A stretch of DNA of 64,000 nucleotides. Source: Salinivibrio siamensis. GTDB taxonomy: Bacteria > Pseudomonadota > Gammaproteobacteria > Enterobacterales > Vibrionaceae. The position numbers and the translations under genes were made by a program. The notes beneath the pieces were generated by a model that did no database searches, was not told the DNA's origin, and was given only the letters and a program-made list of their open reading frames with translations. Shown here one piece after another: positions 1-64,000 of this stretch (its first letter is position 1; every line of letters begins with the position of its first letter). The stretch spans positions 86,001 to 150,000 of the forward strand of contig NZ_MUFB01000002.1 in assembly GCF_001996005.1 (NCBI RefSeq), written 5' to 3'.

Positions 1-2
1 AT

Positions 3-383
3 AACGCCAATAAAAAGCAAACCAATAACCACACCAATTACAGCTCCCCGGCGCTGGATAAGCTGATCATGGCGTACAAGACCGAATTCGACATGGCGAA
101 GAAATACCAGCTGTCGCACCAGATCCGCGCTAAGATCTCAGAAGCTAGTGTGATTGTGCCCGGGTACATGGTGCCCTATGTGCGTCAAGGTTTTTGGCGT
201 TATGTGCAAATCCCAGATAACGCGATGACCAAGCGCACCGAGAAGATGGTGACCAGCGGCCGCGTGATGGGCTTTGGCACCTTCTGGATTGATGAAGAGA
301 TGAAAGACGCCACCGAAGAGGCCATGGACGAGGACAAAGCCTTTGAGCCGGTGACCATCATTGATGACAGATACAAGCTGTAG
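3..383 (+). CDS. ABC transporter substrate-binding protein, family 5 (C-terminal fragment)
   Basis: Only the last ~126 residues are in the window; the reading frame is open from the left edge to a TAG at 381-383. The fragment has the look of the end of a family 5 solute-binding protein of the oligopeptide/YejA type, which captures peptides or similar solutes in the periplasm. Visible features are an aromatic-rich stretch (GFWRYVQIP) and a GTFWID segment close to the C-terminus. Two OppD/OppF-like ATPase genes follow at once (8 bp gap), which supports the assignment. The permease genes would have to lie upstream, outside the window. The substrate cannot be told from this fragment. Confidence 0.75.
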   Translation, partial: NANKKQTNNHTNYSSPALDKLIMAYKTEFDMAKKYQLSHQIRAKISEASVIVPGYMVPYVRQGFWRYVQIPDNAMTKRTEKMVTSGRVMGFGTFWIDEEMKDATEEAMDEDKAFEPVTIIDDRYKL

Positions 384-391
384 AGGCGGTT

Positions 392-1258
392 ATGACCCAG
401 GATGTCATTCTTTCGGTTAAGGATTTGACCGTTAATTTTACCACTGACGATGGCCCCCGTGAGGTACTTCACGGGGTAAGCTTTGAGGTGAAAGCCGGGC
501 GTACGCTCGGCTTAGTGGGCGAGTCGGGCAGCGGCAAAAGTGTTACAGCGATGTCGATCATGGGCTTACTGCCTAAGCCTTACGGGCGGGTGACGGGCGG
601 TAAAATCTTGTACCGCGGGACCGACTTGGTGACCTTGCCCGCCAAAGAGCGCTATGCGATGCGCGGCAATCGGATCTCGATTATCTTCCAAGACCCGATG
701 ACGGCGCTGAACCCTGTGCACACCATTGGCCGGCAAATCAATGAAGTCTTGACGCTACACCGTCCAGAGCTCGACAAAAAAGCCCGCGCGGCGTGTGCGC
801 TCGACATGCTGGCTAAGGTGAAAATCCCGATGCCAGAAAAGCGACTGAACGAGTATCCGCATAACCTATCCGGCGGGATGCGTCAGCGGGTAATGATCGC
901 GATGGCACTGGCCTGCAAGCCCGATATCTTAATTTGTGATGAGCCAACCACCGCCCTAGATGTAACGGTGCAGGCCTCGATTTTGGACTTGATCAACGAG
1001 CTACAAGAAGAAACCGGCATGGCGGTGATTTTTATCACTCACGATCTGGGGGTGGTCGCCGAGGTGTGTGACGATGTGGCGGTGATGTACGACGGCCAAA
1101 TTCGCGAACGGGCAGATATTTTCACACTCTTTGATCATCCAGCCCATCCGTATACCAAGCGGTTGTTGGGATTAATGCCGGGGCGTCACCATCAGCCCAA
1201 ACAGATGATTGATATTCGGCCGTTGGAAGAGTTTGATGCCGCGCCATCATCCACGTAG
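392..1258 (+). CDS. Peptide-type ABC transporter ATPase (OppD/DppD-like)
   Basis: A 288-residue cytoplasmic ATPase that powers import through an oligopeptide/dipeptide-type ABC transporter. It shows Walker A GESGSGKS (about residues 43-50), the Q-loop FQDPMTALNP, the ABC signature LSGGMRQR, Walker B ILICDEPTTALD and the H-loop THD. The C-terminal HPAHPYTKRLLGLMP segment is typical of the OppD/DppD class. It starts 8 bp after the binding-protein gene, with GAGG upstream of the ATG, and is followed after 15 bp by the partner ATPase. In the related YejF protein the two ATPase halves are fused; here they are separate genes. Confidence 0.9.
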   Translation: MTQDVILSVKDLTVNFTTDDGPREVLHGVSFEVKAGRTLGLVGESGSGKSVTAMSIMGLLPKPYGRVTGGKILYRGTDLVTLPAKERYAMRGNRISIIFQDPMTALNPVHTIGRQINEVLTLHRPELDKKARAACALDMLAKVKIPMPEKRLNEYPHNLSGGMRQRVMIAMALACKPDILICDEPTTALDVTVQASILDLINELQEETGMAVIFITHDLGVVAEVCDDVAVMYDGQIRERADIFTLFDHPAHPYTKRLLGLMPGRHHQPKQMIDIRPLEEFDAAPSST

Positions 1259-1273
1259 TTGCAGGAGAACGCG

Positions 1274-2161
1274 ATGAGCAAGGAAGTCCTCAGAGTAGAA
1301 AACCTGAAGCAGTATTTTGTCTCGGGCAAGGGCCTGCTTCGTCAAGGCTATACCATTAAAGCCGTCGATGGCGTATCGCTCTCGGTATCCCAAGGCGAAA
1401 CGCTCGGGTTGGTGGGTGAGTCGGGGTGTGGCAAAAGCACCCTTGGCCGTACCATGCTTAAGCTGTTTGAGCCGACCGAAGGGAACATTTTCTTTGAAGG
1501 CAAAGACATCACGCATTTATCGCCACGTCAGATGCGGCCACTGCGTAAAGACATGCAGATTGTCTTTCAAGACCCGCTCGAGTCGCTCAACCAGCGCCAT
1601 ACCATCGGCGGGATCTTAGAAGAGCCCTTTATTATTCACAATATTGGCACCGTGAAAGAGCGTCGCCAGTGGGTACTTGAGCTATTAGATAAAGTCGGCT
1701 TGCCCCACGATGCGGTTAACCGTTATCCGCATGAATTCTCGGGCGGTCAGCGCCAGCGGATTGGTATTGCACGGGCAATTGCCCTTAAACCGAAGCTGCT
1801 TATTTGTGACGAATCCGTCTCTGCCTTGGATGTGTCGGTGCAGGCACAGATTCTTAACTTGCTGTTGAAGCTCCAGCAAGAGATGAACTTGGCGATGATT
1901 TTTATCTCCCACGACTTATCGGTGGTTCGTCATATCTCCGATAAGGTGGCGGTGATGTACTTTGGTCATGTGGTGGAAGAGGGTCCGACCGAAACCGTCT
2001 ACCATCAGCCGCAGCACGAGTACACGCAAACGCTACTCTCCGCGATCCCGATCACCCATCCCAAATACCGCAAACACAAACGCCGTGCTGAGCAGCCGGC
2101 CGCTGACGCGGACATTCAGCACGAGTCGGTGGGCGAAAAAAAGCCTGAAACCACCCGCTAG
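1274..2161 (+). CDS. Peptide-type ABC transporter ATPase (OppF/DppF-like)
   Basis: A 295-residue partner ATPase of the preceding OppD-like subunit. Walker A is GESGCGKS, the Q-loop [11 protein letters not shown], the signature FSGGQRQR, Walker [13 protein letters not shown] and the H-loop SHD. The Walker B carries ES instead of the usual EP, a common variant in OppF-type proteins. The ATG at 1274 was chosen because AGGAG stands 6 bp upstream; an in-frame TTG at 1259 would place that site inside the gene. The last ~35 residues are a low-complexity, charged tail after the conserved [12 protein letters not shown] end. Confidence 0.9.
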
Positions 2162-2332
2162 CACCGTTTCCCACTCTGTTTCAGGGTGGCATCGGCTCAT
2201 GCTTACGCTTTTTACCGAGGACGCTAGCACGACAACCGCCAATGTGGTGTGCCTCACACTTCTTCCTCTTTGCTTTATCCTTGTGACAAATTAATCAATA
2301 ACTGTGAGTGCGATCTCTGTTCATGTATCAGT

Positions 2333-2344
2333 GTTACCGGTAAC
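2333..2344. promoter_or_regulatory. Probable GntR operator upstream of the TRAP transporter operon
   Basis: The perfect palindrome GTTACCGGTAAC lies 105 bp before the dctP-like start. It closely resembles the operator recognised by gluconate repressors of the GntR/IdnR type in enterobacteria. A second palindrome of the same GTTAC-N2-GTAAC form precedes the gntR gene at 7492. The function is inferred from this match and from the GntR homologue at the end of the locus. Confidence 0.7.
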
Positions 2345-2448
2345 TTTACGACGTAGAACGTTGGTAACATAACTATTACATCCAGTGTTTCGACCAATCG
2401 CATTCCAGGACTTTGGAATAAGTGGAAATAAAACAAGGACATCCTACT

Positions 2449-3465
2449 ATGAAAGCAATAACGAAAACCCTGCTCGCTGCCTCTATCTCTGGCTTGTTCT
2501 CTGTGTCAGCGATGGCGGCGGATTTTAATCTGAAAATCCAATCCTCTGATCCCTCAGGTGATCTCAACTTTAAGGTTCAGCAGCGCTGGGCGGATCGTGT
2601 TGAGACCATGTCTGATGGCCAAATCAATATCGATTTATTGCCTGTCGGCTCTGTGGTGAAACACACCGAGACCCTTGGGGCGATAAAAATGGGGATCCTG
2701 GACGGCCATGTCACCGCCACGGGCTACTTTTCGGGCAAAGATCCGGCCTTTGGCTTGATTGGTAATATGGTCGGTGCCTGGTCCGATACCACCCAGCTGC
2801 TGCAATACATGAATTACGGTGGCGGGAATGAGCTGATGACTGAGCTTTACGCTCCGTACGGCGTGCAGTTTGTAGGCGCATCGACCACAGGCGTTGAGTC
2901 GTTTATTTCCAAAAAACCGATTGATGGCGTGGCTGATCTGAAAGGGCTCAAATTGCGTGCCCCGGAAGGCTTGGTGCAGCAAGTGTTTGCCGCTGCTGGC
3001 GCCACACCGGTTAACTTGCCGGGCTCGGAAGTCTTTACCGGTCTGAGTAAAGGGGTGATTGATGCGGCCGATTACACCGTGTTTTCCACCAACCAAAAAG
3101 CGGGCATGAATGATATTGCACCGCACCCAGTGCAACCAGGCTTCCACTCGCTGCCACTGATTGATATCTCTATTGCGCAGAAAAAATGGGACAAGATGCC
3201 GGAAGACTTGCAGACCATTTTGAAAACCTCTGTTCGTGACTTTTCTTACGACATGACCACCCAACTGAAAATGGCAGATATGGCAGCTGTGAAAGAGGCC
3301 AAAGCCAACCCAGAGATCACGATCCACGATTGGTCTGACGAAGAGCGCAAGAAGTTTCGTGAAATTGCCAAAACCCAATGGAAAGTGTTTGCCGAGCGCT
3401 CACCGAATGCACAAAAAGTGTATGACTCAGTGACCGAGTTCTTAGAAACCAATGGCTTGTTGTAA
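2449..3465 (+). CDS. dctP: TRAP transporter substrate-binding protein (DctP family)
   Basis: A 338-residue periplasmic binding protein of a tripartite ATP-independent periplasmic transporter. The N-terminus is a clear Sec signal peptide (KAITKTLLAASISGLF, with a predicted cut after AMA). Characteristic DctP segments follow, such as DLKGLKLRAPEGL and GSEVFTGLSKGVIDAAD. It is the first gene of an operon with DctQ and DctM subunits, gluconokinase and 6-phosphogluconate dehydrogenase. Together with the GntR-type operator upstream this makes gluconate or a related sugar acid the likely substrate (inference). The ATG at 2449 has AAGGA upstream. Confidence 0.9.
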   Translation: MKAITKTLLAASISGLFSVSAMAADFNLKIQSSDPSGDLNFKVQQRWADRVETMSDGQINIDLLPVGSVVKHTETLGAIKMGILDGHVTATGYFSGKDPAFGLIGNMVGAWSDTTQLLQYMNYGGGNELMTELYAPYGVQFVGASTTGVESFISKKPIDGVADLKGLKLRAPEGLVQQVFAAAGATPVNLPGSEVFTGLSKGVIDAADYTVFSTNQKAGMNDIAPHPVQPGFHSLPLIDISIAQKKWDKMPEDLQTILKTSVRDFSYDMTTQLKMADMAAVKEAKANPEITIHDWSDEERKKFREIAKTQWKVFAERSPNAQKVYDSVTEFLETNGLL

Positions 3466-3491
3466 GCATTCATCCTTGTCTTGTCAGTGAT

Positions 3492-3510
3492 AGGAGGGCA
3501 TCGCCCTCCT
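3492..3510 (+). promoter_or_regulatory. Intercistronic hairpin between dctP and dctQ
   Basis: AGGAGGGC and GCCCTCCT form a perfect 8-bp stem with the 3-base loop ATC. No U-run follows, so it is not a standard terminator. Such a hairpin after the binding-protein gene would stabilise the upstream mRNA and allow more DctP than membrane subunits (inference from general practice in TRAP and ABC operons). Confidence 0.6.
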
Positions 3511-3527
3511 GATTGTGGACCTATTTT

Positions 3528-4085
3528 ATGACTGAACAAACACCTCATACCCCGCCCGAGCCCGACGAGCACCCAAGAAACGTACTCGATAGAGCGATCA
3601 TTAAGGTGAGCCACCTATTAAGTTGGTTGTTTATCGCCACCGTCTTTATCTCTTTTTATGAAGTGGTGATGCGCTACCTGTTTGATTCGCCCACCACCTG
3701 GGTGCATGAAACGGCCTCATTTATCGGCGGCTCTTTGTTCATTCTCGGTGGGATTTATGCCTTCGCGGCCAATCGCCATGTGCGTGTCGTCCTGGTTTAC
3801 GACGCGGTGTCGTCACAAACGCGAAAATACCTCAACCTGGTTCATCACCTCGTGGGGCTCGCGTTTGCCAGTATGCTGGCTTATTCATCCTACTCGCTTG
3901 CCAAGGAAGCCTGGTTTGCACCTTGGGGCGAATTACGGCTTGAGACCTCGGGATCTGTGCTTAATGCGCCCTATCCGGCGCTGCTTAAAGGGCTGATTTT
4001 TATCGCGCTGTGTATTCTCGTGATCCAGTTTGTATTGCATCTCATCCAAGAACTGATGGGACTGAGGAACAAAGACGATGTTTGA
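3528..4085 (+). CDS. dctQ: TRAP transporter small permease subunit (DctQ family)
   Basis: A 185-residue inner-membrane protein with four hydrophobic segments (about residues 28-48, 65-83, 103-121 and 150-170). The pattern and length fit the DctQ subunit that joins the binding protein to the DctM transport channel. Typical residues are the EVVMRYLF and TWVHETASF stretches after the first helix. The ATG at 3528 was chosen because the upstream in-frame codons have no ribosome binding site. The gene overlaps dctM by 8 bp, which suggests translational coupling. Confidence 0.85.
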   Translation: MTEQTPHTPPEPDEHPRNVLDRAIIKVSHLLSWLFIATVFISFYEVVMRYLFDSPTTWVHETASFIGGSLFILGGIYAFAANRHVRVVLVYDAVSSQTRKYLNLVHHLVGLAFASMLAYSSYSLAKEAWFAPWGELRLETSGSVLNAPYPALLKGLIFIALCILVIQFVLHLIQELMGLRNKDDV

Positions 4086-5394
4086 TTTATCTTCGATTGG
4101 ACTGGCATGGGGAAGCCTGCTCATGCTGGTGATGCTGATTGGACTGCTGCTCACTGGGATGCAATTGGCGTTTGTGTCTGGGTTTGTGGCGATCTTTTTT
4201 ACCCTCTTTTGGTTTGGCCCCGAGGCGATGCCATTAATTGCCAGCCGTACCTACAGTTTTGCCTCTGGTTACGTCTTTTTAGCCGTGCCGATGTTCGTGT
4301 TGATGGCAGCACTGCTTGACCGTTCAGGCATTGCCAAAGATCTTTTCGATGCCATGAAGTCCCTAGGGCGCAAGGTGAGAGGCGGGGTCGCGGTACAAAC
4401 CATTTTAGTCGCGGTGTTGCTGGCTTCTATGTCTGGCGTGATTGGCGGTGAAACCGTGTTATTGGGGATCTTGGCGTTACCGCAAATGCTCCGCCTTGGT
4501 TATGATCGCAAACTGGCGATCGGGACCACCTGTGCCGGGGGCGCGCTCGGGACCATGCTGCCGCCCAGTATCGTACTGATTATTTACGGCATGACCGCCA
4601 GTGTATCGATTGGCGATTTGTTCAAGGCATCCTTTCTCCCCGCCTTTATTGTTGCCGCCTGTTACATCGCTTATGTGTTGGTTCGCTGTAAGTTAAACCC
4701 ATCTCTGGCACCGATCCCAAGCGACAGCGGCGAAGAAGAGGAGCCGCAAGTGAGCTATTTTAAGGCGCTATTTTTCCCGCTTTTCTCGGTAGCGGTGGTA
4801 CTTGGCAGTATTTACACCGGGGTGGCGTCGGTCACTGAAGCCTCGGCGCTTGGCGTGGTGGGGATCATGCTGTCTGCGATTGTCCGTGGTGAGATGAACC
4901 TTTCGATGCTCAAAGAGAGCGCGATTGCCACCATGCGCACTTGCGGGATGATCATGTGGATTGGCATTGGTGCCAGCGCCCTGGTGGGAATCTATAACCT
5001 GATGGGCGGGATTGATTTTGTTGAACAAGTGATCCTGAGCCTAAGTGGCGGCAGTGCGATAGGTACCTTGCTTATCATGATGGTGATCTTACTCGTCTTA
5101 GGGATGTTTCTAGACTGGGTCGGGGTGGCGCTGTTAACCATGCCGATCTTTGTGCCCATCATCACCGGGCTTGGTTTTGACCCCATTTGGTTCGGGGTGG
5201 TGTTCTGCCTCAACATGCAGGTGTCGTTCCTTTCGCCACCATTTGGACCCGCTGCCTTTTACCTTAAATCGGTCGCCCCGAAAGACATTAGTCTTGGTGA
5301 GATTTTTACCTCACTCCTGCCTTTTATCGCTCTGCAAGTGTTCGTGCTGTCATTGGTGATTATCTTCCCTGAGTTGGCAATGTGGTGGCAATGA
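4078..5394 (+). CDS. dctM: TRAP transporter large permease subunit (DctM family)
   Basis: A 438-residue, very hydrophobic protein with about a dozen membrane segments, of normal DctM length (425-440). It forms the ion-coupled transport pathway of the TRAP system. Family landmarks include the GGVAVQTILVAVLLASMSG and GTTCAGGALGTMLPPS stretches and the C-terminal MQVSFLSPPFGPAAFYLK segment. Its start lies inside the dctQ coding end. The following gene, gluconokinase, begins 79 bp later, in the same direction and probably in the same transcript. Confidence 0.92.
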   Translation: MFDLSSIGLAWGSLLMLVMLIGLLLTGMQLAFVSGFVAIFFTLFWFGPEAMPLIASRTYSFASGYVFLAVPMFVLMAALLDRSGIAKDLFDAMKSLGRKVRGGVAVQTILVAVLLASMSGVIGGETVLLGILALPQMLRLGYDRKLAIGTTCAGGALGTMLPPSIVLIIYGMTASVSIGDLFKASFLPAFIVAACYIAYVLVRCKLNPSLAPIPSDSGEEEEPQVSYFKALFFPLFSVAVVLGSIYTGVASVTEASALGVVGIMLSAIVRGEMNLSMLKESAIATMRTCGMIMWIGIGASALVGIYNLMGGIDFVEQVILSLSGGSAIGTLLIMMVILLVLGMFLDWVGVALLTMPIFVPIITGLGFDPIWFGVVFCLNMQVSFLSPPFGPAAFYLKSVAPKDISLGEIFTSLLPFIALQVFVLSLVIIFPELAMWWQ

Positions 5395-5473
5395 TCATGG
5401 TATTAAAACAGCAATATCGAGTTCTCAAGGTGTTATCGCTGGCGTGTGGCCTGGCTAAGGGTTGTGGTGTGTA

Positions 5474-5974
5474 ATGAAAGTAAAAAAACTATTAATCATG
5501 GGGGTTTCAGGGTGCGGCAAAAGCCTGATTGGCAGTGAAATTGCCCGTGCACTCGACCTGCCTTTTTATGACGGTGACGATTATCATCCCGCTGACAATG
5601 TAGAAAAAATGCGGCAAGGGATCCCACTGACTGATGCTGACCGTAGTGGCTGGTTGCGCACCTTGAACCGTCTGTACACCGACAACGAAGCGGCGGTGAT
5701 TGCCTGCTCAGCATTAAAACCGGAGTACCGTGACGTTCTGCGACAAAACAACCCAGAGTTAGTGATTGTCTACCTGCAAGGGGATTACGCCACGATTTGG
5801 TCACGGCTACAAAAACGGGCTAACCACTATTTTCATGGTGAAGCCATGCTGCGTAGCCAATTTGACGCCTTGGTTGAGCCCAGCGCCGAAGAGGCCTTGT
5901 TTGTCGATATCTCTTACCCCGTCGACACCGTGGTCGCGCACGCGTTGCAACAAATAAAGGAGGTGGAGTCATGA
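5474..5974 (+). CDS. gntK: Gluconokinase (GntK)
   Basis: A 166-residue cytosolic kinase that phosphorylates D-gluconate to 6-phosphogluconate with ATP. Walker A is GVSGCGKS near the N-terminus, followed by the family's FYDGDDYHP segment and, later, MLRSQFDALVEP. The usual gluconokinase RKGHF motif reads RANHYF here. The ATG at 5474 is preferred over an in-frame TTG at 5462 because a weak AAGGG lies further upstream. The stop overlaps the start of the next gene (ATGA), so translation of kinase and dehydrogenase is coupled. Confidence 0.9.
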   Translation: MKVKKLLIMGVSGCGKSLIGSEIARALDLPFYDGDDYHPADNVEKMRQGIPLTDADRSGWLRTLNRLYTDNEAAVIACSALKPEYRDVLRQNNPELVIVYLQGDYATIWSRLQKRANHYFHGEAMLRSQFDALVEPSAEEALFVDISYPVDTVVAHALQQIKEVES

Positions 5975-7461
5975 TGCCATCACAGATAAGTCTGGTTGGA
6001 TTAGGTGTGATGGGGAAAAGCCTGGCTTTAAACCTTGTCGATCATGGCTTTAACGTCGCAGGCTTTGATATTGATCCGCATCACCGGCAAGCGGCGCGCG
6101 AGGCCGCGCTGCCCCTCAATCAGGTCTCGGGAAAAGGCCAGCTAACGGTGGTCGATTCGCTATCTCAGCTGCTGGCCAGTTTGCAAACGCCGCGTGTTAT
6201 CGCCTTGTCGGTGCCCGCCGGCGAAGTTGTTGATCGGGTGATCGATGAGTTGTTGGCGGCGGGCCTGGCACCTGACGATATTGTTATCGATACCGGCAAC
6301 AGCCTGTGGACAGATAGTGAGCGGCGCGCCCGCGACTACCAAGGGCAGTTGCGCTTTTTTAACACCGCCATCTCCGGTGGGGAAGTGGGCGCGCGTACCG
6401 GCCCCTCGCTGATGGCCAGTGGCGATGCGTCAGCGTGGGCGCAGGTTAAACCCATGTGGTTGGCGATTGCGGCAAAAGTGGATCACGCCGGTCAGCCTGT
6501 GGGCCAGTTTGAGCAGGGGGAGCCGTGTGCCGCTTATTTAGGCGGGGCGGGTGTGGGTCATTATGTCAAGATGGTACATAACGGCATTGAATATGCGGAC
6601 ATGCAGTTAATTGCGGAAGCGTATCATTTTATGTCGCAAGCACTAGGACTGTCGGCGGTAGAAATTGGCCAATGTTTTGCTCGTTGGAACCAAGGGCCGC
6701 TCAATAGCTACTTGATGGCAATCAGCGCCGAGATCTTACAAACCCCAGACCCTATCACAGGTAAGCCGTTCGTCGAGGTGGTGCTGGATAAAGCCGGCCA
6801 AAAGGGAACAGGCATGTGGACGGCAGTGAATGCGCTGCAAACTGGTGTCGCGGCCCCGACCATTGCCCAGGCGGTGTTTGCACGCGCCCAAAGTGGCTTA
6901 AAAGCGGTGCGAGTGGCGGCAGCGAAAACCCGTACCAACTCAGCGTCTGTTGCGTATGATGATATTGATACGCAGCTTGAAAACCTACACGACGCCCTGT
7001 ATTGCGCCAAATTATCGGTGTATGCCCAAGGATTTGATCTGATCAACACCACCGCGCAGCAACAAGGCTGGACACTAGACTTTGCGCAAATTGCCAAGAT
7101 CTGGCGCGCAGGGTGCATTATCCGCGCACAATGTTTAAGCGAGATTGCCAGCGCGTATCAACAGACGCCAGATGTCGCTAACCTGCTTCTCGTCGCGCCC
7201 TTTGCCGAGGCGGTGAGCCGCCAAGCTCCCGGCTGGCGTGCGACCGTTGCCAGTGCCGCGCAAGCGGCGGTGCCTATTCCCGCGATGGCGGCGTCATTGA
7301 GCTATTTTGATGCTCTTCATAGCGAGGTGTTACCCGCTAACTTGCTTCAGGCTCAGCGCGACTATTTTGGCGCCCATGGTTATGCACGTGTCGATGATGA
7401 TGGGTCACGCCAGTACCATTTGACTTGGAGTGAGCAGCCAAAGCGACAACAAACACGATAA
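5971..7461 (+). CDS. gnd: 6-phosphogluconate dehydrogenase, decarboxylating
   Basis: A 496-residue enzyme that oxidises and decarboxylates 6-phosphogluconate to ribulose 5-phosphate. It shows the N-terminal dinucleotide fold (GLGVMGKSLALN), the AISGGEVGA loop, the catalytic GHYVKMVHNGIEY motif and the KAGQKGTGMWT substrate region. It is about 25 residues longer than Gnd of E. coli. After the second strand of the nucleotide fold it has GFDIDP where NADP-specific forms have N-R-S/T; an acidic residue here usually favours NAD (inference). AAGGAGG lies upstream of the start, and the gene overlaps gntK by four bases. Confidence 0.93.
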   Translation: MMPSQISLVGLGVMGKSLALNLVDHGFNVAGFDIDPHHRQAAREAALPLNQVSGKGQLTVVDSLSQLLASLQTPRVIALSVPAGEVVDRVIDELLAAGLAPDDIVIDTGNSLWTDSERRARDYQGQLRFFNTAISGGEVGARTGPSLMASGDASAWAQVKPMWLAIAAKVDHAGQPVGQFEQGEPCAAYLGGAGVGHYVKMVHNGIEYADMQLIAEAYHFMSQALGLSAVEIGQCFARWNQGPLNSYLMAISAEILQTPDPITGKPFVEVVLDKAGQKGTGMWTAVNALQTGVAAPTIAQAVFARAQSGLKAVRVAAAKTRTNSASVAYDDIDTQLENLHDALYCAKLSVYAQGFDLINTTAQQQGWTLDFAQIAKIWRAGCIIRAQCLSEIASAYQQTPDVANLLLVAPFAEAVSRQAPGWRATVASAAQAAVPIPAMAASLSYFDALHSEVLPANLLQAQRDYFGAHGYARVDDDGSRQYHLTWSEQPKRQQTR

Positions 7462-7466
7462 GCCAA

Positions 7467-7493
7467 CGCGCGCTGTGATGGGCGCGCCTTTTT
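7467..7493 (+). terminator. Terminator after the gluconate operon
   Basis: GCGCGC (7468-7473) pairs with GCGCGC (7482-7487) around an 8-base loop and is followed by a run of T. It lies six bases after the gnd stop codon and runs directly into the gntR operator. Confidence 0.7.
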
Positions 7494-7507
7494 GTTACAC
7501 GTAACAA
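7492..7507. promoter_or_regulatory. Probable GntR autoregulatory operator
   Basis: TTGTTACACGTAACAA is a perfect 16-bp palindrome 64 bp before the gntR start. It shares the GTTAC-N2-GTAAC form with the site at 2333 upstream of the transporter operon. The arrangement suggests that the repressor controls its own gene as well as the operon (inference). Confidence 0.65.
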
Positions 7508-7570
7508 CAAAAAGGACCAAAGAGTGGGTATGATGGAGCCAAAACAAGACTGCATCAATGAAAGACCCAG

Positions 7571-8572
7571 ATGGCGAATAAGAAAAAGCGACCGACATTA
7601 CAAGACATTGCCGATCGAGTCGGCGTCACCAAAATGACAGTAAGCCGCTGTTTACGCGACCCGGCGATGGTCTCGAACGCCGCCCGTGAAAAAATCCAAT
7701 TGGCGGTAGAGGAGCTGGGTTACATTCCCAACCGCGCCCCCGATATTCTCTCCAATGCAAAATCCCATGCAATTGGCGTACTGGTGCCTTCCCTGACCAA
7801 CCAAGTTTTTGCCGAAGTGATCCGCGGGATTGAATCCGTCACTTCACCAGAGGGCTATCAAACCATGATTGCCCACTACAGCTACAGCGCCGCGCTTGAG
7901 GAGCAGAGCATTGAGTCTTTGCTCTCGTATAACGTCGATGCGATCATTTTGTCCGAAAATGTCCATACCGATAGAGCGCGTAAAATGCTGCAAACCGCCT
8001 CGATTCCGGTGATTGAAATCATGGACAGCGTGTCGCCACGCCTCGAGCAAGCGGTTGGTTTTGACAACACCAAAGCCTCGCGCGATATGACCAACGCCCT
8101 GATTGAAAAAGGGCGCCGATGTATTGCGTATTTTGCTGCCCGTATGGATGAGCGCACGCGGTTAAAGCTTGAGGGCTATCATCAAGCGATTGCTCAAACC
8201 CAGCAAACGCCGATCAGCCTGCAAACTGAAGACGCCTCGTCATTTACCTTAGGAGCCAAGTTACTCGGCCAGATCCTTGAATTACATCCCGAGGTGGATG
8301 GCATTGTTTGCACCAACGATGACTTGGCGATTGGCGCTTTATATGAGTGCCAACGACGCGGGATCAAGGTGCCGGAACACATGGCGATTGCCGGTTTTCA
8401 CGGCCACGACATCAGCCAAGCCATGCTCCCCAAACTGGCGACAGTGATCACCCCTCGAGAAGAAATCGGCCGCGTCGCCGCCACTGAGCTTATCGCCCGA
8501 CTCCGCGGCGCCGACACCTGGCCGAGCCACATCGATCTTGGCTACCGCATCGAACACGGGGAAAGTATTTGA
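7571..8572 (+). CDS. gntR: Gluconate utilisation repressor GntR (LacI family)
   Basis: A 333-residue LacI-family repressor. The N-terminal helix-turn-helix (LQDIADRVGVTKMTVSR) is followed by the hinge segment IPNRAPDILSNAKS, which is nearly the same as in GntR of E. coli, as are VPSLTNQVFAEVIRGIESV and the C-terminal CTNDDLAIGA and MAIAGFHGHD. In that family gluconate or its derivatives release the protein from DNA. It sits directly downstream of the gluconate operon with its own operator. The organism thus appears to use a TRAP transporter in place of the GntT-type permease. The next sequence is the AT-rich methyltransferase insert. Confidence 0.93.
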   Translation: MANKKKRPTLQDIADRVGVTKMTVSRCLRDPAMVSNAAREKIQLAVEELGYIPNRAPDILSNAKSHAIGVLVPSLTNQVFAEVIRGIESVTSPEGYQTMIAHYSYSAALEEQSIESLLSYNVDAIILSENVHTDRARKMLQTASIPVIEIMDSVSPRLEQAVGFDNTKASRDMTNALIEKGRRCIAYFAARMDERTRLKLEGYHQAIAQTQQTPISLQTEDASSFTLGAKLLGQILELHPEVDGIVCTNDDLAIGALYECQRRGIKVPEHMAIAGFHGHDISQAMLPKLATVITPREEIGRVAATELIARLRGADTWPSHIDLGYRIEHGESI

Positions 8573-8573
8573 G

Positions 8574-8672
8574 ATGAAGCGTGGCAGAAAAGGGAGTATA
8601 AAGCGGTTGTTTATATCGAGTGGCCTAGTATTATTCTCGGGCATTTTTACTTGTAGTAGTGTTACATCATGA
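8574..8672 (+). CDS. Possible 32-residue leader ORF before the methyltransferase
   Basis: An ATG one base after the gntR stop opens a 32-codon frame that ends in TGA overlapping the methyltransferase ATG (ATGA). The peptide begins with a run of basic residues (KRGRKGSIKR) followed by a hydrophobic stretch (LFISSGLVLFSGIF) and ends TCSSVTS. This resembles a short signal sequence or a single membrane span. The methyltransferase has no evident ribosome binding site of its own, so the small frame could couple or regulate its translation. It could equally be chance; no homologue is known to me. Confidence 0.3.
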   Translation: MKRGRKGSIKRLFISSGLVLFSGIFTCSSVTS

Positions 8673-10204
8673 GAGCCGATGAAATTCTTGTAATTGACCT
8701 GTTTGCTGGCCCTGGAGGGCTTGGCGAGGGGATCTCTTCTGTTACAGACGAAAATGGATATCGTCCTTTTAAAATCGGTCTCTCGGTGGAAAAAGAGTCG
8801 TCGGCTCATTTGACGCTAACAACGCGCGCACTATATCGGAAACTTAAAGAGAATAAACAGGGTTTACAGAGTTATCATGATTACCTATGTGGTCAAATAA
8901 CGCGCGAAGAGCTGTTTGATCAGTACCCTGAAGAAGCAGAAGCCGCTCGAACTGAGACACTATACAAACCAAGAGCACTGGGTGACGATAACGAGTTTAT
9001 TCACGAAAGAATTAAAAAGTTAGTCAATGCTCATGGTAATAGGCCCAAAATCGTTATTGGGGGGCCGCCTTGTCAAGCATACTCGTTGGTCGGGCGCTCA
9101 AGAAATGCGGGAATAAAAGACTATAACGCTGAGACTGATAAGAGAAACTTTTTGTACAAAGAGTACTTGAAAGTGCTATCAATAGCCCAGCCGGATGTAT
9201 TCGTCATGGAAAATGTTAGGGGGATCCTTTCTGCCAAGGTTAAAGATAAACCAATATTCCCCCAGATGCTTGAAGACTTACGTAACCCTGAGCAAGTGAC
9301 GGCCATACATGGAGCGAAATATAACGTTTACTCCCTAGTTAAGCCTGCTAATGATCCTGCCAACCCAGACTATGATAAGACGAGCGATTTTCTTATTAAG
9401 GCAGAGGACTATGGTGTGCCTCAGGCGAGACATCGAGTAATTTTACTGGGCGTGCGAGAAGACATTGATAAATATCCTGACACTTTGTTGCCTAGTAGTG
9501 AACACGTTACCGTTGAGCAGGCAATTTCTGACTTGCCAAAATTAAGAAGTGGGTTATCTAAGCAAAAAGATGACAACAAGGCTTGGGAGAGGATCGTTGA
9601 AAGGCATGCCAAAACAGCCAAGCGGCTCCTTAGTAAATCCTTCTCTAATGCAGAAGAGCTAGATTTAAAGCCGAGAAAAGGTTTATCACGAAGCAGTAAG
9701 GATATTGCTGGTGTGGATCCAAAGGTCCCAAGGCACCTAAGGGATTGGTATACAGATAATAAACCCAAATGTGTTCTAAATCATGAGACCCGCGCCCATA
9801 TGGAGAGTGACTTGTTGCGCTATGCATATAGCTCTGCATATACCTGTCTCAGTGGTGGCTCTTCACCAAAATCTAAGAGCTTTCCAGATCAGTTAGCCCC
9901 TGCTCATGGTAACTGGAAAACTGGCGCGCACGAAGATAGGTTCCGTACTCAAGCAGCTAATAAGTGCTCCACAACGGTAACGAGCCACATGTCAAAAGAT
10001 GGTCACTATTTTATTCACTATGATCCTAAACAATGCCGTAGCTTAACCGTGCGTGAAGCCGCGCGGTTACAGACTTTCCCAGATAACTACAAGTTTGAAG
10101 GGAATCGAACGCAGCAATATGTACAGGTAGGAAATGCTGTGCCACCATATTTGGCACAGCAAATCGGAAACGTTGTTTTGGATCTATTCAATCGAAACGA
10201 ATAA
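8669..10204 (+). CDS. DNA (cytosine-5-)-methyltransferase
   Basis: A 511-residue C5-cytosine methyltransferase that transfers a methyl group from S-adenosylmethionine to cytosine in a specific DNA sequence. Motif I is DLFAGPGGLGEG (residues 10-21), motif IV GGPPCQAYS with catalytic Cys135, motif VI ENV (181-183), motif VIII QARHRV (253-258), motif IX REAARLQTFPD and motif X VQVGNAVPP. About 110 residues separate motifs I and IV, longer than in compact family members. The ~200 residues between VIII and IX hold the target recognition domain; the target is unknown. No endonuclease gene lies beside it. It converges on and overlaps by 17 bp the receiver-protein gene. Confidence 0.93.
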   Translation: MRADEILVIDLFAGPGGLGEGISSVTDENGYRPFKIGLSVEKESSAHLTLTTRALYRKLKENKQGLQSYHDYLCGQITREELFDQYPEEAEAARTETLYKPRALGDDNEFIHERIKKLVNAHGNRPKIVIGGPPCQAYSLVGRSRNAGIKDYNAETDKRNFLYKEYLKVLSIAQPDVFVMENVRGILSAKVKDKPIFPQMLEDLRNPEQVTAIHGAKYNVYSLVKPANDPANPDYDKTSDFLIKAEDYGVPQARHRVILLGVREDIDKYPDTLLPSSEHVTVEQAISDLPKLRSGLSKQKDDNKAWERIVERHAKTAKRLLSKSFSNAEELDLKPRKGLSRSSKDIAGVDPKVPRHLRDWYTDNKPKCVLNHETRAHMESDLLRYAYSSAYTCLSGGSSPKSKSFPDQLAPAHGNWKTGAHEDRFRTQAANKCSTTVTSHMSKDGHYFIHYDPKQCRSLTVREAARLQTFPDNYKFEGNRTQQYVQVGNAVPPYLAQQIGNVVLDLFNRNE

Positions 10205-11558
10205 TACCCGGTCGCGCAGCATGCTGTGATGCCCTAAAGCTGATGTCTGATAAAATCTGGTCTTTCAGCTTAAATATAGGAGTTCCTAACCACTTGTTAA
10301 CGTCTGGCCTTGCTCCCAGTTGATACATGAAGCTTACTTTTACGATATACTCTTCATTTTTAATTATAACGTTAGGAAGTCTATATATACCTGCATGAGC
10401 AGTGTCGCGACCACTTTGATCTCCAAAAAAGGTAAACTTCTCATGCTCTTTTGGGATCATTGCTGACAAGAAGTAGCGATTTAACTTAGTTTTACGTTGT
10501 GCCTGATCACACTCCGCTGATAGTTCAATAAATCCTAGTTGAGTTGCTTCGCGAACAACACTTCTTTCTTTTTTCGTCCCCTTTCTACAATTTAGAAACT
10601 CTTCATTCATAACTGTCTTAATATTCCTTCCTAGATTACTTTCAACCTTAAGTTCATTTTCATCTAGGTAAGTTTTATTAAACTCAATCCAAGTGCCACG
10701 CTTATTCTTTAAAGAGCCATTTGATAGCTCATCAATGTGATAGAACGTGTTTAGATAAGCCTTTATATCTTGGTAGGATTCATTATCTGGCTTCTGACCA
10801 ATTCCTTTAGATGCATTGACCCAACTAGAGTGCTCAGCTTTATTGTGATTAGAACGTATATGGTTATGAAGCACTGGCTCCAAACCCAACTCGATTGCTA
10901 CGTCTGGCTCTTCTCTAGCATTTTTAAACCCTAGAGTTTCATTGCCGATTATACCTAGCATGGTTTTGAGGTTTTCTGTTGTCTGATGTTGAAATTTTTC
11001 TATATTATTTTCTCGAGAGCGAGCAAGTCTAAATAATGAGTCAGTGGTCAATTGTGCCGCAGATGAGACCCTGTTTTCCCATCCAAACAAGGACTCAAAT
11101 ATAGGATTGCTTGATAAAATACCTACTACCTCATCTTTGAGGTTTGATCTGGGAGTATTAAATTGTGCTTTATCCAATACTCCCCAGTGAATGGGGTATG
11201 GAATATCAGCATATCTCTCCTCAATGAGGTCCATAACCTCCTTAACCGTTCCTGTGTTTTTAGACCAGAAGAAAAGTAAATAAGGGCCATCAATAGTGAT
11301 CTTTCTCAAGATATCAGCTATTGGTCCTACTAAACTTTTGGCGTTAACTTGTAGTTCTTGGAGGTTAAGATCAGTAATTATTACCCGGGGGTGAACCTTA
11401 TCAAAATTAATATGGTCAACGCCAGACAAATTACTTGGTTCATCTTTTTTGTAGTGAATAGGAAAGCAAGGATATCCCGCTCTTACAAGGCTATCTTGAA
11501 TAGAGTCCAAGTCCTCTTTTTTATCATCTATAAGGACAATGCTGGGAAATATTATCAT
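10188..11558 (-). CDS. Receiver-domain protein with uncharacterised C-terminal region
   Basis: A 456-residue protein. Residues 1-135 have the pattern of a response-regulator receiver: acidic pair D11-D12 (VLIDDKKED), phospho-acceptor D63 (IITDLNL), a serine at 99 (FFWSKN) and conserved K130 (GVLDKAQF). The remaining ~320 residues show no helix-turn-helix or other domain I recognise; notable is IELSAECDQAQRK near residues 344-356 and an ARPGIIRFD C-terminus. The ATG at 11558 overlaps the stop of the upstream ATPase gene (ATGA), with AGGAG just before it, so the two are translationally coupled. The receiver would be the natural phosphorylation partner of that protein's kinase-like module (inference). 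Confidence 0.8.
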   Translation of the reverse strand: MIIFPSIVLIDDKKEDLDSIQDSLVRAGYPCFPIHYKKDEPSNLSGVDHINFDKVHPRVIITDLNLQELQVNAKSLVGPIADILRKITIDGPYLLFFWSKNTGTVKEVMDLIEERYADIPYPIHWGVLDKAQFNTPRSNLKDEVVGILSSNPIFESLFGWENRVSSAAQLTTDSLFRLARSRENNIEKFQHQTTENLKTMLGIIGNETLGFKNAREEPDVAIELGLEPVLHNHIRSNHNKAEHSSWVNASKGIGQKPDNESYQDIKAYLNTFYHIDELSNGSLKNKRGTWIEFNKTYLDENELKVESNLGRNIKTVMNEEFLNCRKGTKKERSVVREATQLGFIELSAECDQAQRKTKLNRYFLSAMIPKEHEKFTFFGDQSGRDTAHAGIYRLPNVIIKNEEYIVKVSFMYQLGARPDVNKWLGTPIFKLKDQILSDISFRASQHAARPGIIRFD

Positions 11559-13711
11559 TTTTTCTCCTGACAAAATACAATTACAACGGCAGCTCCCTGA
11601 TATACGTCAGGAAGATCCAAATCTTTTGGATGACATATTTGGAGTCTGCCTCCGATTGACTCCATTACTTTGTCTGAATAGTAAAGGCCAACTCCCATCC
11701 CTCCGGGCCGAGAAGTTTTAAAAGGTTGAATTGCTTCTTCTGGTGTCAAGCTAAACCCCGGGCCATTATCCATAATTACAAGTGCTGGACCTTCTTTAAA
11801 CCAATCAATTAAACTATCTATACGGATGGCTGGTTTATAATTATTTCCTTCTTTCTCTGCCTTGAGGCCTGTCCAGTGGATTGAATTGTCAATGAGGTTC
11901 GTGAGTGTTGCCTGGAGTAGACCGAATGGTGCTGTAACTTTAAAAGACTCTGATTCATCACTGTTTATTGGACATGAGAAAACAATCTTATGATGCTCAA
12001 AACGATGCTCGTTTAATTTTACGATTTTTTGAGTGAGAGCTTTTATGTCAAATGTTTTCTGCTCATTACGGCGAAGCAATGGAGCAAAGCCTTCGAGTAG
12101 TTCAGAAAGATGTTCTGCTCTTTTGAGAAGAGTTTCGTAATCATCAGATTGGCGAATAGAGGTGTTTAGGTCGTCCACTCCTCTTTCGACCTCATGGAAT
12201 ATTACTGCTAAGTTAATTCCCGCTATGCCAGAGCTTAAGGTGACTTCGCGCATTTGAAGGTAGTCTGATTCTATTTGCGCAACCTTGCCACCCATTTCTT
12301 CTTCAAGATTATGTTTCTTTATTGATTTCTTGATGTCTTCGATACTTTGAGAAAAACGAGTTGTTGCCGGTGAGGCATCTTTTACATCACCTTTAATATA
12401 ATTATCGACACTCTCTCTGTCTTTTCGATGCTTTAAATGAAAGTCCTCAATGATGCTGGCTACGATCCATCGATAACGCTTATATGTGTCATTCTCATCG
12501 AAGCCTTCTCGGTTAGTTTTCTCTTTGAGGCCTTCACTATCTTCAAGGTTTAAGTCAATCCCTCCTATCACCATGCCTGTATCAATCTTCTGACCAGGCA
12601 TGTTGATTCGTCCTGCGTTTAAACCTAACCAATCGTCATTAGTTTCTCCGTAATTAAAAACCCGTATACCATCCCTGTATACACGAATACCTGATTGCTC
12701 TCTTAAATATTCTTTTATAAGCTGAGGAGAGCCAACTGCACTAAGTACTGCAGACGATTTCATAAAAATATAAAGTGTTCCAGATATCGGACCTATTTCT
12801 TTGAGGTCTTCTGGTTTCAATAATAAGGATTCACGTACGTTTTTATTTCGAGCCAGCTCTTCTTCTTTGCTCGGTTGTAGAAGCTCAAGGGTATCATCCT
12901 TTGTCTCTATGTGCGATGAAGCTAGCTCTTTAAAAGTTTGAGGTGGATTAAATGTGTAGGTAGAAGAAAACTTACCATTTTCGTCAATAATGAAATCATA
13001 TGTCCATAGAGCTTTTTCAACAATGTCTTGGGCTTCAAGTAAGTCAGCTATATCCTTCTCTCTCCCCGGAACATTTAAACTGACGGTAAAATCAGATACA
13101 GTTTTGAATGGAGATATAAGACTGGTTAGTAGTCTTTTTAGGCGCCTCAAGTCTCCCCTGGTCCAGTTTGTATTGTTTAAAGAACCAATCTCTATTCTAG
13201 TTCCTGTCTCGTTAGGAAAGAATTCTGGTTCATCAAGAGGAATAATCGAGACACGCGTGTCTTCAATGTACTCTGCTTCTTTGATTAAAATGGGCCAATT
13301 AATCGATATCTTATACTCAGGAGAGTTTTCAGCTTTAGTGTTGATAGTAAGTTGGTTACCTAGTTTGTGAACCGCAAGACGTCCTACGCCTTTTTCTCCT
13401 AAAGGTAGCCGGTTTAGTTTTTTTGTTCGTATCTTATTCTGACTTCTTTTGCTATTGGTCCCTACTTCCATCCACTTATTAAGGATGTCATTTTTAGTCA
13501 TTCCAAAACCATTGTGGTCCCAAATAATAATATGTGGATTTTCGTCCTCTAAGTTAAGTGTAACGTCTACTTTTGTAGCATTAGCATCGTATGCATTCTT
13601 CACGAGCTCAAAGACGGCTAAGCGGTCATCCCCGATTAGCTCATCACCTAGTAGCTTAAGCAAATGAGCGTTTGCTCTAAACGGCTGAGTTATTGCCTTG
13701 CTATCTTCCAT
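11555..13711 (-). CDS. Dual GHKL ATPase: Hsp90/MORC-like plus histidine-kinase-like modules
   Basis: A 718-residue protein with two ATP-binding modules of the GHKL superfamily. The first, at the N-terminus, has ELVKNAYDANA (35-45), DHNGFGM (65-71) and GEKGVGRLAVHKLG (105-118), as in Hsp90, MutL and MORC proteins. A segment GIRVYRDGIRVFNYGE (about 341-356) is typical of GHKL ATPases found beside DNA methylases. The C-terminal part resembles a histidine kinase: an H-box-like IFHEVERG with His506, N-box LTNLIDNSIHW (604-614), MDNGPGF (647-653) and GGMGVGLYYSD (670-680). No membrane segment or sensor domain is seen. The ATG at 13711 follows AGAGG; it is the first gene of a two-gene operon with the receiver protein. 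Confidence 0.85.
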   Translation of the reverse strand: MEDSKAITQPFRANAHLLKLLGDELIGDDRLAVFELVKNAYDANATKVDVTLNLEDENPHIIIWDHNGFGMTKNDILNKWMEVGTNSKRSQNKIRTKKLNRLPLGEKGVGRLAVHKLGNQLTINTKAENSPEYKISINWPILIKEAEYIEDTRVSIIPLDEPEFFPNETGTRIEIGSLNNTNWTRGDLRRLKRLLTSLISPFKTVSDFTVSLNVPGREKDIADLLEAQDIVEKALWTYDFIIDENGKFSSTYTFNPPQTFKELASSHIETKDDTLELLQPSKEEELARNKNVRESLLLKPEDLKEIGPISGTLYIFMKSSAVLSAVGSPQLIKEYLREQSGIRVYRDGIRVFNYGETNDDWLGLNAGRINMPGQKIDTGMVIGGIDLNLEDSEGLKEKTNREGFDENDTYKRYRWIVASIIEDFHLKHRKDRESVDNYIKGDVKDASPATTRFSQSIEDIKKSIKKHNLEEEMGGKVAQIESDYLQMREVTLSSGIAGINLAVIFHEVERGVDDLNTSIRQSDDYETLLKRAEHLSELLEGFAPLLRRNEQKTFDIKALTQKIVKLNEHRFEHHKIVFSCPINSDESESFKVTAPFGLLQATLTNLIDNSIHWTGLKAEKEGNNYKPAIRIDSLIDWFKEGPALVIMDNGPGFSLTPEEAIQPFKTSRPGGMGVGLYYSDKVMESIGGRLQICHPKDLDLPDVYQGAAVVIVFCQEKK

Positions 13712-14019
13712 TTTTCCTCTCAAAGCGTTATTGGTCTGTTAATGTCTATAGTCTTTAGCTACACGGGTACTAGTTAAAAGAATCTTGTGAGATTATTCTA
13801 GAGTCCTTGAGAAAATATGCGTAGAAAGCTTTAACATAACTGACCAATTTTTGTGGCTACTTAAAGCTAATGATATAGATTTTTAGTTTATAACATCCAG
13901 TAATCTATCACACTAGTGACAGAGACAAATGTGGCTCCACTCAAAATTATCAATAGTGTTTAGATACAAAAAAGCCCCGCTATATGGGGGCTACAACTAG
14001 AAGACTGATAAAGGATAGG
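13712..14019. other. Intergenic stretch at the right edge of the methyltransferase insert
   Basis: A 308-bp AT-rich stretch without a convincing gene. It should hold the leftward promoter of the ATPase-receiver operon, but no clear -35/-10 pair was found. The small hairpin AATCT-TGTG-AGATT lies near 13782. Its right end holds the yicC terminator. No direct repeat matching the left edge of the insert was noticed. Confidence 0.5.
13967..13993 (-). terminator. Terminator of yicC
   Basis: Read on the minus strand, AGCCCC and GGGGCT form a stem around CATATAGC and are followed by a run of T. It lies 27 bp past the yicC stop and separates yicC from the insert. Confidence 0.75.
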
Positions 14020-14883
14020 CTACTCAATATTCTGGATCTGCTCGCGCATTTGCTCGATAAGCACTTTGAGCTCGACGCCGGAGGCGGTGATTTCGGTGCT
14101 GATTGATTTGGAGGCGAGGGTGTTGGCTTCGCGGTTGAACTCTTGCATCATAAAGTCCAAGCGTCGGCCGCAGGCGCCGCCTTTTTTGAGGATTTTATGT
14201 GCTTCTGAAACGTGTGAGTCCAAGCGGTCAAGCTCTTCTGCGACGTCGACTTTTTGCGCCAGCATCACCATTTCTTGTTCAACGCGGGCTGGGTCGAGTT
14301 CCACTTGTGCTTCTTCTAAGCGCGTGGTTAAACGTTCACGCTGCCACTCAATCACCGTGGGCATCTTTTCACGCACTTTGATCACTTCGGCGCTAATGGC
14401 ATCGAGTCGTTGCTCAATCAGGGCTTTCATGTTCTCACCTTCGCTGGCACGTGCGGCGATAAAGGCATCGAGTGCTTCATCAAGACCAGCTAATAAGGCG
14501 CGGTGTAGCTCGTCGGTGTCTTGCTCCGGCGCTTCCATCACCCCTGGCCAGTTCAGGACCTGAAACGGATTGATGTTGCCTTCACCCGCGGTCTCTTTCA
14601 CCCATTTGGCGGCGTGAATCACTTGCTTGGCCAAGGCTTCATTGATGGTGAGCTTATCTTGGCTGGCTTGTGAGGTATCAAAGCGCAGGTTGCATTCCAC
14701 TTTGCCGCGGGCTAGGCGCTTGCGAAAACGCTCGCGTACCACAGGCTCAAGGCTACGTAGCTGCTCAGGCATGCGAATGTAGGTTTCGAGATAGCGCTGG
14801 TTAACGGAGCGGATTTCCCAAACCGCGTTGCCCCAATCGCCCTTGAGTTCTTGACGGGCGTAGGCGGTCATACTGTGGATCAT
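14020..14883 (-). CDS. yicC: YicC family endoribonuclease/RNA-binding protein
   Basis: A 287-residue cytosolic protein matching YicC of E. coli nearly end to end: [11 protein letters not shown] at the start, [28 protein letters not shown], and the highly conserved C-terminus [37 protein letters not shown]. YicC proteins act in RNA turnover (for E. coli YicC, destabilisation of a small RNA). The start at 14883 was chosen because it gives the family N-terminus; 12 extra in-frame codons upstream are not conserved. It is divergent from rph. Confidence 0.93.
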
Positions 14884-15001
14884 GTGTACCTGCTCTTGTG
14901 TGCTGAAGGTGAATGGCAAAGATTATACGCATCCACGCCCCTGTCGTCAGCTGTCTTGGTCTGTCGGGCGGACAGGGATCGCAAGCGGGCGGAGAAACAC
15001 G

Positions 15002-15007
15002 TATAAT
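15002..15007 (+). promoter_or_regulatory. Candidate -10 element of the rph-pyrE promoter
   Basis: TATAAT lies 36 bp before the rph start. The -35 region 17 bp further up (TCGCAA) matches the consensus poorly, so the promoter is only tentatively assigned. Confidence 0.45.
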
Positions 15008-15043
15008 CGCGCCCACATTCTGTCAGTCAATAAGGTAACTTGC

Positions 15044-15763
15044 ATGCGCCCAAGTGGAAGAGCACTCGACCAAATTCGTCCCGTTAGCTTTACCCGCGGT
15101 TTTACGGCCCACGCAGAAGGCTCTGTGTTGGTGTGCTTTGGTGATACCAAGGTGATTTGTAATGCCACGATTGAAGAGGGCGTACCGCGCTTTTTAAAAG
15201 GCAAGGGCCAAGGTTGGGTGACTGCCGAGTATGGCATGTTGCCACGTGCAACCCACACCCGTAACCGTCGTGAAGCGTCAAGCGGTAAACAAGGTGGCCG
15301 TACCGTCGAAATTCAACGTTTGATTGGCCGCAGCTTGCGCGCCGCGGTCGATTTAAAAGCACTGGGTGAACGCACCATTACCGTTGACTGTGACGTGATT
15401 CAAGCCGACGGCGGCACGCGCACGGCGTCCATTTCGGGGGCGAGCGTGGCCCTGGCAGACGCGCTTAACGCGCTGGTGCGTGATGGCAAGCTTGCGGCTA
15501 ACCCGATGCGTGGGCATGTGGCCGCTGTATCAGTGGGTATTTATCATCAAACGCCGATTTGTGACCTTGAATACGTGGAGGACTCGGCGGCCGATACCGA
15601 TATGAATGTGGTGATGCTCGAAGATGGCCGCATGATTGAGGTGCAGGGCACCGCCGAAGCGGAGCCGTTTACCCCCGATGAGCTAAACGCGATGCTCGCG
15701 TTGGCCAGTAAGGGCATTGATGACATTGTCGTCGCGCAAAAATCGGCACTCGCCGACGCATAA
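15044..15763 (+). CDS. rph: Ribonuclease PH
   Basis: A 239-residue 3'-to-5' exoribonuclease that trims tRNA 3' ends using phosphate. The sequence has the family N-terminus [13 protein letters not shown], the RNA-binding loop [15 protein letters not shown] and the phosphate/metal region [17 protein letters not shown]. The length equals the family norm, so the gene is intact, unlike the frameshifted copy in E. coli K-12. The ATG at 15044 is preceded by AAGGT. It is followed by pyrE with a terminator-like hairpin between, as in the classical rph-pyrE operon. Confidence 0.96.
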
Positions 15764-15772
15764 CAGATTGAA

Positions 15773-15800
15773 TAGCTCCCACATCGGGGGCTATTTTTTT
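15773..15800 (+). terminator. Terminator or attenuator between rph and pyrE
   Basis: TAGCTCCC and GGGGGCTA form an 8-bp stem (one G-U pair) with loop ACATC, followed by seven T. It starts 9 bp after the rph stop and 58 bp before pyrE. In E. coli a terminator in this place attenuates pyrE in response to UTP through coupled translation of rph; the same position suggests the same use here, although no U-rich pause tract is obvious. Confidence 0.75.
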
Positions 15801-15858
15801 ATCTATCCGACCCCGGGTGACATGTGGCGTGTCACCAAGACAACCAAGAGAGGAACGA

Positions 15859-16500
15859 ATGAAAGCCTATCAGCGCCAGTTTATTGAGTTTGCCCTTGAG
15901 CGAGAGGTATTAAAGTTTGGCGAGTTTACGCTTAAATCAGGGCGGAAAAGTCCGTACTTTTTTAACGCCGGCTTGTTTAACACCGGGCGTGACTTGGCAA
16001 AACTGGGTGAATTTTATGCGGCCGCGTTGATGGATGCAGGGATTGATTACGATGTTTTGTTTGGTCCTGCGTACAAAGGGATCCCGATTGCGACCACCAC
16101 CGCGGTAGCACTTGCTGCGCACCATAATGTGGATACGCCTTATTGCTTCAACCGTAAAGAAGCCAAAGACCATGGTGAGGGCGGCAACTTGGTAGGCAGC
16201 GCGCTGAGTGGCCGTGTGATGTTGGTGGATGATGTGATCACTGCAGGTACCGCTATCCGTGAGTCAATGACACTGATTCAGGCGCAAGGGGCGCAGCTTG
16301 CTGGGGTGTTGGTGGCGATTGACCGCCAAGAGCGTGGTCAAGGTGAGCTGTCGGCGATTCAAGAAGTGGAGCGTGACTTCGATTGTCAGGTGGTTTCCAT
16401 TATCAGCTTGTCGGACTTGGTCGCCTATTTGGAGCAAAGCCAAGCGGATCCGGCTCATCTAGCGGCGGTGAAAGCGTACCAGGCGAGCTACGGGATTTAA
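15859..16500 (+). CDS. pyrE: Orotate phosphoribosyltransferase
   Basis: A 213-residue enzyme of de novo pyrimidine synthesis that makes orotidine 5'-phosphate from orotate and PRPP. It shows the start [13 protein letters not shown], the [14 protein letters not shown] segment, the flexible-loop [11 protein letters not shown] and the PRPP-binding motif [13 protein letters not shown]. The ATG at 15859 follows GAGAGGAA. It sits behind the attenuator-like hairpin after rph. Confidence 0.96.
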
Positions 16501-16563
16501 GTTACAGGTGTGCAGCTGGCTGACTTGAGTGCGCCAGCTGCACTACGCTCGTTGCACTGCTAT

Positions 16564-17154
16564 TCACTGCAGTTGATTGGTGAGCAGTTGCCAGTATTGC
16601 TCGAAATTGGCGGTCGGCAGCTGTTTAAATGACGAGCGTACGTAGCGACAAAAGCCGCCTTCTACTTGGCTAATCAATTGGCTGGCAAGCACCGCCTCAT
16701 CCAATGGAAACCCCTTCCCTTCACGTAAACGACGCTCGCGCAGTACTTGCTTAAGCTGTGCCTCGACGCGCTCAAACAGCTGGTTGATACGCGCTTGCAA
16801 CCTATCTTGCTCAAACATCAATGCATGACCTGTCATAATGCGCGTGAGCCCCGGGTTGCGCTCACCAAAGGCCAGCAATAATTGCAAGATCAGTTTGAGG
16901 CGCACCAAGGTATCCTTTTCTTCCTCAATGATCAGGTTGATGCGGGATAACAGTGAATCTTCAATAAATTCGATTAACCCCTCAAACATCCGCGCTTTAC
17001 TGGGGAAGTGGCGATAGAGTGCCGCCTCAGACACCCCGACTTGTTCGGCGAGTTTGGCCGTGGTGATGCGTTGGCTGCCTTGGGTTGACTCCAGCATCTG
17101 CGCGAGCGCTTGGAGGATCTCTTCGCGGCGATTACTTTTTTTTGGGGCTGCCAT
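16564..17154 (-). CDS. slmA: Nucleoid occlusion factor SlmA (TetR family)
   Basis: A 196-residue TetR-type DNA-binding protein that blocks FtsZ assembly over the nucleoid. The helix-turn-helix is [21 protein letters not shown], preceded by the basic [15 protein letters not shown]. The C-terminal half follows SlmA of E. coli in pattern ([34 protein letters not shown]). It lies between pyrE and coaBC, its usual place in Vibrionaceae and enterobacteria. Confidence 0.95.
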
Positions 17155-17278
17155 GGGTGCGATTCCTTTGTCTTTTTATCTATCACACTGGCGACCAGTA
17201 AAGGAGGCATCATGGAGAGGTGCCGCCCAGTGTGAGTATTTCCTCCTATCTTAGCGACGAGGTCTCTGTATTAAAAGC

Positions 17279-17306
17279 AAAAAGCGTGGCCATGGCGCAC
17301 GCTTTT
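17279..17306 (-). terminator. Terminator of coaBC
   Basis: AAAGCGTG and CACGCTTT pair around a 9-base loop; on the minus strand the stem is followed by a T run. It lies about 45 bp past the coaBC stop. Confidence 0.7.
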
Positions 17307-17350
17307 GAACTTGTATTTTCGCTCAATATAAGCTGTTTGTATTGTGTGGT

Positions 17351-18601
17351 TCAGGGTTGCTTCTGACAGGTTTGTTGTAAATAGCATGCGTGAATGTGTG
17401 CCATGACATTGCGCGCTAATAAGCGTTTTTCCTCGACGGGCAGCGCCTGATCGCCGCCAGGCCAGAACAGATGTAAGGCATTGCGATCGCTGTTAAAGCC
17501 TTGATCGGATTGGGACACATCGTTAGCACAAATCATATCAAGCTTTTTGCGCGCCAGCTTGTCACGCGCGTAGGTCGCGACATCTTGGGTTTCGGCGGCA
17601 AAGCCGACCGTAAATGGACGATGTGACGTTAAGCCCGCTACCGAAGCAATAATATCGGGATTTTTTACCATGGTGACGGTCATCGCGTCTTTATCCACTT
17701 GCTTTTTCATCTTCTGTTCGGCGATGTGCTGTGGACGGTAGTCCGCGACCGCGGCACAGCCGATAAAAATATCTTGGTCGGTGATGCGCTCATGCACCGC
17801 ATCATGCATCTGTTGGGCGCTGGTGACATCAATACGCGTGATTCCTGCTGGCGCTGACAGCGCAACCGGGCCAGAGACTAAGGTGACGTCGGCCCCTAAA
17901 CTGGCTGCCGCCTCGGCGAGGGCATAGCCCATTTTCCCTGAACTATGGTTAGAGAGATAACGAACAGGGTCCAAGGCTTCGCGGGTAGGACCGGCGGTAA
18001 TCATCACGCGCTTGCCTGAAAGCGGTTTGGGGCCGGCCCAGCGTTCGCATTCAGCCACTAAAGCCAGCGGCTCGAGCATGCGCCCAAGGCCCACATCGCC
18101 GCAAGCTTGCGCGCCACTGTCGGGGCCCCATATCAAGCATCCGCGTGCACGCAGTCCACGTAAGTTCACCTGAGTGGCTTGGGCGCGGTACATTTGCTGG
18201 TTCATTGCTGGCGCAATCGCCAGAGGCGCATCGGTGGCCAAGCACACGGTGGTGAGCAAATCATTGCCCATGCCTGCGTGTATCCGGGCAATCAAATCGG
18301 CAGTTGCCGGGGCAATCAGCACGAGATCCGCCCATTTAGCCAGTTCAATGTGTCCCATTGAGGCCTCGGCAGCCGGGTCGAGCAAGCTATCAGACACGGG
18401 ATGCCCAGAAACGGCTTGCATGGTCAATGGCGTAATAAACTCTTTTGCGGCATGGGTCATCACCACCTTGACGGTGGCTCCACGCTCGATGAGGCGGCGG
18501 GTGAGATCGGCACACTTATATGCGGCAATCCCGCCACCCATGCCAAGCAGAATACGTTTACCGGCCAGCGTCTGGGCTGGCTGCTGTGAACTATTGGCCA
18601 T
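17351..18601 (-). CDS. coaBC: Bifunctional phosphopantothenoylcysteine decarboxylase/synthetase
   Basis: A 416-residue fusion that carries out two steps of coenzyme A synthesis: CTP-dependent joining of cysteine to 4'-phosphopantothenate (CoaB, C-terminal) and FMN-dependent decarboxylation (CoaC, N-terminal). CoaC shows [12 protein letters not shown], the active-site [11 protein letters not shown] and the PAMNQQMY motif. CoaB shows [30 protein letters not shown] and KMVKNPDI. The ATG at 18601 was chosen because the 50 in-frame codons further upstream are not conserved. It is divergent from radC. Confidence 0.94.
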
Positions 18602-18846
18602 AATGCTCTGTGTGTTTGAACGACAATGACGAAACCATACCATAATCCTTAGCGCAAAAAGCTTGTTTGAGCGCATGAATCCGTATGGGGTGTGACGTGC
18701 GTTGGATGTGATATGGCTAGCGCGTGGCTGAAAGCATTGACGGTGGCACATGATAAAACCACGAGCGCGCCGCAGTTACATGGAAAAGCTATTGCGGCGT
18801 GGAGGAGGCTTACTTTAACTGGCGGCAACGTTGAAGAGGGATCACC

Positions 18847-19530
18847 ATGAGCCTAAAAACCTTGCCGCAAGACTGTCGCCCCAGAGAGCGTTTATTAGCG
18901 CGAGGGGCGGAAAGCTTATCGGACGCCGAGCTGTTGGCGATTTTTCTACGCACCGGCGTCACAGGGATGAGTGCGGTAGCGCTGGCTGACCACCTGTTGC
19001 AGGATTTTGGCTCGCTCCGGGCGCTGATGGGCGCCGACCAAGGGGCGTTTTGTCAGCGAAAAGGACTGGGTAGCGCCAAATATGCCCAACTTCAAGCTGT
19101 GCTTGAGCTGAGCCGGCGCTATTTAAAAGAAACCTTAAGCAAAACTGACGCACTGACCAGCCCGGACCATACTCGCCGTTATCTCTCGACGTTACTGCGC
19201 GACCGGCCTCGCGAGGCGTTTTACGTTTTATTTCTCGATAATCAGCATCGCGTGATAGCCGATGAGCAACTTTTTGAAGGCACGCACAATGCGGCGAGTG
19301 TTTACCCACGAGAAATTGTTCGCCGCGCGCTCGAATTGCATGCCGCTGCACTGATTTTGGCCCATAACCACCCATCGGGCGTGGCAGAGCCGAGCCAGGC
19401 AGACCGACATATTACCGATAGAATTGCTAATGCCTTGTCATTAGTGGATGTTCGCGTGCTTGATCACCTAGTGATTGGGGACGGAGATGTGGTATCGTTC
19501 GCCGAGCGAGGTTGGTTGTTATCCCCTTAA
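18847..19530 (+). CDS. radC: RadC family protein (JAB1/MPN metalloprotease fold)
   Basis: A 227-residue cytosolic protein with an N-terminal helix-hairpin-helix region ([20 protein letters not shown]) and a C-terminal JAB1/MPN domain carrying the metal-binding HNHPSG and a following SQAD, that is, the H-x-H-x10-D arrangement. The length is normal. The cellular role of RadC remains unclear; it is not proven to act in DNA repair. It begins with GAGGG upstream of the ATG and is followed by the rpmB promoter. Confidence 0.93.
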
Positions 19531-19587
19531 GGATCGCCATTGGCGAAAAAAACGATCAAAAAGCGCATAAAAGGATCTGCTCGGGAC

Positions 19588-19616
19588 TTGAGCAATGTGA
19601 ATTCAGTTAGTATAAT
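19588..19616 (+). promoter_or_regulatory. Promoter of rpmB-rpmG
   Basis: TTGAGC and TATAAT are separated by exactly 17 bp. The site is 100 bp upstream of rpmB and is a strong sigma-70 type promoter, as expected for ribosomal protein genes. Confidence 0.8.
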
Positions 19617-19715
19617 GCGCCACCTTTGATAGCCTTGACCTTCGACCTGACCTTAACGATGCAGGACTGGCGGACAAGGTTGATATCGAGCCGAAACGAT
19701 TTTGGAGAGACTTTC

Positions 19716-19952
19716 ATGTCACGAGTATGCCAAGTAACTGGCAAGCGTCCTGTAGTTGGTAACAACCGCTCTCACGCTAATAACGCCACCAAGCGTCGTT
19801 TTCTGCCGAACCTGCAAACTCATCGTTTCTGGGTAGAAAGCGAAAAACGCTTCGTTAAACTGCGTCTATCTACTAAAGGTATGCGCATCATCGACAAAAA
19901 AGGCATTGATTCTGTACTTACAGAAATGCGTGCCCGCGGTGAGAACGTATAA
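19716..19952 (+). CDS. rpmB: 50S ribosomal protein L28
   Basis: A 78-residue ribosomal protein of the large subunit. The sequence [20 protein letters not shown] and the downstream [19 protein letters not shown] are standard for L28 of gamma-proteobacteria. The ATG at 19716 follows GGAGAG. The L33 gene begins 13 bp later. Confidence 0.98.
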
Positions 19953-19965
19953 GAGGAATTAGAGA

Positions 19966-20136
19966 ATGGCTAAAAACGGCGTTCGTGAGAAGATTCGTCT
20001 AGTATCCTCTGCAGGTACTGGTCACTTCTACACCACAGACAAGAACAAACGTAACATGCCTAGCAAATTCGAGATCAAAAAATTTGATCCTGTAGTTCGC
20101 AAGCACGTTATGTATAAAGAAGCCAAAATCAAGTAA
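19966..20136 (+). CDS. rpmG: 50S ribosomal protein L33
   Basis: A 56-residue protein reading [19 protein letters not shown] and ending KEAKIK. It lacks the two cysteine pairs of zinc-binding L33, so it is the zinc-independent form, and it has the gamma-proteobacterial sequence. AGAGGAATTAGAG precedes the ATG. It is followed by a strong terminator. Confidence 0.97.
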
Positions 20137-20158
20137 ATTGATCGACGCTTTGAGAAAG

Positions 20159-20184
20159 ACCCAGCTTCGGCTGGGTTTTTTTAT
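20159..20184 (+). terminator. Terminator of rpmB-rpmG
   Basis: ACCCAGC-TTCG-GCTGGGT with a UUCG tetraloop, followed by a T run, 22 bp after the rpmG stop. Confidence 0.92.
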
Positions 20185-20252
20185 AACTAAAATCTGGCCG
20201 CATTTGCGGTTATACTGCGGAGGACACGCGTAACGTCCTCAGGTGAACCGAC

Positions 20253-20732
20253 ATGAAGCTAAAGCGGCAGACATGGAATAACATCCTGATTTTCTCAGTG
20301 GTGGTTTTTTTTGGCTTAATGCTGCTGCCAGATTATTTGCGCCATCAACGCCAAGCAAGGGCGACGCCTGAGGGGGTAATCGCGCTGGTTGAATCGCGCA
20401 GTGAAGTGCTGTCGTTGCGGTTCTCCCATTTAACCCTGACGCGTACGTTAGAGGGGTGGCAATCGGATAAACCCCTGGTAATTAGTCCGACAGAGCTCGC
20501 TCAGCGCTGGTTGGGGCTGACTGGGACACAAATCGATGACACCACCTTGCAGTCGTTGCGACCCCAATTAACGTCTCCCCGTACGTTGGAGCTTACTCGC
20601 AGCCCCGACCAAGAGCCCATTCGCATTACCTATTATCAACAACCCCAGTTTTGGTTGATGCAAAACGAACACGGCCAATGGTTAGCTGTGTCAGTGGATA
20701 GTCGGTATCTTTTCCCGCTATCAAAGTCGTAA
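20253..20732 (+). CDS. Membrane-anchored protein of unknown function
   Basis: A 159-residue protein with basic residues at the N-terminus (KLKRQ) and one hydrophobic segment (about residues 10-25, [16 protein letters not shown]), then a soluble domain of ~130 residues presumably in the periplasm. I do not recognise the family. It stands alone between the rpmG terminator and mutM; the 17-bp gap to mutM suggests co-transcription with it. A short ORF in this place before mutM is plausible in Vibrio-type genomes, but no function is implied by that. Confidence 0.75.
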
Positions 20733-20749
20733 ATATTAAGAGCTGTGTT

Positions 20750-22129
<1,380 letters not shown>

Positions 22130-22218
22130 TTACGGTCCCGTGACCTCTCGCCTGTGAATCCATTGACGAGCAAGGTACACTAATATGCGCTAGCGTGAGT
22201 GCGCAAACAGGAAAAACC

Positions 22219-22935
22219 GTGAGTATAGAAGTAGAGCAATGCGAAAACGAGTGTATTTGGTACGATCCGGCCTTAGTAGAGGGCGACCCTCGCCAGTATT
22301 TTGATATTCATTTTTGGCACCAGCAAGCCGCTGTCACCGGTTCAGCCAAAGGGCGCGGTACCACGTTCTTTATCCGAGGGCCGAAAATGGAGATGGCGTT
22401 ACGTCATTACTATCGCGGTGGTTTGTTCGGTAAATTCGTGAAGGATCAGTATTGGTTTCAAGGATGGGAGGCGACCCGTTGTGGCGCTGAGCTCAACTTA
22501 CTGGCCTATCTTCGCGAGAAGAAAATGCCTGTGCCTCGTCCTGTTGCTGCACGCGCGGTAAAAAACGGCCGTACTTATCGTGCTGATATCTTAGTGGAGA
22601 AAATTCCAGGCGCGCGCGATCTGGTTGCTATCTTGAGTGAAAATAGCTTACTTGCCCATGATTATCGTGCTATTGGTCGTTTGGTTCGCCGCCTACACGA
22701 CGCAGGCGTGTGCCATACCGATCTGAATATCCACAACATTTTGCGTGATAGAAAGGGAAAGCTGTGGCTGATTGACTTCGATAAGTGCCAACAGCGCGAT
22801 GGCGAACAGTGGAAAGAGGATAACCTTGCCCGCCTTCATCGCTCGTTTAAAAAAGAAAAAGAGAAGCGTCAGATTCGTTGGCAACCCGAGGATTGGGCTG
22901 CCGTATTAAAAGGCTACAACCATATCCGCAAGTAG
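22219..22935 (+). CDS. kdkA: 3-deoxy-D-manno-octulosonic acid kinase
   Basis: A 238-residue inner-membrane-associated kinase that phosphorylates position 4 of the Kdo residue on lipid A. It has a protein-kinase-like fold with catalytic HTDLNIHNIL and metal-binding LIDFDKC. The family occurs in Haemophilus and Vibrio, where a single Kdo is present. The GTG at 22219 has AGGA at good distance; an in-frame GTG at 22195 has none. It is convergent with waaA, the Kdo transferase that makes its substrate, with only 2 bp between them. Confidence 0.92.
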   Translation: MSIEVEQCENECIWYDPALVEGDPRQYFDIHFWHQQAAVTGSAKGRGTTFFIRGPKMEMALRHYYRGGLFGKFVKDQYWFQGWEATRCGAELNLLAYLREKKMPVPRPVAARAVKNGRTYRADILVEKIPGARDLVAILSENSLLAHDYRAIGRLVRRLHDAGVCHTDLNIHNILRDRKGKLWLIDFDKCQQRDGEQWKEDNLARLHRSFKKEKEKRQIRWQPEDWAAVLKGYNHIRK

Positions 22936-22937
22936 CA

Positions 22938-24197
22938 CTAGCGTGGATGATTAAGCCAGGGCGCGATCGCCTGCAAAGTGCGCTCGACCGCGCCGCGATT
23001 TTGCTCTACCACAGAGAGCCCAGCGTTGCCGGCCTGTGCGGCAAGGGCGGGGGCACTGAAAAAAGCCCCGATTTTGGCAGCGAGATCTTGGCTGTCGTTA
23101 CACACCTGTAGGGCGCCAGCGTCAATCAGAGCATCACCAATCACTTGGAAATTATAATAGCTTGGGCCTGTTAAAAGGGGCTTGCCTAACGCCGCGGGTT
23201 CAAGCAGGTTATGCCCACCCACTTTGGTACCCAGAAAACTGCCCGCCATCACTACCACGTCTGCGCTAGCAAGGTAGGTCATCATCTCTCCCATGGTATC
23301 GCCAAGATAAACTTGAGTACTGAGTGCCAGCGGCTCACCCTCGGTGCGTCGTTGCACACTGAGGCCTTGGCTAGCCACTTGCTGGGCAACATCATCAAAA
23401 CGTTCAGGGTGGCGAGGGACCAGTATCAGTAGCGCGTCTGGATAATCGCGCAGTAATACACTGTGAGCGGCGAGCAAGGTGGCGTCTTCTCCCGCGTGAG
23501 TACTGGCACCTATCCAGCAAGGGCGATCACCGCGCGCTTGGCGAAGTGTGGCACCCAACGCCGGATCCACGGCTTTAATATCAAATTTCACCGAGCCAGC
23601 CACCGCAAGCTTGTCGTCAGCGACACCGAGGCTTGCAAAGCGCGCTTGGTCGTTTTGATGCTGACAAACGATTAAGTCGATATGTTTACTCATGGCTCGA
23701 AAGAGCGGTGCGATTTTCTGATAGCGTTGGCAAGCTTTTTGAGAAAGCCGGGCGTTGATAACCGTAATGGGAATGCCCGCTCGACCCACATGATGCAAGG
23801 TATTTGGCCAAAGCTCAGTTTCCATGATCACGCACACCCGTGGTGACACCGCGCGGAGAAAACGTTTTACCGAAAAAGGAAAATCAACCGGCATATAGCG
23901 GTGTATGATCCCATTAAGACGCCTGGCCTGCTCTGCGCCGGTGGCGGTGGTGGTGGTGACCAGGATCGGCACGTCTGGATAGGCTTGTTGCAGCGCGCTG
24001 ATCACCGGCTTTGCCGCGAGAACTTCCCCCACCGACACCGCATGGAGCCAAATAGGCTGACCGTCTACGTTGGGCGTACCGCCAAAGTGCTCACGCCATC
24101 GCTCGCCAACAGCAGGCTTACCAGGCCGTTTACGGTACAGCCCAATAAGCAAAAAAGGGGCGGCAAGCGTGAGTAAGAGTGTATATATCCAGCGCAC
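22938..24197 (-). CDS. waaA: Kdo transferase (lipid IVA)
   Basis: A 419-residue inner-membrane glycosyltransferase that adds Kdo to lipid IVA. The N-terminal hydrophobic anchor (IYTLLLTLAAPFLLIGLY) is followed by GERWREHFG and the SVGEV segment with the catalytic glutamate; the C-terminal half has METELWPN, GASTHAGED and the GGHNLLEPAALGKP nucleotide-sugar site. The neighbouring KdkA implies that this enzyme adds one Kdo only, as in Haemophilus (inference). Confidence 0.95.
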   Translation of the reverse strand: MRWIYTLLLTLAAPFLLIGLYRKRPGKPAVGERWREHFGGTPNVDGQPIWLHAVSVGEVLAAKPVISALQQAYPDVPILVTTTTATGAEQARRLNGIIHRYMPVDFPFSVKRFLRAVSPRVCVIMETELWPNTLHHVGRAGIPITVINARLSQKACQRYQKIAPLFRAMSKHIDLIVCQHQNDQARFASLGVADDKLAVAGSVKFDIKAVDPALGATLRQARGDRPCWIGASTHAGEDATLLAAHSVLLRDYPDALLILVPRHPERFDDVAQQVASQGLSVQRRTEGEPLALSTQVYLGDTMGEMMTYLASADVVVMAGSFLGTKVGGHNLLEPAALGKPLLTGPSYYNFQVIGDALIDAGALQVCNDSQDLAAKIGAFFSAPALAAQAGNAGLSVVEQNRGAVERTLQAIAPWLNHPR

Positions 24198-24273
24198 AAG
24201 TTGGCTCTCGAACTGACCACAAATAAGAGTGTTATGATACAGTTGTCACAGCATTTATTGAACAGCGCTCTTT

Positions 24274-25125
24274 ATGAAAAGTAAATCTGCCACCTTGATT
24301 ATTTCCTTTTACAATAACAAAAACGCTTTAGAGTTGATTTTTCAGTCGCTGACTGAGCAGTGGAATCATGATTTTAATGTTGTGGTCGCTGATGATGGGT
24401 CGAAAGAAGAGGTGAAAAATTGGCTATCTGTAAAAGTAGAACAACTGCCATTTTCTGTTACACATGTTTGGCATGAGGATAAGGGGTTTAGGAAAAACAG
24501 AATTCTTAATAAGGCGATACTCGCCTCAAAAAGTGACTATTTGATTTTTATTGATGGTGATTGTGTTCCTCAGCATGGGTTTGTCAGAGATCATCTGCAA
24601 GCAGCTGAACGGGGGACCGTGGTGTGTGGACGTAGAGTCGAGCTGTCTAAGAAGTACACGGATTTACTGGTGAAAACTAATAAAAAGTCGACATTTAGTC
24701 ATAAGTATATGCTATCCATGCTAGTTGACTATCTAGTTAATCGAAGGGAGAAAAACACGACAGAGTACACGGGCAAACACCTTAAAAATGGCCTGTGTTT
24801 GCCTTGGTTACAACGTTTAATGAGTATTTCCTCGAAGCCAAGATCAATTATAGGGTGTAATTTTTCTATACATAAGAAAGACCTAGAAAGGATAAACGGT
24901 TTTGATATGAACTATGAGGCGCCAGCAGTGGGTGAAGATACTGATATAGAATTCAGACTGAAAGGTGTGGGCGTACGAACCAAGGCTATCAAGTTTGGCG
25001 CAGCGTTGTTACACATGTATCACCACGAATTACCGAGGTCTTCAACTAACAAAGATATCTATCATAAAACCGTTCAAGAAGAAGCGTTTTGGGCTTCCAA
25101 TGGCCTCGACAAGCTGAAAAGCTAA
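24274..25125 (+). CDS. Family 2 glycosyltransferase (LPS, specificity unknown)
   Basis: A 283-residue GT-A fold glycosyltransferase. It has the nucleotide-binding VVVADDGSKEE, the metal-binding DGDC (LIFIDGDCVPQHGFV) and a C-terminal VGEDTDIEFRLKGVG region as in galactosyltransferase-like GT2 enzymes. The gene is AT-richer than waaA and stands alone on the plus strand. Its stop overlaps by four bases the end of the convergent GT4 gene. The position inside the core cluster points to outer-core or O-antigen assembly; donor and acceptor cannot be told. Confidence 0.82.
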   Translation: MKSKSATLIISFYNNKNALELIFQSLTEQWNHDFNVVVADDGSKEEVKNWLSVKVEQLPFSVTHVWHEDKGFRKNRILNKAILASKSDYLIFIDGDCVPQHGFVRDHLQAAERGTVVCGRRVELSKKYTDLLVKTNKKSTFSHKYMLSMLVDYLVNRREKNTTEYTGKHLKNGLCLPWLQRLMSISSKPRSIIGCNFSIHKKDLERINGFDMNYEAPAVGEDTDIEFRLKGVGVRTKAIKFGAALLHMYHHELPRSSTNKDIYHKTVQEEAFWASNGLDKLKS

Positions 25126-26156
25126 TCCTTTACTTCTTTATATAGAACTTCATATTTTCTAGCGCATTCAGATATGCCAAACTGGCCTATCCTCGTTTCG
25201 GAGTTTTCCTTTATGTAGGAAAGTGTGACATCATCTTTGCTGATATTGTGAATTCTCGCAGCGAGAGATGCGCTATCCCCTGGTGTGATTAAATAGCCAC
25301 TAATGCTGTCTTCAATGATATCAGGGATCCCGCCCGCGCGAGCGCCTATCACGGGAAGCCCTGCCGCCATCGCTTCTAAAATGACTGAGCCCAATCCCTC
25401 TGTATAGGACGGGTGAACGAGCAAATCGGCCGCCGCGAACCAATCTCCCATATTGGCTTGTTTACCCATAAACTGCACATTTGTGAGCCCCTGAGCTTGC
25501 GCCTCTAAAGCGTCACGCTCTTTGCCGTCACCGAGTAAGCAAAACTGAATGTCAGGTGATGTATCAGCCAGTAATCGTGCAGCTTCAATCGTGACATCAA
25601 AGCCTTTATGCGCATACATATTGGCGGCATGAATCACCAAGAACTTGCCACGAAAGTGCGCGTTGATTTGCTCAACCTTATCTTGCGAGACAGGGTAGGT
25701 GACAGGAGAGCTAGGGATTTTGACTAACTTGGCATCAGGGTGGCGTTTTTCTAGTTGATGGATGATCTCCGAACTCAAACCGACCAGCGCGCTGGCTTTG
25801 CGGTACGCCAGTTGAGATAACCACTTTTTCTTTAAAGGGTTATCAATGCGGCGTGTCACTATGTAGGGCACGCGGTGCAATAGGTGTTGAAACAGTGCCC
25901 AATAAATGGCACGGCCTTCGTGAACATGGATCAGATCGCATGTCGCAGTGATTGAGCGCCCATGTTGCCGAGTGTAGTGCGGACAAAGCACGATTTGGCA
26001 TTGAGGTATCGCGCGAAGCTCGTCGAGCAGCTGGCTTTTAGGGTTCACCACCGCCGTGAGCTGGTAGCCCATTTGGGCTTGTTGCTGGATTAAGGTGAGG
26101 GTTTGGCGTTCCCCACCACTAAAGCCTGACGCGAGATTGACGTGACAAATGTGCAT
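25122..26156 (-). CDS. Family 4 glycosyltransferase (LPS)
   Basis: A 344-residue GT-B fold glycosyltransferase. The N-terminus has SGFSGGERQTLTL and the C-terminal donor site reads HPSYTEGLGSVILEAMAAGLP with the E-x7-E signature. No membrane segment is seen. It is the last gene of the leftward operon that begins with hldD, and starts 4 bp after the WaaE-like gene. It is expected to extend the LPS core; the sugar is unknown. Confidence 0.85.
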   Translation of the reverse strand: MHICHVNLASGFSGGERQTLTLIQQQAQMGYQLTAVVNPKSQLLDELRAIPQCQIVLCPHYTRQHGRSITATCDLIHVHEGRAIYWALFQHLLHRVPYIVTRRIDNPLKKKWLSQLAYRKASALVGLSSEIIHQLEKRHPDAKLVKIPSSPVTYPVSQDKVEQINAHFRGKFLVIHAANMYAHKGFDVTIEAARLLADTSPDIQFCLLGDGKERDALEAQAQGLTNVQFMGKQANMGDWFAAADLLVHPSYTEGLGSVILEAMAAGLPVIGARAGGIPDIIEDSISGYLITPGDSASLAARIHNISKDDVTLSYIKENSETRIGQFGISECARKYEVLYKEVKD

Positions 26157-26160
26157 ATTG

Positions 26161-26943
26161 TCACCACACCTTATTGAAGTCTTCGTTTTCTAGCACTTTA
26201 GGGTCGCGTTGAAATTCCAAGAGCTTGGCATATTTAAGGTAGCTATTGACGGCTGAACTCAAAGCGACTGTCATACCATCGACGCCTCCCAAAAACCCTC
26301 GTTGAAACAGATATTTGCGAATAAAGGCATTGAGCCCGTGTATAAACGGTGAAAATGCGTTGGCGCGCTTACCTTTTTGATACATGATCTTCGCGGCGCG
26401 GCCACTAAAGTTACGCCCCGGTTTGGCAAACAGCTGGCCGAGGTTCTCAAACGAATAGTGGATGAGATCGCAATCAAGCTGTTTTGGGTTTTTGGCCTCA
26501 ACGGCCGCGTGTTGCTTAACTTCGGCAAACCGCGTTTTTGACTTGTTATACAAGCGAATGCAGTAGTCTGGATACCAGCCGCACTGTTTGATCCAGCGGC
26601 TGCCGATGTGGTTACGGCGACGAAAGGCAAAGGCATCATGCGCTGTATTGACTAAATCTAGCGCTTGGATTTGCTGCACCGCTTCTTCGGTGAGACGTTC
26701 ATCAGCATCAATACTCAGGATCCATTGATTGTCAGTGTGCGCCAAGCCAACGTTTTTTTGTAGGCCATCACCGAGGTAAGCTTGAGTGACCACGGTAGCA
26801 CCGAGTTGCTCTGCAATGGCAAGCGTGCTATCCGTGCTTTGCGAGTCAACCACCACAATGTCAGAACACACCTGCTGAAGTGACTCGATACACGCTTTGA
26901 TGTTTTTTTCTTCGTTGAGCGTAATGACGACGCCTGTGATCAT
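26161..26943 (-). CDS. waaE: WaaE/KdtX-like family 2 glycosyltransferase
   Basis: A 260-residue GT2 enzyme whose pattern matches WaaE/KdtX proteins: TGVVITLNEEKNI, VVVDSQSTDSTL, the DADER metal-binding segment and CGWYPDYCIRLYNK. WaaE of Klebsiella and Serratia adds glucose to the first heptose of the inner core. Equivalent activity is likely here but rests on similarity only. A proline/glycine-rich GKRANAFSPFIHGLNAFIRKY segment near the C-terminus may contact the membrane. Confidence 0.82.
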   Translation of the reverse strand: MITGVVITLNEEKNIKACIESLQQVCSDIVVVDSQSTDSTLAIAEQLGATVVTQAYLGDGLQKNVGLAHTDNQWILSIDADERLTEEAVQQIQALDLVNTAHDAFAFRRRNHIGSRWIKQCGWYPDYCIRLYNKSKTRFAEVKQHAAVEAKNPKQLDCDLIHYSFENLGQLFAKPGRNFSGRAAKIMYQKGKRANAFSPFIHGLNAFIRKYLFQRGFLGGVDGMTVALSSAVNSYLKYAKLLEFQRDPKVLENEDFNKVW

Positions 26944-26958
26944 GATGACCTCTATTAA

Positions 26959-27861
26959 TTAATACTGGAAACGAGCCACGCGTGACGCACACCAATGTGA
27001 CAGTTTTAGAGCTTTCAGTTTGAGCTTGAATGTATGAGAGTCTTCTACGCCATACTTGGCCTTAATGTGTCTTTCATATAAGTCGGAGGGAGCTCCTTTC
27101 CTTTTCAGATGTTGAATATACTTATAACAAGACTTTTTGAACGGGTAATATAGACAATACTTACCAGAAGAGATGGTATAGATAGAGTCGACAATTTTTA
27201 TATAGTTAAGCTGATGCTCTACACCATACGAAACTTGATTAGTAATAGAGTCGTTTCTGACCCTGTAGTAAATGATATTGTCATCTATTATCTTGATCCT
27301 TGGCCCAAGGGCGAACACCTTCCAGTAGAATTCCTCATCCTCATGAATAATCCCTTCTTTAAATGCGATTTCTTTGATAAAGGAGTAGCGATAGAGTTTG
27401 TTCCAGACGACCAGTTCGAGTTGAAAGAAGTTCTTCTTTAAGTCTACGTGTTTATGCCGCTTTTTCTTATAAGGGGTGTAGCGGTTGGTGCTCTGGTGAT
27501 AGACAATTGCACCTCCAACCACAACGTCAGTTTCTGTTGAATTAGCGACCAAAATAGATATTGCATCTTGAGCTAGCCAGTCGTCAGCATCGATGAAAAA
27601 AACGAACTCGCCAGTTGCAAGAGAAAGCCCAGTGTTGCGTGCCGCAGAAACTCCTTGGTTATCTTTATCTATAATATGGAGTTTTTTATCTTGCTTCGCA
27701 AAGGATCTACATATATGAAGGCTGTTATCAGTAGAGCCATCATTGATGCAAATAATCTCGAGATTTTCATATGTCTGATTGAGCACTGACTCTAAGCATT
27801 GAGCAATAAAAGCTTCAACGTTATAGACAGGAATAATGATACTTACTTTTGGGTTATACAT
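26959..27861 (-). CDS. Family 2 glycosyltransferase (LPS, specificity unknown)
   Basis: A 300-residue GT2 enzyme with the classic N-terminus VSIIIPVYNVEAFIAQCLES, ICINDGSTDNS, GVSAARNTGL and the DADDW metal site (FFIDADDWL). The C-terminal half is basic and tyrosine-rich. The gene is clearly AT-richer than hldD or waaF. The ATG at 27861 has AGGG 8 bp upstream and overlaps the end of the preceding GT4 gene by 8 bp; the 56 codons of open frame upstream do not look like part of the protein. Confidence 0.85.
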   Translation of the reverse strand: MYNPKVSIIIPVYNVEAFIAQCLESVLNQTYENLEIICINDGSTDNSLHICRSFAKQDKKLHIIDKDNQGVSAARNTGLSLATGEFVFFIDADDWLAQDAISILVANSTETDVVVGGAIVYHQSTNRYTPYKKKRHKHVDLKKNFFQLELVVWNKLYRYSFIKEIAFKEGIIHEDEEFYWKVFALGPRIKIIDDNIIYYRVRNDSITNQVSYGVEHQLNYIKIVDSIYTISSGKYCLYYPFKKSCYKYIQHLKRKGAPSDLYERHIKAKYGVEDSHTFKLKLKALKLSHWCASRVARFQY

Positions 27862-29020
27862 GAGACGCCCTTTTATACTCAGACACAATTTTCTCACAGC
27901 TGAACTCAGCCAACTTTTCATCAACGTAGTTTTGCTCTGCAACTGACCATGACGAGGAGAGGGACTTGTACATACTATCGGCGAGCGGTTCAGGCTCTTG
28001 TTCGCTAAGGTATTTCTCCAGCTCGCCATCCATTATTTGGTGAATACCGCCAGGAGAGTCCGTACAGACGACGCGCGTGCCACAGGCCAGTGCTTCAAGC
28101 AATACCATGCCGAGCCCTTCAAATCTTGAGCTCAATACAAAAAGATCAGCGTGTTTAAACCATGGGAAGGGATTTTTGCGCGCGCCTTTGAAAAACACCC
28201 GATGTCCAATGTTGAGTGCTTTGACCGACGCCTCGATATTGTCTCTGTCTTTACCTTCACCCACGATAACCAGATCGTGCGGAATATCATATGTCTCAAC
28301 AAGGTGCGCGTATGCCTCGACCAATAATGTAAAGTTCTTTACCTGGGTAAGCCTACCCAAGCCAAGAATAAAAGGCCGAGGGTGCATGTCGGGCTCTGGC
28401 TTGTCCGCCTGCTCACGGATATATACCTCGTTATTAGGGTTGCTAATCACGCTGGCTTGGCATGGTGTGATGGCATGTGTTTGAGTTAGAGATTGGAACG
28501 TGTTGTAGGTACCATCTGAGACGCAGACAATACGTTTCTTGTCGAACAATGCTCGGTAAACCACACCGGATAAAACGCCATATTGCTGTGGCTTGATAAT
28601 GTTTTCACAGACATAAATAAAGCGGTCATCATGCAGCGGCCAGAGTTGTTCAAAGGTGCCTTGGCCGCGAAAAATGACCAGATCAAATTGTCCTTTTTCC
28701 GCCTCGAGCTGTCTGAGTTTTCGCTCGAAGAAAAAAGCACTGGGATAGGCAAAGAGCAGCGGGAACGTTTTGCTGACCAGCGCATTAACCAGCTTACAAA
28801 TAAAGTAATAAAGCGCACCTATGCCGGTTTTTAATACTGATTTTTTAATATCAAACAGGCGGACGTCCACATCCGATGTCGGCTTTATGTCTTGTGGTCG
28901 ATTTTTAAGATAGATTAGCGTGGCATCGTCACCATTGGCGGTGAATGCATCGGATAAATTTACCGCTACCCTTTCCATCCCACCGAGCTTGAGACAATTG
29001 ACGACAATCGCGACACGCAT
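27854..29020 (-). CDS. Family 4 glycosyltransferase (LPS)
   Basis: A 388-residue GT-B enzyme. It begins RVAIVVNCLKLGGMERVAVNLS, and its donor domain shows GLGRLTQVKNF, KGARKNPFPWFKHADLFVLSSRFEGLGMVLLEALACG and the E-x7-E pair. A GTG four codons upstream is in frame but has no spacing for a ribosome binding site, so the ATG at 29020 is taken. It lies directly behind the O-antigen ligase-like gene in the core operon. Confidence 0.85.
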   Translation of the reverse strand: MRVAIVVNCLKLGGMERVAVNLSDAFTANGDDATLIYLKNRPQDIKPTSDVDVRLFDIKKSVLKTGIGALYYFICKLVNALVSKTFPLLFAYPSAFFFERKLRQLEAEKGQFDLVIFRGQGTFEQLWPLHDDRFIYVCENIIKPQQYGVLSGVVYRALFDKKRIVCVSDGTYNTFQSLTQTHAITPCQASVISNPNNEVYIREQADKPEPDMHPRPFILGLGRLTQVKNFTLLVEAYAHLVETYDIPHDLVIVGEGKDRDNIEASVKALNIGHRVFFKGARKNPFPWFKHADLFVLSSRFEGLGMVLLEALACGTRVVCTDSPGGIHQIMDGELEKYLSEQEPEPLADSMYKSLSSSWSVAEQNYVDEKLAEFSCEKIVSEYKRASHV

Positions 29021-29021
29021 A

Positions 29022-30317
29022 TCAGTCTTCACCCTGTGTATTGTTTTTTGTGCTAGCCAGTGAGTAAAAGCAGCCCGATATTATGACAAAGGCAAACACG
29101 CCAAGGCTTCGGCTGTTAAAGGTTTCGAAGGCATTAATGGTTAGCCAGTAGATAAAAAAGGCGATGCAGAAGAATGCTAGTGCTTTGTTGTTGTCGGCAC
29201 CATCACGATAGGTAAAGCAACGCCTAGCAAGTTGGAAGTAGGTAAATAAAATCAATGCAAAGCCTGCCAAGCCATAGGCGACCAGAGTTTCTACATGGTT
29301 GCTATGTAAGTGCGATAGGTTGCTATACATAGGCACCGTTTTTTTCAGCTCTGAGAGTTTCTCGGAAGAAGAGATAACATACCCAATTCCGTTTTCACCC
29401 AAACCGACTAAAGCGGTGTTTTGAAAGACATCCCAAGCGGCTAACCATGAGTTGAGCCTGACACCAACACTGGTCATCGGGATGTTATCAAGGTTGCCTT
29501 GGACCACGCTCGAAATAACCGCGCTCTCTTTTAACGCGCGGTTTTGAATATAGTCAGATTGGCTGATTGCAAATAGAGTGACGCAGACAAACGCATAGCC
29601 AAGGAGTAACTTTGTCTTCCCTTTAATGAGCCCAACCATAAACATCAGCGCCGGTGTTAATGCGATGACGATCGCCAGGGCAAGCCAGACTTGTCGTGAT
29701 TGACTGACCAGTGTCAGAGCAAGTCCCAAGCTGGCTGAAAGTGCAAAAAAAGTACGCGTCGTCCAGCGGCTTTTGTCGACGAGACAAAAGCTAAACGCCG
29801 AAATAATCGCGATCACACCGCCCAGCATCGAGGTGTACTGCGCATTCTTTAAACCAAAGTCGACGCGGTGTGTGTGGAGCAGTTTATGAATTTGGTTTGC
29901 AAAGTCGCTTTGTGTGTAACAGGCGATAAACACGCCCAAGACAAAGCAAGCAGCGAGCGTGATCACAGCGTCCTTGCGCCCTTGTAAGGCGAGGCCAATG
30001 GGGACGAGCAAAAACAGTTTTGCTAACCGGTCGACATGTGGGTAGCTATTGGCAATGTCAGGAATATGCATCAAGCTGTTTGCCCAGCTCAGGCATTGGA
30101 CGATAATCACCCCAAAAAATGCCCAGACAATGGGGTCTTTCTTAAGCTGTGGCCAATGGGTATAAAGCAAGGGCAGGCTCAATAGCAAAAAGCCTGCACG
30201 AAAGACTTCTCCTGCGTCAGGAAATGCGATCGCACACAAGGCATAACCAAAAAGGAAAAAGCGGGTAATTTGGTAATACAACTGATGACTCAGGTAACGA
30301 GAACTGGATGATGCCAT
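29022..30317 (-). CDS. waaL: O-antigen ligase-like membrane protein (WaaL/Wzy_C family)
   Basis: A 431-residue protein with about eleven membrane segments and one long periplasmic loop in the C-terminal half (VGVRLNSWLAAWDVFQ ... GENGIGY ... LHSNHVETLVAYGLAGF), the Wzy_C arrangement shared by O-antigen ligases and polymerases. Within a core cluster the ligase role is likeliest: joining polymer from its lipid carrier to the core. A GTG at 30332 overlapping the waaF stop (GTGA) is a possible alternative start five codons upstream. Confidence 0.8.
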   Translation of the reverse strand: MASSSSRYLSHQLYYQITRFFLFGYALCAIAFPDAGEVFRAGFLLLSLPLLYTHWPQLKKDPIVWAFFGVIIVQCLSWANSLMHIPDIANSYPHVDRLAKLFLLVPIGLALQGRKDAVITLAACFVLGVFIACYTQSDFANQIHKLLHTHRVDFGLKNAQYTSMLGGVIAIISAFSFCLVDKSRWTTRTFFALSASLGLALTLVSQSRQVWLALAIVIALTPALMFMVGLIKGKTKLLLGYAFVCVTLFAISQSDYIQNRALKESAVISSVVQGNLDNIPMTSVGVRLNSWLAAWDVFQNTALVGLGENGIGYVISSSEKLSELKKTVPMYSNLSHLHSNHVETLVAYGLAGFALILFTYFQLARRCFTYRDGADNNKALAFFCIAFFIYWLTINAFETFNSRSLGVFAFVIISGCFYSLASTKNNTQGED

Positions 30318-30328
30318 GCTGATACTGC

Positions 30329-31354
30329 TCACGGTAGAATCCTTTTTACAACTCGGCTCGGGGCGAGATCGTTTAAACATTTTAAGTGCCCTAGGGGACA
30401 TTCGCGCTGGAAGCAAGGACGGCACTCGATATCCGTGTGCACAATATCGACCTTACTGGTCAGCGGCGGGGTGTAATCGGGAGATGTTGAGCCGTAGATG
30501 GCTATTACTTGGCAGTTGACTGCCGCGGCGATGTGCATCAACCCCGAGTCATTGCTGACCACGGTTTGGCACGCACCCAAGAGGTCGACGGCTTCGATTA
30601 AGTTGGTTTTGCCTGCCAATACATGAATGTTAGGCGCGTTTTCTGCAAGAGCGGCAATTTTTTCACAGGTTTCAACATCTTTTGCTGAGCCAAATAGCCA
30701 GATTTGGTAGCCGTGTTGATGCGCTTGGCGTGCCACTTCAGCATAGTGCTGCTCAGGCCATTTTTTGGCGGGCCCGAATTCGGCACCCGGGCATAAACCA
30801 ATCACAGGTTTGTCTTGATTTAATCCCAGTTTGGCGATGACGGCCGCTTGGGCGTCTGGGTCGATGTCTAGCGCCGGCTTAGGGAGGCTGTCTAGGCCGC
30901 CCAGCGAGGCAGAACTTTGCATCTCGGTGCGCGGGTGAGCGAGGGCAACATAACGCTCAACCATGTATTGAAATGCTTTCTTGTTGGGACGCAGGTCGTT
31001 GAGCAAGCCATAACGCATTTCACCTTTCCAACCCGTACGCGTCGGGATCCCCGCAAACCACGGGATCAGTGCGGATTTAGCGGAATTAGGCAACACGTAG
31101 GCGCGATCATAACCGTGCTTTGCTAAGCGTTTCCCCAGTTGGTAGCGCTTACCAAGTGCCAATTCGCCATGGCCGAGTGGCATTTCAATGCTGCGATTAA
31201 CCTCGGGCATGCGCGCGAGAATCGGCGCGCACCAAGCGGGCGCCATCACATCAATCTTGGCATCCGGGTGCTGTTGCTTGAGGGTTTTATACAAAGACTG
31301 CGACATCACCATATCGCCGACCCATGATGGGCCAATAATTAATACGCTGGTCAT
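30329..31354 (-). CDS. waaF: ADP-heptose:LPS heptosyltransferase II
   Basis: A 341-residue GT9 enzyme that adds the second heptose to the inner core. It follows E. coli WaaF closely: LIIGPSWVGDMVMSQSLY, DVMAPAWCAPILARMPEVN, MPLGHGEL, YDRAYVLPNSAKSALIPWFAGIP, GLCPGAEFGPAKKWP and SNDSGLMHIAAA. It overlaps the lpxM stop by four bases and precedes the ligase gene. No heptosyltransferase I (waaC) was seen in the window. Confidence 0.95.
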   Translation of the reverse strand: MTSVLIIGPSWVGDMVMSQSLYKTLKQQHPDAKIDVMAPAWCAPILARMPEVNRSIEMPLGHGELALGKRYQLGKRLAKHGYDRAYVLPNSAKSALIPWFAGIPTRTGWKGEMRYGLLNDLRPNKKAFQYMVERYVALAHPRTEMQSSASLGGLDSLPKPALDIDPDAQAAVIAKLGLNQDKPVIGLCPGAEFGPAKKWPEQHYAEVARQAHQHGYQIWLFGSAKDVETCEKIAALAENAPNIHVLAGKTNLIEAVDLLGACQTVVSNDSGLMHIAAAVNCQVIAIYGSTSPDYTPPLTSKVDIVHTDIECRPCFQRECPLGHLKCLNDLAPSRVVKRILP

Positions 31355-32331
31355 GATGCCCGTTTCCTCTTTGCTTCTTGGTAGATATTACGGCCGTCCT
31401 CGCGGGTACGAAGTAGCTGCAAGATCCACATGTATTGATCCAGCTGACCGTCGAGCATGGTTTCTATTTGTTGGTTCATCATGCGTGCGTCGGTGCGACT
31501 GTCTCCCGTTGGGAAGTCGTTAAACGCAGGGTGAACCTCGATGACGAACCGACCCGTCTGGGCATCAAAGCCTGACAGCACAGGGACAATATGCGAGCGG
31601 GTGACTTTGCTTAACTTGCCTAGACTCGGCAAGGTCGCTTTGGTGGTGGCAAAAAACGGCACGAACTCGCTGCTCTCATCTCGCATATCTTCGTCGGGCA
31701 AGTAATATCCCAAAAATCCGCGCTTAACTGCACGGATAAAGGGCTTAATCCCTGCTTCGCGCTCATAACAGTTACCGCCATATTGTACGCGTTGGCGATG
31801 CATCAGCCAGTCTAGTAGCGGGTTTTTTTGTCGTTTTGAGAATGCCGCCACGGGGAGCCCTTGCGAGGCAAATAAAATCGCGGCTGCATCGATGGCCCAA
31901 GTATGGGGCACAAAGAGGATCACCGCTTCGTCGTTATCAGTGTGCCGAGTGATATGTTCCATGCCAGTCACATCACAGTGGTGTTGAAACCACTGGCGAC
32001 TGCGCAAGGTGATCAGCGGAAAGCTCAGCAAAAAAGCCCCTGCGGTGGTCAAGGTGTCGACTAATATGGCTTCGCGTGCTTGCGCGGATTTCTCGGGAAA
32101 GCAGGCTTCCAAATTAAGCCAGGCGTTAAGGATCGTGCCTTTTTTCTTTTTAACCAGTTTGCGCGCCACCCATTGTGCGAAGCGATGCTTACCGCGCGCC
32201 GGCACCAGAAGGCTGAAAGGCATTGCGATGAGTAGCATCAGCCACGTGCCCCAGTATTTAGGCGCTAAGTAAGCACGAGAGAACTCTGGGTTATACGCGT
32301 GCGCGTCGTAGTCGTGTCGCTGTTTTGTCAT
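31351..32331 (-). CDS. lpxM: Lipid A late acyltransferase (LpxM/MsbB)
   Basis: A 326-residue inner-membrane acyltransferase of the LpxL/LpxM family, which adds a secondary acyl chain to Kdo-lipid A. The catalytic H-x4-D is HTWAID (VPHTWAID). The N-terminal PEFSRAYLAPKYWGTWL, the GGNCYEREAGIKPFIRAV region and QYMWILQLLRTR match LpxM rather than LpxL. One hydrophobic anchor lies near residues 28-45. It is the second gene of the hldD operon, 45 bp after it. Confidence 0.9.
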   Translation of the reverse strand: MTKQRHDYDAHAYNPEFSRAYLAPKYWGTWLMLLIAMPFSLLVPARGKHRFAQWVARKLVKKKKGTILNAWLNLEACFPEKSAQAREAILVDTLTTAGAFLLSFPLITLRSRQWFQHHCDVTGMEHITRHTDNDEAVILFVPHTWAIDAAAILFASQGLPVAAFSKRQKNPLLDWLMHRQRVQYGGNCYEREAGIKPFIRAVKRGFLGYYLPDEDMRDESSEFVPFFATTKATLPSLGKLSKVTRSHIVPVLSGFDAQTGRFVIEVHPAFNDFPTGDSRTDARMMNQQIETMLDGQLDQYMWILQLLRTREDGRNIYQEAKRKRAS

Positions 32332-32376
32332 TGCTCTTTCTCGCGTCCCACTATCAAGGGGGACGAATTGCTTTTA

Positions 32377-33321
32377 TTAGCGATTGATTTCGGCTAGGTA
32401 AGCGGCGACACCTTCAGCCACGGTCTTAAAGGAGGCGGTGTATCCCGCTTCACGTACCTTGGTCAGATCGGCTTGTGTGTACGCTTGGTAGCGACCTTTT
32501 AGGTGGTCGGGGAAGGGGATCTCTTCAATCTCTCCTTGACCGTGGAAATCAATCACCGCATTGGCAACCGCACTAAAGGGCTCGGCGCGGCCGGTACCAC
32601 AGTTGTAGATCCCGCTGATCTGTTGCTGCCAGAACCAAATATTCATTGCGCAGACATCACCGACATAGACAAAGTCACGCTTGAAGGTATCACTGCCCTC
32701 AAAAAGTTTGGGGTTCTCGCCTTTTAGAATTTGTTGATTGAGGTGATAAGCCACTGACGCCATGCTGCCTTTGTGCTGTTCGCGCGGACCATACACATTA
32801 AAATAACGGAAGCCAGTAATCGGTGGCAGTGTCTCGCCATGGGCTTTGGCATCTTCTTTCACACGACGGACATAGTTGTCGAACTGCTGCTTGGAATACC
32901 CATAGACATTCAGCGCGCCTTCATACTCTGGCGCTTCAATGAAGCTACTGTCGCGGCCGCCATAGGTGGCTGCTGACGAGGCGTAGAGAAAGGGGATATC
33001 GCGGTCAATACAATAATGCAACAGTTCTTTCGAGTACTCGTAGTTGTTGAGCATCATGTATTTGCCGTCCCACTCTGTGGTCGCTGAGCAAGCGCCTTGG
33101 TGGAAAATGGCTTCGATCGGGCCGAAGTTCTCTCCGGCCATGATTTGGGTAAGAAAATCTTCCTTATCCATATAGTCCGCGATGTCGAGGTCAACCAGGT
33201 TAACGAATTTGGTGCCGTCTTTGAGGTTATCGACCACCACGATGTCACGGTAGCCTTGCTCGTTCAGTGCTTTTACTAAGTTGCTGCCAATCATGCCAGC
33301 ACCACCAGTCACAAAAATCAT
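32377..33321 (-). CDS. hldD: ADP-L-glycero-D-manno-heptose 6-epimerase
   Basis: A 314-residue short-chain dehydrogenase-type epimerase that converts ADP-D-glycero-manno-heptose into the L-glycero form used by WaaF. It shows the NADP-binding [25 protein letters not shown], the catalytic YGYSK and the [16 protein letters not shown] signature. It is the first gene of an eight-gene leftward operon for LPS core assembly, and is divergent from a TetR-type gene. Confidence 0.97.
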
Positions 33322-33365
33322 ATCGTTACCTAATTCATCTCTATCTGACGACAGACCCCGTCGCC

Positions 33366-33383
33366 ATCACTGTTGACTGTGAT
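33366..33383. promoter_or_regulatory. Near-palindrome between hldD and the TetR-type gene
   Basis: ATCACTGTTGACTGTGAT is a 7/8 inverted repeat in the divergent promoter region, 42 bp before the TetR-type gene. It is a candidate operator for that regulator; nothing further supports this. Confidence 0.35.
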
Positions 33384-33424
33384 AGTATGGTCAAGCATCA
33401 ACCGGGCAGAGGACTGAACCATAC

Positions 33425-34093
33425 ATGAAAACCCGAGACCGAATTATCCATGCTGCACTGGCTTTATTCAATCAACATGGTGAACCGAATATCACCACCA
33501 ACCATATCGCAGCAGAACTCGGGATTAGCCCGGGCAACCTTTACTATCACTTCCGTAATAAAGAAGCGATTATACACAGTATATTCGACCAATACGCGCA
33601 AGATCTTGCCCTTGCCTTTGATCCTAGTCAGCCTCGTGATGATACCCAAGCCTTGCTGCAGCATTACTTGGACGCGACCTTTAGCTTGATGTGGCGTTAT
33701 CGGTTTTTTTACGCCAATTTGCCGGACATTTTGCGTCGTGACGAAGCACTGCAACAAAAATATCTTGGGGCGCAGCAACAGCTACAAACCAACTTGATGA
33801 CCATTTTGCATCATTACCGTCAAGCCGGTTGGCTGAGTCTCAATGACAGTACTTTGTCTGCGGTCGGAGAAACGCTTAAGCAAGTGGCGTCGAGCTGGAT
33901 TTTTTATCAAAGTGCACAAGCTCCCCAAACGCAAATTCATGCAGGGGTGATCTACAAAGGTATTTTGCAGATGCTGGCATTGTTACATCCTCTGACATCG
34001 GCACAGGGACAAATGGCCATCACTGCGTTAATAGACCACTACGAGCAGCAGTTAGTTCGCCAAGACTCACGCTCGCTGGACACATTGAACTGA
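33425..34093 (+). CDS. TetR/AcrR family transcriptional regulator
   Basis: A 222-residue regulator with an N-terminal TetR helix-turn-helix (NITTNHIAAELGISPGNLYYHFRNKEAII) and a helical C-terminal ligand domain with many aromatic residues (MWRYRFFYANLPDILRR). The ligand and targets are not known. It is divergent from hldD and lies upstream of kbl-tdh, with 193 bp between, so it could control either side or neither. Confidence 0.88.
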   Translation: MKTRDRIIHAALALFNQHGEPNITTNHIAAELGISPGNLYYHFRNKEAIIHSIFDQYAQDLALAFDPSQPRDDTQALLQHYLDATFSLMWRYRFFYANLPDILRRDEALQQKYLGAQQQLQTNLMTILHHYRQAGWLSLNDSTLSAVGETLKQVASSWIFYQSAQAPQTQIHAGVIYKGILQMLALLHPLTSAQGQMAITALIDHYEQQLVRQDSRSLDTLN

Positions 34094-34286
34094 GCTATCT
34101 CTCTAGGCGGTGGTGGCATTGCGCGATATTCGCCCAGCTTGTCAGTGATTACACGATATGAATCACTGTCTCGCGCCCCTTATTGGCACAAAACGCGCGA
34201 ACGTGCCATGATAGCAAGCATTCATTCGTCGTACACAATGTGTGCGGCGGCCTTCCCAAAGTAATCATCACAGCACGGAGATTGCG

Positions 34287-35483
34287 ATGACGGCTGCCTT
34301 CTACCAGCAAATCCGTCATCAGCTTGAGCAAGTTAAAGCTGATGGCTTGTACAAAAGTGAACGCCTTATTACCTCACCACAAGCGGCCAGTGTGGCCGTC
34401 AATCATGAACAGCAGGTATTGAACTTTTGCGCCAATAACTATTTGGGGCTCGCTAACCATCCTGAGTTGGTGGACGCTGCCAAAGCAGGCATGGATGAGC
34501 ACGGCTTTGGTATGGCGTCGGTACGGTTTATTTGTGGGACGCAAGATGCGCACAAAACCCTGGAAGCCAAGTTATCTGACTTTCTCGGGATGGAAGATAC
34601 CATCCTGTATTCCTCATGCTTTGACGCCAATGCGGGATTATTCGAAACCATTCTCGGCCCAGACGATGCCATTATTTCTGATGCGCTAAACCATGCGTCG
34701 ATTATCGATGGCGTGCGCTTATGTAAAGCCAAGCGTTTCCGTTATGCCAACAACGATATGGACGAGTTGGAAGCCCAGCTAAAAGCGGCGAAAGCGGCCG
34801 GTGTGGCGAATATCTTGATTGTGACAGATGGTGTCTTCTCGATGGACGGCGTGGTAGCGAATTTGCCGGCTGTGTGCGATCTGGCGGAGCAATATGGTGC
34901 GTTGGTGATGGTGGATGACTCTCACGCGGTCGGCTTTATGGGCCAGAACGGTCGAGGCACACACGAATATCATCAAGTGATGGATCGTGTCGACATCATC
35001 ACTGGTACCTTGGGCAAAGCCATGGGCGGCGCGTCAGGAGGCTATACCTCAGGCAAAAAAGAGGTGATTGATTGGTTGCGTCAACGTTCGCGCCCTTACC
35101 TTTTCTCCAACTCGCTGGCACCGGCGATTGTATCTGCCTCTATTCGCGTACTGGATATGCTGGCCGAAAGTGATCACTTGCGTGAGCAGCTTTGGGACAA
35201 CAGCCAACACTTCCGTGCACGCATGACGGAAGCTGGCTTTACCTTAGCGGGCGCTGATCATGCCATTATTCCCGTGATGCTCGGTGATGCCAAAGTGGCC
35301 AGTGAGTTTGCCGAGCGGATGATGGAAGAGGGTGTCTATGTGGTGGGCTTCTCCTACCCAGTGGTGCCCAAAGGGCAAGCACGTATTCGTACCCAGATGT
35401 CAGCCGCGCATACGCGTGAGCAACTGGACCGTGCCATTGATGCCTTCATCAAAGTGGGCAAAGAGATGAAATTGATTGGGTAA
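34287..35483 (+). CDS. kbl: 2-amino-3-ketobutyrate coenzyme A ligase
   Basis: A 398-residue pyridoxal-phosphate enzyme that cleaves 2-amino-3-ketobutyrate with CoA into glycine and acetyl-CoA, the second step of threonine degradation. Landmarks are [28 protein letters not shown] and the PLP lysine in [15 protein letters not shown]. The ATG at 34287 has GGAG upstream and gives exactly the length of E. coli Kbl. The threonine dehydrogenase gene begins 4 bp after its stop. Confidence 0.97.
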
Positions 35484-35487
35484 TGTC

Positions 35488-36531
35488 ATGACACAAACAA
35501 CCATGAAAGCCTTGGCCAAACTCAAGGCGGAGCCCGGCATTTGGATGACGGAGGCCGAGCTTCCTGAGCTGGGGCATAACGATCTGCTGATCAAAATTCG
35601 TAAAACGGCCATCTGTGGCACCGATGTGCATATTTATAAGTGGGACGAGTGGTCACAAAATACCATCCCTGTTCCTATGGTGGTCGGCCATGAATATGTC
35701 GGTGAAGTCGTCGGCATTGGTCAAGAAGTGCGTGGCTTTTCACTGGGGGACCGTGTCTCTGGTGAGGGCCATATCACCTGTGGGCACTGCCGGAACTGCC
35801 GTGGCGGTCGTACCCATCTATGTCGTAATACCGTCGGGGTGGGGGTCAATCGCGAAGGGGCGTTTGCCGAGTATTTGGTAATCCCTGCGTATAATGCGTT
35901 CAAAATCCCCGATGAGATTTCGGATGATTTAGCCTCGATTTTTGACCCGTTTGGCAACGCCGTCCACACCGCGCTCTCGTTTGATTTGGTGGGCGAGGAT
36001 GTGCTGATCACCGGTGCAGGTCCGATTGGGATCATGGCCGCTGCGGTGGCGCGCCATGTCGGGGCGCGTCATGTGGTGATCACCGATGTGAACGAGTATC
36101 GCCTCGAGCTTGCCCGCAAAATGGGGGTGACCCGTGCGGTCAATGTCGCCAATACCTCGCTGGAATCAGTGATGGAAGAGCTGGGGATGAGTGAAGGCTT
36201 TGATGTTGGCCTCGAAATGTCTGGTGTGCCGGCGGCGTTTAATAGCATGCTGACGGCCATGAATCACGGTGGCAACATAGCGCTGCTTGGGATCCCACCC
36301 AGTGATATGGGGATTGATTGGAACCAAGTGATTTTTAAAGGCTTGGTGATCAAAGGTATCTATGGCCGTGAGATGTTCGAAACCTGGTACAAGATGGCGT
36401 CGTTAATCCAATCAGGGTTGGATTTAACCCCGATCATCACCCATCACTACAGCGTGGATGACTTTCAACAAGGCTTTGATGTGATGTGCTCAGGCCAATC
36501 AGGCAAGGTGATCCTCGATTGGCAGAACTAA
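35488..36531 (+). CDS. tdh: L-threonine 3-dehydrogenase
   Basis: A 347-residue zinc- and NAD-dependent enzyme that oxidises threonine to 2-amino-3-ketobutyrate, the substrate of Kbl. It has the catalytic-zinc region [11 protein letters not shown] and [10 protein letters not shown], the four structural cysteines in [15 protein letters not shown], and the NAD-binding [10 protein letters not shown]. The ATG at 35488 adds five residues to the E. coli N-terminus; an ATG at 35503 would reproduce it exactly but has no ribosome binding site. Confidence 0.97.
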
Positions 36532-36587
36532 ATGCCACGATTGCCGCGCCCATGTTGAACCATGGCGATGGGCTCTGTTAGATGACA

Positions 36588-36615
36588 AACGCGCCCGCCG
36601 ATGAGGTGGGCGTGT
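36588..36615. terminator. Probable terminator between tdh and envC
   Basis: CGCCCGCC and GGTGGGCG pair (one G-U) around GATGA and are followed by TGTTT. It lies between two convergent genes and touches the envC stop. The T run is weak on both sides. Confidence 0.45.
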
Positions 36616-37749
36616 TTAATCCAGCCAAGGCACAGGGTTGGTAGTGTTGCCTTTACGGCGAATTTCGAAATACAGAGAAGGGGTGGATTGTCCACCACTA
36701 TCGCCGACCAAGGCGATAGCTTCCCCGGCAGTGACCGTATCGCCTACGTCTTTTAGCAAAGCTTGGTTGTAGCCATACAAGGTCATGTCCCCTTTGCCAT
36801 GGTCAACGGCAATCAATAACCCATAGCCGCGTAGCCAGCTAGAAAGCACGACTTTACCAGCATGCGCCGCTTTGACCTCGGTACCGCGTTTGGCCCCAAT
36901 TACGATACCATTCCACGAGACTTCACCTGACTGACGCTCACCAAAACGGTGGAGCAGCTTCCCTTGGGTGGGCCAGTGAAGTTTGCCTTTGGCTTTTCCA
37001 ATGCCCGCCATTTTTACTTGTGCACGGCGCGCGGCCGCGGCAATTTGCTCTTGCAGCCGTTGCTTGTTTGTCTTGAGCTCAGCTAAATAAGCATTGTCGC
37101 TGGCAATTTTGGCCCGGATTTTTTTCGCGGTCTGGCTTTGCGAGGCTTGCTCCCGCTCCAGTGCTTGTTTTTTCTCGGTTAACTCTGCCACCAAGCTAGC
37201 CTGCTTATCACGTTGTTGTTTGAGCTGGTGGGCCGTGAGTTGATAATCGGTGCGGGTCGCAGCTAATGATTCGATCGCCTCCTGCATGGTGCTTGCTAGC
37301 ACTTCAGCATACTTCGTGAGTCGGTCGAGCTTGGTAGGTGACTCTTGGCTAAGTAGACGTTTGAGCTGATCATGCTCGCCTTGGCGATATTGGGCGTCGA
37401 TCAATTCGGCTAACTGTGCCTGCTGGGCAATCATCTCTTGTTTGAGTCGCGCTTGCTTTTTGCTTAGGCGCGTGATTTGAGCATCAGTCTGCTGCAGCGT
37501 TTGCTGGGCTTGGCGCGTTTTCTTAGACAGGGTATCAATGCGTTTCGACTGTGCTTTTAGATCGCTTTGTAACGCATTGAGCTTTTTATTGTGCGCCGCC
37601 AATTGCGATTGCTGGCGGGCAATTTCATCGCTCACTCCCTCTAGCTCAGAGTTGGCATTGGCTGAGCCAATCAACAGGCAGAGAAAAACGCCAGTGCATA
37701 ATGCACTGGCGCGGAGGGTTTGGCTTAAGCGTGTTCGTTTCTCCCGCAT
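36616..37749 (-). CDS. envC: EnvC murein hydrolase activator
   Basis: A 377-residue periplasmic protein that activates amidases AmiA/AmiB at the septum. It has a signal peptide (cut near ANA), a long coiled coil of ~200 residues rich in Q, K and L, and a C-terminal LytM (M23) domain. The domain is degenerate: the position of the zinc H-x-G-x3-D reads WNGIVIG and the H-x-H region reads LYFEIR, consistent with an activator that has no peptidase activity of its own. It starts 7 bp after gpmI and is probably co-transcribed with it. Confidence 0.93.
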   Translation of the reverse strand: MREKRTRLSQTLRASALCTGVFLCLLIGSANANSELEGVSDEIARQQSQLAAHNKKLNALQSDLKAQSKRIDTLSKKTRQAQQTLQQTDAQITRLSKKQARLKQEMIAQQAQLAELIDAQYRQGEHDQLKRLLSQESPTKLDRLTKYAEVLASTMQEAIESLAATRTDYQLTAHQLKQQRDKQASLVAELTEKKQALEREQASQSQTAKKIRAKIASDNAYLAELKTNKQRLQEQIAAAARRAQVKMAGIGKAKGKLHWPTQGKLLHRFGERQSGEVSWNGIVIGAKRGTEVKAAHAGKVVLSSWLRGYGLLIAVDHGKGDMTLYGYNQALLKDVGDTVTAGEAIALVGDSGGQSTPSLYFEIRRKGNTTNPVPWLD

Positions 37750-37756
37750 AGGGGGA

Positions 37757-39295
37757 TTATTTCAGATCGAACAGTGGCTTGCCAGTCATCTCTTCAGGAA
37801 TCTCCATACCGGTTAATGCCAGCATAGTCGGTGCCAGGTCAGAGAGCTTACCGCCTTCTTTCAAGCTTACCGGCTGACTCCCCACATACATCAGCGGGAC
37901 AGGCAGGTTGGTGTGTGCCGTATACGCACCGCCGGTCTCTTCGTTGACCATCATCTCAGCGTTACCATGGTCGGCCGTGATCAGCATCTGACCATCGACT
38001 TCTTTGATGGCTTCCAAGACACGGCCGATGCAGTGATCGACGGCTTCGCAGGCCTGTACTGCAGCGTCATACACCCCAGTGTGGCCAACCATGTCGCCGT
38101 TTGGATAGTTACAGATGATCATATCGAACTTACCAGACTTAATCGCATCAACGAGCTTGTCGGTCAGCTCTTCTGAACTCATTTCTGGTTGCAGATCATA
38201 GGTAGCTACTTTCGGTGAGGCGACCAAGGCACGCTCTTCGCCTTCAAACACGGTCTCGATACCGCCGTTGAAGAAGAAAGTCACGTGTGCGTACTTCTCG
38301 GTTTCAGAGATACGCAGCTGAGTTTTACCATTTTTTGATAGCCACTCGCCAAGCGTGTTGGAGAGGCTTTCAGGTGGGAAGGCCACCGTGGTATCGATGT
38401 CGGCTGCATATTCTGTCAGCATCACAAAGTCAGACAGTTCCGCGTATTTTTTACGCGCAAAGCCATCGAAATCCGGCATAAAGGCGCGCGTCATTTGACG
38501 AGCACGGTCGGCACGGAAATTCATGAAAACAACCGCATCGCCATCGTTAATGGTCGCTTTGTTGTCACCGTCACGGTAAATTTCTGTTGGGGCGACAAAT
38601 TCATCATTTTCTTCACGTGCGTAAGCCGCTTCCAAGCCTTCTACAGCGCTGGTCGCAGTGAATTCGCCTTGCGCTTGGGTGAGCAAATCATAAGCGCGCT
38701 CGACACGGTCCCAGTTGTTGTCACGGTCCATGGCGTAGTAGCGACCAACCAGTGATGCGGTACGGCCTTTACCCAGCTTTTCAAACAGGGCATCGAAGCG
38801 CTCTAGCGATGCTTTTGCACTGCGTGGCGGCGTATCACGGCCATCCAGGAAGCAGTGTAGATAAATCTGATCGGCACCGCGCTCTGCGGCCAGTTCAACC
38901 ATGGCGGCAATATGATCTTCATGGCTGTGTACACCGCCAGGCGACATCAGACCCATAATATGCACGGCTTTGCCCTTATCAACGGCTTTATCAACGGCGG
39001 CCGTCAGTGCTGGGGTTTGGTTAAACTCACCGTCCGCAATGGATTTGCCAATGCGGGTCAAGTCTTGGTAAACCACGCGACCTGCGCCGATGTTGACATG
39101 GCCAACTTCTGAGTTACCCATTTGCCCATCAGGCAGACCCACATCGAAACCGGACGCTGAAATCAGTGTGCTGTTCTCGGCCATGAGGCTGTCGATCACA
39201 GGGGTGTTGGCGTTGGTAATCGCGTTATCGCTTTGTGGGTCGCGATAACCCCAGCCATCGAGAATCACCAGTGCAAGTGGTTTTTTCGCAGACAT
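37757..39295 (-). CDS. gpmI: 2,3-bisphosphoglycerate-independent phosphoglycerate mutase
   Basis: A 512-residue manganese-dependent glycolytic enzyme that interconverts 3- and 2-phosphoglycerate. It shows [10 protein letters not shown], the phospho-serine motif [48 protein letters not shown] and the C-terminal TADHGNAE metal site. The ATG at 39295 follows AGAGGA; it is the first gene of the gpmI-envC pair. Its promoter region holds a tandem palindromic repeat at 39325-39355. Confidence 0.97.
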
Positions 39296-39773
39296 GTTAC
39301 GTCCTCTTAATTCAAGCAAAAGACTGACATTGGATGCCAATGACATTGGATGTCATGGAGCAACCACTGAGGCATGGAGCCAGATGCATGGCTAGCTTCA
39401 GGGCTCAGTGTGTGCGTAATTTTACAACATTTTACGGGCTGATATGTAGGCTAAGATCAATTATCCCAGCTGACAAGTTAACCAGCAAGCCTTGGTTCAC
39501 TTGCCTTCGACCCTTGACTCCCCTCATTATGGCGAAGATCGCCGCTGTGCGCGAATGGCTTGGCTCGATTTCTGCGATTGATGAAACCTTCTTTCTTTTC
39601 AAGTTATTGAGCGGAAGGTGAAAACGCGGGGACGTGCGTATGAGTGAGCAAACGCGCGATTTCGTCTCGGCAGGCTGTAAAACCATGGCGAGCAGGTTAT
39701 ACTCGACACCATTTTCACCCCTTGATGGACTCTCGCCCTCGGCGAGACAAGCAAGCAGTATAGAGCAAAGGTT
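39296..39773. other. Intergenic stretch between gpmI and yibN
   Basis: A 478-bp gap between divergent genes, unusually long for this window. Near gpmI it contains the tandem repeat described separately. Between about 39430 and 39690 small open frames exist on both strands, but none has a ribosome binding site, a recognisable motif or the codon pattern of its neighbours. No tRNA or strong terminator was seen in it. Confidence 0.5.
39325..39355. repeat. Tandem 16-bp repeat with palindrome in the gpmI promoter region
   Basis: TGACATTGGATGCCAA (39325-39340) is followed at once by TGACATTGGATGTCAT (39341-39356). The second copy contains the perfect inverted repeat TGACAT-TGG-ATGTCA; the first differs in one base of it. 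The copies are 30-60 bp upstream of gpmI and could form a two-site operator. Confidence 0.55.
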
Positions 39774-40235
39774 ATGCAGGAATATATTGATTTTGTCTCC
39801 AATAACATGATTCTCACCCTTGTCTGGGTAGGCTTGGCGGCCGCTTTACTGATGTCGCTGATTAAACAAAAAACGGCTGCCTATAAAGTGGTAGGCCCTA
39901 ATGACGCGGCGATCCTTAACAACCGAGAAAATGGGGTGTTCGTCGACATTCGTGGCCATGATGATTTTCGCGCCGGCCACATCACGGGGGCGATTAATGT
40001 GTTGCCGAGTGAAATCAAATCACAGTCGTTTGGTGAGCTTGAAAAACACAAAAATGACCCCATCATTGTGGTATGCAAAACCGGTCAAACGGCGGCAGAC
40101 AGTGCCAATCAACTGGCAAAAGCAGGCTTCGAGTCCGTTTATATTCTTAAAGACGGTTTGACCTCTTGGAACGATGCCAAAATGCCGCTGGTCCGTGCCA
40201 AAAGCGGTAAGGGCAAGAGCAAAAAGAAAAAGTGA
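39774..40235 (+). CDS. yibN: YibN family rhodanese-like protein
   Basis: A 153-residue protein with one N-terminal membrane segment (ILTLVWVGLAAALLMSLI) and a cytosolic rhodanese domain: VFVDIRGHDDFRAGHITGAINV and the active-site loop VVCKTGQTA with its cysteine. The last ~12 residues are very basic (KSGKGKSKKKK). YibN of E. coli is a rhodanese-like sulfurtransferase homologue of unclear role. In E. coli grxC lies between yibN and secB; here it is absent. Confidence 0.92.
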   Translation: MQEYIDFVSNNMILTLVWVGLAAALLMSLIKQKTAAYKVVGPNDAAILNNRENGVFVDIRGHDDFRAGHITGAINVLPSEIKSQSFGELEKHKNDPIIVVCKTGQTAADSANQLAKAGFESVYILKDGLTSWNDAKMPLVRAKSGKGKSKKKK

Positions 40236-40253
40236 TCCTTCACTCAATTCTCG

Positions 40254-40287
40254 AGCGACCGCATGACGCGGTGGCTCGCATTTTTTA
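40254..40287 (+). terminator. Terminator or attenuator between yibN and secB
   Basis: GAGC and ACCGC pair with GCGGT and GCTC (one mismatch) around ATGAC, followed by ATTTTTTAA. It lies 19 bp after the yibN stop and 46 bp before secB. Confidence 0.65.
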
Positions 40288-40332
40288 ATGTGCCAGGCGC
40301 ATTTGCAATTTTTTAAATAAGGACGAACCATC

Positions 40333-40812
40333 ATGGCTGAAGCCGAAAACAACCAACAAGCCGAGCAAAATTTTGCCATTCAACGCGTTTTTCTCAAGGA
40401 CGTGTCTTTTGAAGCGCCAAACTCGCCAGAAGTGTTCCAACAAGATTGGGCGCCAGACGTTAACCTTGATTTGGACACGCAAAGCCGCGAGTTGGGTGAA
40501 GGCATCTATGAAGTGATCTTGCGTTTGACCGTGACGGTGAAAAACCAAGAAAGTAATGCCTTCCTTTGTGAAGTGCAGCAAGGTGGTATTTTCTCTGTGT
40601 CAGGCATGGAATCGCCTCAATTGGCACATTGCCTGGGCGCTTTCTGTCCTAACATTCTCTTCCCTTATGCGCGTGAAACGATTTCGAGCTTGGTCGTTAA
40701 AGGGACCTTCCCGCAACTGAACCTGGCACCGGTTAACTTTGATGCCTTGTTCATGAACTACCTGCAGCAGCAGGCGGGCGAAACATCTAGCGAAGAAGAC
40801 GCGCAAGCGTAA
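40333..40812 (+). CDS. secB: Protein-export chaperone SecB
   Basis: A 159-residue cytosolic chaperone that holds preproteins unfolded and passes them to SecA. It has [43 protein letters not shown] and the highly conserved [32 protein letters not shown] region, plus an acidic C-terminal tail. It precedes gpsA by a few bases, an order kept in many gamma-proteobacteria. Confidence 0.97.
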
Positions 40813-40821
40813 GGTGTGATG

Positions 40822-41841
40822 ATGACAGATCTTGCTCCCACTCAAGATGCGGCCATTACGGTACTGGGCGCCGGCTCTTACGGGACGGCGCTGGCAATCT
40901 CGTTGGCCAGAAATGGTGCCAACGTGGTGTTATGGGGGCACGATCCGAGTCATATCGCACAGCTGGAAATTGATCGCGCTAACCAAGCGTTTCTTCCCGA
41001 TGTGGCGTTTCCAGACTCATTAGTGCTCTGTGCGGATCTATCTGTTGCGGTTAATGCCAGTCGCGATTTGCTTGTGGTCGTCCCCAGCCATGTATTTGGT
41101 GATGTGCTGAGCCAAGTGCGCCCTCACTTACGGGCCGACTCTCGTGTGTGTTGGGCGACTAAAGGCTTAGAGCCGGAAACTGGTCGTCTATTGCAAGACG
41201 TGGCACGTGAACAATTAAGCGACGATATACCGCTCGCGGTGTTATCGGGGCCTACGTTTGCTAAAGAACTTGCCGCGGGCATGCCTACCGCGATTTCGGT
41301 GGCCTCGCCTGACGCAGAGTTCGTGAGTGATTTACAAGAAATCATTCATTGCCAACATAGCTTCCGTGTGTATGGCAATCATGATTTTATCGGCATGCAA
41401 CTTGGCGGCGCGGTGAAAAATGTGATTGCCATTGGCGCAGGGATTTCCGATGGCATTGGCTTTGGCGCCAACGCACGGACGGCCTTGATCACGCGGGGCT
41501 TGGCGGAAATGACCCGGCTAGGTGAAGCGCTGGGTGCGTCCCGTGATACCTTTATGGGGATGGCGGGTTTGGGAGATTTGGTGCTGACGTGCACCGATAA
41601 CCAGTCGCGTAACCGTCGCTTTGGCCTGGCATTAGGCCAAGGTGAGGATGTGCAAGGTGCCCAAGACAACATTGGCCAAGTGGTCGAGGGGTATCGCAAC
41701 ACCAAAGAAGTATGGGCACTGGCCCAGCGCTCGGGCGTCGAGATGCCTATTGTGGAGCAGATTTATCAAGTGCTCTATCAAGGTAAATTGGCCCATCATG
41801 CCGCGCGCGATTTGCTGGCACGAGACAAGAAGTCCGAATAA
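40822..41841 (+). CDS. gpsA: Glycerol-3-phosphate dehydrogenase [NAD(P)+]
   Basis: A 339-residue cytosolic enzyme that makes sn-glycerol 3-phosphate from dihydroxyacetone phosphate for phospholipid synthesis. It shows the nucleotide-binding [33 protein letters not shown], the catalytic lysine in [13 protein letters not shown] and [14 protein letters not shown]. Three adjacent starts exist (GTG 40816, ATG 40819, ATG 40822); the last has AAGG at the best distance. Confidence 0.96.
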
Positions 41842-41861
41842 CAGCAAAAATCGAAGAGAGT

Positions 41862-41893
41862 AACGCGCGGGGTGAGAACCGCGCGTTTTTTTT
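41862..41893 (+). terminator. Terminator after gpsA
   Basis: AACGCGCGG and CCGCGCGTT form a 9-bp GC-rich stem around GGTGAGAA, followed by a long T run, 21 bp past the gpsA stop. Confidence 0.88.
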
Positions 41894-41948
41894 ATACACT
41901 GGCGTGAGGCGGTGTTGTCGCCTGAGTGGTAGATCATTTGGGATAAGG

Positions 41949-42791
41949 ATGAAGGCAGTGAATCAGGCCAAAAAACAATGCCAACAAGATCGTGTCTGGC
42001 AAGCAGTGAAAAAAGAAGCGCGTGAGCATTCAGAGCGTGAGCCGATGTTGGCGAGTTTTTACCATGCCACCATTATTAAGCACGACAATTTAGCCAGTGC
42101 GCTTAGCTATATTCTCGCCAACAAGCTTTCCACCCCCTCGATGCCCTCAATGGCGGTGCGAGAGGTGATAGAAGAAGTGTATGCCAATGATGCTTGCGTG
42201 GCGGAATCAGCCGCGTGCGATATTTGTGCCACCGTTGAACGTGATCCTGCCGTTGAGCTGTATTCAACGCCACTTTTGTACCTAAAGGGCTTTCATGCAT
42301 TACAAGGTTTTCGGGTTGCGAACTGGCTATGGCGTCAAGGACGAAAAGAACTCGCGACCTATCTGCAAAACCAAATCTCGGTGACCAGTCAAGTGGATGT
42401 TCATCCCGCTGCCTGTATAGGTCGTGGCATTATGTTTGACCATGCAACGGGTATCGTGATCGGTGAAACGGCCGTTATCGAGGACAATGTGTCTATTCTG
42501 CAAGATGTGACTTTGGGCGGGACAGGCAAAGAGGGCGGCGATCGCCATCCGAAGATCCGCACTGGTGTGATGATTGGTGCAGGGGCGAAAATACTGGGTA
42601 ATATTGATATCGGTGAAGGCGCGAAAATTGGCTCCTGCTCTGTGGTGCTTAACCCTGTTCCACCTCACACCACGGTGGCAGGCGTGCCGGCCAAGATTGT
42701 GGGTCGACCCAGCTCGCACATGCCATCGCTGGATATGGATCAAGAATTTAATGGCTCGCACAAGACATTTATCTCGGGAGATGGGATCTAA
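41949..42791 (+). CDS. cysE: Serine O-acetyltransferase
   Basis: A 280-residue enzyme that makes O-acetylserine for cysteine synthesis. The N-terminal helical part has EPMLASFYHATIIKHDNLASALSYILANKL; the C-terminal left-handed beta helix has GRGIMFDHATGIVIGETA with the catalytic histidine and TLGGTGKEGGDRHPKI. The C-terminus ends in isoleucine (SGDGI), as needed to dock in the CysK active site. A GTG at 41958 is a possible alternative start, with better spacing to AAGG. Confidence 0.95.
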   Translation: MKAVNQAKKQCQQDRVWQAVKKEAREHSEREPMLASFYHATIIKHDNLASALSYILANKLSTPSMPSMAVREVIEEVYANDACVAESAACDICATVERDPAVELYSTPLLYLKGFHALQGFRVANWLWRQGRKELATYLQNQISVTSQVDVHPAACIGRGIMFDHATGIVIGETAVIEDNVSILQDVTLGGTGKEGGDRHPKIRTGVMIGAGAKILGNIDIGEGAKIGSCSVVLNPVPPHTTVAGVPAKIVGRPSSHMPSLDMDQEFNGSHKTFISGDGI

Positions 42792-42792
42792 T

Positions 42793-42837
42793 GCGGCTTG
42801 CACAAGCGCGGCTTGCATAAGTGCGGCTTGCACCCAA
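42793..42837. repeat. Three 15-bp tandem repeats after cysE
   Basis: Three copies of GCGGCTTGCA(C/T)AAG(C/T) start at 42793, 42808 and 42823, beginning one base after the cysE stop codon. Copies differ in one to three bases. They stand directly before the cysE terminator and are not part of a recognised gene. Confidence 0.8.
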
Positions 42838-42850
42838 GCTATCTCAGAAT

Positions 42851-42879
42851 AAAAAACGGAGCCGTGGGCTCCGTTTTTA
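42851..42879. terminator. Bidirectional terminator between cysE and pfkA
   Basis: AAAAACGGAGCC-GTG-GGCTCCGTTTTT is symmetrical, with T runs on both strands, between the convergent cysE and pfkA genes. Confidence 0.92.
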
Positions 42880-42905
42880 GCAATAGATGAAAGCTTGGCC
42901 GCGAG

Positions 42906-43868
42906 TTAGAACAGTTTTTCGGCAACTTCGTACAAGTCGTCGCGGAATGGGCGCTTCATGTTTTCAATCGCGTCAACGATGTCATGATGCACCATTTTGT
43001 CATTCTGAATACCGACACAACGGCCACCTTCACCTTGTTGCAGAAGGTCAACGGCGTAAGCGCCCATGCGCGAGGCAAGAATGCGGTCAAAGGCACCGGG
43101 TTGGCCGCCACGTTGAATATGGCCAAGAATGGTCGCGCGTGTTTCGCGGCCGGTTTCGCTCTCGATGAACTTCGCGAGTTCATTGGCGTCGGTCATCAGC
43201 TCCGTGATCGCGATGATCGCGTGCTTCTTACCTTTGTAGATGCCTTCTTTCACTTTGGCGAGTAGCTTGTCTTTATCCAGCCCAATCTCTGGGGTAATAA
43301 TGTATTCACAGCCACCAGCAATCGACGCCATCAGGGTCAGATCGCCGCAATGACGGCCCATGACTTCAACAATAGAGATACGCTGGTGAGAAGACGAGGT
43401 GTCGCGCAGGCGGTCAATGGCGTCAATCACCGTGTTCATCGCCGTCATATAGCCGATGGTGTAGTCCGTCCCCGCAACATCATTATCAATGGTGCCCGGC
43501 AGGCCAATACAGGGGTAACCCATTTCGGTCAGTTTCTTTGCCCCCATGAATGAGCCGTCACCACCAATGACGACCAAGGCGTCGATGCCGTGCATTTTCA
43601 GGTTCTGAATCGCTTGCTCACGCACTTTTTCGTCGGCAAATTCAGGAAAACGCGCTGAACCTAGGAAGGTGCCGCCGCGGTTAATCACGTCAGAAACGCT
43701 TGTGCGATTGAGGCGCTCAATGCGGTTTTGATGCAGGCCGAGAAAACCATCATAAATACCATATACTTCTAAGCCTTCGCTGAGCGCGCTGCGAACCACA
43801 CCGCGAATCGCTGCGTTCATACCTGGCGCATCACCGCCACTGGTCAAAACACCAATTTTTCTAACCAT
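42906..43868 (-). CDS. pfkA: 6-phosphofructokinase
   Basis: A 320-residue ATP-dependent glycolytic kinase, the length of E. coli PfkA. It shows [23 protein letters not shown] for ATP, the catalytic [23 protein letters not shown] and [10 protein letters not shown]. It is the last of the conserved pfkA-fieF-cpx gene order. A perfect TGTAAT-AGT-ATTACA palindrome lies about 115 bp upstream. Confidence 0.97.
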
Positions 43869-43979
43869 GGTTACCCTCTAACTGTTCGTCACTTAATTCG
43901 TGCCGATTGCGGTAATGGCAACCTGCTTGCCCCAGTGAACCCGCAATGACGATCGCTTAAACTGTAATTTTCCTACTTC

Positions 43980-43994
43980 TGTAATAGTATTACA
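43980..43994. promoter_or_regulatory. Palindrome upstream of pfkA
   Basis: TGTAATAGTATTACA is a perfect 6+3+6 inverted repeat; a further TGTAAT lies 17 bp before it at 43963. It is in the only promoter space of pfkA. The protein that would bind is not known. Confidence 0.4.
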
Positions 43995-44054
43995 ATTGCT
44001 ATAGAAAAAAAGTTGATACATGTCAGCCCGATGAGCTTTTGTTCATGCCGCCCT

Positions 44055-44945
44055 TCACGCTTTTGCCTCCTTTGGCACCACGGATTTGGGGTCTTGATGG
44101 ATGATCACATCTGCCCCAGGAAAGGCGACGAGCAATCTATCTTCCACTTCATCGGCAATAGTATGTGCATCCACTAAGGGTAGCTCGTCATCAAGCTCTA
44201 TGTGTAATTGGATAAACTTTGTCATGCCCGCCTGACGAGTGCGCAGTTGATGAATGCCATGCACCCCTACCACTGAGCTCGAGAGCACCGCTATTTTTTC
44301 TTGCTCTTCAAGCGGTAACTGCCTATCGAGCAGTGATTGGATGGCCTCGTAAGCCATTTTAAGTGCTTGCGATAAAATAAACAGGCTGATGGCAATCGCA
44401 AACCAGGCATCGGCCTGTGTCCAGCCGTACCAACTCAGTCCAAGGGCAATAATGATCGCGACATTCATTAACAAATCAGATTGATAGTGAAGGGTATCGG
44501 CGGCGATGGCGGGACTGGCGGTTTTGCGGATCACCCATTTTTGAAACAACACCAAGCCGAAGGTGATCATGGTAGCGCCAACGCTGACCATAATGCCAAG
44601 TTCAGGGGCGGCAATCGGTACGGGCTTGAACAAACGTTCGAGTCCACTGAGCAGCAAGAAGGAGGCGGAGCCAATAATGAAGGTGGATTGCGCCAAGGCG
44701 GCCAATGATTCCGCTTTACCATGACCAAAACTGTGTTCACTGTCCGCGGGCTGAACCGCGTAGCGCACCACGAGTAAGTTGGTGAGCGAGGCGAGCAAAT
44801 CGAGCAATGAGTCAACAAACGAGGCCAGCACACTGACCGAGCCGGTGAGCCACCACGCGATGAGTTTGGCTAATAGGAGGAGGGCCGCCACACAGGTGGC
44901 TGCCCACGCCGCGGCTTCGACCCAAAACGCATACTTTTTTGTCAT
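44055..44945 (-). CDS. fieF: Cation-efflux pump FieF (CDF family)
   Basis: A 296-residue inner-membrane metal/proton antiporter that exports ferrous iron or zinc. It has six membrane segments. The metal site is preserved: two aspartates in [11 protein letters not shown] and H plus D in [38 protein letters not shown] and [12 protein letters not shown] match FieF of E. coli. The start lies four bases behind a 9-bp stem-loop and has no visible ribosome binding site, which is unusual. Confidence 0.93.
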
Positions 44946-44948
44946 ACA

Positions 44949-44978
44949 GAGGGCAGTCGGTTAATCAACACTGCCCTC
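44949..44978 (-). promoter_or_regulatory. Stem-loop immediately upstream of fieF
   Basis: GAGGGCAGT and ACTGCCCTC form a perfect 9-bp stem with a 12-base loop. It ends three bases before the fieF ATG and lies 44 bp after the cpxP stop. No T run follows. It may block ribosome access to fieF or define the cpxP mRNA end. Confidence 0.6.
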
Positions 44979-45022
44979 AAGTATATATGCCATTGACGGC
45001 AAACGTATGACACGGCGCAGGT

Positions 45023-45475
45023 TTAGCGCCAACAGTCACCTTTTTGACCCGGTTGGTGATGCTGCCCTTTACCTCGGTGACTGTGACCGCGTTGCGCCCG
45101 TTTTTCCATCATCGCATCAAAAAAGGCGCTTTGTTGCTCAGCGGTCAGCACTTGTAACATCGCATGCTGATGGCGGGCGTGCTTAACGCGACGCTCAAGA
45201 TTTGGCTGTGGTTGAGACGCCAAGAGATCGCGCACTGCCGCTTCATCGAACGTCTGTTGGGTGAGTAAAGCATGCATGTTGGCATGGAAATCGTCTCGTG
45301 CCAGTTGACGCTGGGCACGATAGTCATCACGAAGCGCTTGAATTTGCGCTTTTTGCTCATCAGTTAAATCCAGATCGCGCCACAGACTGCGGTCCATGCC
45401 ACCACTAAAGTGCGGGGCAGCCAAGGTGGGAAGGGTCACTGCCGCAAGTGCTAAGCCAATCGTAAAGCGTTTCAT
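45023..45475 (-). CDS. cpxP: CpxP/Spy family periplasmic protein
   Basis: A 150-residue periplasmic protein with a signal peptide (cut near TLAA) and the LTDEQKAQI and LTAEQQSAF (LTxxQ) motifs of the CpxP/Spy family. In E. coli CpxP inhibits the kinase CpxA and helps clear misfolded proteins. The C-terminus is rich in histidine with one cysteine (RGHSHRGKGQHHQPG ... DC), a possible metal-binding tail. It is divergent from cpxRA with a CpxR box between. Of two adjacent ATG codons, the second has the better spacing to AGGAG. Confidence 0.85.
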   Translation of the reverse strand: MKRFTIGLALAAVTLPTLAAPHFSGGMDRSLWRDLDLTDEQKAQIQALRDDYRAQRQLARDDFHANMHALLTQQTFDEAAVRDLLASQPQPNLERRVKHARHQHAMLQVLTAEQQSAFFDAMMEKRAQRGHSHRGKGQHHQPGQKGDCWR

Positions 45476-45525
45476 CATCTCTCTCCTGAATGGAATGTTT
45501 ACCCTGTTAGCCTACGTACTTGGAT

Positions 45526-45560
45526 GTAAAGTGACGTTATTGGGTGTAAAGATGGGTAAA
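45526..45560. promoter_or_regulatory. CpxR binding sites between cpxP and cpxR
   Basis: GTAAA-GATGG-GTAAA at 45546-45560 is a perfect CpxR box (GTAAA-N5-GTAAA). A further GTAAA lies 20 bp before it at 45526-45530, on the same helical face. It sits between cpxP and cpxR, so it can serve both, as known for the Cpx regulon in E. coli. Confidence 0.85.
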
Positions 45561-45645
45561 GTCACGCATGTGTGTGAGCCGCTATGATAAAAATACACCC
45601 TGTTCGGTGTCACAAACACGCCACCTTGGGAGTGAGTGTAAAAGC

Positions 45646-46341
45646 ATGTATCAGGTTTTAATCATCGATGATGACACAGCGTTAACGGACCTTCTCAGCG
45701 AACTGCTGTCCTTGGAGGGGTTTTCGGTGCGCTGCGCGGATAACGGCCAAGTGGGTTTGGAGATGGCGAATGCGTCACCGCCCGATATCATTTTGCTAGA
45801 TGTGATGATGCCAGTGCTCAACGGGATGGAAACCTTGCGTCAGCTACGCGCGACCTCAAACGTGGCGATTTTGATGCTCACTGCGCGAGGTGAGGAAGTG
45901 GATCGTGTGATGGGGCTAGAATTAGGCGCGGACGACTATTTGGCTAAACCCTTTAGTGATCGTGAACTGCTTGCCCGAATGCGAGCGATTTTACGCCGGA
46001 CGCAGGGAGAGGGTGTCGAGCCGACGCAATCGGACGAAGAACCTGTCCTCGCCCATCATGACGTGCGGGTCTACCCACGCCGGCTGGAAACCCTCTGTCA
46101 AGACAGACCCGTGGAGCTAACGGGGATGGAAACCGAAATGCTCGCTTGTTTACTTCATCACCCAGGCGAAGTGGTGAGCAAAGCCTTGCTCAGCGAACAA
46201 GTGCTCGGTAAACGCTTAATGCCGTTTGATAGGGCAGTCGATGTACACATTTCCAATCTGCGCAAAAAACTGCCTGAGCGCCTTGATGGCAAGCCAAGGA
46301 TCAAGACCTTGAGAGGTAAGGGTTACTTATGGGTCGATTAG
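45646..46341 (+). CDS. cpxR: Envelope stress response regulator CpxR
   Basis: A 231-residue OmpR-type regulator. The receiver has LIIDDDTAL, phospho-acceptor D51 in LLDVMMP and the lysine in YLAKPFSD; the C-terminal winged helix has VELTGMETEMLACLLHHPGEVVSKALLSEQV and VDVHISNLRKKL. The start at 45646 gives the family N-terminus; 26 in-frame upstream codons cover the promoter region. It overlaps cpxA by 13 bp. Confidence 0.95.
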   Translation: MYQVLIIDDDTALTDLLSELLSLEGFSVRCADNGQVGLEMANASPPDIILLDVMMPVLNGMETLRQLRATSNVAILMLTARGEEVDRVMGLELGADDYLAKPFSDRELLARMRAILRRTQGEGVEPTQSDEEPVLAHHDVRVYPRRLETLCQDRPVELTGMETEMLACLLHHPGEVVSKALLSEQVLGKRLMPFDRAVDVHISNLRKKLPERLDGKPRIKTLRGKGYLWVD

Positions 46342-47729
46342 TGACGTGGCGACAACGAGCCGGGGCACGTTGGGCGCGGGTGCCTTTTCTCGGCAGCTTA
46401 TACGGTCGGGTTTTTATTATTTTCTGGCTTACGTTGCTGGTGGTATTAGCCGCAGTGATGTGGGCGCAGCGTGGTGATCCGCGTAGCCTGCATGCGATCC
46501 CGTCCCCAGAAAAGGCGCGCATACAAGCTCAGATTGAGAAATTGATGGCCGTCGCGCAAGGTCGCGATATACCGCTTTCCGTGTTGGTTGCACGGCAAAA
46601 TCAACATCATGGACACCGTCGCACCCCCTACAAGCTCTACTGGGTGCCTGACAGCGCACCGCTCGACTCGCTTCCTCGCGAGTTACGTCACTTTATGTCA
46701 CGGACGTCAGACACTGCCGAGCCCTTGCAACGCCTCTATCATCGTTACATGCTGGCGGGGCCATTTCCGATTGTGACTTCACGTGAAGCCGGCCGTTTTT
46801 ACCACGCCAGACGCTGGCAACCTAGGTTGCCCTTTGTTCTCAAAATATTGGAAAAGCCGGAGCATCTATTGGGTGTGACCATGTTGGTGAGCACGCCTTT
46901 ATTATTGTGGTTAGCGTATACTTTAACGCGCCCTGCTCGGCGCTTTCAGGCGGCAAGTCAACGGGTGGCGCACGGTGAATTGGTGACAGACTCTGATCTT
47001 GAGCGAGGTCCGCGGGAGTTTCGCGACGCAGGGCGGGGGTTTAACCAAATGGTCACCGCGCTTAATCAGATGGTGACCGGACAGCAGCAATTGGTCTCAG
47101 ATATTTCCCATGAGTTACGTTCGCCACTCACCCGTCTGCAGATGGCGCGTGCCTTGGCGGTACGTGAGCTGGGGGACAGCGAGGCGTTAGCGCGGATTGA
47201 GCAAGAGGCGAGCCAACTAGAGTCGCTGATCAGCGAGTTACTGACCTTGTCACGTTTACAATCCCAAGGCCATCTCGAGCGAGAAAGAATCAGTGCCGAT
47301 GCCTTGTGGCAAACAGTGATAGAGGATGCCCAATTTGAAGCAGGCCAACAAGGTAAGCAGGTCACCAGCAATGGGATCCCAGATGCCATGCTGACCGTTA
47401 ATGTGCGCCTGGCGCGTAGTGCTTTAGATAACGTATTACGCAATGCCATTCACTATGCCGACCAACAAATTCGCATCACCATGGAACGAGACGAGGGACA
47501 GCTCTGCCTCTCCATTGACGATGATGGACCTGGGGTGCCAGACAGCATGTTAAAAGACATTTTTCGCCCGTTTTATCGGGTATCGGCCGCGCGTGATCGC
47601 CAAAGTGGCGGCTCAGGACTTGGGCTGGCGATTACCGCACAAGCCATTCAACAGCACGGTGGGCAGGTTAACGCGGCCAATCGCCCACAAGGTGGACTGG
47701 CGGTGTGTTTATATTGGCCATGTAGTTAA
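46329..47729 (+). CDS. cpxA: Envelope stress sensor kinase CpxA
   Basis: A 466-residue inner-membrane histidine kinase. Two membrane segments (about residues 28-46 and 180-198) flank a periplasmic sensor domain, followed by a HAMP region. The phospho-accepting histidine is in VSDISHELRSPLTRL, the ATP site has VLRNAIHYAD, DDDGPGVP and GGSGLGLAITAQAIQQHGG. Envelope stress activates it to phosphorylate CpxR. The ATG at 46329 follows AAGGG and lies within the cpxR end. Confidence 0.95.
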   Translation: MGRLVTWRQRAGARWARVPFLGSLYGRVFIIFWLTLLVVLAAVMWAQRGDPRSLHAIPSPEKARIQAQIEKLMAVAQGRDIPLSVLVARQNQHHGHRRTPYKLYWVPDSAPLDSLPRELRHFMSRTSDTAEPLQRLYHRYMLAGPFPIVTSREAGRFYHARRWQPRLPFVLKILEKPEHLLGVTMLVSTPLLLWLAYTLTRPARRFQAASQRVAHGELVTDSDLERGPREFRDAGRGFNQMVTALNQMVTGQQQLVSDISHELRSPLTRLQMARALAVRELGDSEALARIEQEASQLESLISELLTLSRLQSQGHLERERISADALWQTVIEDAQFEAGQQGKQVTSNGIPDAMLTVNVRLARSALDNVLRNAIHYADQQIRITMERDEGQLCLSIDDDGPGVPDSMLKDIFRPFYRVSAARDRQSGGSGLGLAITAQAIQQHGGQVNAANRPQGGLAVCLYWPCS

Positions 47730-47792
47730 TATTGCGCAATCGACAAGCGGTTGCGACAATACCGCCTTTGCTGGATTTTGCAGGTCACTGCC

Positions 47793-48257
47793 ATGTTTGA
47801 TATTGCGCTCTATGAGCCTGAAATTGCACCGAATACGGGCAATATTATTCGTCTGTGTGCTAATTGCGGCGCGCACTTACATCTGATTGAGCCCTTAGGC
47901 TTTGATCTTGACGAAAAGAAAGTTCGTCGCGCAGGGTTGGATTATCACGATCTGGCGCGTGTGACGCGTCATCAGGACTATGCGGCGTTTGCAAAAGCAA
48001 TGGCTGGCCGACGGATCTTTGCGTGTACCACCAAAGCAACCCAATTTCATACTCAGGCGCAATTCCAAGCGGGTGATGTGTTGCTATTTGGCCCCGAAAC
48101 CCGAGGGTTACCCGATGCGCTGATCCAAGCGTTACCCGACGCGCAGCGGTTACGCATTCCGATGCAGCCAGAGGCACGCAGCCTTAACCTTTCTAACGCC
48201 GTGGCGATTATTGGGTATGAAGCGTGGCGACAGTTTGGTTTTAATGGCGCGCAATAA
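47793..48257 (+). CDS. trmL: tRNA (cytidine(34)-2'-O)-methyltransferase
   Basis: A 154-residue SPOUT methyltransferase that 2'-O-methylates the wobble base of leucine tRNAs. It begins [23 protein letters not shown] and has the knotted SAM site [11 protein letters not shown] and [14 protein letters not shown]. The length is close to that of E. coli TrmL. It lies between cpxA and the convergent tpiA. Confidence 0.94.
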
Positions 48258-48290
48258 AAAACGCCCCCAGCGATGGCTGAGGGCGTGGGT
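48255..48290. terminator. Terminator between trmL and tpiA
   Basis: ACGCCC...CAGC pairs with GCTG...GGGCGT around GATG. On the minus strand the stem is followed by six T, so it is mainly the tpiA terminator; on the plus strand it is followed by GGGTCTTTT. Confidence 0.8.
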
Positions 48291-48313
48291 CTTTTGTGTC
48301 TTCGGCGCGTAAT

Positions 48314-49081
48314 TTACGCGTTTTTCGCCTCAGCCGCGGCTTTGGCAATCGCCGCAAAGCCAGCGGCGTCAAGTGCTGCACCGCCAACTAGCGCGCCGTC
48401 GATATCCGGCATCGCGAATAGCTCAGCCGCGTTGCCTGCTTTCACAGAGCCGCCGTACTGAATCACCACTTTGCTTGCGACATCTTCACTGTAAGATGCA
48501 ATGTGCTTGCGGATTGCAGCATGGATATCTTGTGCTTGCTGCGCGGTTGCCGCTTTACCCGTACCGATAGCCCAGATAGGCTCGTAAGCGATCACGGCAT
48601 CGTTCAAGGCTTCAACACCTTGTGATTGGATCACTGCATCCAGTTGGCGAGCACAAACGGCCAGCGTTTCACCCGCTTCATTCTGTGCGTCAGACTCACC
48701 AATGCATAATACAGGCGTGAGGCCATTTTCTTTCAAGAAAGCAAATTTCTTTGCCACAAACTCGTCAGACTCTTGATGGTATTCACGACGCTCGGAGTGG
48801 CCGATAATGATGTGCGTGGCACCAAAGTCTTTCAGCATGTCTGCAGAGATATCACCAGTGAATGCGCCGCTGTTATTGATGTCTACGTTTTGCGCACCAA
48901 GTTTAATGGCGCTGTCAGCCAGCAGCTGCTCGGCTTGTGCCAAATACATCACCGGTGGTGCAACGGCAACGTCGACGCCTTCAACATTTTGTAGTTCGGC
49001 GTTCAGGCCGTTAAGCAGTTCAGTGACCATGGCTTTGCTGCCATTGAGTTTCCAGTTACCCATTACCAATGGACGGCGCAT
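48314..49081 (-). CDS. tpiA: Triosephosphate isomerase
   Basis: A 255-residue glycolytic enzyme interconverting dihydroxyacetone phosphate and glyceraldehyde 3-phosphate. Active-site residues are visible: lysine in GNWKLNG, histidine in IIGHSERRE and glutamate in [13 protein letters not shown], with the phosphate-binding [11 protein letters not shown]. The ATG at 49081 follows GGAGGA. The length is that of the E. coli enzyme. Confidence 0.97.
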
Positions 49082-49345
49082 AGGAATTCCTCCGCGGTTT
49101 AGTTGATTTGAAGTCAAAAGATGTAAAGAAGGTAGTCTATTGTAGCGCGGCCTTCTCTGTTTAAAATCATAGAATGGTGAGAATGCTTTCGTTTTTACCC
49201 GTTTTAGGCGTAAAAGGGAACCTTAAGGTAGTAAATTTTCATCATAATGGCGGCGAGAGACGGACGAAAGTGTGAGCCATGCGCTCGTGCAATACGCGAC
49301 GTTTCGGCACTATGCAGGCTGGCGATGATAATGAAGGGAGGTTTT

Positions 49346-49708
49346 ATGCCCCATCTGGTGATGGAATACACAGACGCACTGGCAGAGCGCGTCAACATAG
49401 ATCAACTGGTGGATGATCTTCATCGTGCCGCGATTGCGACGGGAAGCTTCGATCCCGAGGCCTTAAAATCACGCGCGGTGCCTTGCGGTGTGTGGCGTGT
49501 CGGGGCGCAGGCAGATCGTAGCGAGTTTGTTCATGTTGAATTTCGGTTACTCGCGGGGCGCAGTGCCCAGCAAAAAGAAGCAATCAGTGACGCCCTAACA
49601 GCCCCATTGCGCGAGCACGCCGGTCATGTGAGCAGCCTAACGGTAGAAGTGCGTGATATGGACACCAGCAGCTACCGTAAGTGGGTGGGCGACAAGCAAG
49701 CGATGTAA
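49346..49708 (+). CDS. 5-carboxymethyl-2-hydroxymuconate isomerase family protein
   Basis: A 120-residue protein of the tautomerase superfamily in the HpcD/CHMI branch, beginning PHLVMEYTDAL after the methionine; the N-terminal proline would be the catalytic base. In homoprotocatechuate degradation the enzyme isomerises 5-carboxymethyl-2-hydroxymuconate, but no other gene of that pathway lies nearby, so the actual substrate is uncertain. The ATG at 49346 follows GGGAGG at ideal distance. Confidence 0.8.
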   Translation: MPHLVMEYTDALAERVNIDQLVDDLHRAAIATGSFDPEALKSRAVPCGVWRVGAQADRSEFVHVEFRLLAGRSAQQKEAISDALTAPLREHAGHVSSLTVEVRDMDTSSYRKWVGDKQAM

Positions 49709-49710
49709 AC

Positions 49711-50064
49711 CTAGCTTGGACGCTCGGGCGCATCGGCTGTCGCTTTTCTGGCGGCTTGGCCGACGCGAAAGTCCATAATGTCTGCTTGATGACTGCGCAA
49801 CTCTTCCGGGGCCGTAAAGGCGGTGGCAAAGCGTGAGTACTGGCGCGTGAGTGCCCGGAACAACATCATGTTAACGTGAAGCGGGTTTTTACCATGGTCA
49901 ATCATTCGATTGATGTGGCTTAACATCGCGTGGAGTTGAGGCTGGGTGGCATATGAGGCATTAGCGATAACATCTTCACTCATTGTCAGTCTCAGCGCTT
50001 CTAATGCATGCGGGTCTGACTCAGCCAGTGCCGCCAATTCGTCAAAAGAGGGTAGGGTCTTCAT
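49711..50064 (-). CDS. Small conserved protein, DUF3135-like
   Basis: A 117-residue, soluble, mostly helical protein. The pattern FDELAALAESDPHALEALR at the start and NPLHVNMMLFRAL in the middle resembles small proteins of Vibrio-type genomes grouped as DUF3135. No function is known. It converges with the CHMI-like gene, with 2 bp between the stops. GGAG-like sequence precedes the ATG. Confidence 0.65.
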   Translation of the reverse strand: MKTLPSFDELAALAESDPHALEALRLTMSEDVIANASYATQPQLHAMLSHINRMIDHGKNPLHVNMMLFRALTRQYSRFATAFTAPEELRSHQADIMDFRVGQAARKATADAPERPS

Positions 50065-50301
50065 CGCTTACTCCTTACACGCCGCCGATCATCTGATCGT
50101 GTTACCAAAGCGTTAATCTAACTATGAGCCGGGGGCTGGAGGGGATCAAATAAGCGGTGTCTGGCTATATTGACGGCCTGAATGGAGATGCAGACGGAGG
50201 CGGGGGCAATCGACTGAATCCGAATTGGTTTTTGTGGTTAATTCTCGTCGATAAAAATGCCCTGCTTTACCGTATGCGTGTCAGCAAAGCAGGGGAGCAG
50301 C

Positions 50302-51045
50302 TTACCAGTAGTGCTCGGTGGTGACGTTGCCTGGCTTACGGCGCAGGTTTTTGCTGAGTCCTTTGCCTTCCAAGAGTGTTTTCACTTCTTTGACCATGGC
50401 GGGGTTGCCACACAGCATCACTTGGCTGTGTTCAGGCGTGAGGGGCAGACCAACCACCCGTTCGAGTAGCCCATCTTCCAGTGCGTGGGTCACACGTCCT
50501 GAGAGCGCACCCGCGGTCGGCTCACGACTGACAAATGGCTGCACCACTAGTTGGTCAGGGTATTGCTCTTGCAGCGCGTTAATGCGTGCTTGGTAGGTTA
50601 AATCGGCCGCGAAGCGTACCGCATGCACCAGTATCACTTTACGAAAACGTGACCACAGATCGCCTTGTTCCATCAGTGAGATGTAAGGGCCGATTGCCGT
50701 CCCAGTGGCAAACATCCAAAGGTGTTGGCCTTGTGGCACTTCATCGAGGGTAAAGTAGCCGGCCGGATCTTGCGTGATCATCACGCTGTCGCCTGGCTCG
50801 AGTGCATGGAGGCGGGGTGACATTATCCCGTCGGCGACACGCGTGGCATAGACTTCTAAGTATTTACTTTGTGGAGGATTCACGAACGAGTAGGCACGCT
50901 GGATCAACTTACCATCGATCTCCATGCCGAGTTTTGTGAATTGGCCTGCCTTAAACGGCTCGACAGGGGCGGATAACACCAGGCTGAAGAGATCCTTTGT
51001 CCAATGTTGGTTCTCCACTACCTCAGCCTTGATCCAAGTGGCCAT
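50302..51045 (-). CDS. fpr: Ferredoxin/flavodoxin-NADP+ reductase
   Basis: A 247-residue FAD enzyme that passes electrons between NADPH and ferredoxin or flavodoxin. It shows the FAD-binding RAYSFVNPP, YFTLDEVPQG, the NADP-binding FATGTAIGPYISLME and MLCGNPAMVKEV, and ends in VTTEHYW, as bacterial Fpr proteins end in an aromatic residue. It lies 9 bp behind the SufR-like regulator gene and probably shares its transcript. Confidence 0.94.
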   Translation of the reverse strand: MATWIKAEVVENQHWTKDLFSLVLSAPVEPFKAGQFTKLGMEIDGKLIQRAYSFVNPPQSKYLEVYATRVADGIMSPRLHALEPGDSVMITQDPAGYFTLDEVPQGQHLWMFATGTAIGPYISLMEQGDLWSRFRKVILVHAVRFAADLTYQARINALQEQYPDQLVVQPFVSREPTAGALSGRVTHALEDGLLERVVGLPLTPEHSQVMLCGNPAMVKEVKTLLEGKGLSKNLRRKPGNVTTEHYW

Positions 51046-51054
51046 ATTACCTCC

Positions 51055-51675
51055 TCACGTCTTCTCTCCAATACGATATGTGCAGCGGCGCTGTCCAGAG
51101 ACGATATGCTCTTCGCGTTCGACCCGGTAGGCCTCACCGAGTAGGTGGCGGAATAACTGGATTTCTGAGCGGCATAATGCCGGACAGGACTTCGCTGCAT
51201 GACAGATAGGGCAGTGATGTTCAATCAGTATATAGTCGGTGCCGTCTTGATGAAGCTCGGCCATATATCCCTCGCTCTCTCTAAGATACGCCAAGGTTCG
51301 CAATTTAGCCTCTAAATTATCGCAATCTTTGAGCGCGTCTTGATATTGGGCAAAGGTGGCGGCTTCACGTTGAGCAATGACTTTTGCAACACCTTGCTCG
51401 CCAAACACGTCTTGCACGGAATCGATAAGGGTAATCGATAAATCATGGTGGCTGTCGGCAAAGCGGCGGTGACCATGGGCGGTTAGGGACCAATGACGAG
51501 AAGGTCTGCCCACTTTGGCGCGGATATCCTCAAAGTCGACCAAGCCATCGCGCTCTAAGCTTTGCAAATGTTGACGTACGCCCATGGTGGTCATGCCAAG
51601 CTCATCAGCCAAGGCTTTCGCACTTACGCTGCCTTCGCGTTTGATGGTGTGTAGAATGCGGTCAGTGGACTTCAT
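51055..51675 (-). CDS. SufR-like Fe-S-sensing transcriptional regulator
   Basis: A 206-residue regulator. The N-terminal winged helix (ILHTIKREGSVSAKALADELGMTTMGVRQHLQSLERDGLV) is followed by a dimerisation region and a C-terminal cysteine cluster HHCPICHAAKSCPALC that resembles the iron-sulfur site of SufR. In SufR-type proteins the cluster decides DNA binding. Its place between glpX and fpr, a reductase that feeds Fe-S and oxidative defence, fits redox or iron control. A 15-bp perfect inverted repeat begins just upstream of the start codon. Confidence 0.82.
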   Translation of the reverse strand: MKSTDRILHTIKREGSVSAKALADELGMTTMGVRQHLQSLERDGLVDFEDIRAKVGRPSRHWSLTAHGHRRFADSHHDLSITLIDSVQDVFGEQGVAKVIAQREAATFAQYQDALKDCDNLEAKLRTLAYLRESEGYMAELHQDGTDYILIEHHCPICHAAKSCPALCRSEIQLFRHLLGEAYRVEREEHIVSGQRRCTYRIGEKT

Positions 51676-51679
51676 GATT

Positions 51680-51752
51680 CGATTTCGATTACCCCAATCG
51701 TGTCGTCGCAAATAAATAAAGTAAACTATTTATAAAAGGGTAATCGAAATCG
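51680..51752. promoter_or_regulatory. Long inverted repeat before the SufR-like regulator
   Basis: CGATTTCGATTACCC (51680-51694) and GGGTAATCGAAATCG (51738-51752) are perfect inverted copies separated by 43 bp of AT-rich sequence that should contain the promoter. The arrangement suggests a paired operator for the regulator whose gene starts 5 bp away. Confidence 0.7.
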
Positions 51753-51794
51753 ACGGGCTTGACCAGTCAAGGGCCGTATTCACGGCCACTGAGG

Positions 51795-52802
51795 TTACAG
51801 GATGTGCGGTTTGATCGCCGCATCTTTGCGGCTTAAATAATGGGTCGAGCGGATCCGACGAATGGTGCGGCACTGTCCGCGTACCACCAAGGTTTCAGTG
51901 GTGGCTAAATCCCCGTGTCGGGTAATGCCATCGAGCAGATCGCCTTTAGTGATCCCGGTCGCCGCAAATACCACATTATCACTGCTGGCCATGTCCGATA
52001 GCGTTAACACCTGATGAGCGGCAATCCCCATTTGCGTGCATCGTGTCATTTCTTGTTCACCGAGCAAGCGGTTGTCTGGGGTATCCCCTTTCACGTCGTG
52101 GCGTGGTAGCAATCGCCCTTGCATATCGCCGCCCAGCGCCCGGATCACGGCCGCGGACACCACGCCTTCTGGCGCACCGCCAATGCCAACCATCACATCC
52201 ACTTCACTTTCAGGCATACAGGTCAGAATGGAGGCCGCCACATCCCCATCGGGGAACGCAAAGACGCGGATCCCTTTCGCCTGCATGGTGGCAATGATCT
52301 CATCATGGCGTGGCTTGGCCAAGGTGGCCACCACCAAGGTATCGAGTGTTTTATCCAGCGCCACCGCAATGCGCTCAAGGTTATCGATTAAAGGTTTACT
52401 GAGGTCAATCGCGCCTTTGGCGCCGGGGCCGACGACCAGTTTTTCCATGTACATATCAGGGGCTTTCAAAAAGCTGCCTTTCTCGCCGGCGGCGAGCACC
52501 GCGAGCGCGTTGGCTTGCCCCATAGCCGTCATTCGTGTGCCTTCTATCGGGTCAACGGCAATATCGACCGCATCGCCACCCAACCCGACGTGTTCGCCAA
52601 TGTAGAGCATCGGGGCATCATCGATTTCACCTTCCCCTATCACGACTTCACCGTCGATATCGGTGAGGTTAAGTAAGGTGCGCATTACTTCAACAGCCGC
52701 GCCATCGGCCGCGTTCTTGTCTCCTCGTCCCAGCCATTTGTACCCAGCCAATGCTGCGCCTTCGGTCACACGCGAGAAAGCCAATGCGAGATCACGTTTC
52801 AT
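51795..52802 (-). CDS. glpX: Fructose-1,6-bisphosphatase class II
   Basis: A 335-residue manganese-dependent phosphatase of gluconeogenesis. It begins KRDLALAFSRVTEGAALAGY and shows GEGEIDDAPMLYIGE, the metal-binding DIAVDPIEGT and GIGGAPEGVVSAAVI. The ATG at 52802 follows GGAG; 69 in-frame codons upstream are not part of the family. Divergent from zapB. The SufR-like gene follows after about 120 bp. Confidence 0.95.
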   Translation of the reverse strand: MKRDLALAFSRVTEGAALAGYKWLGRGDKNAADGAAVEVMRTLLNLTDIDGEVVIGEGEIDDAPMLYIGEHVGLGGDAVDIAVDPIEGTRMTAMGQANALAVLAAGEKGSFLKAPDMYMEKLVVGPGAKGAIDLSKPLIDNLERIAVALDKTLDTLVVATLAKPRHDEIIATMQAKGIRVFAFPDGDVAASILTCMPESEVDVMVGIGGAPEGVVSAAVIRALGGDMQGRLLPRHDVKGDTPDNRLLGEQEMTRCTQMGIAAHQVLTLSDMASSDNVVFAATGITKGDLLDGITRHGDLATTETLVVRGQCRTIRRIRSTHYLSRKDAAIKPHIL

Positions 52803-53093
52803 CAGTACTCCGGAAATGTCAGCCACATTAAGACAGGCCTTAGCCCAATTTGCGCGAAAGTCTACCAGAAAGAGAAAACGTTTGCGTTGGGTCAGGTCGG
52901 GTGTTTTTGCCGAATATGAAACGGTGATGACAAAAGGCGCTGCATTTTTGCGCACTTGTACGCGGGCAGGTAGCGAGAACAGTGGCAGTCTGGTATCACC
53001 TGAGTACAATAAAGCCGGGGTGCACGTTCAGTTGCACGGGTTGCTGCGCATTAGGCAGTAACGGGATCAATCGTCAGAAATAAGGTGGCCTTG

Positions 53094-53336
53094 ATGTCAT
53101 TGGAAGTATTAGAACAACTCGAAGCTAAAGTACAAATGGCGGTGGATACCATTTCGCTGCTACAAATGGAAATCGAAGAACTCAAAGAAAAGAACGGGTC
53201 ACTCGAGCAAGATGCCGTCGCGGAAAAAGAGCGCCGTGAGCAGCTTGAGCAGGAAAACGCCAAACTGCGCGACGAGCAGCAAGCATGGCAAGATCGCATC
53301 CGGAGCTTGTTAGGTAAGATTGAGAACGTCGAATAA
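53094..53336 (+). CDS. zapB: Cell division protein ZapB
   Basis: An 80-residue, almost wholly coiled-coil protein ([19 protein letters not shown], then a long heptad region rich in E, K and L), matching ZapB, which assembles at the Z-ring and links it to the chromosome terminus through MatP. The ATG at 53094 has TAAGG 8 bp upstream. Confidence 0.94.
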
Positions 53337-53340
53337 ACAA

Positions 53341-53366
53341 AAACAGAGCCAATTGGCTCTGTTTTG
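53341..53366. terminator. Bidirectional terminator between zapB and rraA
   Basis: AACAGAGCCAATTGGCTCTGTT is a perfect palindrome followed by T runs on both strands, between the convergent zapB and rraA genes. Confidence 0.88.
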
Positions 53367-53376
53367 CTATTCGGTG

Positions 53377-53895
53377 TCAGTCGTCGTCTTCCGCCTCATC
53401 GATGTCCGCGTCTGCCATGGTCAGCGCATCAGGTGAAAGGATCACGCCGGTGGTGTCGGCATAGACATGATCATCAGGCAAGAAGGTAACGCCGCCAAAG
53501 TTCACTGGCACGTCTGTTTCACCGACACCTTGCTCGTCAGCCCCCACAGGAATTGAAGCCAGTGCTTGAATGCCGATATCGATTTCATCAATGGTATCGA
53601 CATCACGGACACACCCATAAACAATCATGCCAGCCCAGTCGTTGTCAGCGGCAAGCTGCGCAATCTCGCCGTCAATAAGGGCGCGACGTAACGAACCGCC
53701 GCCATCAATCAGCATAATTCGCTGCTCGCCGTCTTGTTCGGCCATCTCACGAATTAACCCATTGTCCTCAAAGCATTTTACTGTGGTAATTTGGCCACCA
53801 AACGAGCTGCGGCCCCCATAAGAGCTAAACATTGGCTCCACGACATCCACGTGTTCGGGGTACATGTCGCATAGTTCCGAGGTATTATATTCCAT
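53377..53895 (-). CDS. rraA: Ribonuclease E activity regulator RraA
   Basis: A 172-residue protein that binds RNase E and lowers its activity. It shows [22 protein letters not shown], the [15 protein letters not shown] region and [12 protein letters not shown]. The C-terminus is very acidic (EAEDDD), as in Vibrio-type RraA. It is convergent with zapB and lies downstream of menA on the same strand. Confidence 0.95.
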
Positions 53896-54014
53896 AGTCT
53901 AACTTCTTGTTGAGGCAGAAAAAGGCTGGCAAGCTAGTGTTGCCAACATGGCAAGTCCAAGTATAACGAGCCCATAAGGGTTTGCAATGTTAAAGCGGAC
54001 AATCTGTGGCCTGG

Positions 54015-54920
54015 TTAGACTAACAGCATACCGGTCATAAACAGGCCATTGGTGATCAGTGCACAACGCACCATGGTTCCCATCATGGGACGCAGGGCGT
54101 TGGCATTGGTGGCTTGGTAAACGTCACGCCCATGGCGCACCAGTAAGGGCACACTGGCAAGGAACAACCAACCCAACCAGGCTTGCAAGGTGAGGGCGGC
54201 AAATAAGGAATAACACGCAACCGCCCCGGCCAGTAAAATCACATGGTACTGACGTCCGCGCTCCGGGCCTAAACGCACCACTAAGGTATGCTTACCACAC
54301 GCGCGATCGTTATCAATATCTCGTAGGTTATTGATATTGAGAACGCCGACCGCTAATAAGCCACAAGCCGTCGCGGGTAAAATGACCAAGGAATCAATGT
54401 GGCCGACCTGTAAATAATAAGTGCCTGCCACCCCGAGCCAACCAAAGAAGATCAGCACCGATACATCTCCTAAACCGCGATAGCCATACGGCTTGTTGCC
54501 CACGGTGTAGGTAATGGCCGCGACAATCGCCATCACACCGAGCAGCAAGAAACTAATAATGTCAGTCGGCTGTTGGCAGGCAATCGCAATCAGTGACCCA
54601 CCACTGAGTAGGGTTAAACCAATATTAAGCATGAGCGCGCGGCGCATGGTGGTCAGGCTGACGTGGCCGGATTGGATCGCGCGCATGGGACCGATACGCG
54701 TCGCGTTATCCGTGCCTTTTATCGCATCACCATAGTCGTTCGCGAGGTTAGACAGGATCTGCAGCAATAGGGCAGTGACGAGCGCCATCAAGCTGATTGA
54801 CCATGACAGGCTCCCTTGCGAGGCAGCGACAGCACTGCCGGACAAAATCGAGGTAACGGCCAGCGGTAGCGTTTTAGGTCGCGCCGCATCCAGCCATATC
54901 GCGAGAGTAGAAGGCCGCAT
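54015..54920 (-). CDS. menA: 1,4-dihydroxy-2-naphthoate polyprenyltransferase
   Basis: A 301-residue inner-membrane prenyltransferase of menaquinone synthesis, with about eight membrane segments. The first aspartate motif is in NLANDYGD and the second in NNLRDIDND. The N-terminal LDAARPKTLPLAV is typical. The ATG at 54920 has GAGG 6 bp upstream and is preferred over an in-frame TTG four codons earlier. Confidence 0.94.
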   Translation of the reverse strand: MRPSTLAIWLDAARPKTLPLAVTSILSGSAVAASQGSLSWSISLMALVTALLLQILSNLANDYGDAIKGTDNATRIGPMRAIQSGHVSLTTMRRALMLNIGLTLLSGGSLIAIACQQPTDIISFLLLGVMAIVAAITYTVGNKPYGYRGLGDVSVLIFFGWLGVAGTYYLQVGHIDSLVILPATACGLLAVGVLNINNLRDIDNDRACGKHTLVVRLGPERGRQYHVILLAGAVACYSLFAALTLQAWLGWLFLASVPLLVRHGRDVYQATNANALRPMMGTMVRCALITNGLFMTGMLLV

Positions 54921-55033
54921 AGCGATCCTCAAGACGAAAAAACGATGTCACCATTATTGCGCAAGCCAGGGGAGGAGTAACCCATTGTCGGCTGAAATCC
55001 GACTTGCTGTTGCGCTAGCTCAAATTTTGATGC

Positions 55034-55057
55034 AAAAAAGGGCAGCGTTTGCTGCCC
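55034..55057 (-). terminator. Terminator of hslVU
   Basis: On the minus strand GGGCAGC-AAAC-GCTGCCC is followed by six T, about 25 bp after the hslU stop. Confidence 0.9.
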
Positions 55058-55080
55058 TAGTGTTGCGGTCTCGAGCTCGT

Positions 55081-56412
55081 TTAGAGGATAAAGCGACTCA
55101 AGTCTTCGTCATCAACCAGCTCTTCGAGGTGGCGGCGGACATAATCCGCATCAACGGTGACACTTTGACCGGCGCGTTCGCTGGCGTCGTATGAGACCTC
55201 TTCCATCAAGCGTTCCATCAAGGTATGCAGGCGACGGGCGCCGATGTTTTCGGTTTTCTCGTTCACCCGCCACGCGGCAGAGGCCAGCTCATCAATACCA
55301 CTTTCCTCAAACGCCAGATCAATCTCTTCGGTTTTTAGCAGTGCGGTATATTGCTGAGTGAGCGACGCATTTGGCTCGGTGAGGATCCGCTTAAAGTCAT
55401 CGGTGGATAGCGCTTCAAGCTCAACACGGATGGGCAAGCGCCCTTGCAGTTCCGGGATCAGATCAGACGGACGTGATACTTGGAAAGCGCCTGAGGCGAT
55501 AAACAGAATATGATCGGTTTTGATCATACCGTGTTTGGTGGACACTGTGCTGCCTTCGACCAATGGCAAGAGATCGCGTTGCACCCCTTCGCGAGACACC
55601 TCGCCACCACTGGTGTTACCTGACTTACAGATCTTATCGATTTCATCCACAAACACGATGCCGTTGTTCTCCACCATGTGGATGGCTTGCTCTTTAATTT
55701 CTTCTTGGTTAACCAGCTTGGCGGCTTCTTCCTCGGTCAGCGCTTTCATGGCGTCTTTGATTTTCATCTTACGCTTTTTGGTGCTGTTGCCACCGAGGTT
55801 TTGGAACATGCTTTGAAGCTGGTTGGTCATCTCTTCCATGCCTGGCGGCGACATGATTTCCACCCCCATTTGTGGGGCGGCGACATCGACTTCCACTTCT
55901 TTATCATCAAGCTGGCCTTCGCGTAATTTTTTACGGAAGCTTTGCCGTGTTGAAGAGTCCTCTTGGCTGGCCTCATTTTGGCCCCATGCGTCACGTGCTG
56001 GTGGCAGCAAGATATCGAGGATACGATCTTCAGCTTGTTCTTCAGCGCGGAATTTTACCTTTTCCATCGCTTGCTGCTGGGTCATGTTCATCGCCACATC
56101 CGCCAGATCGCGAATAATGGTTTCCACCTCTTTCCCGACATAACCCACTTCGGTGAACTTGGTGGCTTCCACCTTGATAAAAGGCGCGTTGGCAAGGCGT
56201 GCCAACCGGCGAGCGATCTCCGTTTTACCCACACCGGTTGGACCAATCATCAAGATGTTTTTCGGGGTGACTTCCGCACGCAGCTCTTCGGCAAGCTGCA
56301 TTCGGCGCCAGCGGTTTCGCAGTGCGATCGCCACCGCACGTTTGGCATTGTCTTGACCGATAATGTGACGGTCAAGCTCATGCACGATTTCGCGTGGAGT
56401 CATTTCAGACAT
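55081..56412 (-). CDS. hslU: ATPase subunit HslU of the HslUV protease
   Basis: A 443-residue AAA+ unfoldase that feeds proteins into HslV. It shows [24 protein letters not shown], Walker [16 protein letters not shown], the pore motif GYVGKEVE, Walker [10 protein letters not shown], and the [10 protein letters not shown] sensor-2 region. The C-terminus ends in SRFIL, the tail that docks into HslV. The ATG at 56412 follows AGGA; hslV ends 2 bp before it. Confidence 0.97.
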
Positions 56413-56414
56413 CA

Positions 56415-56951
56415 CTAATCCTGTTTCTTACTCTCGAGTTCTTCAACGGTGTGCTGCTGGTTAGTAAACACACATATATCACCGGCGATGGTTAGCGCTT
56501 TCTCTGCGATCTCGCGGGCATCTAACGCCGTGTTTTCAAGCATAGCAACGGCGGCGGCTTGGGCATAGTTGCCGCCAGAGCCAATGGCGATCAAGTCGCG
56601 CTCTGGTTCAACCACATCGCCGTTACCGGTAATGATCAATGAGGCGGTTTCATCGGCGACCGCCAGTAGGGCCTCTAATCGACGTAGCGCGCGATCAGTT
56701 CGCCATTCTTTAGCCAGTTCAACGGCCGCTTTGGTTAGGTGCCCTTGGTGTAATTCAAGCTTGCGCTCGAAGCGCTCAAATAAGGTGAAGGCATCAGCAG
56801 TGCCGCCAGCAAATCCGGCGAGAACTTGGCCGTTATACAAACGACGTACTTTTCGGGCATTGCCTTTCATCACGGTATTGCCGAGTGACACTTGGCCATC
56901 GCCAGCAATAACCACTTTACCTTCGCGACGAACGGAAACGATTGTAGTCAC
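56415..56951 (-). CDS. hslV: Protease subunit HslV
   Basis: A 178-residue proteasome-type threonine protease. After removal of the initiator the protein begins [23 protein letters not shown], exposing the catalytic threonine. The start is GTG at 56951, with AGAGG upstream; the frame is open for 33 more codons that would hide the catalytic residue. It forms an operon with hslU and lies after ftsN. Confidence 0.97.
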
Positions 56952-57101
56952 GGGAACCTCTTTCTTTGTGTCTGGTACACCAGGTGGGTGATTAATGTAA
57001 GAGGTTGGGCTTTGCCGCTCACTTTTCAAGGGGAGAAGGAAGGATTTCAATCAAGGCTGGGCAAGGAATAGACTTGGCCCAGCCGATAAAACGCGGCGCT
57101 G

Positions 57102-57659
57102 TTATTCCCAGTACCAAATAGCACAAGGCTCAACCCCGGCGCGGCGGAGCATATTACGGTCACGCTCTGCTTGACGCTTGCGAGGGTAAGGACCCAACAC
57201 CACCCGGTACCAGGTGCCTTTTTCCCCTTGGCTTATCTTGATTTGGCTTTCTAGCCCTTGAAAAGCGATGATCGCTTTACGTTCATTTGCCTGCTCTTGA
57301 CTGCGGTACGCACCGCATTGCATCAGGTAAGGACGCGTGGATTGCGGCAATGCTTTGGCCTTCACTTCTACCTCTTTACTCTCCAGCTCTTCGATGTAAC
57401 TCCATTTTTCTTCAGGCTTTTTAGGCAGATGTGCCTTCTTGCTCTGCGTGGAAGGCTGAGGCTGTGCGTCTGTTGCCGGTTTAGGCGCGGGTGCGTCGGT
57501 ATTGCTCAATAGGTACAGGCCATAACCAAACGCGCCAACCAAACAGACAGCAAGCAACGCCCATTTTAATGGGAAACGAGCACGCGCTTTGGGTGGTTGG
57601 CGGCGGGTATTTTTTTTACGTGGTGCTTTACCACGTTTTACGTAGTCACGAGTTGCCAC
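57102..57659 (-). CDS. ftsN: Cell division protein FtsN
   Basis: A 185-residue bitopic inner-membrane protein that triggers septal peptidoglycan synthesis. It has a short basic cytosolic part (ATRDYVKRGKAPRKKN), one membrane span (about residues 32-50, WALLAVCLVGAFGYGLYLL), a proline- and lysine-rich linker and a C-terminal SPOR domain from about residue 108 (RPYLMQCGAYRSQEQANERK). It is shorter than E. coli FtsN (319), mainly in the linker. Confidence 0.92.
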   Translation of the reverse strand: MATRDYVKRGKAPRKKNTRRQPPKARARFPLKWALLAVCLVGAFGYGLYLLSNTDAPAPKPATDAQPQPSTQSKKAHLPKKPEEKWSYIEELESKEVEVKAKALPQSTRPYLMQCGAYRSQEQANERKAIIAFQGLESQIKISQGEKGTWYRVVLGPYPRKRQAERDRNMLRRAGVEPCAIWYWE

Positions 57660-57676
57660 AGCAAATATTCAATTTC

Positions 57677-57708
57677 AAAAAGCCAGTAAAGCGCTCATGT
57701 TACTGGCT
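57677..57708 (-). terminator. Terminator of cytR
   Basis: On the minus strand AGCCAGTAA and TTACTGGCT pair around a 10-base loop and are followed by TTTT. It lies 24 bp after the cytR stop. Confidence 0.75.
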
Positions 57709-57731
57709 TCGACTCGTGCTGACCAGTCTTA

Positions 57732-58736
57732 CTACCGAGACGGTGGGGCAACGCTCTCACGGATCACTAACTTGGCATCTAAAAGTCGTGATCCTGCATT
57801 CACTTCACGCCCTTGCAAGGTGTTGAGCAGCATTAACATCGCCTGACGACCAATATCGTAGCGAGGTTGAGAGACAGTGGTCAGGGGAGGATCGCAATAT
57901 TCGGCGAATTGGATGTCATCAAACCCTACAATCGAAATATCTTGCGGCACGCGCATGCCTAAGCGTTTTGCCTGCTGCATCGCGCCCACGGCCATCACAT
58001 CGCAATGACAGAATACGGCGGTCGGTGGCTCGGGCAATGAGAGTAGGTTGGTCATCGCCCGCGCGCCAGAGGCAAAACTGAAATCTCCCACCACGCTGTA
58101 GGCTGGGTTGACTGTAATCCCCGCGCGCTGCAGGGCCTGCTGATAGCCTTGTGAGCGGAATTGCGTCAGTGCGGTTTCCGGCACCCCAGTAATATTGGCA
58201 ATACGGGTGTGGCCGACTTGGGTGAGGTAATTGACCGCCTCAAAAGCGGCAGTCAGGTTGTCGATATGCACCGTCGGCAATTCAAGATCCGGGGCATACT
58301 CACACGCCATCACAAGCGGAGGGAGATTTTTCTGCTCGGGCTTACTGACATCAAAGGGAACATCGGAGCCCAGTAGGAGCATGCCATCTGCCTGTTTGGT
58401 GAAAACCAAGTTGACGAATGAGTTTTCGCGGTGGTGTTGTTGGGCACTATCTCCGAGCAAAACCAGGTAACCGTGCTCCATCGCCGCTTCTTCGATCCCG
58501 CGGATGATCTCACTAAAGTAAGGATCGCAGATGTCTGGGACAATCGCGACGATGGTTTTGGACTCGTTGCGGCGTAGGTTACGTGCAAGTGAGTTAGGGG
58601 AATAGCCAGCTTCTACGACCGCTTGCTCAACCTTTTTACGGGTTGTGGCCGAGACCTTTTCAGGGTTCATCAGCGCGCGAGAGACGGTTGCTGTGGATAC
58701 ACCGGCAATGTGGGCAACGTCCTTCATTGTCGCCAT
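57732..58736 (-). CDS. cytR: Transcriptional repressor CytR (LacI family)
   Basis: A 334-residue LacI-family repressor. The helix-turn-helix MKDVAHIAGVSTATVSRALMNPEKVS is followed by VEQAVVEAGYSPNSLARNLRRNESKTIVAIVPDICDPYFSEIIRGIEE, in pattern nearly that of CytR. CytR represses nucleoside uptake and breakdown genes together with CRP, and cytidine relieves it; in Vibrio it also affects competence and biofilm. It lies between priA and ftsN, its usual place. Confidence 0.93.
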   Translation of the reverse strand: MATMKDVAHIAGVSTATVSRALMNPEKVSATTRKKVEQAVVEAGYSPNSLARNLRRNESKTIVAIVPDICDPYFSEIIRGIEEAAMEHGYLVLLGDSAQQHHRENSFVNLVFTKQADGMLLLGSDVPFDVSKPEQKNLPPLVMACEYAPDLELPTVHIDNLTAAFEAVNYLTQVGHTRIANITGVPETALTQFRSQGYQQALQRAGITVNPAYSVVGDFSFASGARAMTNLLSLPEPPTAVFCHCDVMAVGAMQQAKRLGMRVPQDISIVGFDDIQFAEYCDPPLTTVSQPRYDIGRQAMLMLLNTLQGREVNAGSRLLDAKLVIRESVAPPSR

Positions 58737-58911
58737 AATGACAGTCCTCTTGTTATCTGTATTGTGAGATCAGACAGTTATTAGCTCGTCTGACCTGTTC
58801 TCTTAGCCAATTGCGGCCTTATTCTACCTAGCCTTGTCCGATTTAAACACGGACAAGCTAACACTTATTGCAATGAAAGTGTGATTGCTGTCGCTTTACT
58901 GCAAGGGAATG

Positions 58912-61110
58912 TTAAGAAAGGTCTTGCGGCTCGACATCTAATGACCACCTCACTTTACGCGACAGAGGGAGCTGTTGGATGGCCGGGAGCGCCACTTGGA
59001 GCCATTGCTGCATGATTTTTCGGCTGGGCGCTTGAATGAGGAGTTGCCACCGATAGCGACCCGCGCGTTTCGCCATGGCGGCGGGCATAGGCCCCATAAT
59101 ATGGCATTCATCCTGTTGAATCGGTGAGGTAGTCAGCGTTTGACGCACCTGTTGTAAAAACTGCTGGACACTGTTTTCTTCATGCCCGTCGGCGCGAAAG
59201 AGACTAAGAAACGTGTAAGGCGGCAGCCACGCCTGACGCCGTTCATTTAACGCAGATTCGGCAAAGGCTTGATAACCTTTATGCACTAAAGATTGGATCA
59301 GGGTGTGCTCTGGATGGTGGGTTTGTAATAACACGGTACCCGGCTTACTGGCGCGGCCCGCTCGCCCGGCGACTTGCACCATCAATTGGGCCAAACGCTC
59401 AGGGGCACGAAAGTCATTACTGAATAGAGCCCCGTCAACATCGACTAAGGCGACCAGGGTGACGTTAGGAAAGTGATGGCCTTTGGCGAGCATTTGTGTG
59501 CCCAATAGAATTTGATACTCACCCTTTTCAATGTCGGCCAAGTAACCTTCAAGGCTCCCTTTTCGCCGGGTATTATCGCGATCAATGCGAACGGTATTGT
59601 ATTCGGGAAACAAGGTGCCAAGCTGGGATTCGAGTTGCTCGGTACCGACACCGACGCTAATAAGCTGGGTAGAACCACAGTCGCCACATTGGGGAGGCAC
59701 ACGTTTTTGGTGGCCACAGTGATGACAACGCAACTCTTGGTGTTGTTGATGAAGGGTATAGTAGGCATCACAGCGTTGGCAGTTCGCTAGCCAGCCGCAT
59801 TCGTGACACATCATCGCGGGCGCATAACCGCGGCGATTTAAAAACAGCATCACCTGGTTACCTTGTTGCAGGTGCTGACGCATTTCAGCAATCAGCGGCG
59901 CCGACAAGCCAGCTTCGAGGTGATGGCCTTTGATATCGAGTATCCCTTGCCGGGCGGTGACCGCGTTACCAGGGCGTTGCGTGAGCTTAAGGTACTGGTA
60001 TTTGCCGGTTTTTGCGTTGTGTAAGCTCTCCAGTGATGGCGTTGCCGAGCCCAAGATCACCGGCACTTGTTCTTCATGCCCCCGCATGACAGCCAGATCG
60101 CGGGCGTGATAGCGAAAGCTATCTTGCTGCTTATAGGAAGGGTCGTGTTCCTCATCGATAATGATGATGCCAAGCTTTGCCATGGGGGTAAAAAGCGCTG
60201 AGCGTGTGCCAATCACTATCGCGGCTTGATTCTCCCGTGCGGCCAGCCAGGCGTTGAGACGGTCGGTATCGCTGAGCCCTGAATGCATCACGGTCACAGG
60301 AACAGCAAAGCGGCGCTCAAAACGGCGAATGGTTTGTGGTGTCAGGCCAATTTCTGGCACCAAGATGAGCGCTTGCTGGCCACGTGCGAGCACCGGCTCA
60401 AGCACATTGAGATACACCTCGGTTTTGCCTGAGCCAGTGATCCCCTCTAATAGCGCGCAGGCAAAACCATCGCCAGCATTGAGGGTGGCAACCGCCATCG
60501 CTTGCTCGTGGTTTAACGTCGGCTTTTCTTCGGTCACCGCAAAGTTTTTTACCCAAGCATTGGCCTGAGAAGGGGGCGAGTAGGGCGCGATCCAGCCTTT
60601 TTCTGCCACTGTTTTTAGCACCGGCGTGCCGATGTCTTGTTCCATCAAGTCGGCTTGAGTGGCTGGACCGTGCGTGAGAAGCTGCAACACTCGGGCTTGT
60701 TTGGGGGCGCGGCTCAGACCTGATAGAGGTTGGTTTTGTCCTGACTCGGTGATTTGCCACCATTTTTGTTGCTGCAATGTCGCAGGGCGTCCTTTGCGCA
60801 GCGAGGTTGGCATCACCGCCCCCATCGCATCCCCTAGCGGATGATGGTAAAAACGGCTCGCCCATTGCAGGAGATTGTATACCGCGGGGGTCCAAACCGG
60901 CTGCGTGTCGAGTACGGTATCAATCGCTTTGAGTTGGCTGGCTTCCACACTGGCCGTTGGCGACAAGCCGGTAACGATGCCAACTTTATGCTGGCGTCCA
61001 AACGGCACCTTGACGCGCCCTCCGATGATCGGATGCTGATCGTCAGCAATACGGTAATCAAAGGTTTTCGGCAAAGGGACAGGCAAAGCCACCTGAGCAA
61101 ACTGTTCCAT
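58912..61110 (-). CDS. priA: Primosomal replication helicase PriA
   Basis: A 732-residue helicase that reloads the replisome at stalled forks, the length of E. coli PriA. The N-terminal DNA-binding part begins QVALPVPLPKTFDYRI; Walker A is GITGSGKTEVYL and Walker B IIIDEEHDPSYKQ. A zinc region with eight cysteines (CHECGWLANCQRCD ... CHHCGH ... CGDCGS) lies near residues 440-485. Helicase motifs GSATPSLES and VAGRAGR are present. The ATG at 61110 is preferred over the adjacent GTG. Confidence 0.96.
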   Translation of the reverse strand: MEQFAQVALPVPLPKTFDYRIADDQHPIIGGRVKVPFGRQHKVGIVTGLSPTASVEASQLKAIDTVLDTQPVWTPAVYNLLQWASRFYHHPLGDAMGAVMPTSLRKGRPATLQQQKWWQITESGQNQPLSGLSRAPKQARVLQLLTHGPATQADLMEQDIGTPVLKTVAEKGWIAPYSPPSQANAWVKNFAVTEEKPTLNHEQAMAVATLNAGDGFACALLEGITGSGKTEVYLNVLEPVLARGQQALILVPEIGLTPQTIRRFERRFAVPVTVMHSGLSDTDRLNAWLAARENQAAIVIGTRSALFTPMAKLGIIIIDEEHDPSYKQQDSFRYHARDLAVMRGHEEQVPVILGSATPSLESLHNAKTGKYQYLKLTQRPGNAVTARQGILDIKGHHLEAGLSAPLIAEMRQHLQQGNQVMLFLNRRGYAPAMMCHECGWLANCQRCDAYYTLHQQHQELRCHHCGHQKRVPPQCGDCGSTQLISVGVGTEQLESQLGTLFPEYNTVRIDRDNTRRKGSLEGYLADIEKGEYQILLGTQMLAKGHHFPNVTLVALVDVDGALFSNDFRAPERLAQLMVQVAGRAGRASKPGTVLLQTHHPEHTLIQSLVHKGYQAFAESALNERRQAWLPPYTFLSLFRADGHEENSVQQFLQQVRQTLTTSPIQQDECHIMGPMPAAMAKRAGRYRWQLLIQAPSRKIMQQWLQVALPAIQQLPLSRKVRWSLDVEPQDLS

Positions 61111-61329
61111 CACAACATCTTATTGGCCAGAAGGAATGTCAGTGTAACGGTTAGCCACACGTTGGCAAAGCCTTGTTGCACCGTAAGAGACACGCGGATT
61201 GCACAAAAAAGTTGCGAAAAAGAGGGCGCTTGATTAGAATTGCGCGCCTTAGAAAATGTTTGTTAACGACGTGTGGTGCCCGGCTTAGGATCGGGAGAGC
61301 GACACGGCCTTTAAGATGAGGTTATCCCT

Positions 61330-61545
61330 ATGAAAGCTGGTATCCATCCAGAGTACAAAGCCGTCACAGCAAAATGCTCTTGCGGTAACGAATTCGCGTT
61401 CAGCACAACCCTAGGCAAAGACATTTACCTAGACGTGTGTGACAAGTGTCACCCATTCTACACTGGTAAGCAGCGTATCCTTGATACCGGTGGCCGTGTT
61501 GACCGCTTTAAGAAGCGTTTCGGTGCCCTTAGCAGCAAAAAATAA
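61330..61545 (+). CDS. rpmE: 50S ribosomal protein L31, zinc-binding form
   Basis: A 71-residue large-subunit protein. It keeps the four zinc-binding cysteines (CSC near residue 16 and CDKC near 37), so it is the zinc form that zinc-free paralogues replace under zinc starvation. GAGG precedes the ATG at 61330. It is divergent from priA and ends in a strong terminator. Confidence 0.97.
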
Positions 61546-61568
61546 GCCGCTATTGACCGAATACAGAG

Positions 61569-61594
61569 AAGGGACGCATCAGCGTCCCTTTTTT
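61569..61594 (+). terminator. Terminator of rpmE
   Basis: AAGGGACGC-ATCA-GCGTCCCTT followed by T, 24 bp after the rpmE stop. Confidence 0.92.
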
Positions 61595-61699
61595 GATCGT
61601 ATCGTCCCTGTCATCGGACAACAGGTCCGAGCATCATCGCGAATGCGCTGTTAGTACTGGTGGACGTTTGCTCCCTGCGTTACCATCTTTTTTATTATA

Positions 61700-61767
61700 C
61701 AAACCTTCCCTGTGTGGTTTGTAGAGTGTCTGACTAATATCGGTGACGCTTCCCTGTCGATATTAGT
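61700..61767. promoter_or_regulatory. Two stem-loops with a shared loop sequence before maeB
   Basis: CAAACC/GGTTTG (61700-61721) and ACTAATATCG/CGATATTAGT (61733-61767) are two perfect stems in the maeB upstream region. Both loops contain CTTCCCTGT. A candidate -10 (TATTAT) lies just before the first, so the second would be in the mRNA leader. Confidence 0.5.
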
Positions 61768-61799
61768 TTCCCCTTCACGATAATAATTAGGAACACTAG

Positions 61800-63053
61800 A
61801 TGTCGGACGATAAACGCCAGCAAGCGCTGGATTATCATGCATACCCTACTCCCGGAAAAATTTCTGTTGAATTGAGCAAACCTGCTGACTCGGCCGCGGA
61901 TCTCGCGTTGGCGTATAGTCCTGGCGTTGCTGAGCCTGTGCGTGAGATAGCGCAAGATGCGGATGCGGTTTACCGCTATACGGGTAAAGGCAACATGGTG
62001 GCGGTGGTCTCAAACGGCACCGCGATTTTGGGGCTAGGAAATTTAGGCCCCATGGCTTCTAAGCCTGTCATGGAAGGTAAAGCTTTATTGTTCAAGCGTT
62101 TTGCTGGCTTGGACTCGATCGACATTGAAGTCAAACACCGTACTATCGATGAATTCGTGGATACCGTGGCGAACATCGCGGATACCTTTGGCGGTATCAA
62201 TCTCGAAGATATCAAAGCCCCAGACTGTTTTGAGATTGAAAAACAATTGATTGCACGTTGCGAAGTGCCTGTATTTCATGATGATCAACACGGCACGGCC
62301 ATCGTCACCGCTGCCGGCATGCTTAACGCGCTTGAGCTGCAAGGCAAAGATATCCGCGAGGCGACGGTGGTGTGCATGGGCGCAGGCGCAGCGGCTGTTG
62401 CCTGTATGGAGCTATTAATAAAATGTGGCGCTCAGCGGGAAAAAATCTATATGTTGGATCGTAAAGGCGTGATTCATACGCGTCGTGACGACATCAACAA
62501 ATACAAGCAGCTGTTTGCCAATAACACGGATAAGCGTACCCTCGAAGATGTGATTGAGGGCGCGGATATGTTCGTTGGCGTCTCCGGTCCAGACTTGCTC
62601 TCACCCGACGCCTTGAAGCTGATGGCAGATAAACCCGTGGTATTTGCCTGCTCGAACCCAGATCCTGAAATTCATCCGGATGTGGCGCATCAAGTGCGCG
62701 ATGATCTGATCATGGGAACCGGGCGTTCGGATTACCCGAATCAGGTCAATAACGTGCTCTGCTTCCCGTTTATTTTCCGTGGCGCATTGGATGTACGTGC
62801 CAGTGAAATTAACGATGCGATGAAGTTGGCAGCGGTAGAGGCCATTCGCAGCCTAGCCAAAGAGCCTGTCCCACAAACGGTATTAGACGCCGCCGGTTTG
62901 TCTTCGCTAAGCTTTGGCCCAGATTACATTATTCCCAAGCCAATGGACGCGCGTTTATTACCTAAGGTCGCCCGCGCGGTAGCGCTGGCCGCCGTGGAAA
63001 CCGGCGTGGCTCGTATCGAGATGCCAGAAAACTATATGCTCGACAAGGCGTAA
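61800..63053 (+). CDS. Malic enzyme, short form
   Basis: A 417-residue decarboxylating malate dehydrogenase that makes pyruvate and CO2 with NAD or NADP. It shows LALAYSPGVAEP, YTGKGNMVAVVSNGTAILGLG, the metal-binding FEIEKQL/VFHDDQHGTAIV and nucleotide-binding CMGAGAAAVAC. It corresponds to the N-terminal catalytic half of MaeB but lacks the C-terminal phosphotransacetylase-like domain of the 759-residue E. coli protein. The cofactor cannot be told with certainty. Confidence 0.9.
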   Translation: MSDDKRQQALDYHAYPTPGKISVELSKPADSAADLALAYSPGVAEPVREIAQDADAVYRYTGKGNMVAVVSNGTAILGLGNLGPMASKPVMEGKALLFKRFAGLDSIDIEVKHRTIDEFVDTVANIADTFGGINLEDIKAPDCFEIEKQLIARCEVPVFHDDQHGTAIVTAAGMLNALELQGKDIREATVVCMGAGAAAVACMELLIKCGAQREKIYMLDRKGVIHTRRDDINKYKQLFANNTDKRTLEDVIEGADMFVGVSGPDLLSPDALKLMADKPVVFACSNPDPEIHPDVAHQVRDDLIMGTGRSDYPNQVNNVLCFPFIFRGALDVRASEINDAMKLAAVEAIRSLAKEPVPQTVLDAAGLSSLSFGPDYIIPKPMDARLLPKVARAVALAAVETGVARIEMPENYMLDKA

Positions 63054-63123
63054 TGCTTGAGCGTTAGGAAAAGCGCGGTGGAATAGAGCCTGAGAAGGCT
63101 GTGCTGAGCACCTATCATTACAG

Positions 63124-63150
63124 AAAACCCGCCAATCGGCGGGTTTTTTT
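63124..63150. terminator. Bidirectional terminator between malic enzyme and metJ
   Basis: AAAACCCGCC-AATC-GGCGGGTTTT, with T runs on both strands, overlapping the metJ stop. Confidence 0.92.
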
Positions 63151-63466
63151 AGTATTCGCTATCGTCGAACTCGATACCAAGCTCTTCCATGATCCGACGT
63201 GCTTCAGCGGGAATGCTGTCGGGTTTATCCTTACGGATATCGTCATCGGTTGGTAGTGGTTGGCCGGTGTAGGCATGAAGAAATGCCTCACACAACAACT
63301 CACTGTTGGTCGCATGACGGAGGTTTTGCACCTGACGACGAGTACGCTCGTCGGTAAGAATTTTTAGTACTTTTAATGGGATAGAGACGGTGATCTTCTT
63401 TACCTGCTCTTTCTTTTTACCATGTTCGGCATACGGATTAATGTAGTCGCCGTTCCACTGCGCCAT
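63149..63466 (-). CDS. metJ: Methionine repressor MetJ
   Basis: A 105-residue ribbon-helix-helix repressor that uses S-adenosylmethionine as co-repressor. The DNA-binding strand is [26 protein letters not shown]-like (here with [18 protein letters not shown] following), and [21 protein letters not shown] is the conserved N-terminus. It is divergent from metB with a row of MetJ boxes between the genes, so it controls itself and metB. Confidence 0.96.
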
Positions 63467-63541
63467 GTCTCACCTATCTTGATTATGGAATACCCAGAAT
63501 GATGCTGCGGAGATTTTAGCTATATTAACCGCCACATGCAA

Positions 63542-63573
63542 AGGAGTATAGACGTCTAGAAGTGTTGACGTCC
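63542..63573. promoter_or_regulatory. MetJ operator (tandem met boxes)
   Basis: Four contiguous 8-bp boxes can be read: AGGAGTAT (63542), AGACGTCT (63550, perfect consensus), AGAAGTGT (63558) and TGACGTCC (63566). They lie between the divergent metJ and metB, where MetJ operators are known. Confidence 0.88.
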
Positions 63574-63652
63574 CAAAAAGCACAGGGTAAGGTGGCAGTA
63601 TGAAACCTGGATCACGCCCACCATGCGCAAACCAGACTAGCAAGGATAGATC

Positions 63653-64000
63653 ATGACTGAGAAAAAAACCGACACTATCGCCGTTCGGACCGGGATTGGG
63701 ACTGACACCCAGCACCATGCGGTGGTGCCTCCCCTGTACTTATCGACCAATTACCGTTTCCCGGCACTGGGTGATGTGCCTACTTACGACTACGCGCGAG
63801 GCGGCAACCCAACGCGTGCGCAGCTCGAACAAGCGCTGACTGACTTAGAAGGGGGCGCAGGTGCGGTGGTGACCAACTGCGGGATGTCGGCGATAAACTT
63901 GGTGCTATCTCTGTTGGAGGCTGGCGAGCATATTGTCGCCCCACATGATTGTTATGGCGGCACCTATCGCTTGCTCGAATCGCGTGCCAAACAAGGGATC
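63653..64000 (+). CDS. metB: Cystathionine gamma-synthase (N-terminal part, runs off the window)
   Basis: The first 116 codons of a pyridoxal-phosphate enzyme that joins an activated homoserine ester with cysteine in methionine synthesis. The start is an ATG preceded by AAGGAT. The sequence TDTIAVRTGIGTD, YDYARGGNPTRAQLE and NCGMSAINLVLSLL is characteristic of MetB. The PLP lysine lies beyond the window. Divergent from metJ, with MetJ boxes between. Confidence 0.93.
   Translation, partial: MTEKKTDTIAVRTGIGTDTQHHAVVPPLYLSTNYRFPALGDVPTYDYARGGNPTRAQLEQALTDLEGGAGAVVTNCGMSAINLVLSLLEAGEHIVAPHDCYGGTYRLLESRAKQGI

Follow-up and report, generated by a model that had tools for sequence, protein, structure and literature searches.

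Gene content and boundaries of the island

The window (the whole stretch analysed here, 64,000 nucleotides covering positions 86,001 to 150,000 of contig NZ_MUFB01000002.1 of Salinivibrio siamensis, assembly GCF_001996005.1) contains a block of three intact open reading frames, with no other genes inside, between the core genes gntR (7571..8572, plus strand) and yicC (14020..14919, minus strand). They encode a cytosine methyltransferase (MT), a receiver protein (RR) and a double ATPase with a kinase-like half (HK). The original prediction had described such a block as AT-richer than its flanks, and its G+C content is indeed 0.38-0.45 versus 0.50-0.57 on either side. The island has sharp edges: genomes of the same genus align through position 8573, where the alignments of G002 and G003 end, and resume at 14021/14022, in the last yicC codon. 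The island begins at around 8574 and abuts the 3' end of yicC, a known integration site for islands (PMC8978831), whereas only ~455 bp separate both matching flanks in G002. No att repeats of note flank the block, and a blastn of E. coli genomes gave 0 matches to it. A domain search of all three proteins (MT, RR and HK) matched no nuclease domain that could belong to a cognate restriction endonuclease, and no integrase or transposase, as had been predicted. The stop codon of HK and the start codon of RR overlap as ATGA (11555..11558, minus strand), which probably couples their translation. The RR and MT genes converge, with a tail-to-tail overlap of 17 bp (10188..10204); an overlap of 17-30 bp is kept in the related loci L016-L019, L045 and L057.

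Domain architecture of the three proteins

MT (8669..10204, plus strand, 511 aa) is a C5-cytosine DNA methyltransferase that matches PF00145 (E 6.5e-47), carries the motifs GGPPCQ, ENV, QxRxR and GNAV, and is DrmMII-like, DrmMII being its best PADLOC match (E 1.7e-101). It is the sole C5 methylase detected in the genome, in which no Vsr was found.

HK (11555..13711, minus strand, ATG start at 13711, 718 aa) has two ATPase domains, HATPase_c_3 at residues 36-152 (E 2e-18) and HATPase_c at residues 603-699 (E 8e-15). Its N-terminal GHKL and S5 (transducer) module (residues 12-434, 12412..13678) superposes in the structural model on the ATPase cassette of MORC3 (5ix2, Z 19.6 over 299 residues), which bears out the proposed link to MORC-type GHKL ATPases of restriction-modification (R-M) systems, and on Hsp90/TRAP1 (Z ~18). 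The C-terminal DHp-CA core (residues 498-715, 11567..12220) resembles the histidine kinases HK853, DivL and ThkA (Z 17-19 across residues ~498-718). Several of the HK853 alignments pair residue 501 of HK with residue 255 of HK853; the phospho-acceptor of the latter is His 260, and the alignment would place H506 (12194-12196) there. In the alignment of relatives both ATPase sites are invariant, with E35, N39, D65, G68, G70 and K107 in the N-terminal module and H506, E507, N605, D608, N609, D648, G650, G652, G671 and G673 in the core. Judged by its model, HK combines a MORC-type GHKL/S5 ATPase with a true histidine-kinase core.

RR (10188..11558, minus strand, ATG start at 11558, 456 aa) has no match in Pfam. 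Its AF2 model (pLDDT 83) displays a receiver fold at residues 3-155 (11094..11552; best Z 10.4 with VIA-align), completing the predicted domain assignments. The usual receiver residues are present (D11/D12, D63, S99 and K130, with the phospho-acceptor D63 at 11370-11372), and D11, D63 and K130 are invariant in 18 sequences. The invariance of the phospho-acceptors in both proteins is consistent with the proposed control of the response by phosphorylation.

The long C-terminal output region of RR (residues 240-456, 10191..10841) has invariant C350, D351, R449 and G451 and a nearly invariant Q354. Neither Pfam nor the structural model revealed a recognised DNA-binding output domain, nor could any part of RR be assigned confidently to a nuclease or toxin domain; the VIA-align and Foldseek match lists are dominated by receivers, so that these searches barely probe the C-terminal fold. 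A local PADLOC match to PD-Lambda-5_A (E 1.5e-4 across 79 residues) was too weak to be retained. The top viral Foldseek match of the C-terminus is PemK/MazF-like but faint (E 6e-3, TMt 0.65). A profile comparison with PemK/MazF (PF02452) gave no signal, but since that profile was built from two PemK sequences only, we keep the fold match as a lead only.

Relation to described systems

The prediction that this set of genes was undescribed did not hold. A kinase built in this way (HATPase_c_3, DHp, HATPase_c), encoded beside a receiver-like protein and frequently accompanied by a C5 methylase, was already described by Bellieny-Rabelo et al. (2021, PMC8011034), who found linkage of the kinase-like gene to the receiver-like one in 91.6% of 644 regions. 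The Pfam families HEF_HK (PF19191) and Response_reg_2 (PF19192) stem from that work. HK shares this domain order, including the conserved His-Glu of the DHp domain, and its gene likewise adjoins a receiver-like gene with a long C-terminus and has a C5 methylase nearby; the described pairs stand beside C5 methylases and Vsr. Profile alignment with HEF_HK proteins is full-length (prob 100%, 657 columns), and HK is a full-length remote homologue of them. It is shorter (~720 aa versus ~1000 aa for the HEF_HK proteins compared) and does not match PF19191 (hmmscan to E 10 returned only HATPase_c_3 and HATPase_c, also in the relatives scanned), whereas the HEF_HK protein of L060, used as a control, does. 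RR likewise has no match to PF19192 to E 10, nor was one found in G000 or G041. When RR is aligned to Response_reg_2 proteins with hhalign, the receiver alone aligns (prob 53-69%), while the C-termini reach prob 15% over 30 columns; a PDB profile search with Response_reg_2 proteins gave 0 matches. The kind of system is thus already known, while HK and RR lie outside both Pfam families. To that earlier work we add the hotspot context, the exchange of the methylase and the exchange of the output region.

Other systems share single elements with the block. In the MORC/paraMORC R-M systems (Iyer et al., 2008, PMC2292703), an N-terminal GHKL-S5 module with intact motifs also adjoins a C5 methylase, and relatives of our block have Vsr nearby, but the block has a histidine-kinase core and a receiver partner and no SFII helicase/endonuclease gene. 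The N-terminal GHKL half of BbrUII/HgiDII-type restriction enzymes (NF050001) matches HK at residues 36-249 only (E 4e-25, well short of the family cut-off), and HK has a kinase core as its C-terminal half. The tested defence protein VcSduA (Shedu + GHKL ATPase, PMC12137116) has a GHKL ATPase proposed to govern a C-terminal output, but there the nuclease output belongs to the same polypeptide, with neither a kinase core nor a receiver partner.

Pairing and exchange among relatives

RR is the next gene to HK in all 27 loci with an intact HK, in keeping with a dedicated kinase-receiver pair, and 25 of them also have a C5 methylase at a distance of up to 8 kb; the anticipated co-occurrence in distant bacteria was recovered. 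In two loci, L068 and L069, no C5 methylase is linked to HK-RR. Outside the gamma clade, pairwise identities of HK and RR are strongly correlated (r 0.90) and those of HK and MT are not (r -0.02): the two members of the pair vary in concert, and it is the methylase beside them that gets exchanged. The output region of RR is itself swapped between lineages. A tie between its type and that of the methylase was considered and rejected, given that the RR types differ between L016 and L070 and between L018 and L019, whose MTs are 88% and 87% alike, respectively.

These data bear on whether HK-RR is an effector at all. The pair might instead be a regulatory circuit that senses stress or the state of the DNA and has the methylase or other genes under its control. 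All parts of a two-component system are present (DHp phospho-His, receiver phospho-Asp and Lys, intact CA boxes), regulation linked to R-M systems was proposed in PMC8011034, and the tail-to-tail overlap between the RR and MT genes, which is conserved, could permit antisense control. Yet RR is devoid of a recognised DNA-binding output domain, the pair partners with unrelated methylases, and the P2-like phage record (L069) keeps it without any C5 methylase to control. We consider this reading unlikely.

Mobile and defence contexts

The expected mobile and defence setting was found in the form of prophages, conjugative plasmids, yicC islands and DISARM neighbours. In L069, a P2-like phage, HK-RR is flanked by the portal gene and the gpA gene; PMC9519451 treats the P2 portal region as a defence hotspot. 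The block lies between phage early genes and an integrase in L070, and adjoins tail genes in L077. Seven plasmids carry the HK-RR pair, five of them typed as conjugative. Islands, plasmids and phages all carry the block as one travelling unit.

The gntR-yicC slot is empty in G002, holds a type IV restriction enzyme in G003, and in the sister species G005 holds the same methylase (96% aa) with an MZA-like module. Such modules comprise MORC/MzaB, Z1/MzaC, DUF4420 nuclease/MzaD and AIPR/MzaE with a cytosine methylase (mzaABCDE and the type II system of PMC9523054). The two occupants thus share the slot, the methylase and a GHKL ATPase partner, but the Z1 helicase, DUF4420 and AIPR proteins, all present in G005, are absent from the window block, which has the kinase-receiver pair instead. 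The gene order in G041 is yicC, an integrase-like gene, HK-RR-MT, then DISARM drmB and drmA; together with the DrmMII-like score of MT this recalls DISARM, but the window has neither DrmA nor DrmB.

Neighbours of this sort could mean that HK-RR is an accessory dependent on a nuclease system (MZA-like, DISARM or type II R-M) that is encoded elsewhere or was once linked to it, the block of the window being a remnant or orphan. Besides the DISARM genes of G041, an MzaB homologue and a Z1 gene stand alongside in an A. salinitolerans relative, and EcoRII-type R-M genes in Rhizobium/Agrobacterium relatives. However, many loci consist of MT, HK and RR only, including the phage loci L070, L072-L075, L077 and L080, and in our block every gene is intact and the catalytic residues are conserved; we hold this reading to be unlikely as well. 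Improbable, finally, is a mainly selfish stabiliser, in which loss of MT would let HK-RR harm the cell and so retain the island or plasmid, since HK-RR exists without a linked MT (L068, L069), even though the block is carried by islands, plasmids and prophages and R-M systems are known to act in this way (discussed in PMC8011034).

A possible R-M-like phosphorelay

We rather favour, with somewhat more than even confidence, a mobile and probably anti-phage R-M-like module, where host DNA is told apart as self by its methylation and the output of RR is set off by a His-Asp relay; the defence function is our inference from the features above. MT would methylate host DNA and thereby provide a protective self mark. 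HK, presumably a soluble dimer, would use its GHKL-S5 half as an ATP-driven clamp to sense foreign or unmarked DNA, or a change of the DNA during infection. Clamp closure would be relayed to the DHp-CA half, leading to phosphorylation of H506, from which the phosphate would move to D63 of RR, and phosphorylated RR would then free its C-terminal output region, the putative effector. HK-RR would thus form a portable effector module, and the methylase an exchangeable part common to MZA-like systems and DISARM. As L068 and L069 have no linked C5 methylase, the system may be able to do without the self mark, or may obtain it from a gene elsewhere.

A bolder version, which we hold to be doubtful, has the His-Asp relay take the place of the nuclease in a restriction-like immune system: the clamp would read DNA that is foreign or unmarked and phosphorylate the receiver, which would free a toxin-like output, possibly of PemK/MazF fold, and the exchangeable methylase would confer immunity. 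Either version would join DNA-clamp ATPases of the MORC/MutL class with two-component phosphorelays. That methylases are exchanged, and that HK-RR stands in place of an MZA-like module at one and the same site, suggests that different effector arms can share a single self mark, and this opens the role of the kinase-receiver pairs to direct testing.

Domain architecture of the block

All three genes of the block lying between the core genes gntR (7571-8572) and yicC (14020-14919) are intact: MT (8669-10204, + strand), RR (10188-11558, - strand) and HK (11555-13711, - strand). HK and RR are joined by an ATGA overlap, and RR and MT meet tail-to-tail with an overlap of 17 bp. The block is AT-richer than its surroundings, as originally predicted (G+C 0.38-0.45 vs 0.50-0.57), and domain searches identified the expected C5-cytosine methylase in MT and two GHKL ATPase domains in HK. 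MT, whose top PADLOC model is the DISARM methylase DrmMII, is the sole C5 methylase detected in the host genome.

Over residues 12-440, the structure model of HK resembles Hsp90-class proteins and the ATPase cassette of MORC3 (5ix2; Z 19.6, 299 residues, 3.8 Å); over residues ∼498-718, it resembles the histidine-kinase cores of DivL, ThkA and HK853 (Z 17-19). Sequence profiles concur with this assignment. Neither H506-E507 nor the GHKL motif residues of the two ATPase sites vary among 19 sequences. A Pfam search with RR gave no match; in its AF2 model (pLDDT 83), residues 3-155 form the predicted CheY-type receiver (Z about 10), and D11, D63, K130, C350, D351, R449 and G451 are invariant among 18 sequences. 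When this model was compared with a viral library using Foldseek, a PemK/MazF-like match ranked first (E 6e-3, TMt 0.65, 164 columns; not significant alone). Its length fits RR residues ∼285-448, the matched region itself not being reported, and sequence profiles gave no support for this relation.

Distribution and modularity

The HK-RR family is rare in chromosomes, RR being present in 3 of 398 genomes sampled from the phylum, including that of the window. The three-gene block is found in Aliagarivorans, two Marinomonas species and one gammaproteobacterial MAG (HK 80-85%, MT 69-70% identical), while on seven plasmids of Agrobacterium, Rhizobium and Burkholderia glumae, HK (35-38%) adjoins RR (23-25%) close to other C5 methylases and Vsr. 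On Rhizobium/Agrobacterium plasmids (L025 12872-19339, L027 12922-20121, L030 12923-20121), the pair adjoins a cluster of genes for an EcoRII-N-like protein, a DEAD helicase, HNH, Vsr, Dcm and a type II restriction endonuclease. An IMG/VR scan yielded 21 loci, 15 with a near full-length HK. In a profile census counting loci rather than independent events (near-duplicates such as L070/L071 and L075/L083 are included), RR is the next gene to HK in 27/27 loci; 25 of them have a C5 methylase within 8 kb, and 10 have Vsr. The loci with no linked methylase are L068 and L069, the latter having no PF00145 match in its 38.9-kb record. L069 belongs to a P2-like phage, in which HK-RR sits between the portal gene (phrog_68) and the replication-nicking gene (phrog_91); PMC9519451 treats the region around the portal gene of P2 as a defence hotspot. 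In two other phage loci, the block is flanked by early genes and an integrase (L070), or comes as MT-HK-RR after a tail protein gene (L077).

Across 14 loci (the window and 13 that do not belong to its gamma clade), the pairwise identities between HK proteins correlate with those between RR proteins (r 0.90) and not with those between MT proteins (r -0.02), values that are descriptive since locus pairs are not independent. Inside the gamma clade, RR is mosaic in its output region. The proteins of L017 and L018 are near that of L016 (about 60-80%) as far as about residue 225, and near L045/L070 (52-90%, vs 19-60% to L016) from about residue 250 onwards. RR type shows no correspondence with MT type. 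Judging from these sequences, the mosaic may reflect an output domain under diversifying selection.

A variable site next to yicC

Alignments of the same-genus genomes G002 and G003 to the window end at 8573, just past gntR, and same-genus alignments pick up again at the stop codon of yicC (14021/14022). The gntR and yicC edges are about 455 bp apart in G002; in G003 the interval encodes a protein of 1060 aa that matches type IV methyl-directed restriction enzymes. In G001, a tyrosine integrase adjoins yicC, next to a 580-aa protein (L040 6056-7798) without a PADLOC match. The sister species G005 carries an MT 96% identical in protein sequence, followed by MORC-like ATPase, Z1, DUF4420 and AIPR genes matching MzaB, MzaC, MzaD and MzaE; a near-identical methylase thus occurs at the same site with two different partner modules. 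The G005 module is close to a published system (PMC9523054) that combines Z1, PD-(D/E)XK, AIPR and MORC proteins with a cytosine methylase and bears little similarity to mzaBCDE. Compared across same-genus genomes (window 8574-14019; L040-L044, L046), the interval holds the kinase-receiver block, an MZA-like system, a type IV restriction enzyme, an integrase with unknown genes, unknown genes, or nothing. The gntR-yicC interval, or the 3' side of yicC, appears to be a variable slot with many defence genes, and yicC has already been described as an island integration site (PMC8978831 and others). The relatives in Aliagarivorans, Marinomonas and G041 are also close to yicC, and in Aliagarivorans and G041 an integrase-like gene lies between yicC and HK (by eye); no att repeats were found around the window block.

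Relation to known systems

The original prediction knew of no named system with this set, which did not hold: Bellieny-Rabelo et al. (2021; PMC8011034) reported this architecture, in the same kind of context, under the name HEF_HK/Response_reg_2. Along its full length, the window HK is remotely homologous to HEF_HK proteins (prob 100%, 657 columns) but does not match PF19191, and RR does not match PF19192, the likeness found to Response_reg_2 being at the receiver level only. Given the described architecture and these failed matches, we file the pair as a variant within the HEF_HK/Response_reg_2 kind. We found no paper on a phage test of such a pair in the literature searched, which contains few subscription papers or preprints.

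With respect to DISARM, homologues of DrmB and DrmA are encoded after the block in G041; the order there (L045 13566-18375, L059 359-3511) is HK-RR-MT, UvrD-like helicase, DrmB, DrmA, with a single DrmMII-like methylase. A parallel set in G044 (L064 6103-10659) comprises a C5 methylase, a GHKL-kinase with 25% identity and a distinct receiver protein of 362 aa that matches Response_reg weakly. Four further loci (L065 4035-7312, L086 7860-11260, L087 7983-11176, L089 7172-10449) encode HK-like GHKL proteins followed by ∼300-aa proteins with a receiver-like start (by eye), and possibly represent an additional lineage of kinase-receiver pairs.

From the domains, invariant residues, linkage and context observed here, we infer a defence function, and our best reading of its biochemistry is that methylation by MT would mark self DNA, while HK would clamp or sense foreign DNA and set off a His-Asp relay, upon which the output region of RR would carry out the response.
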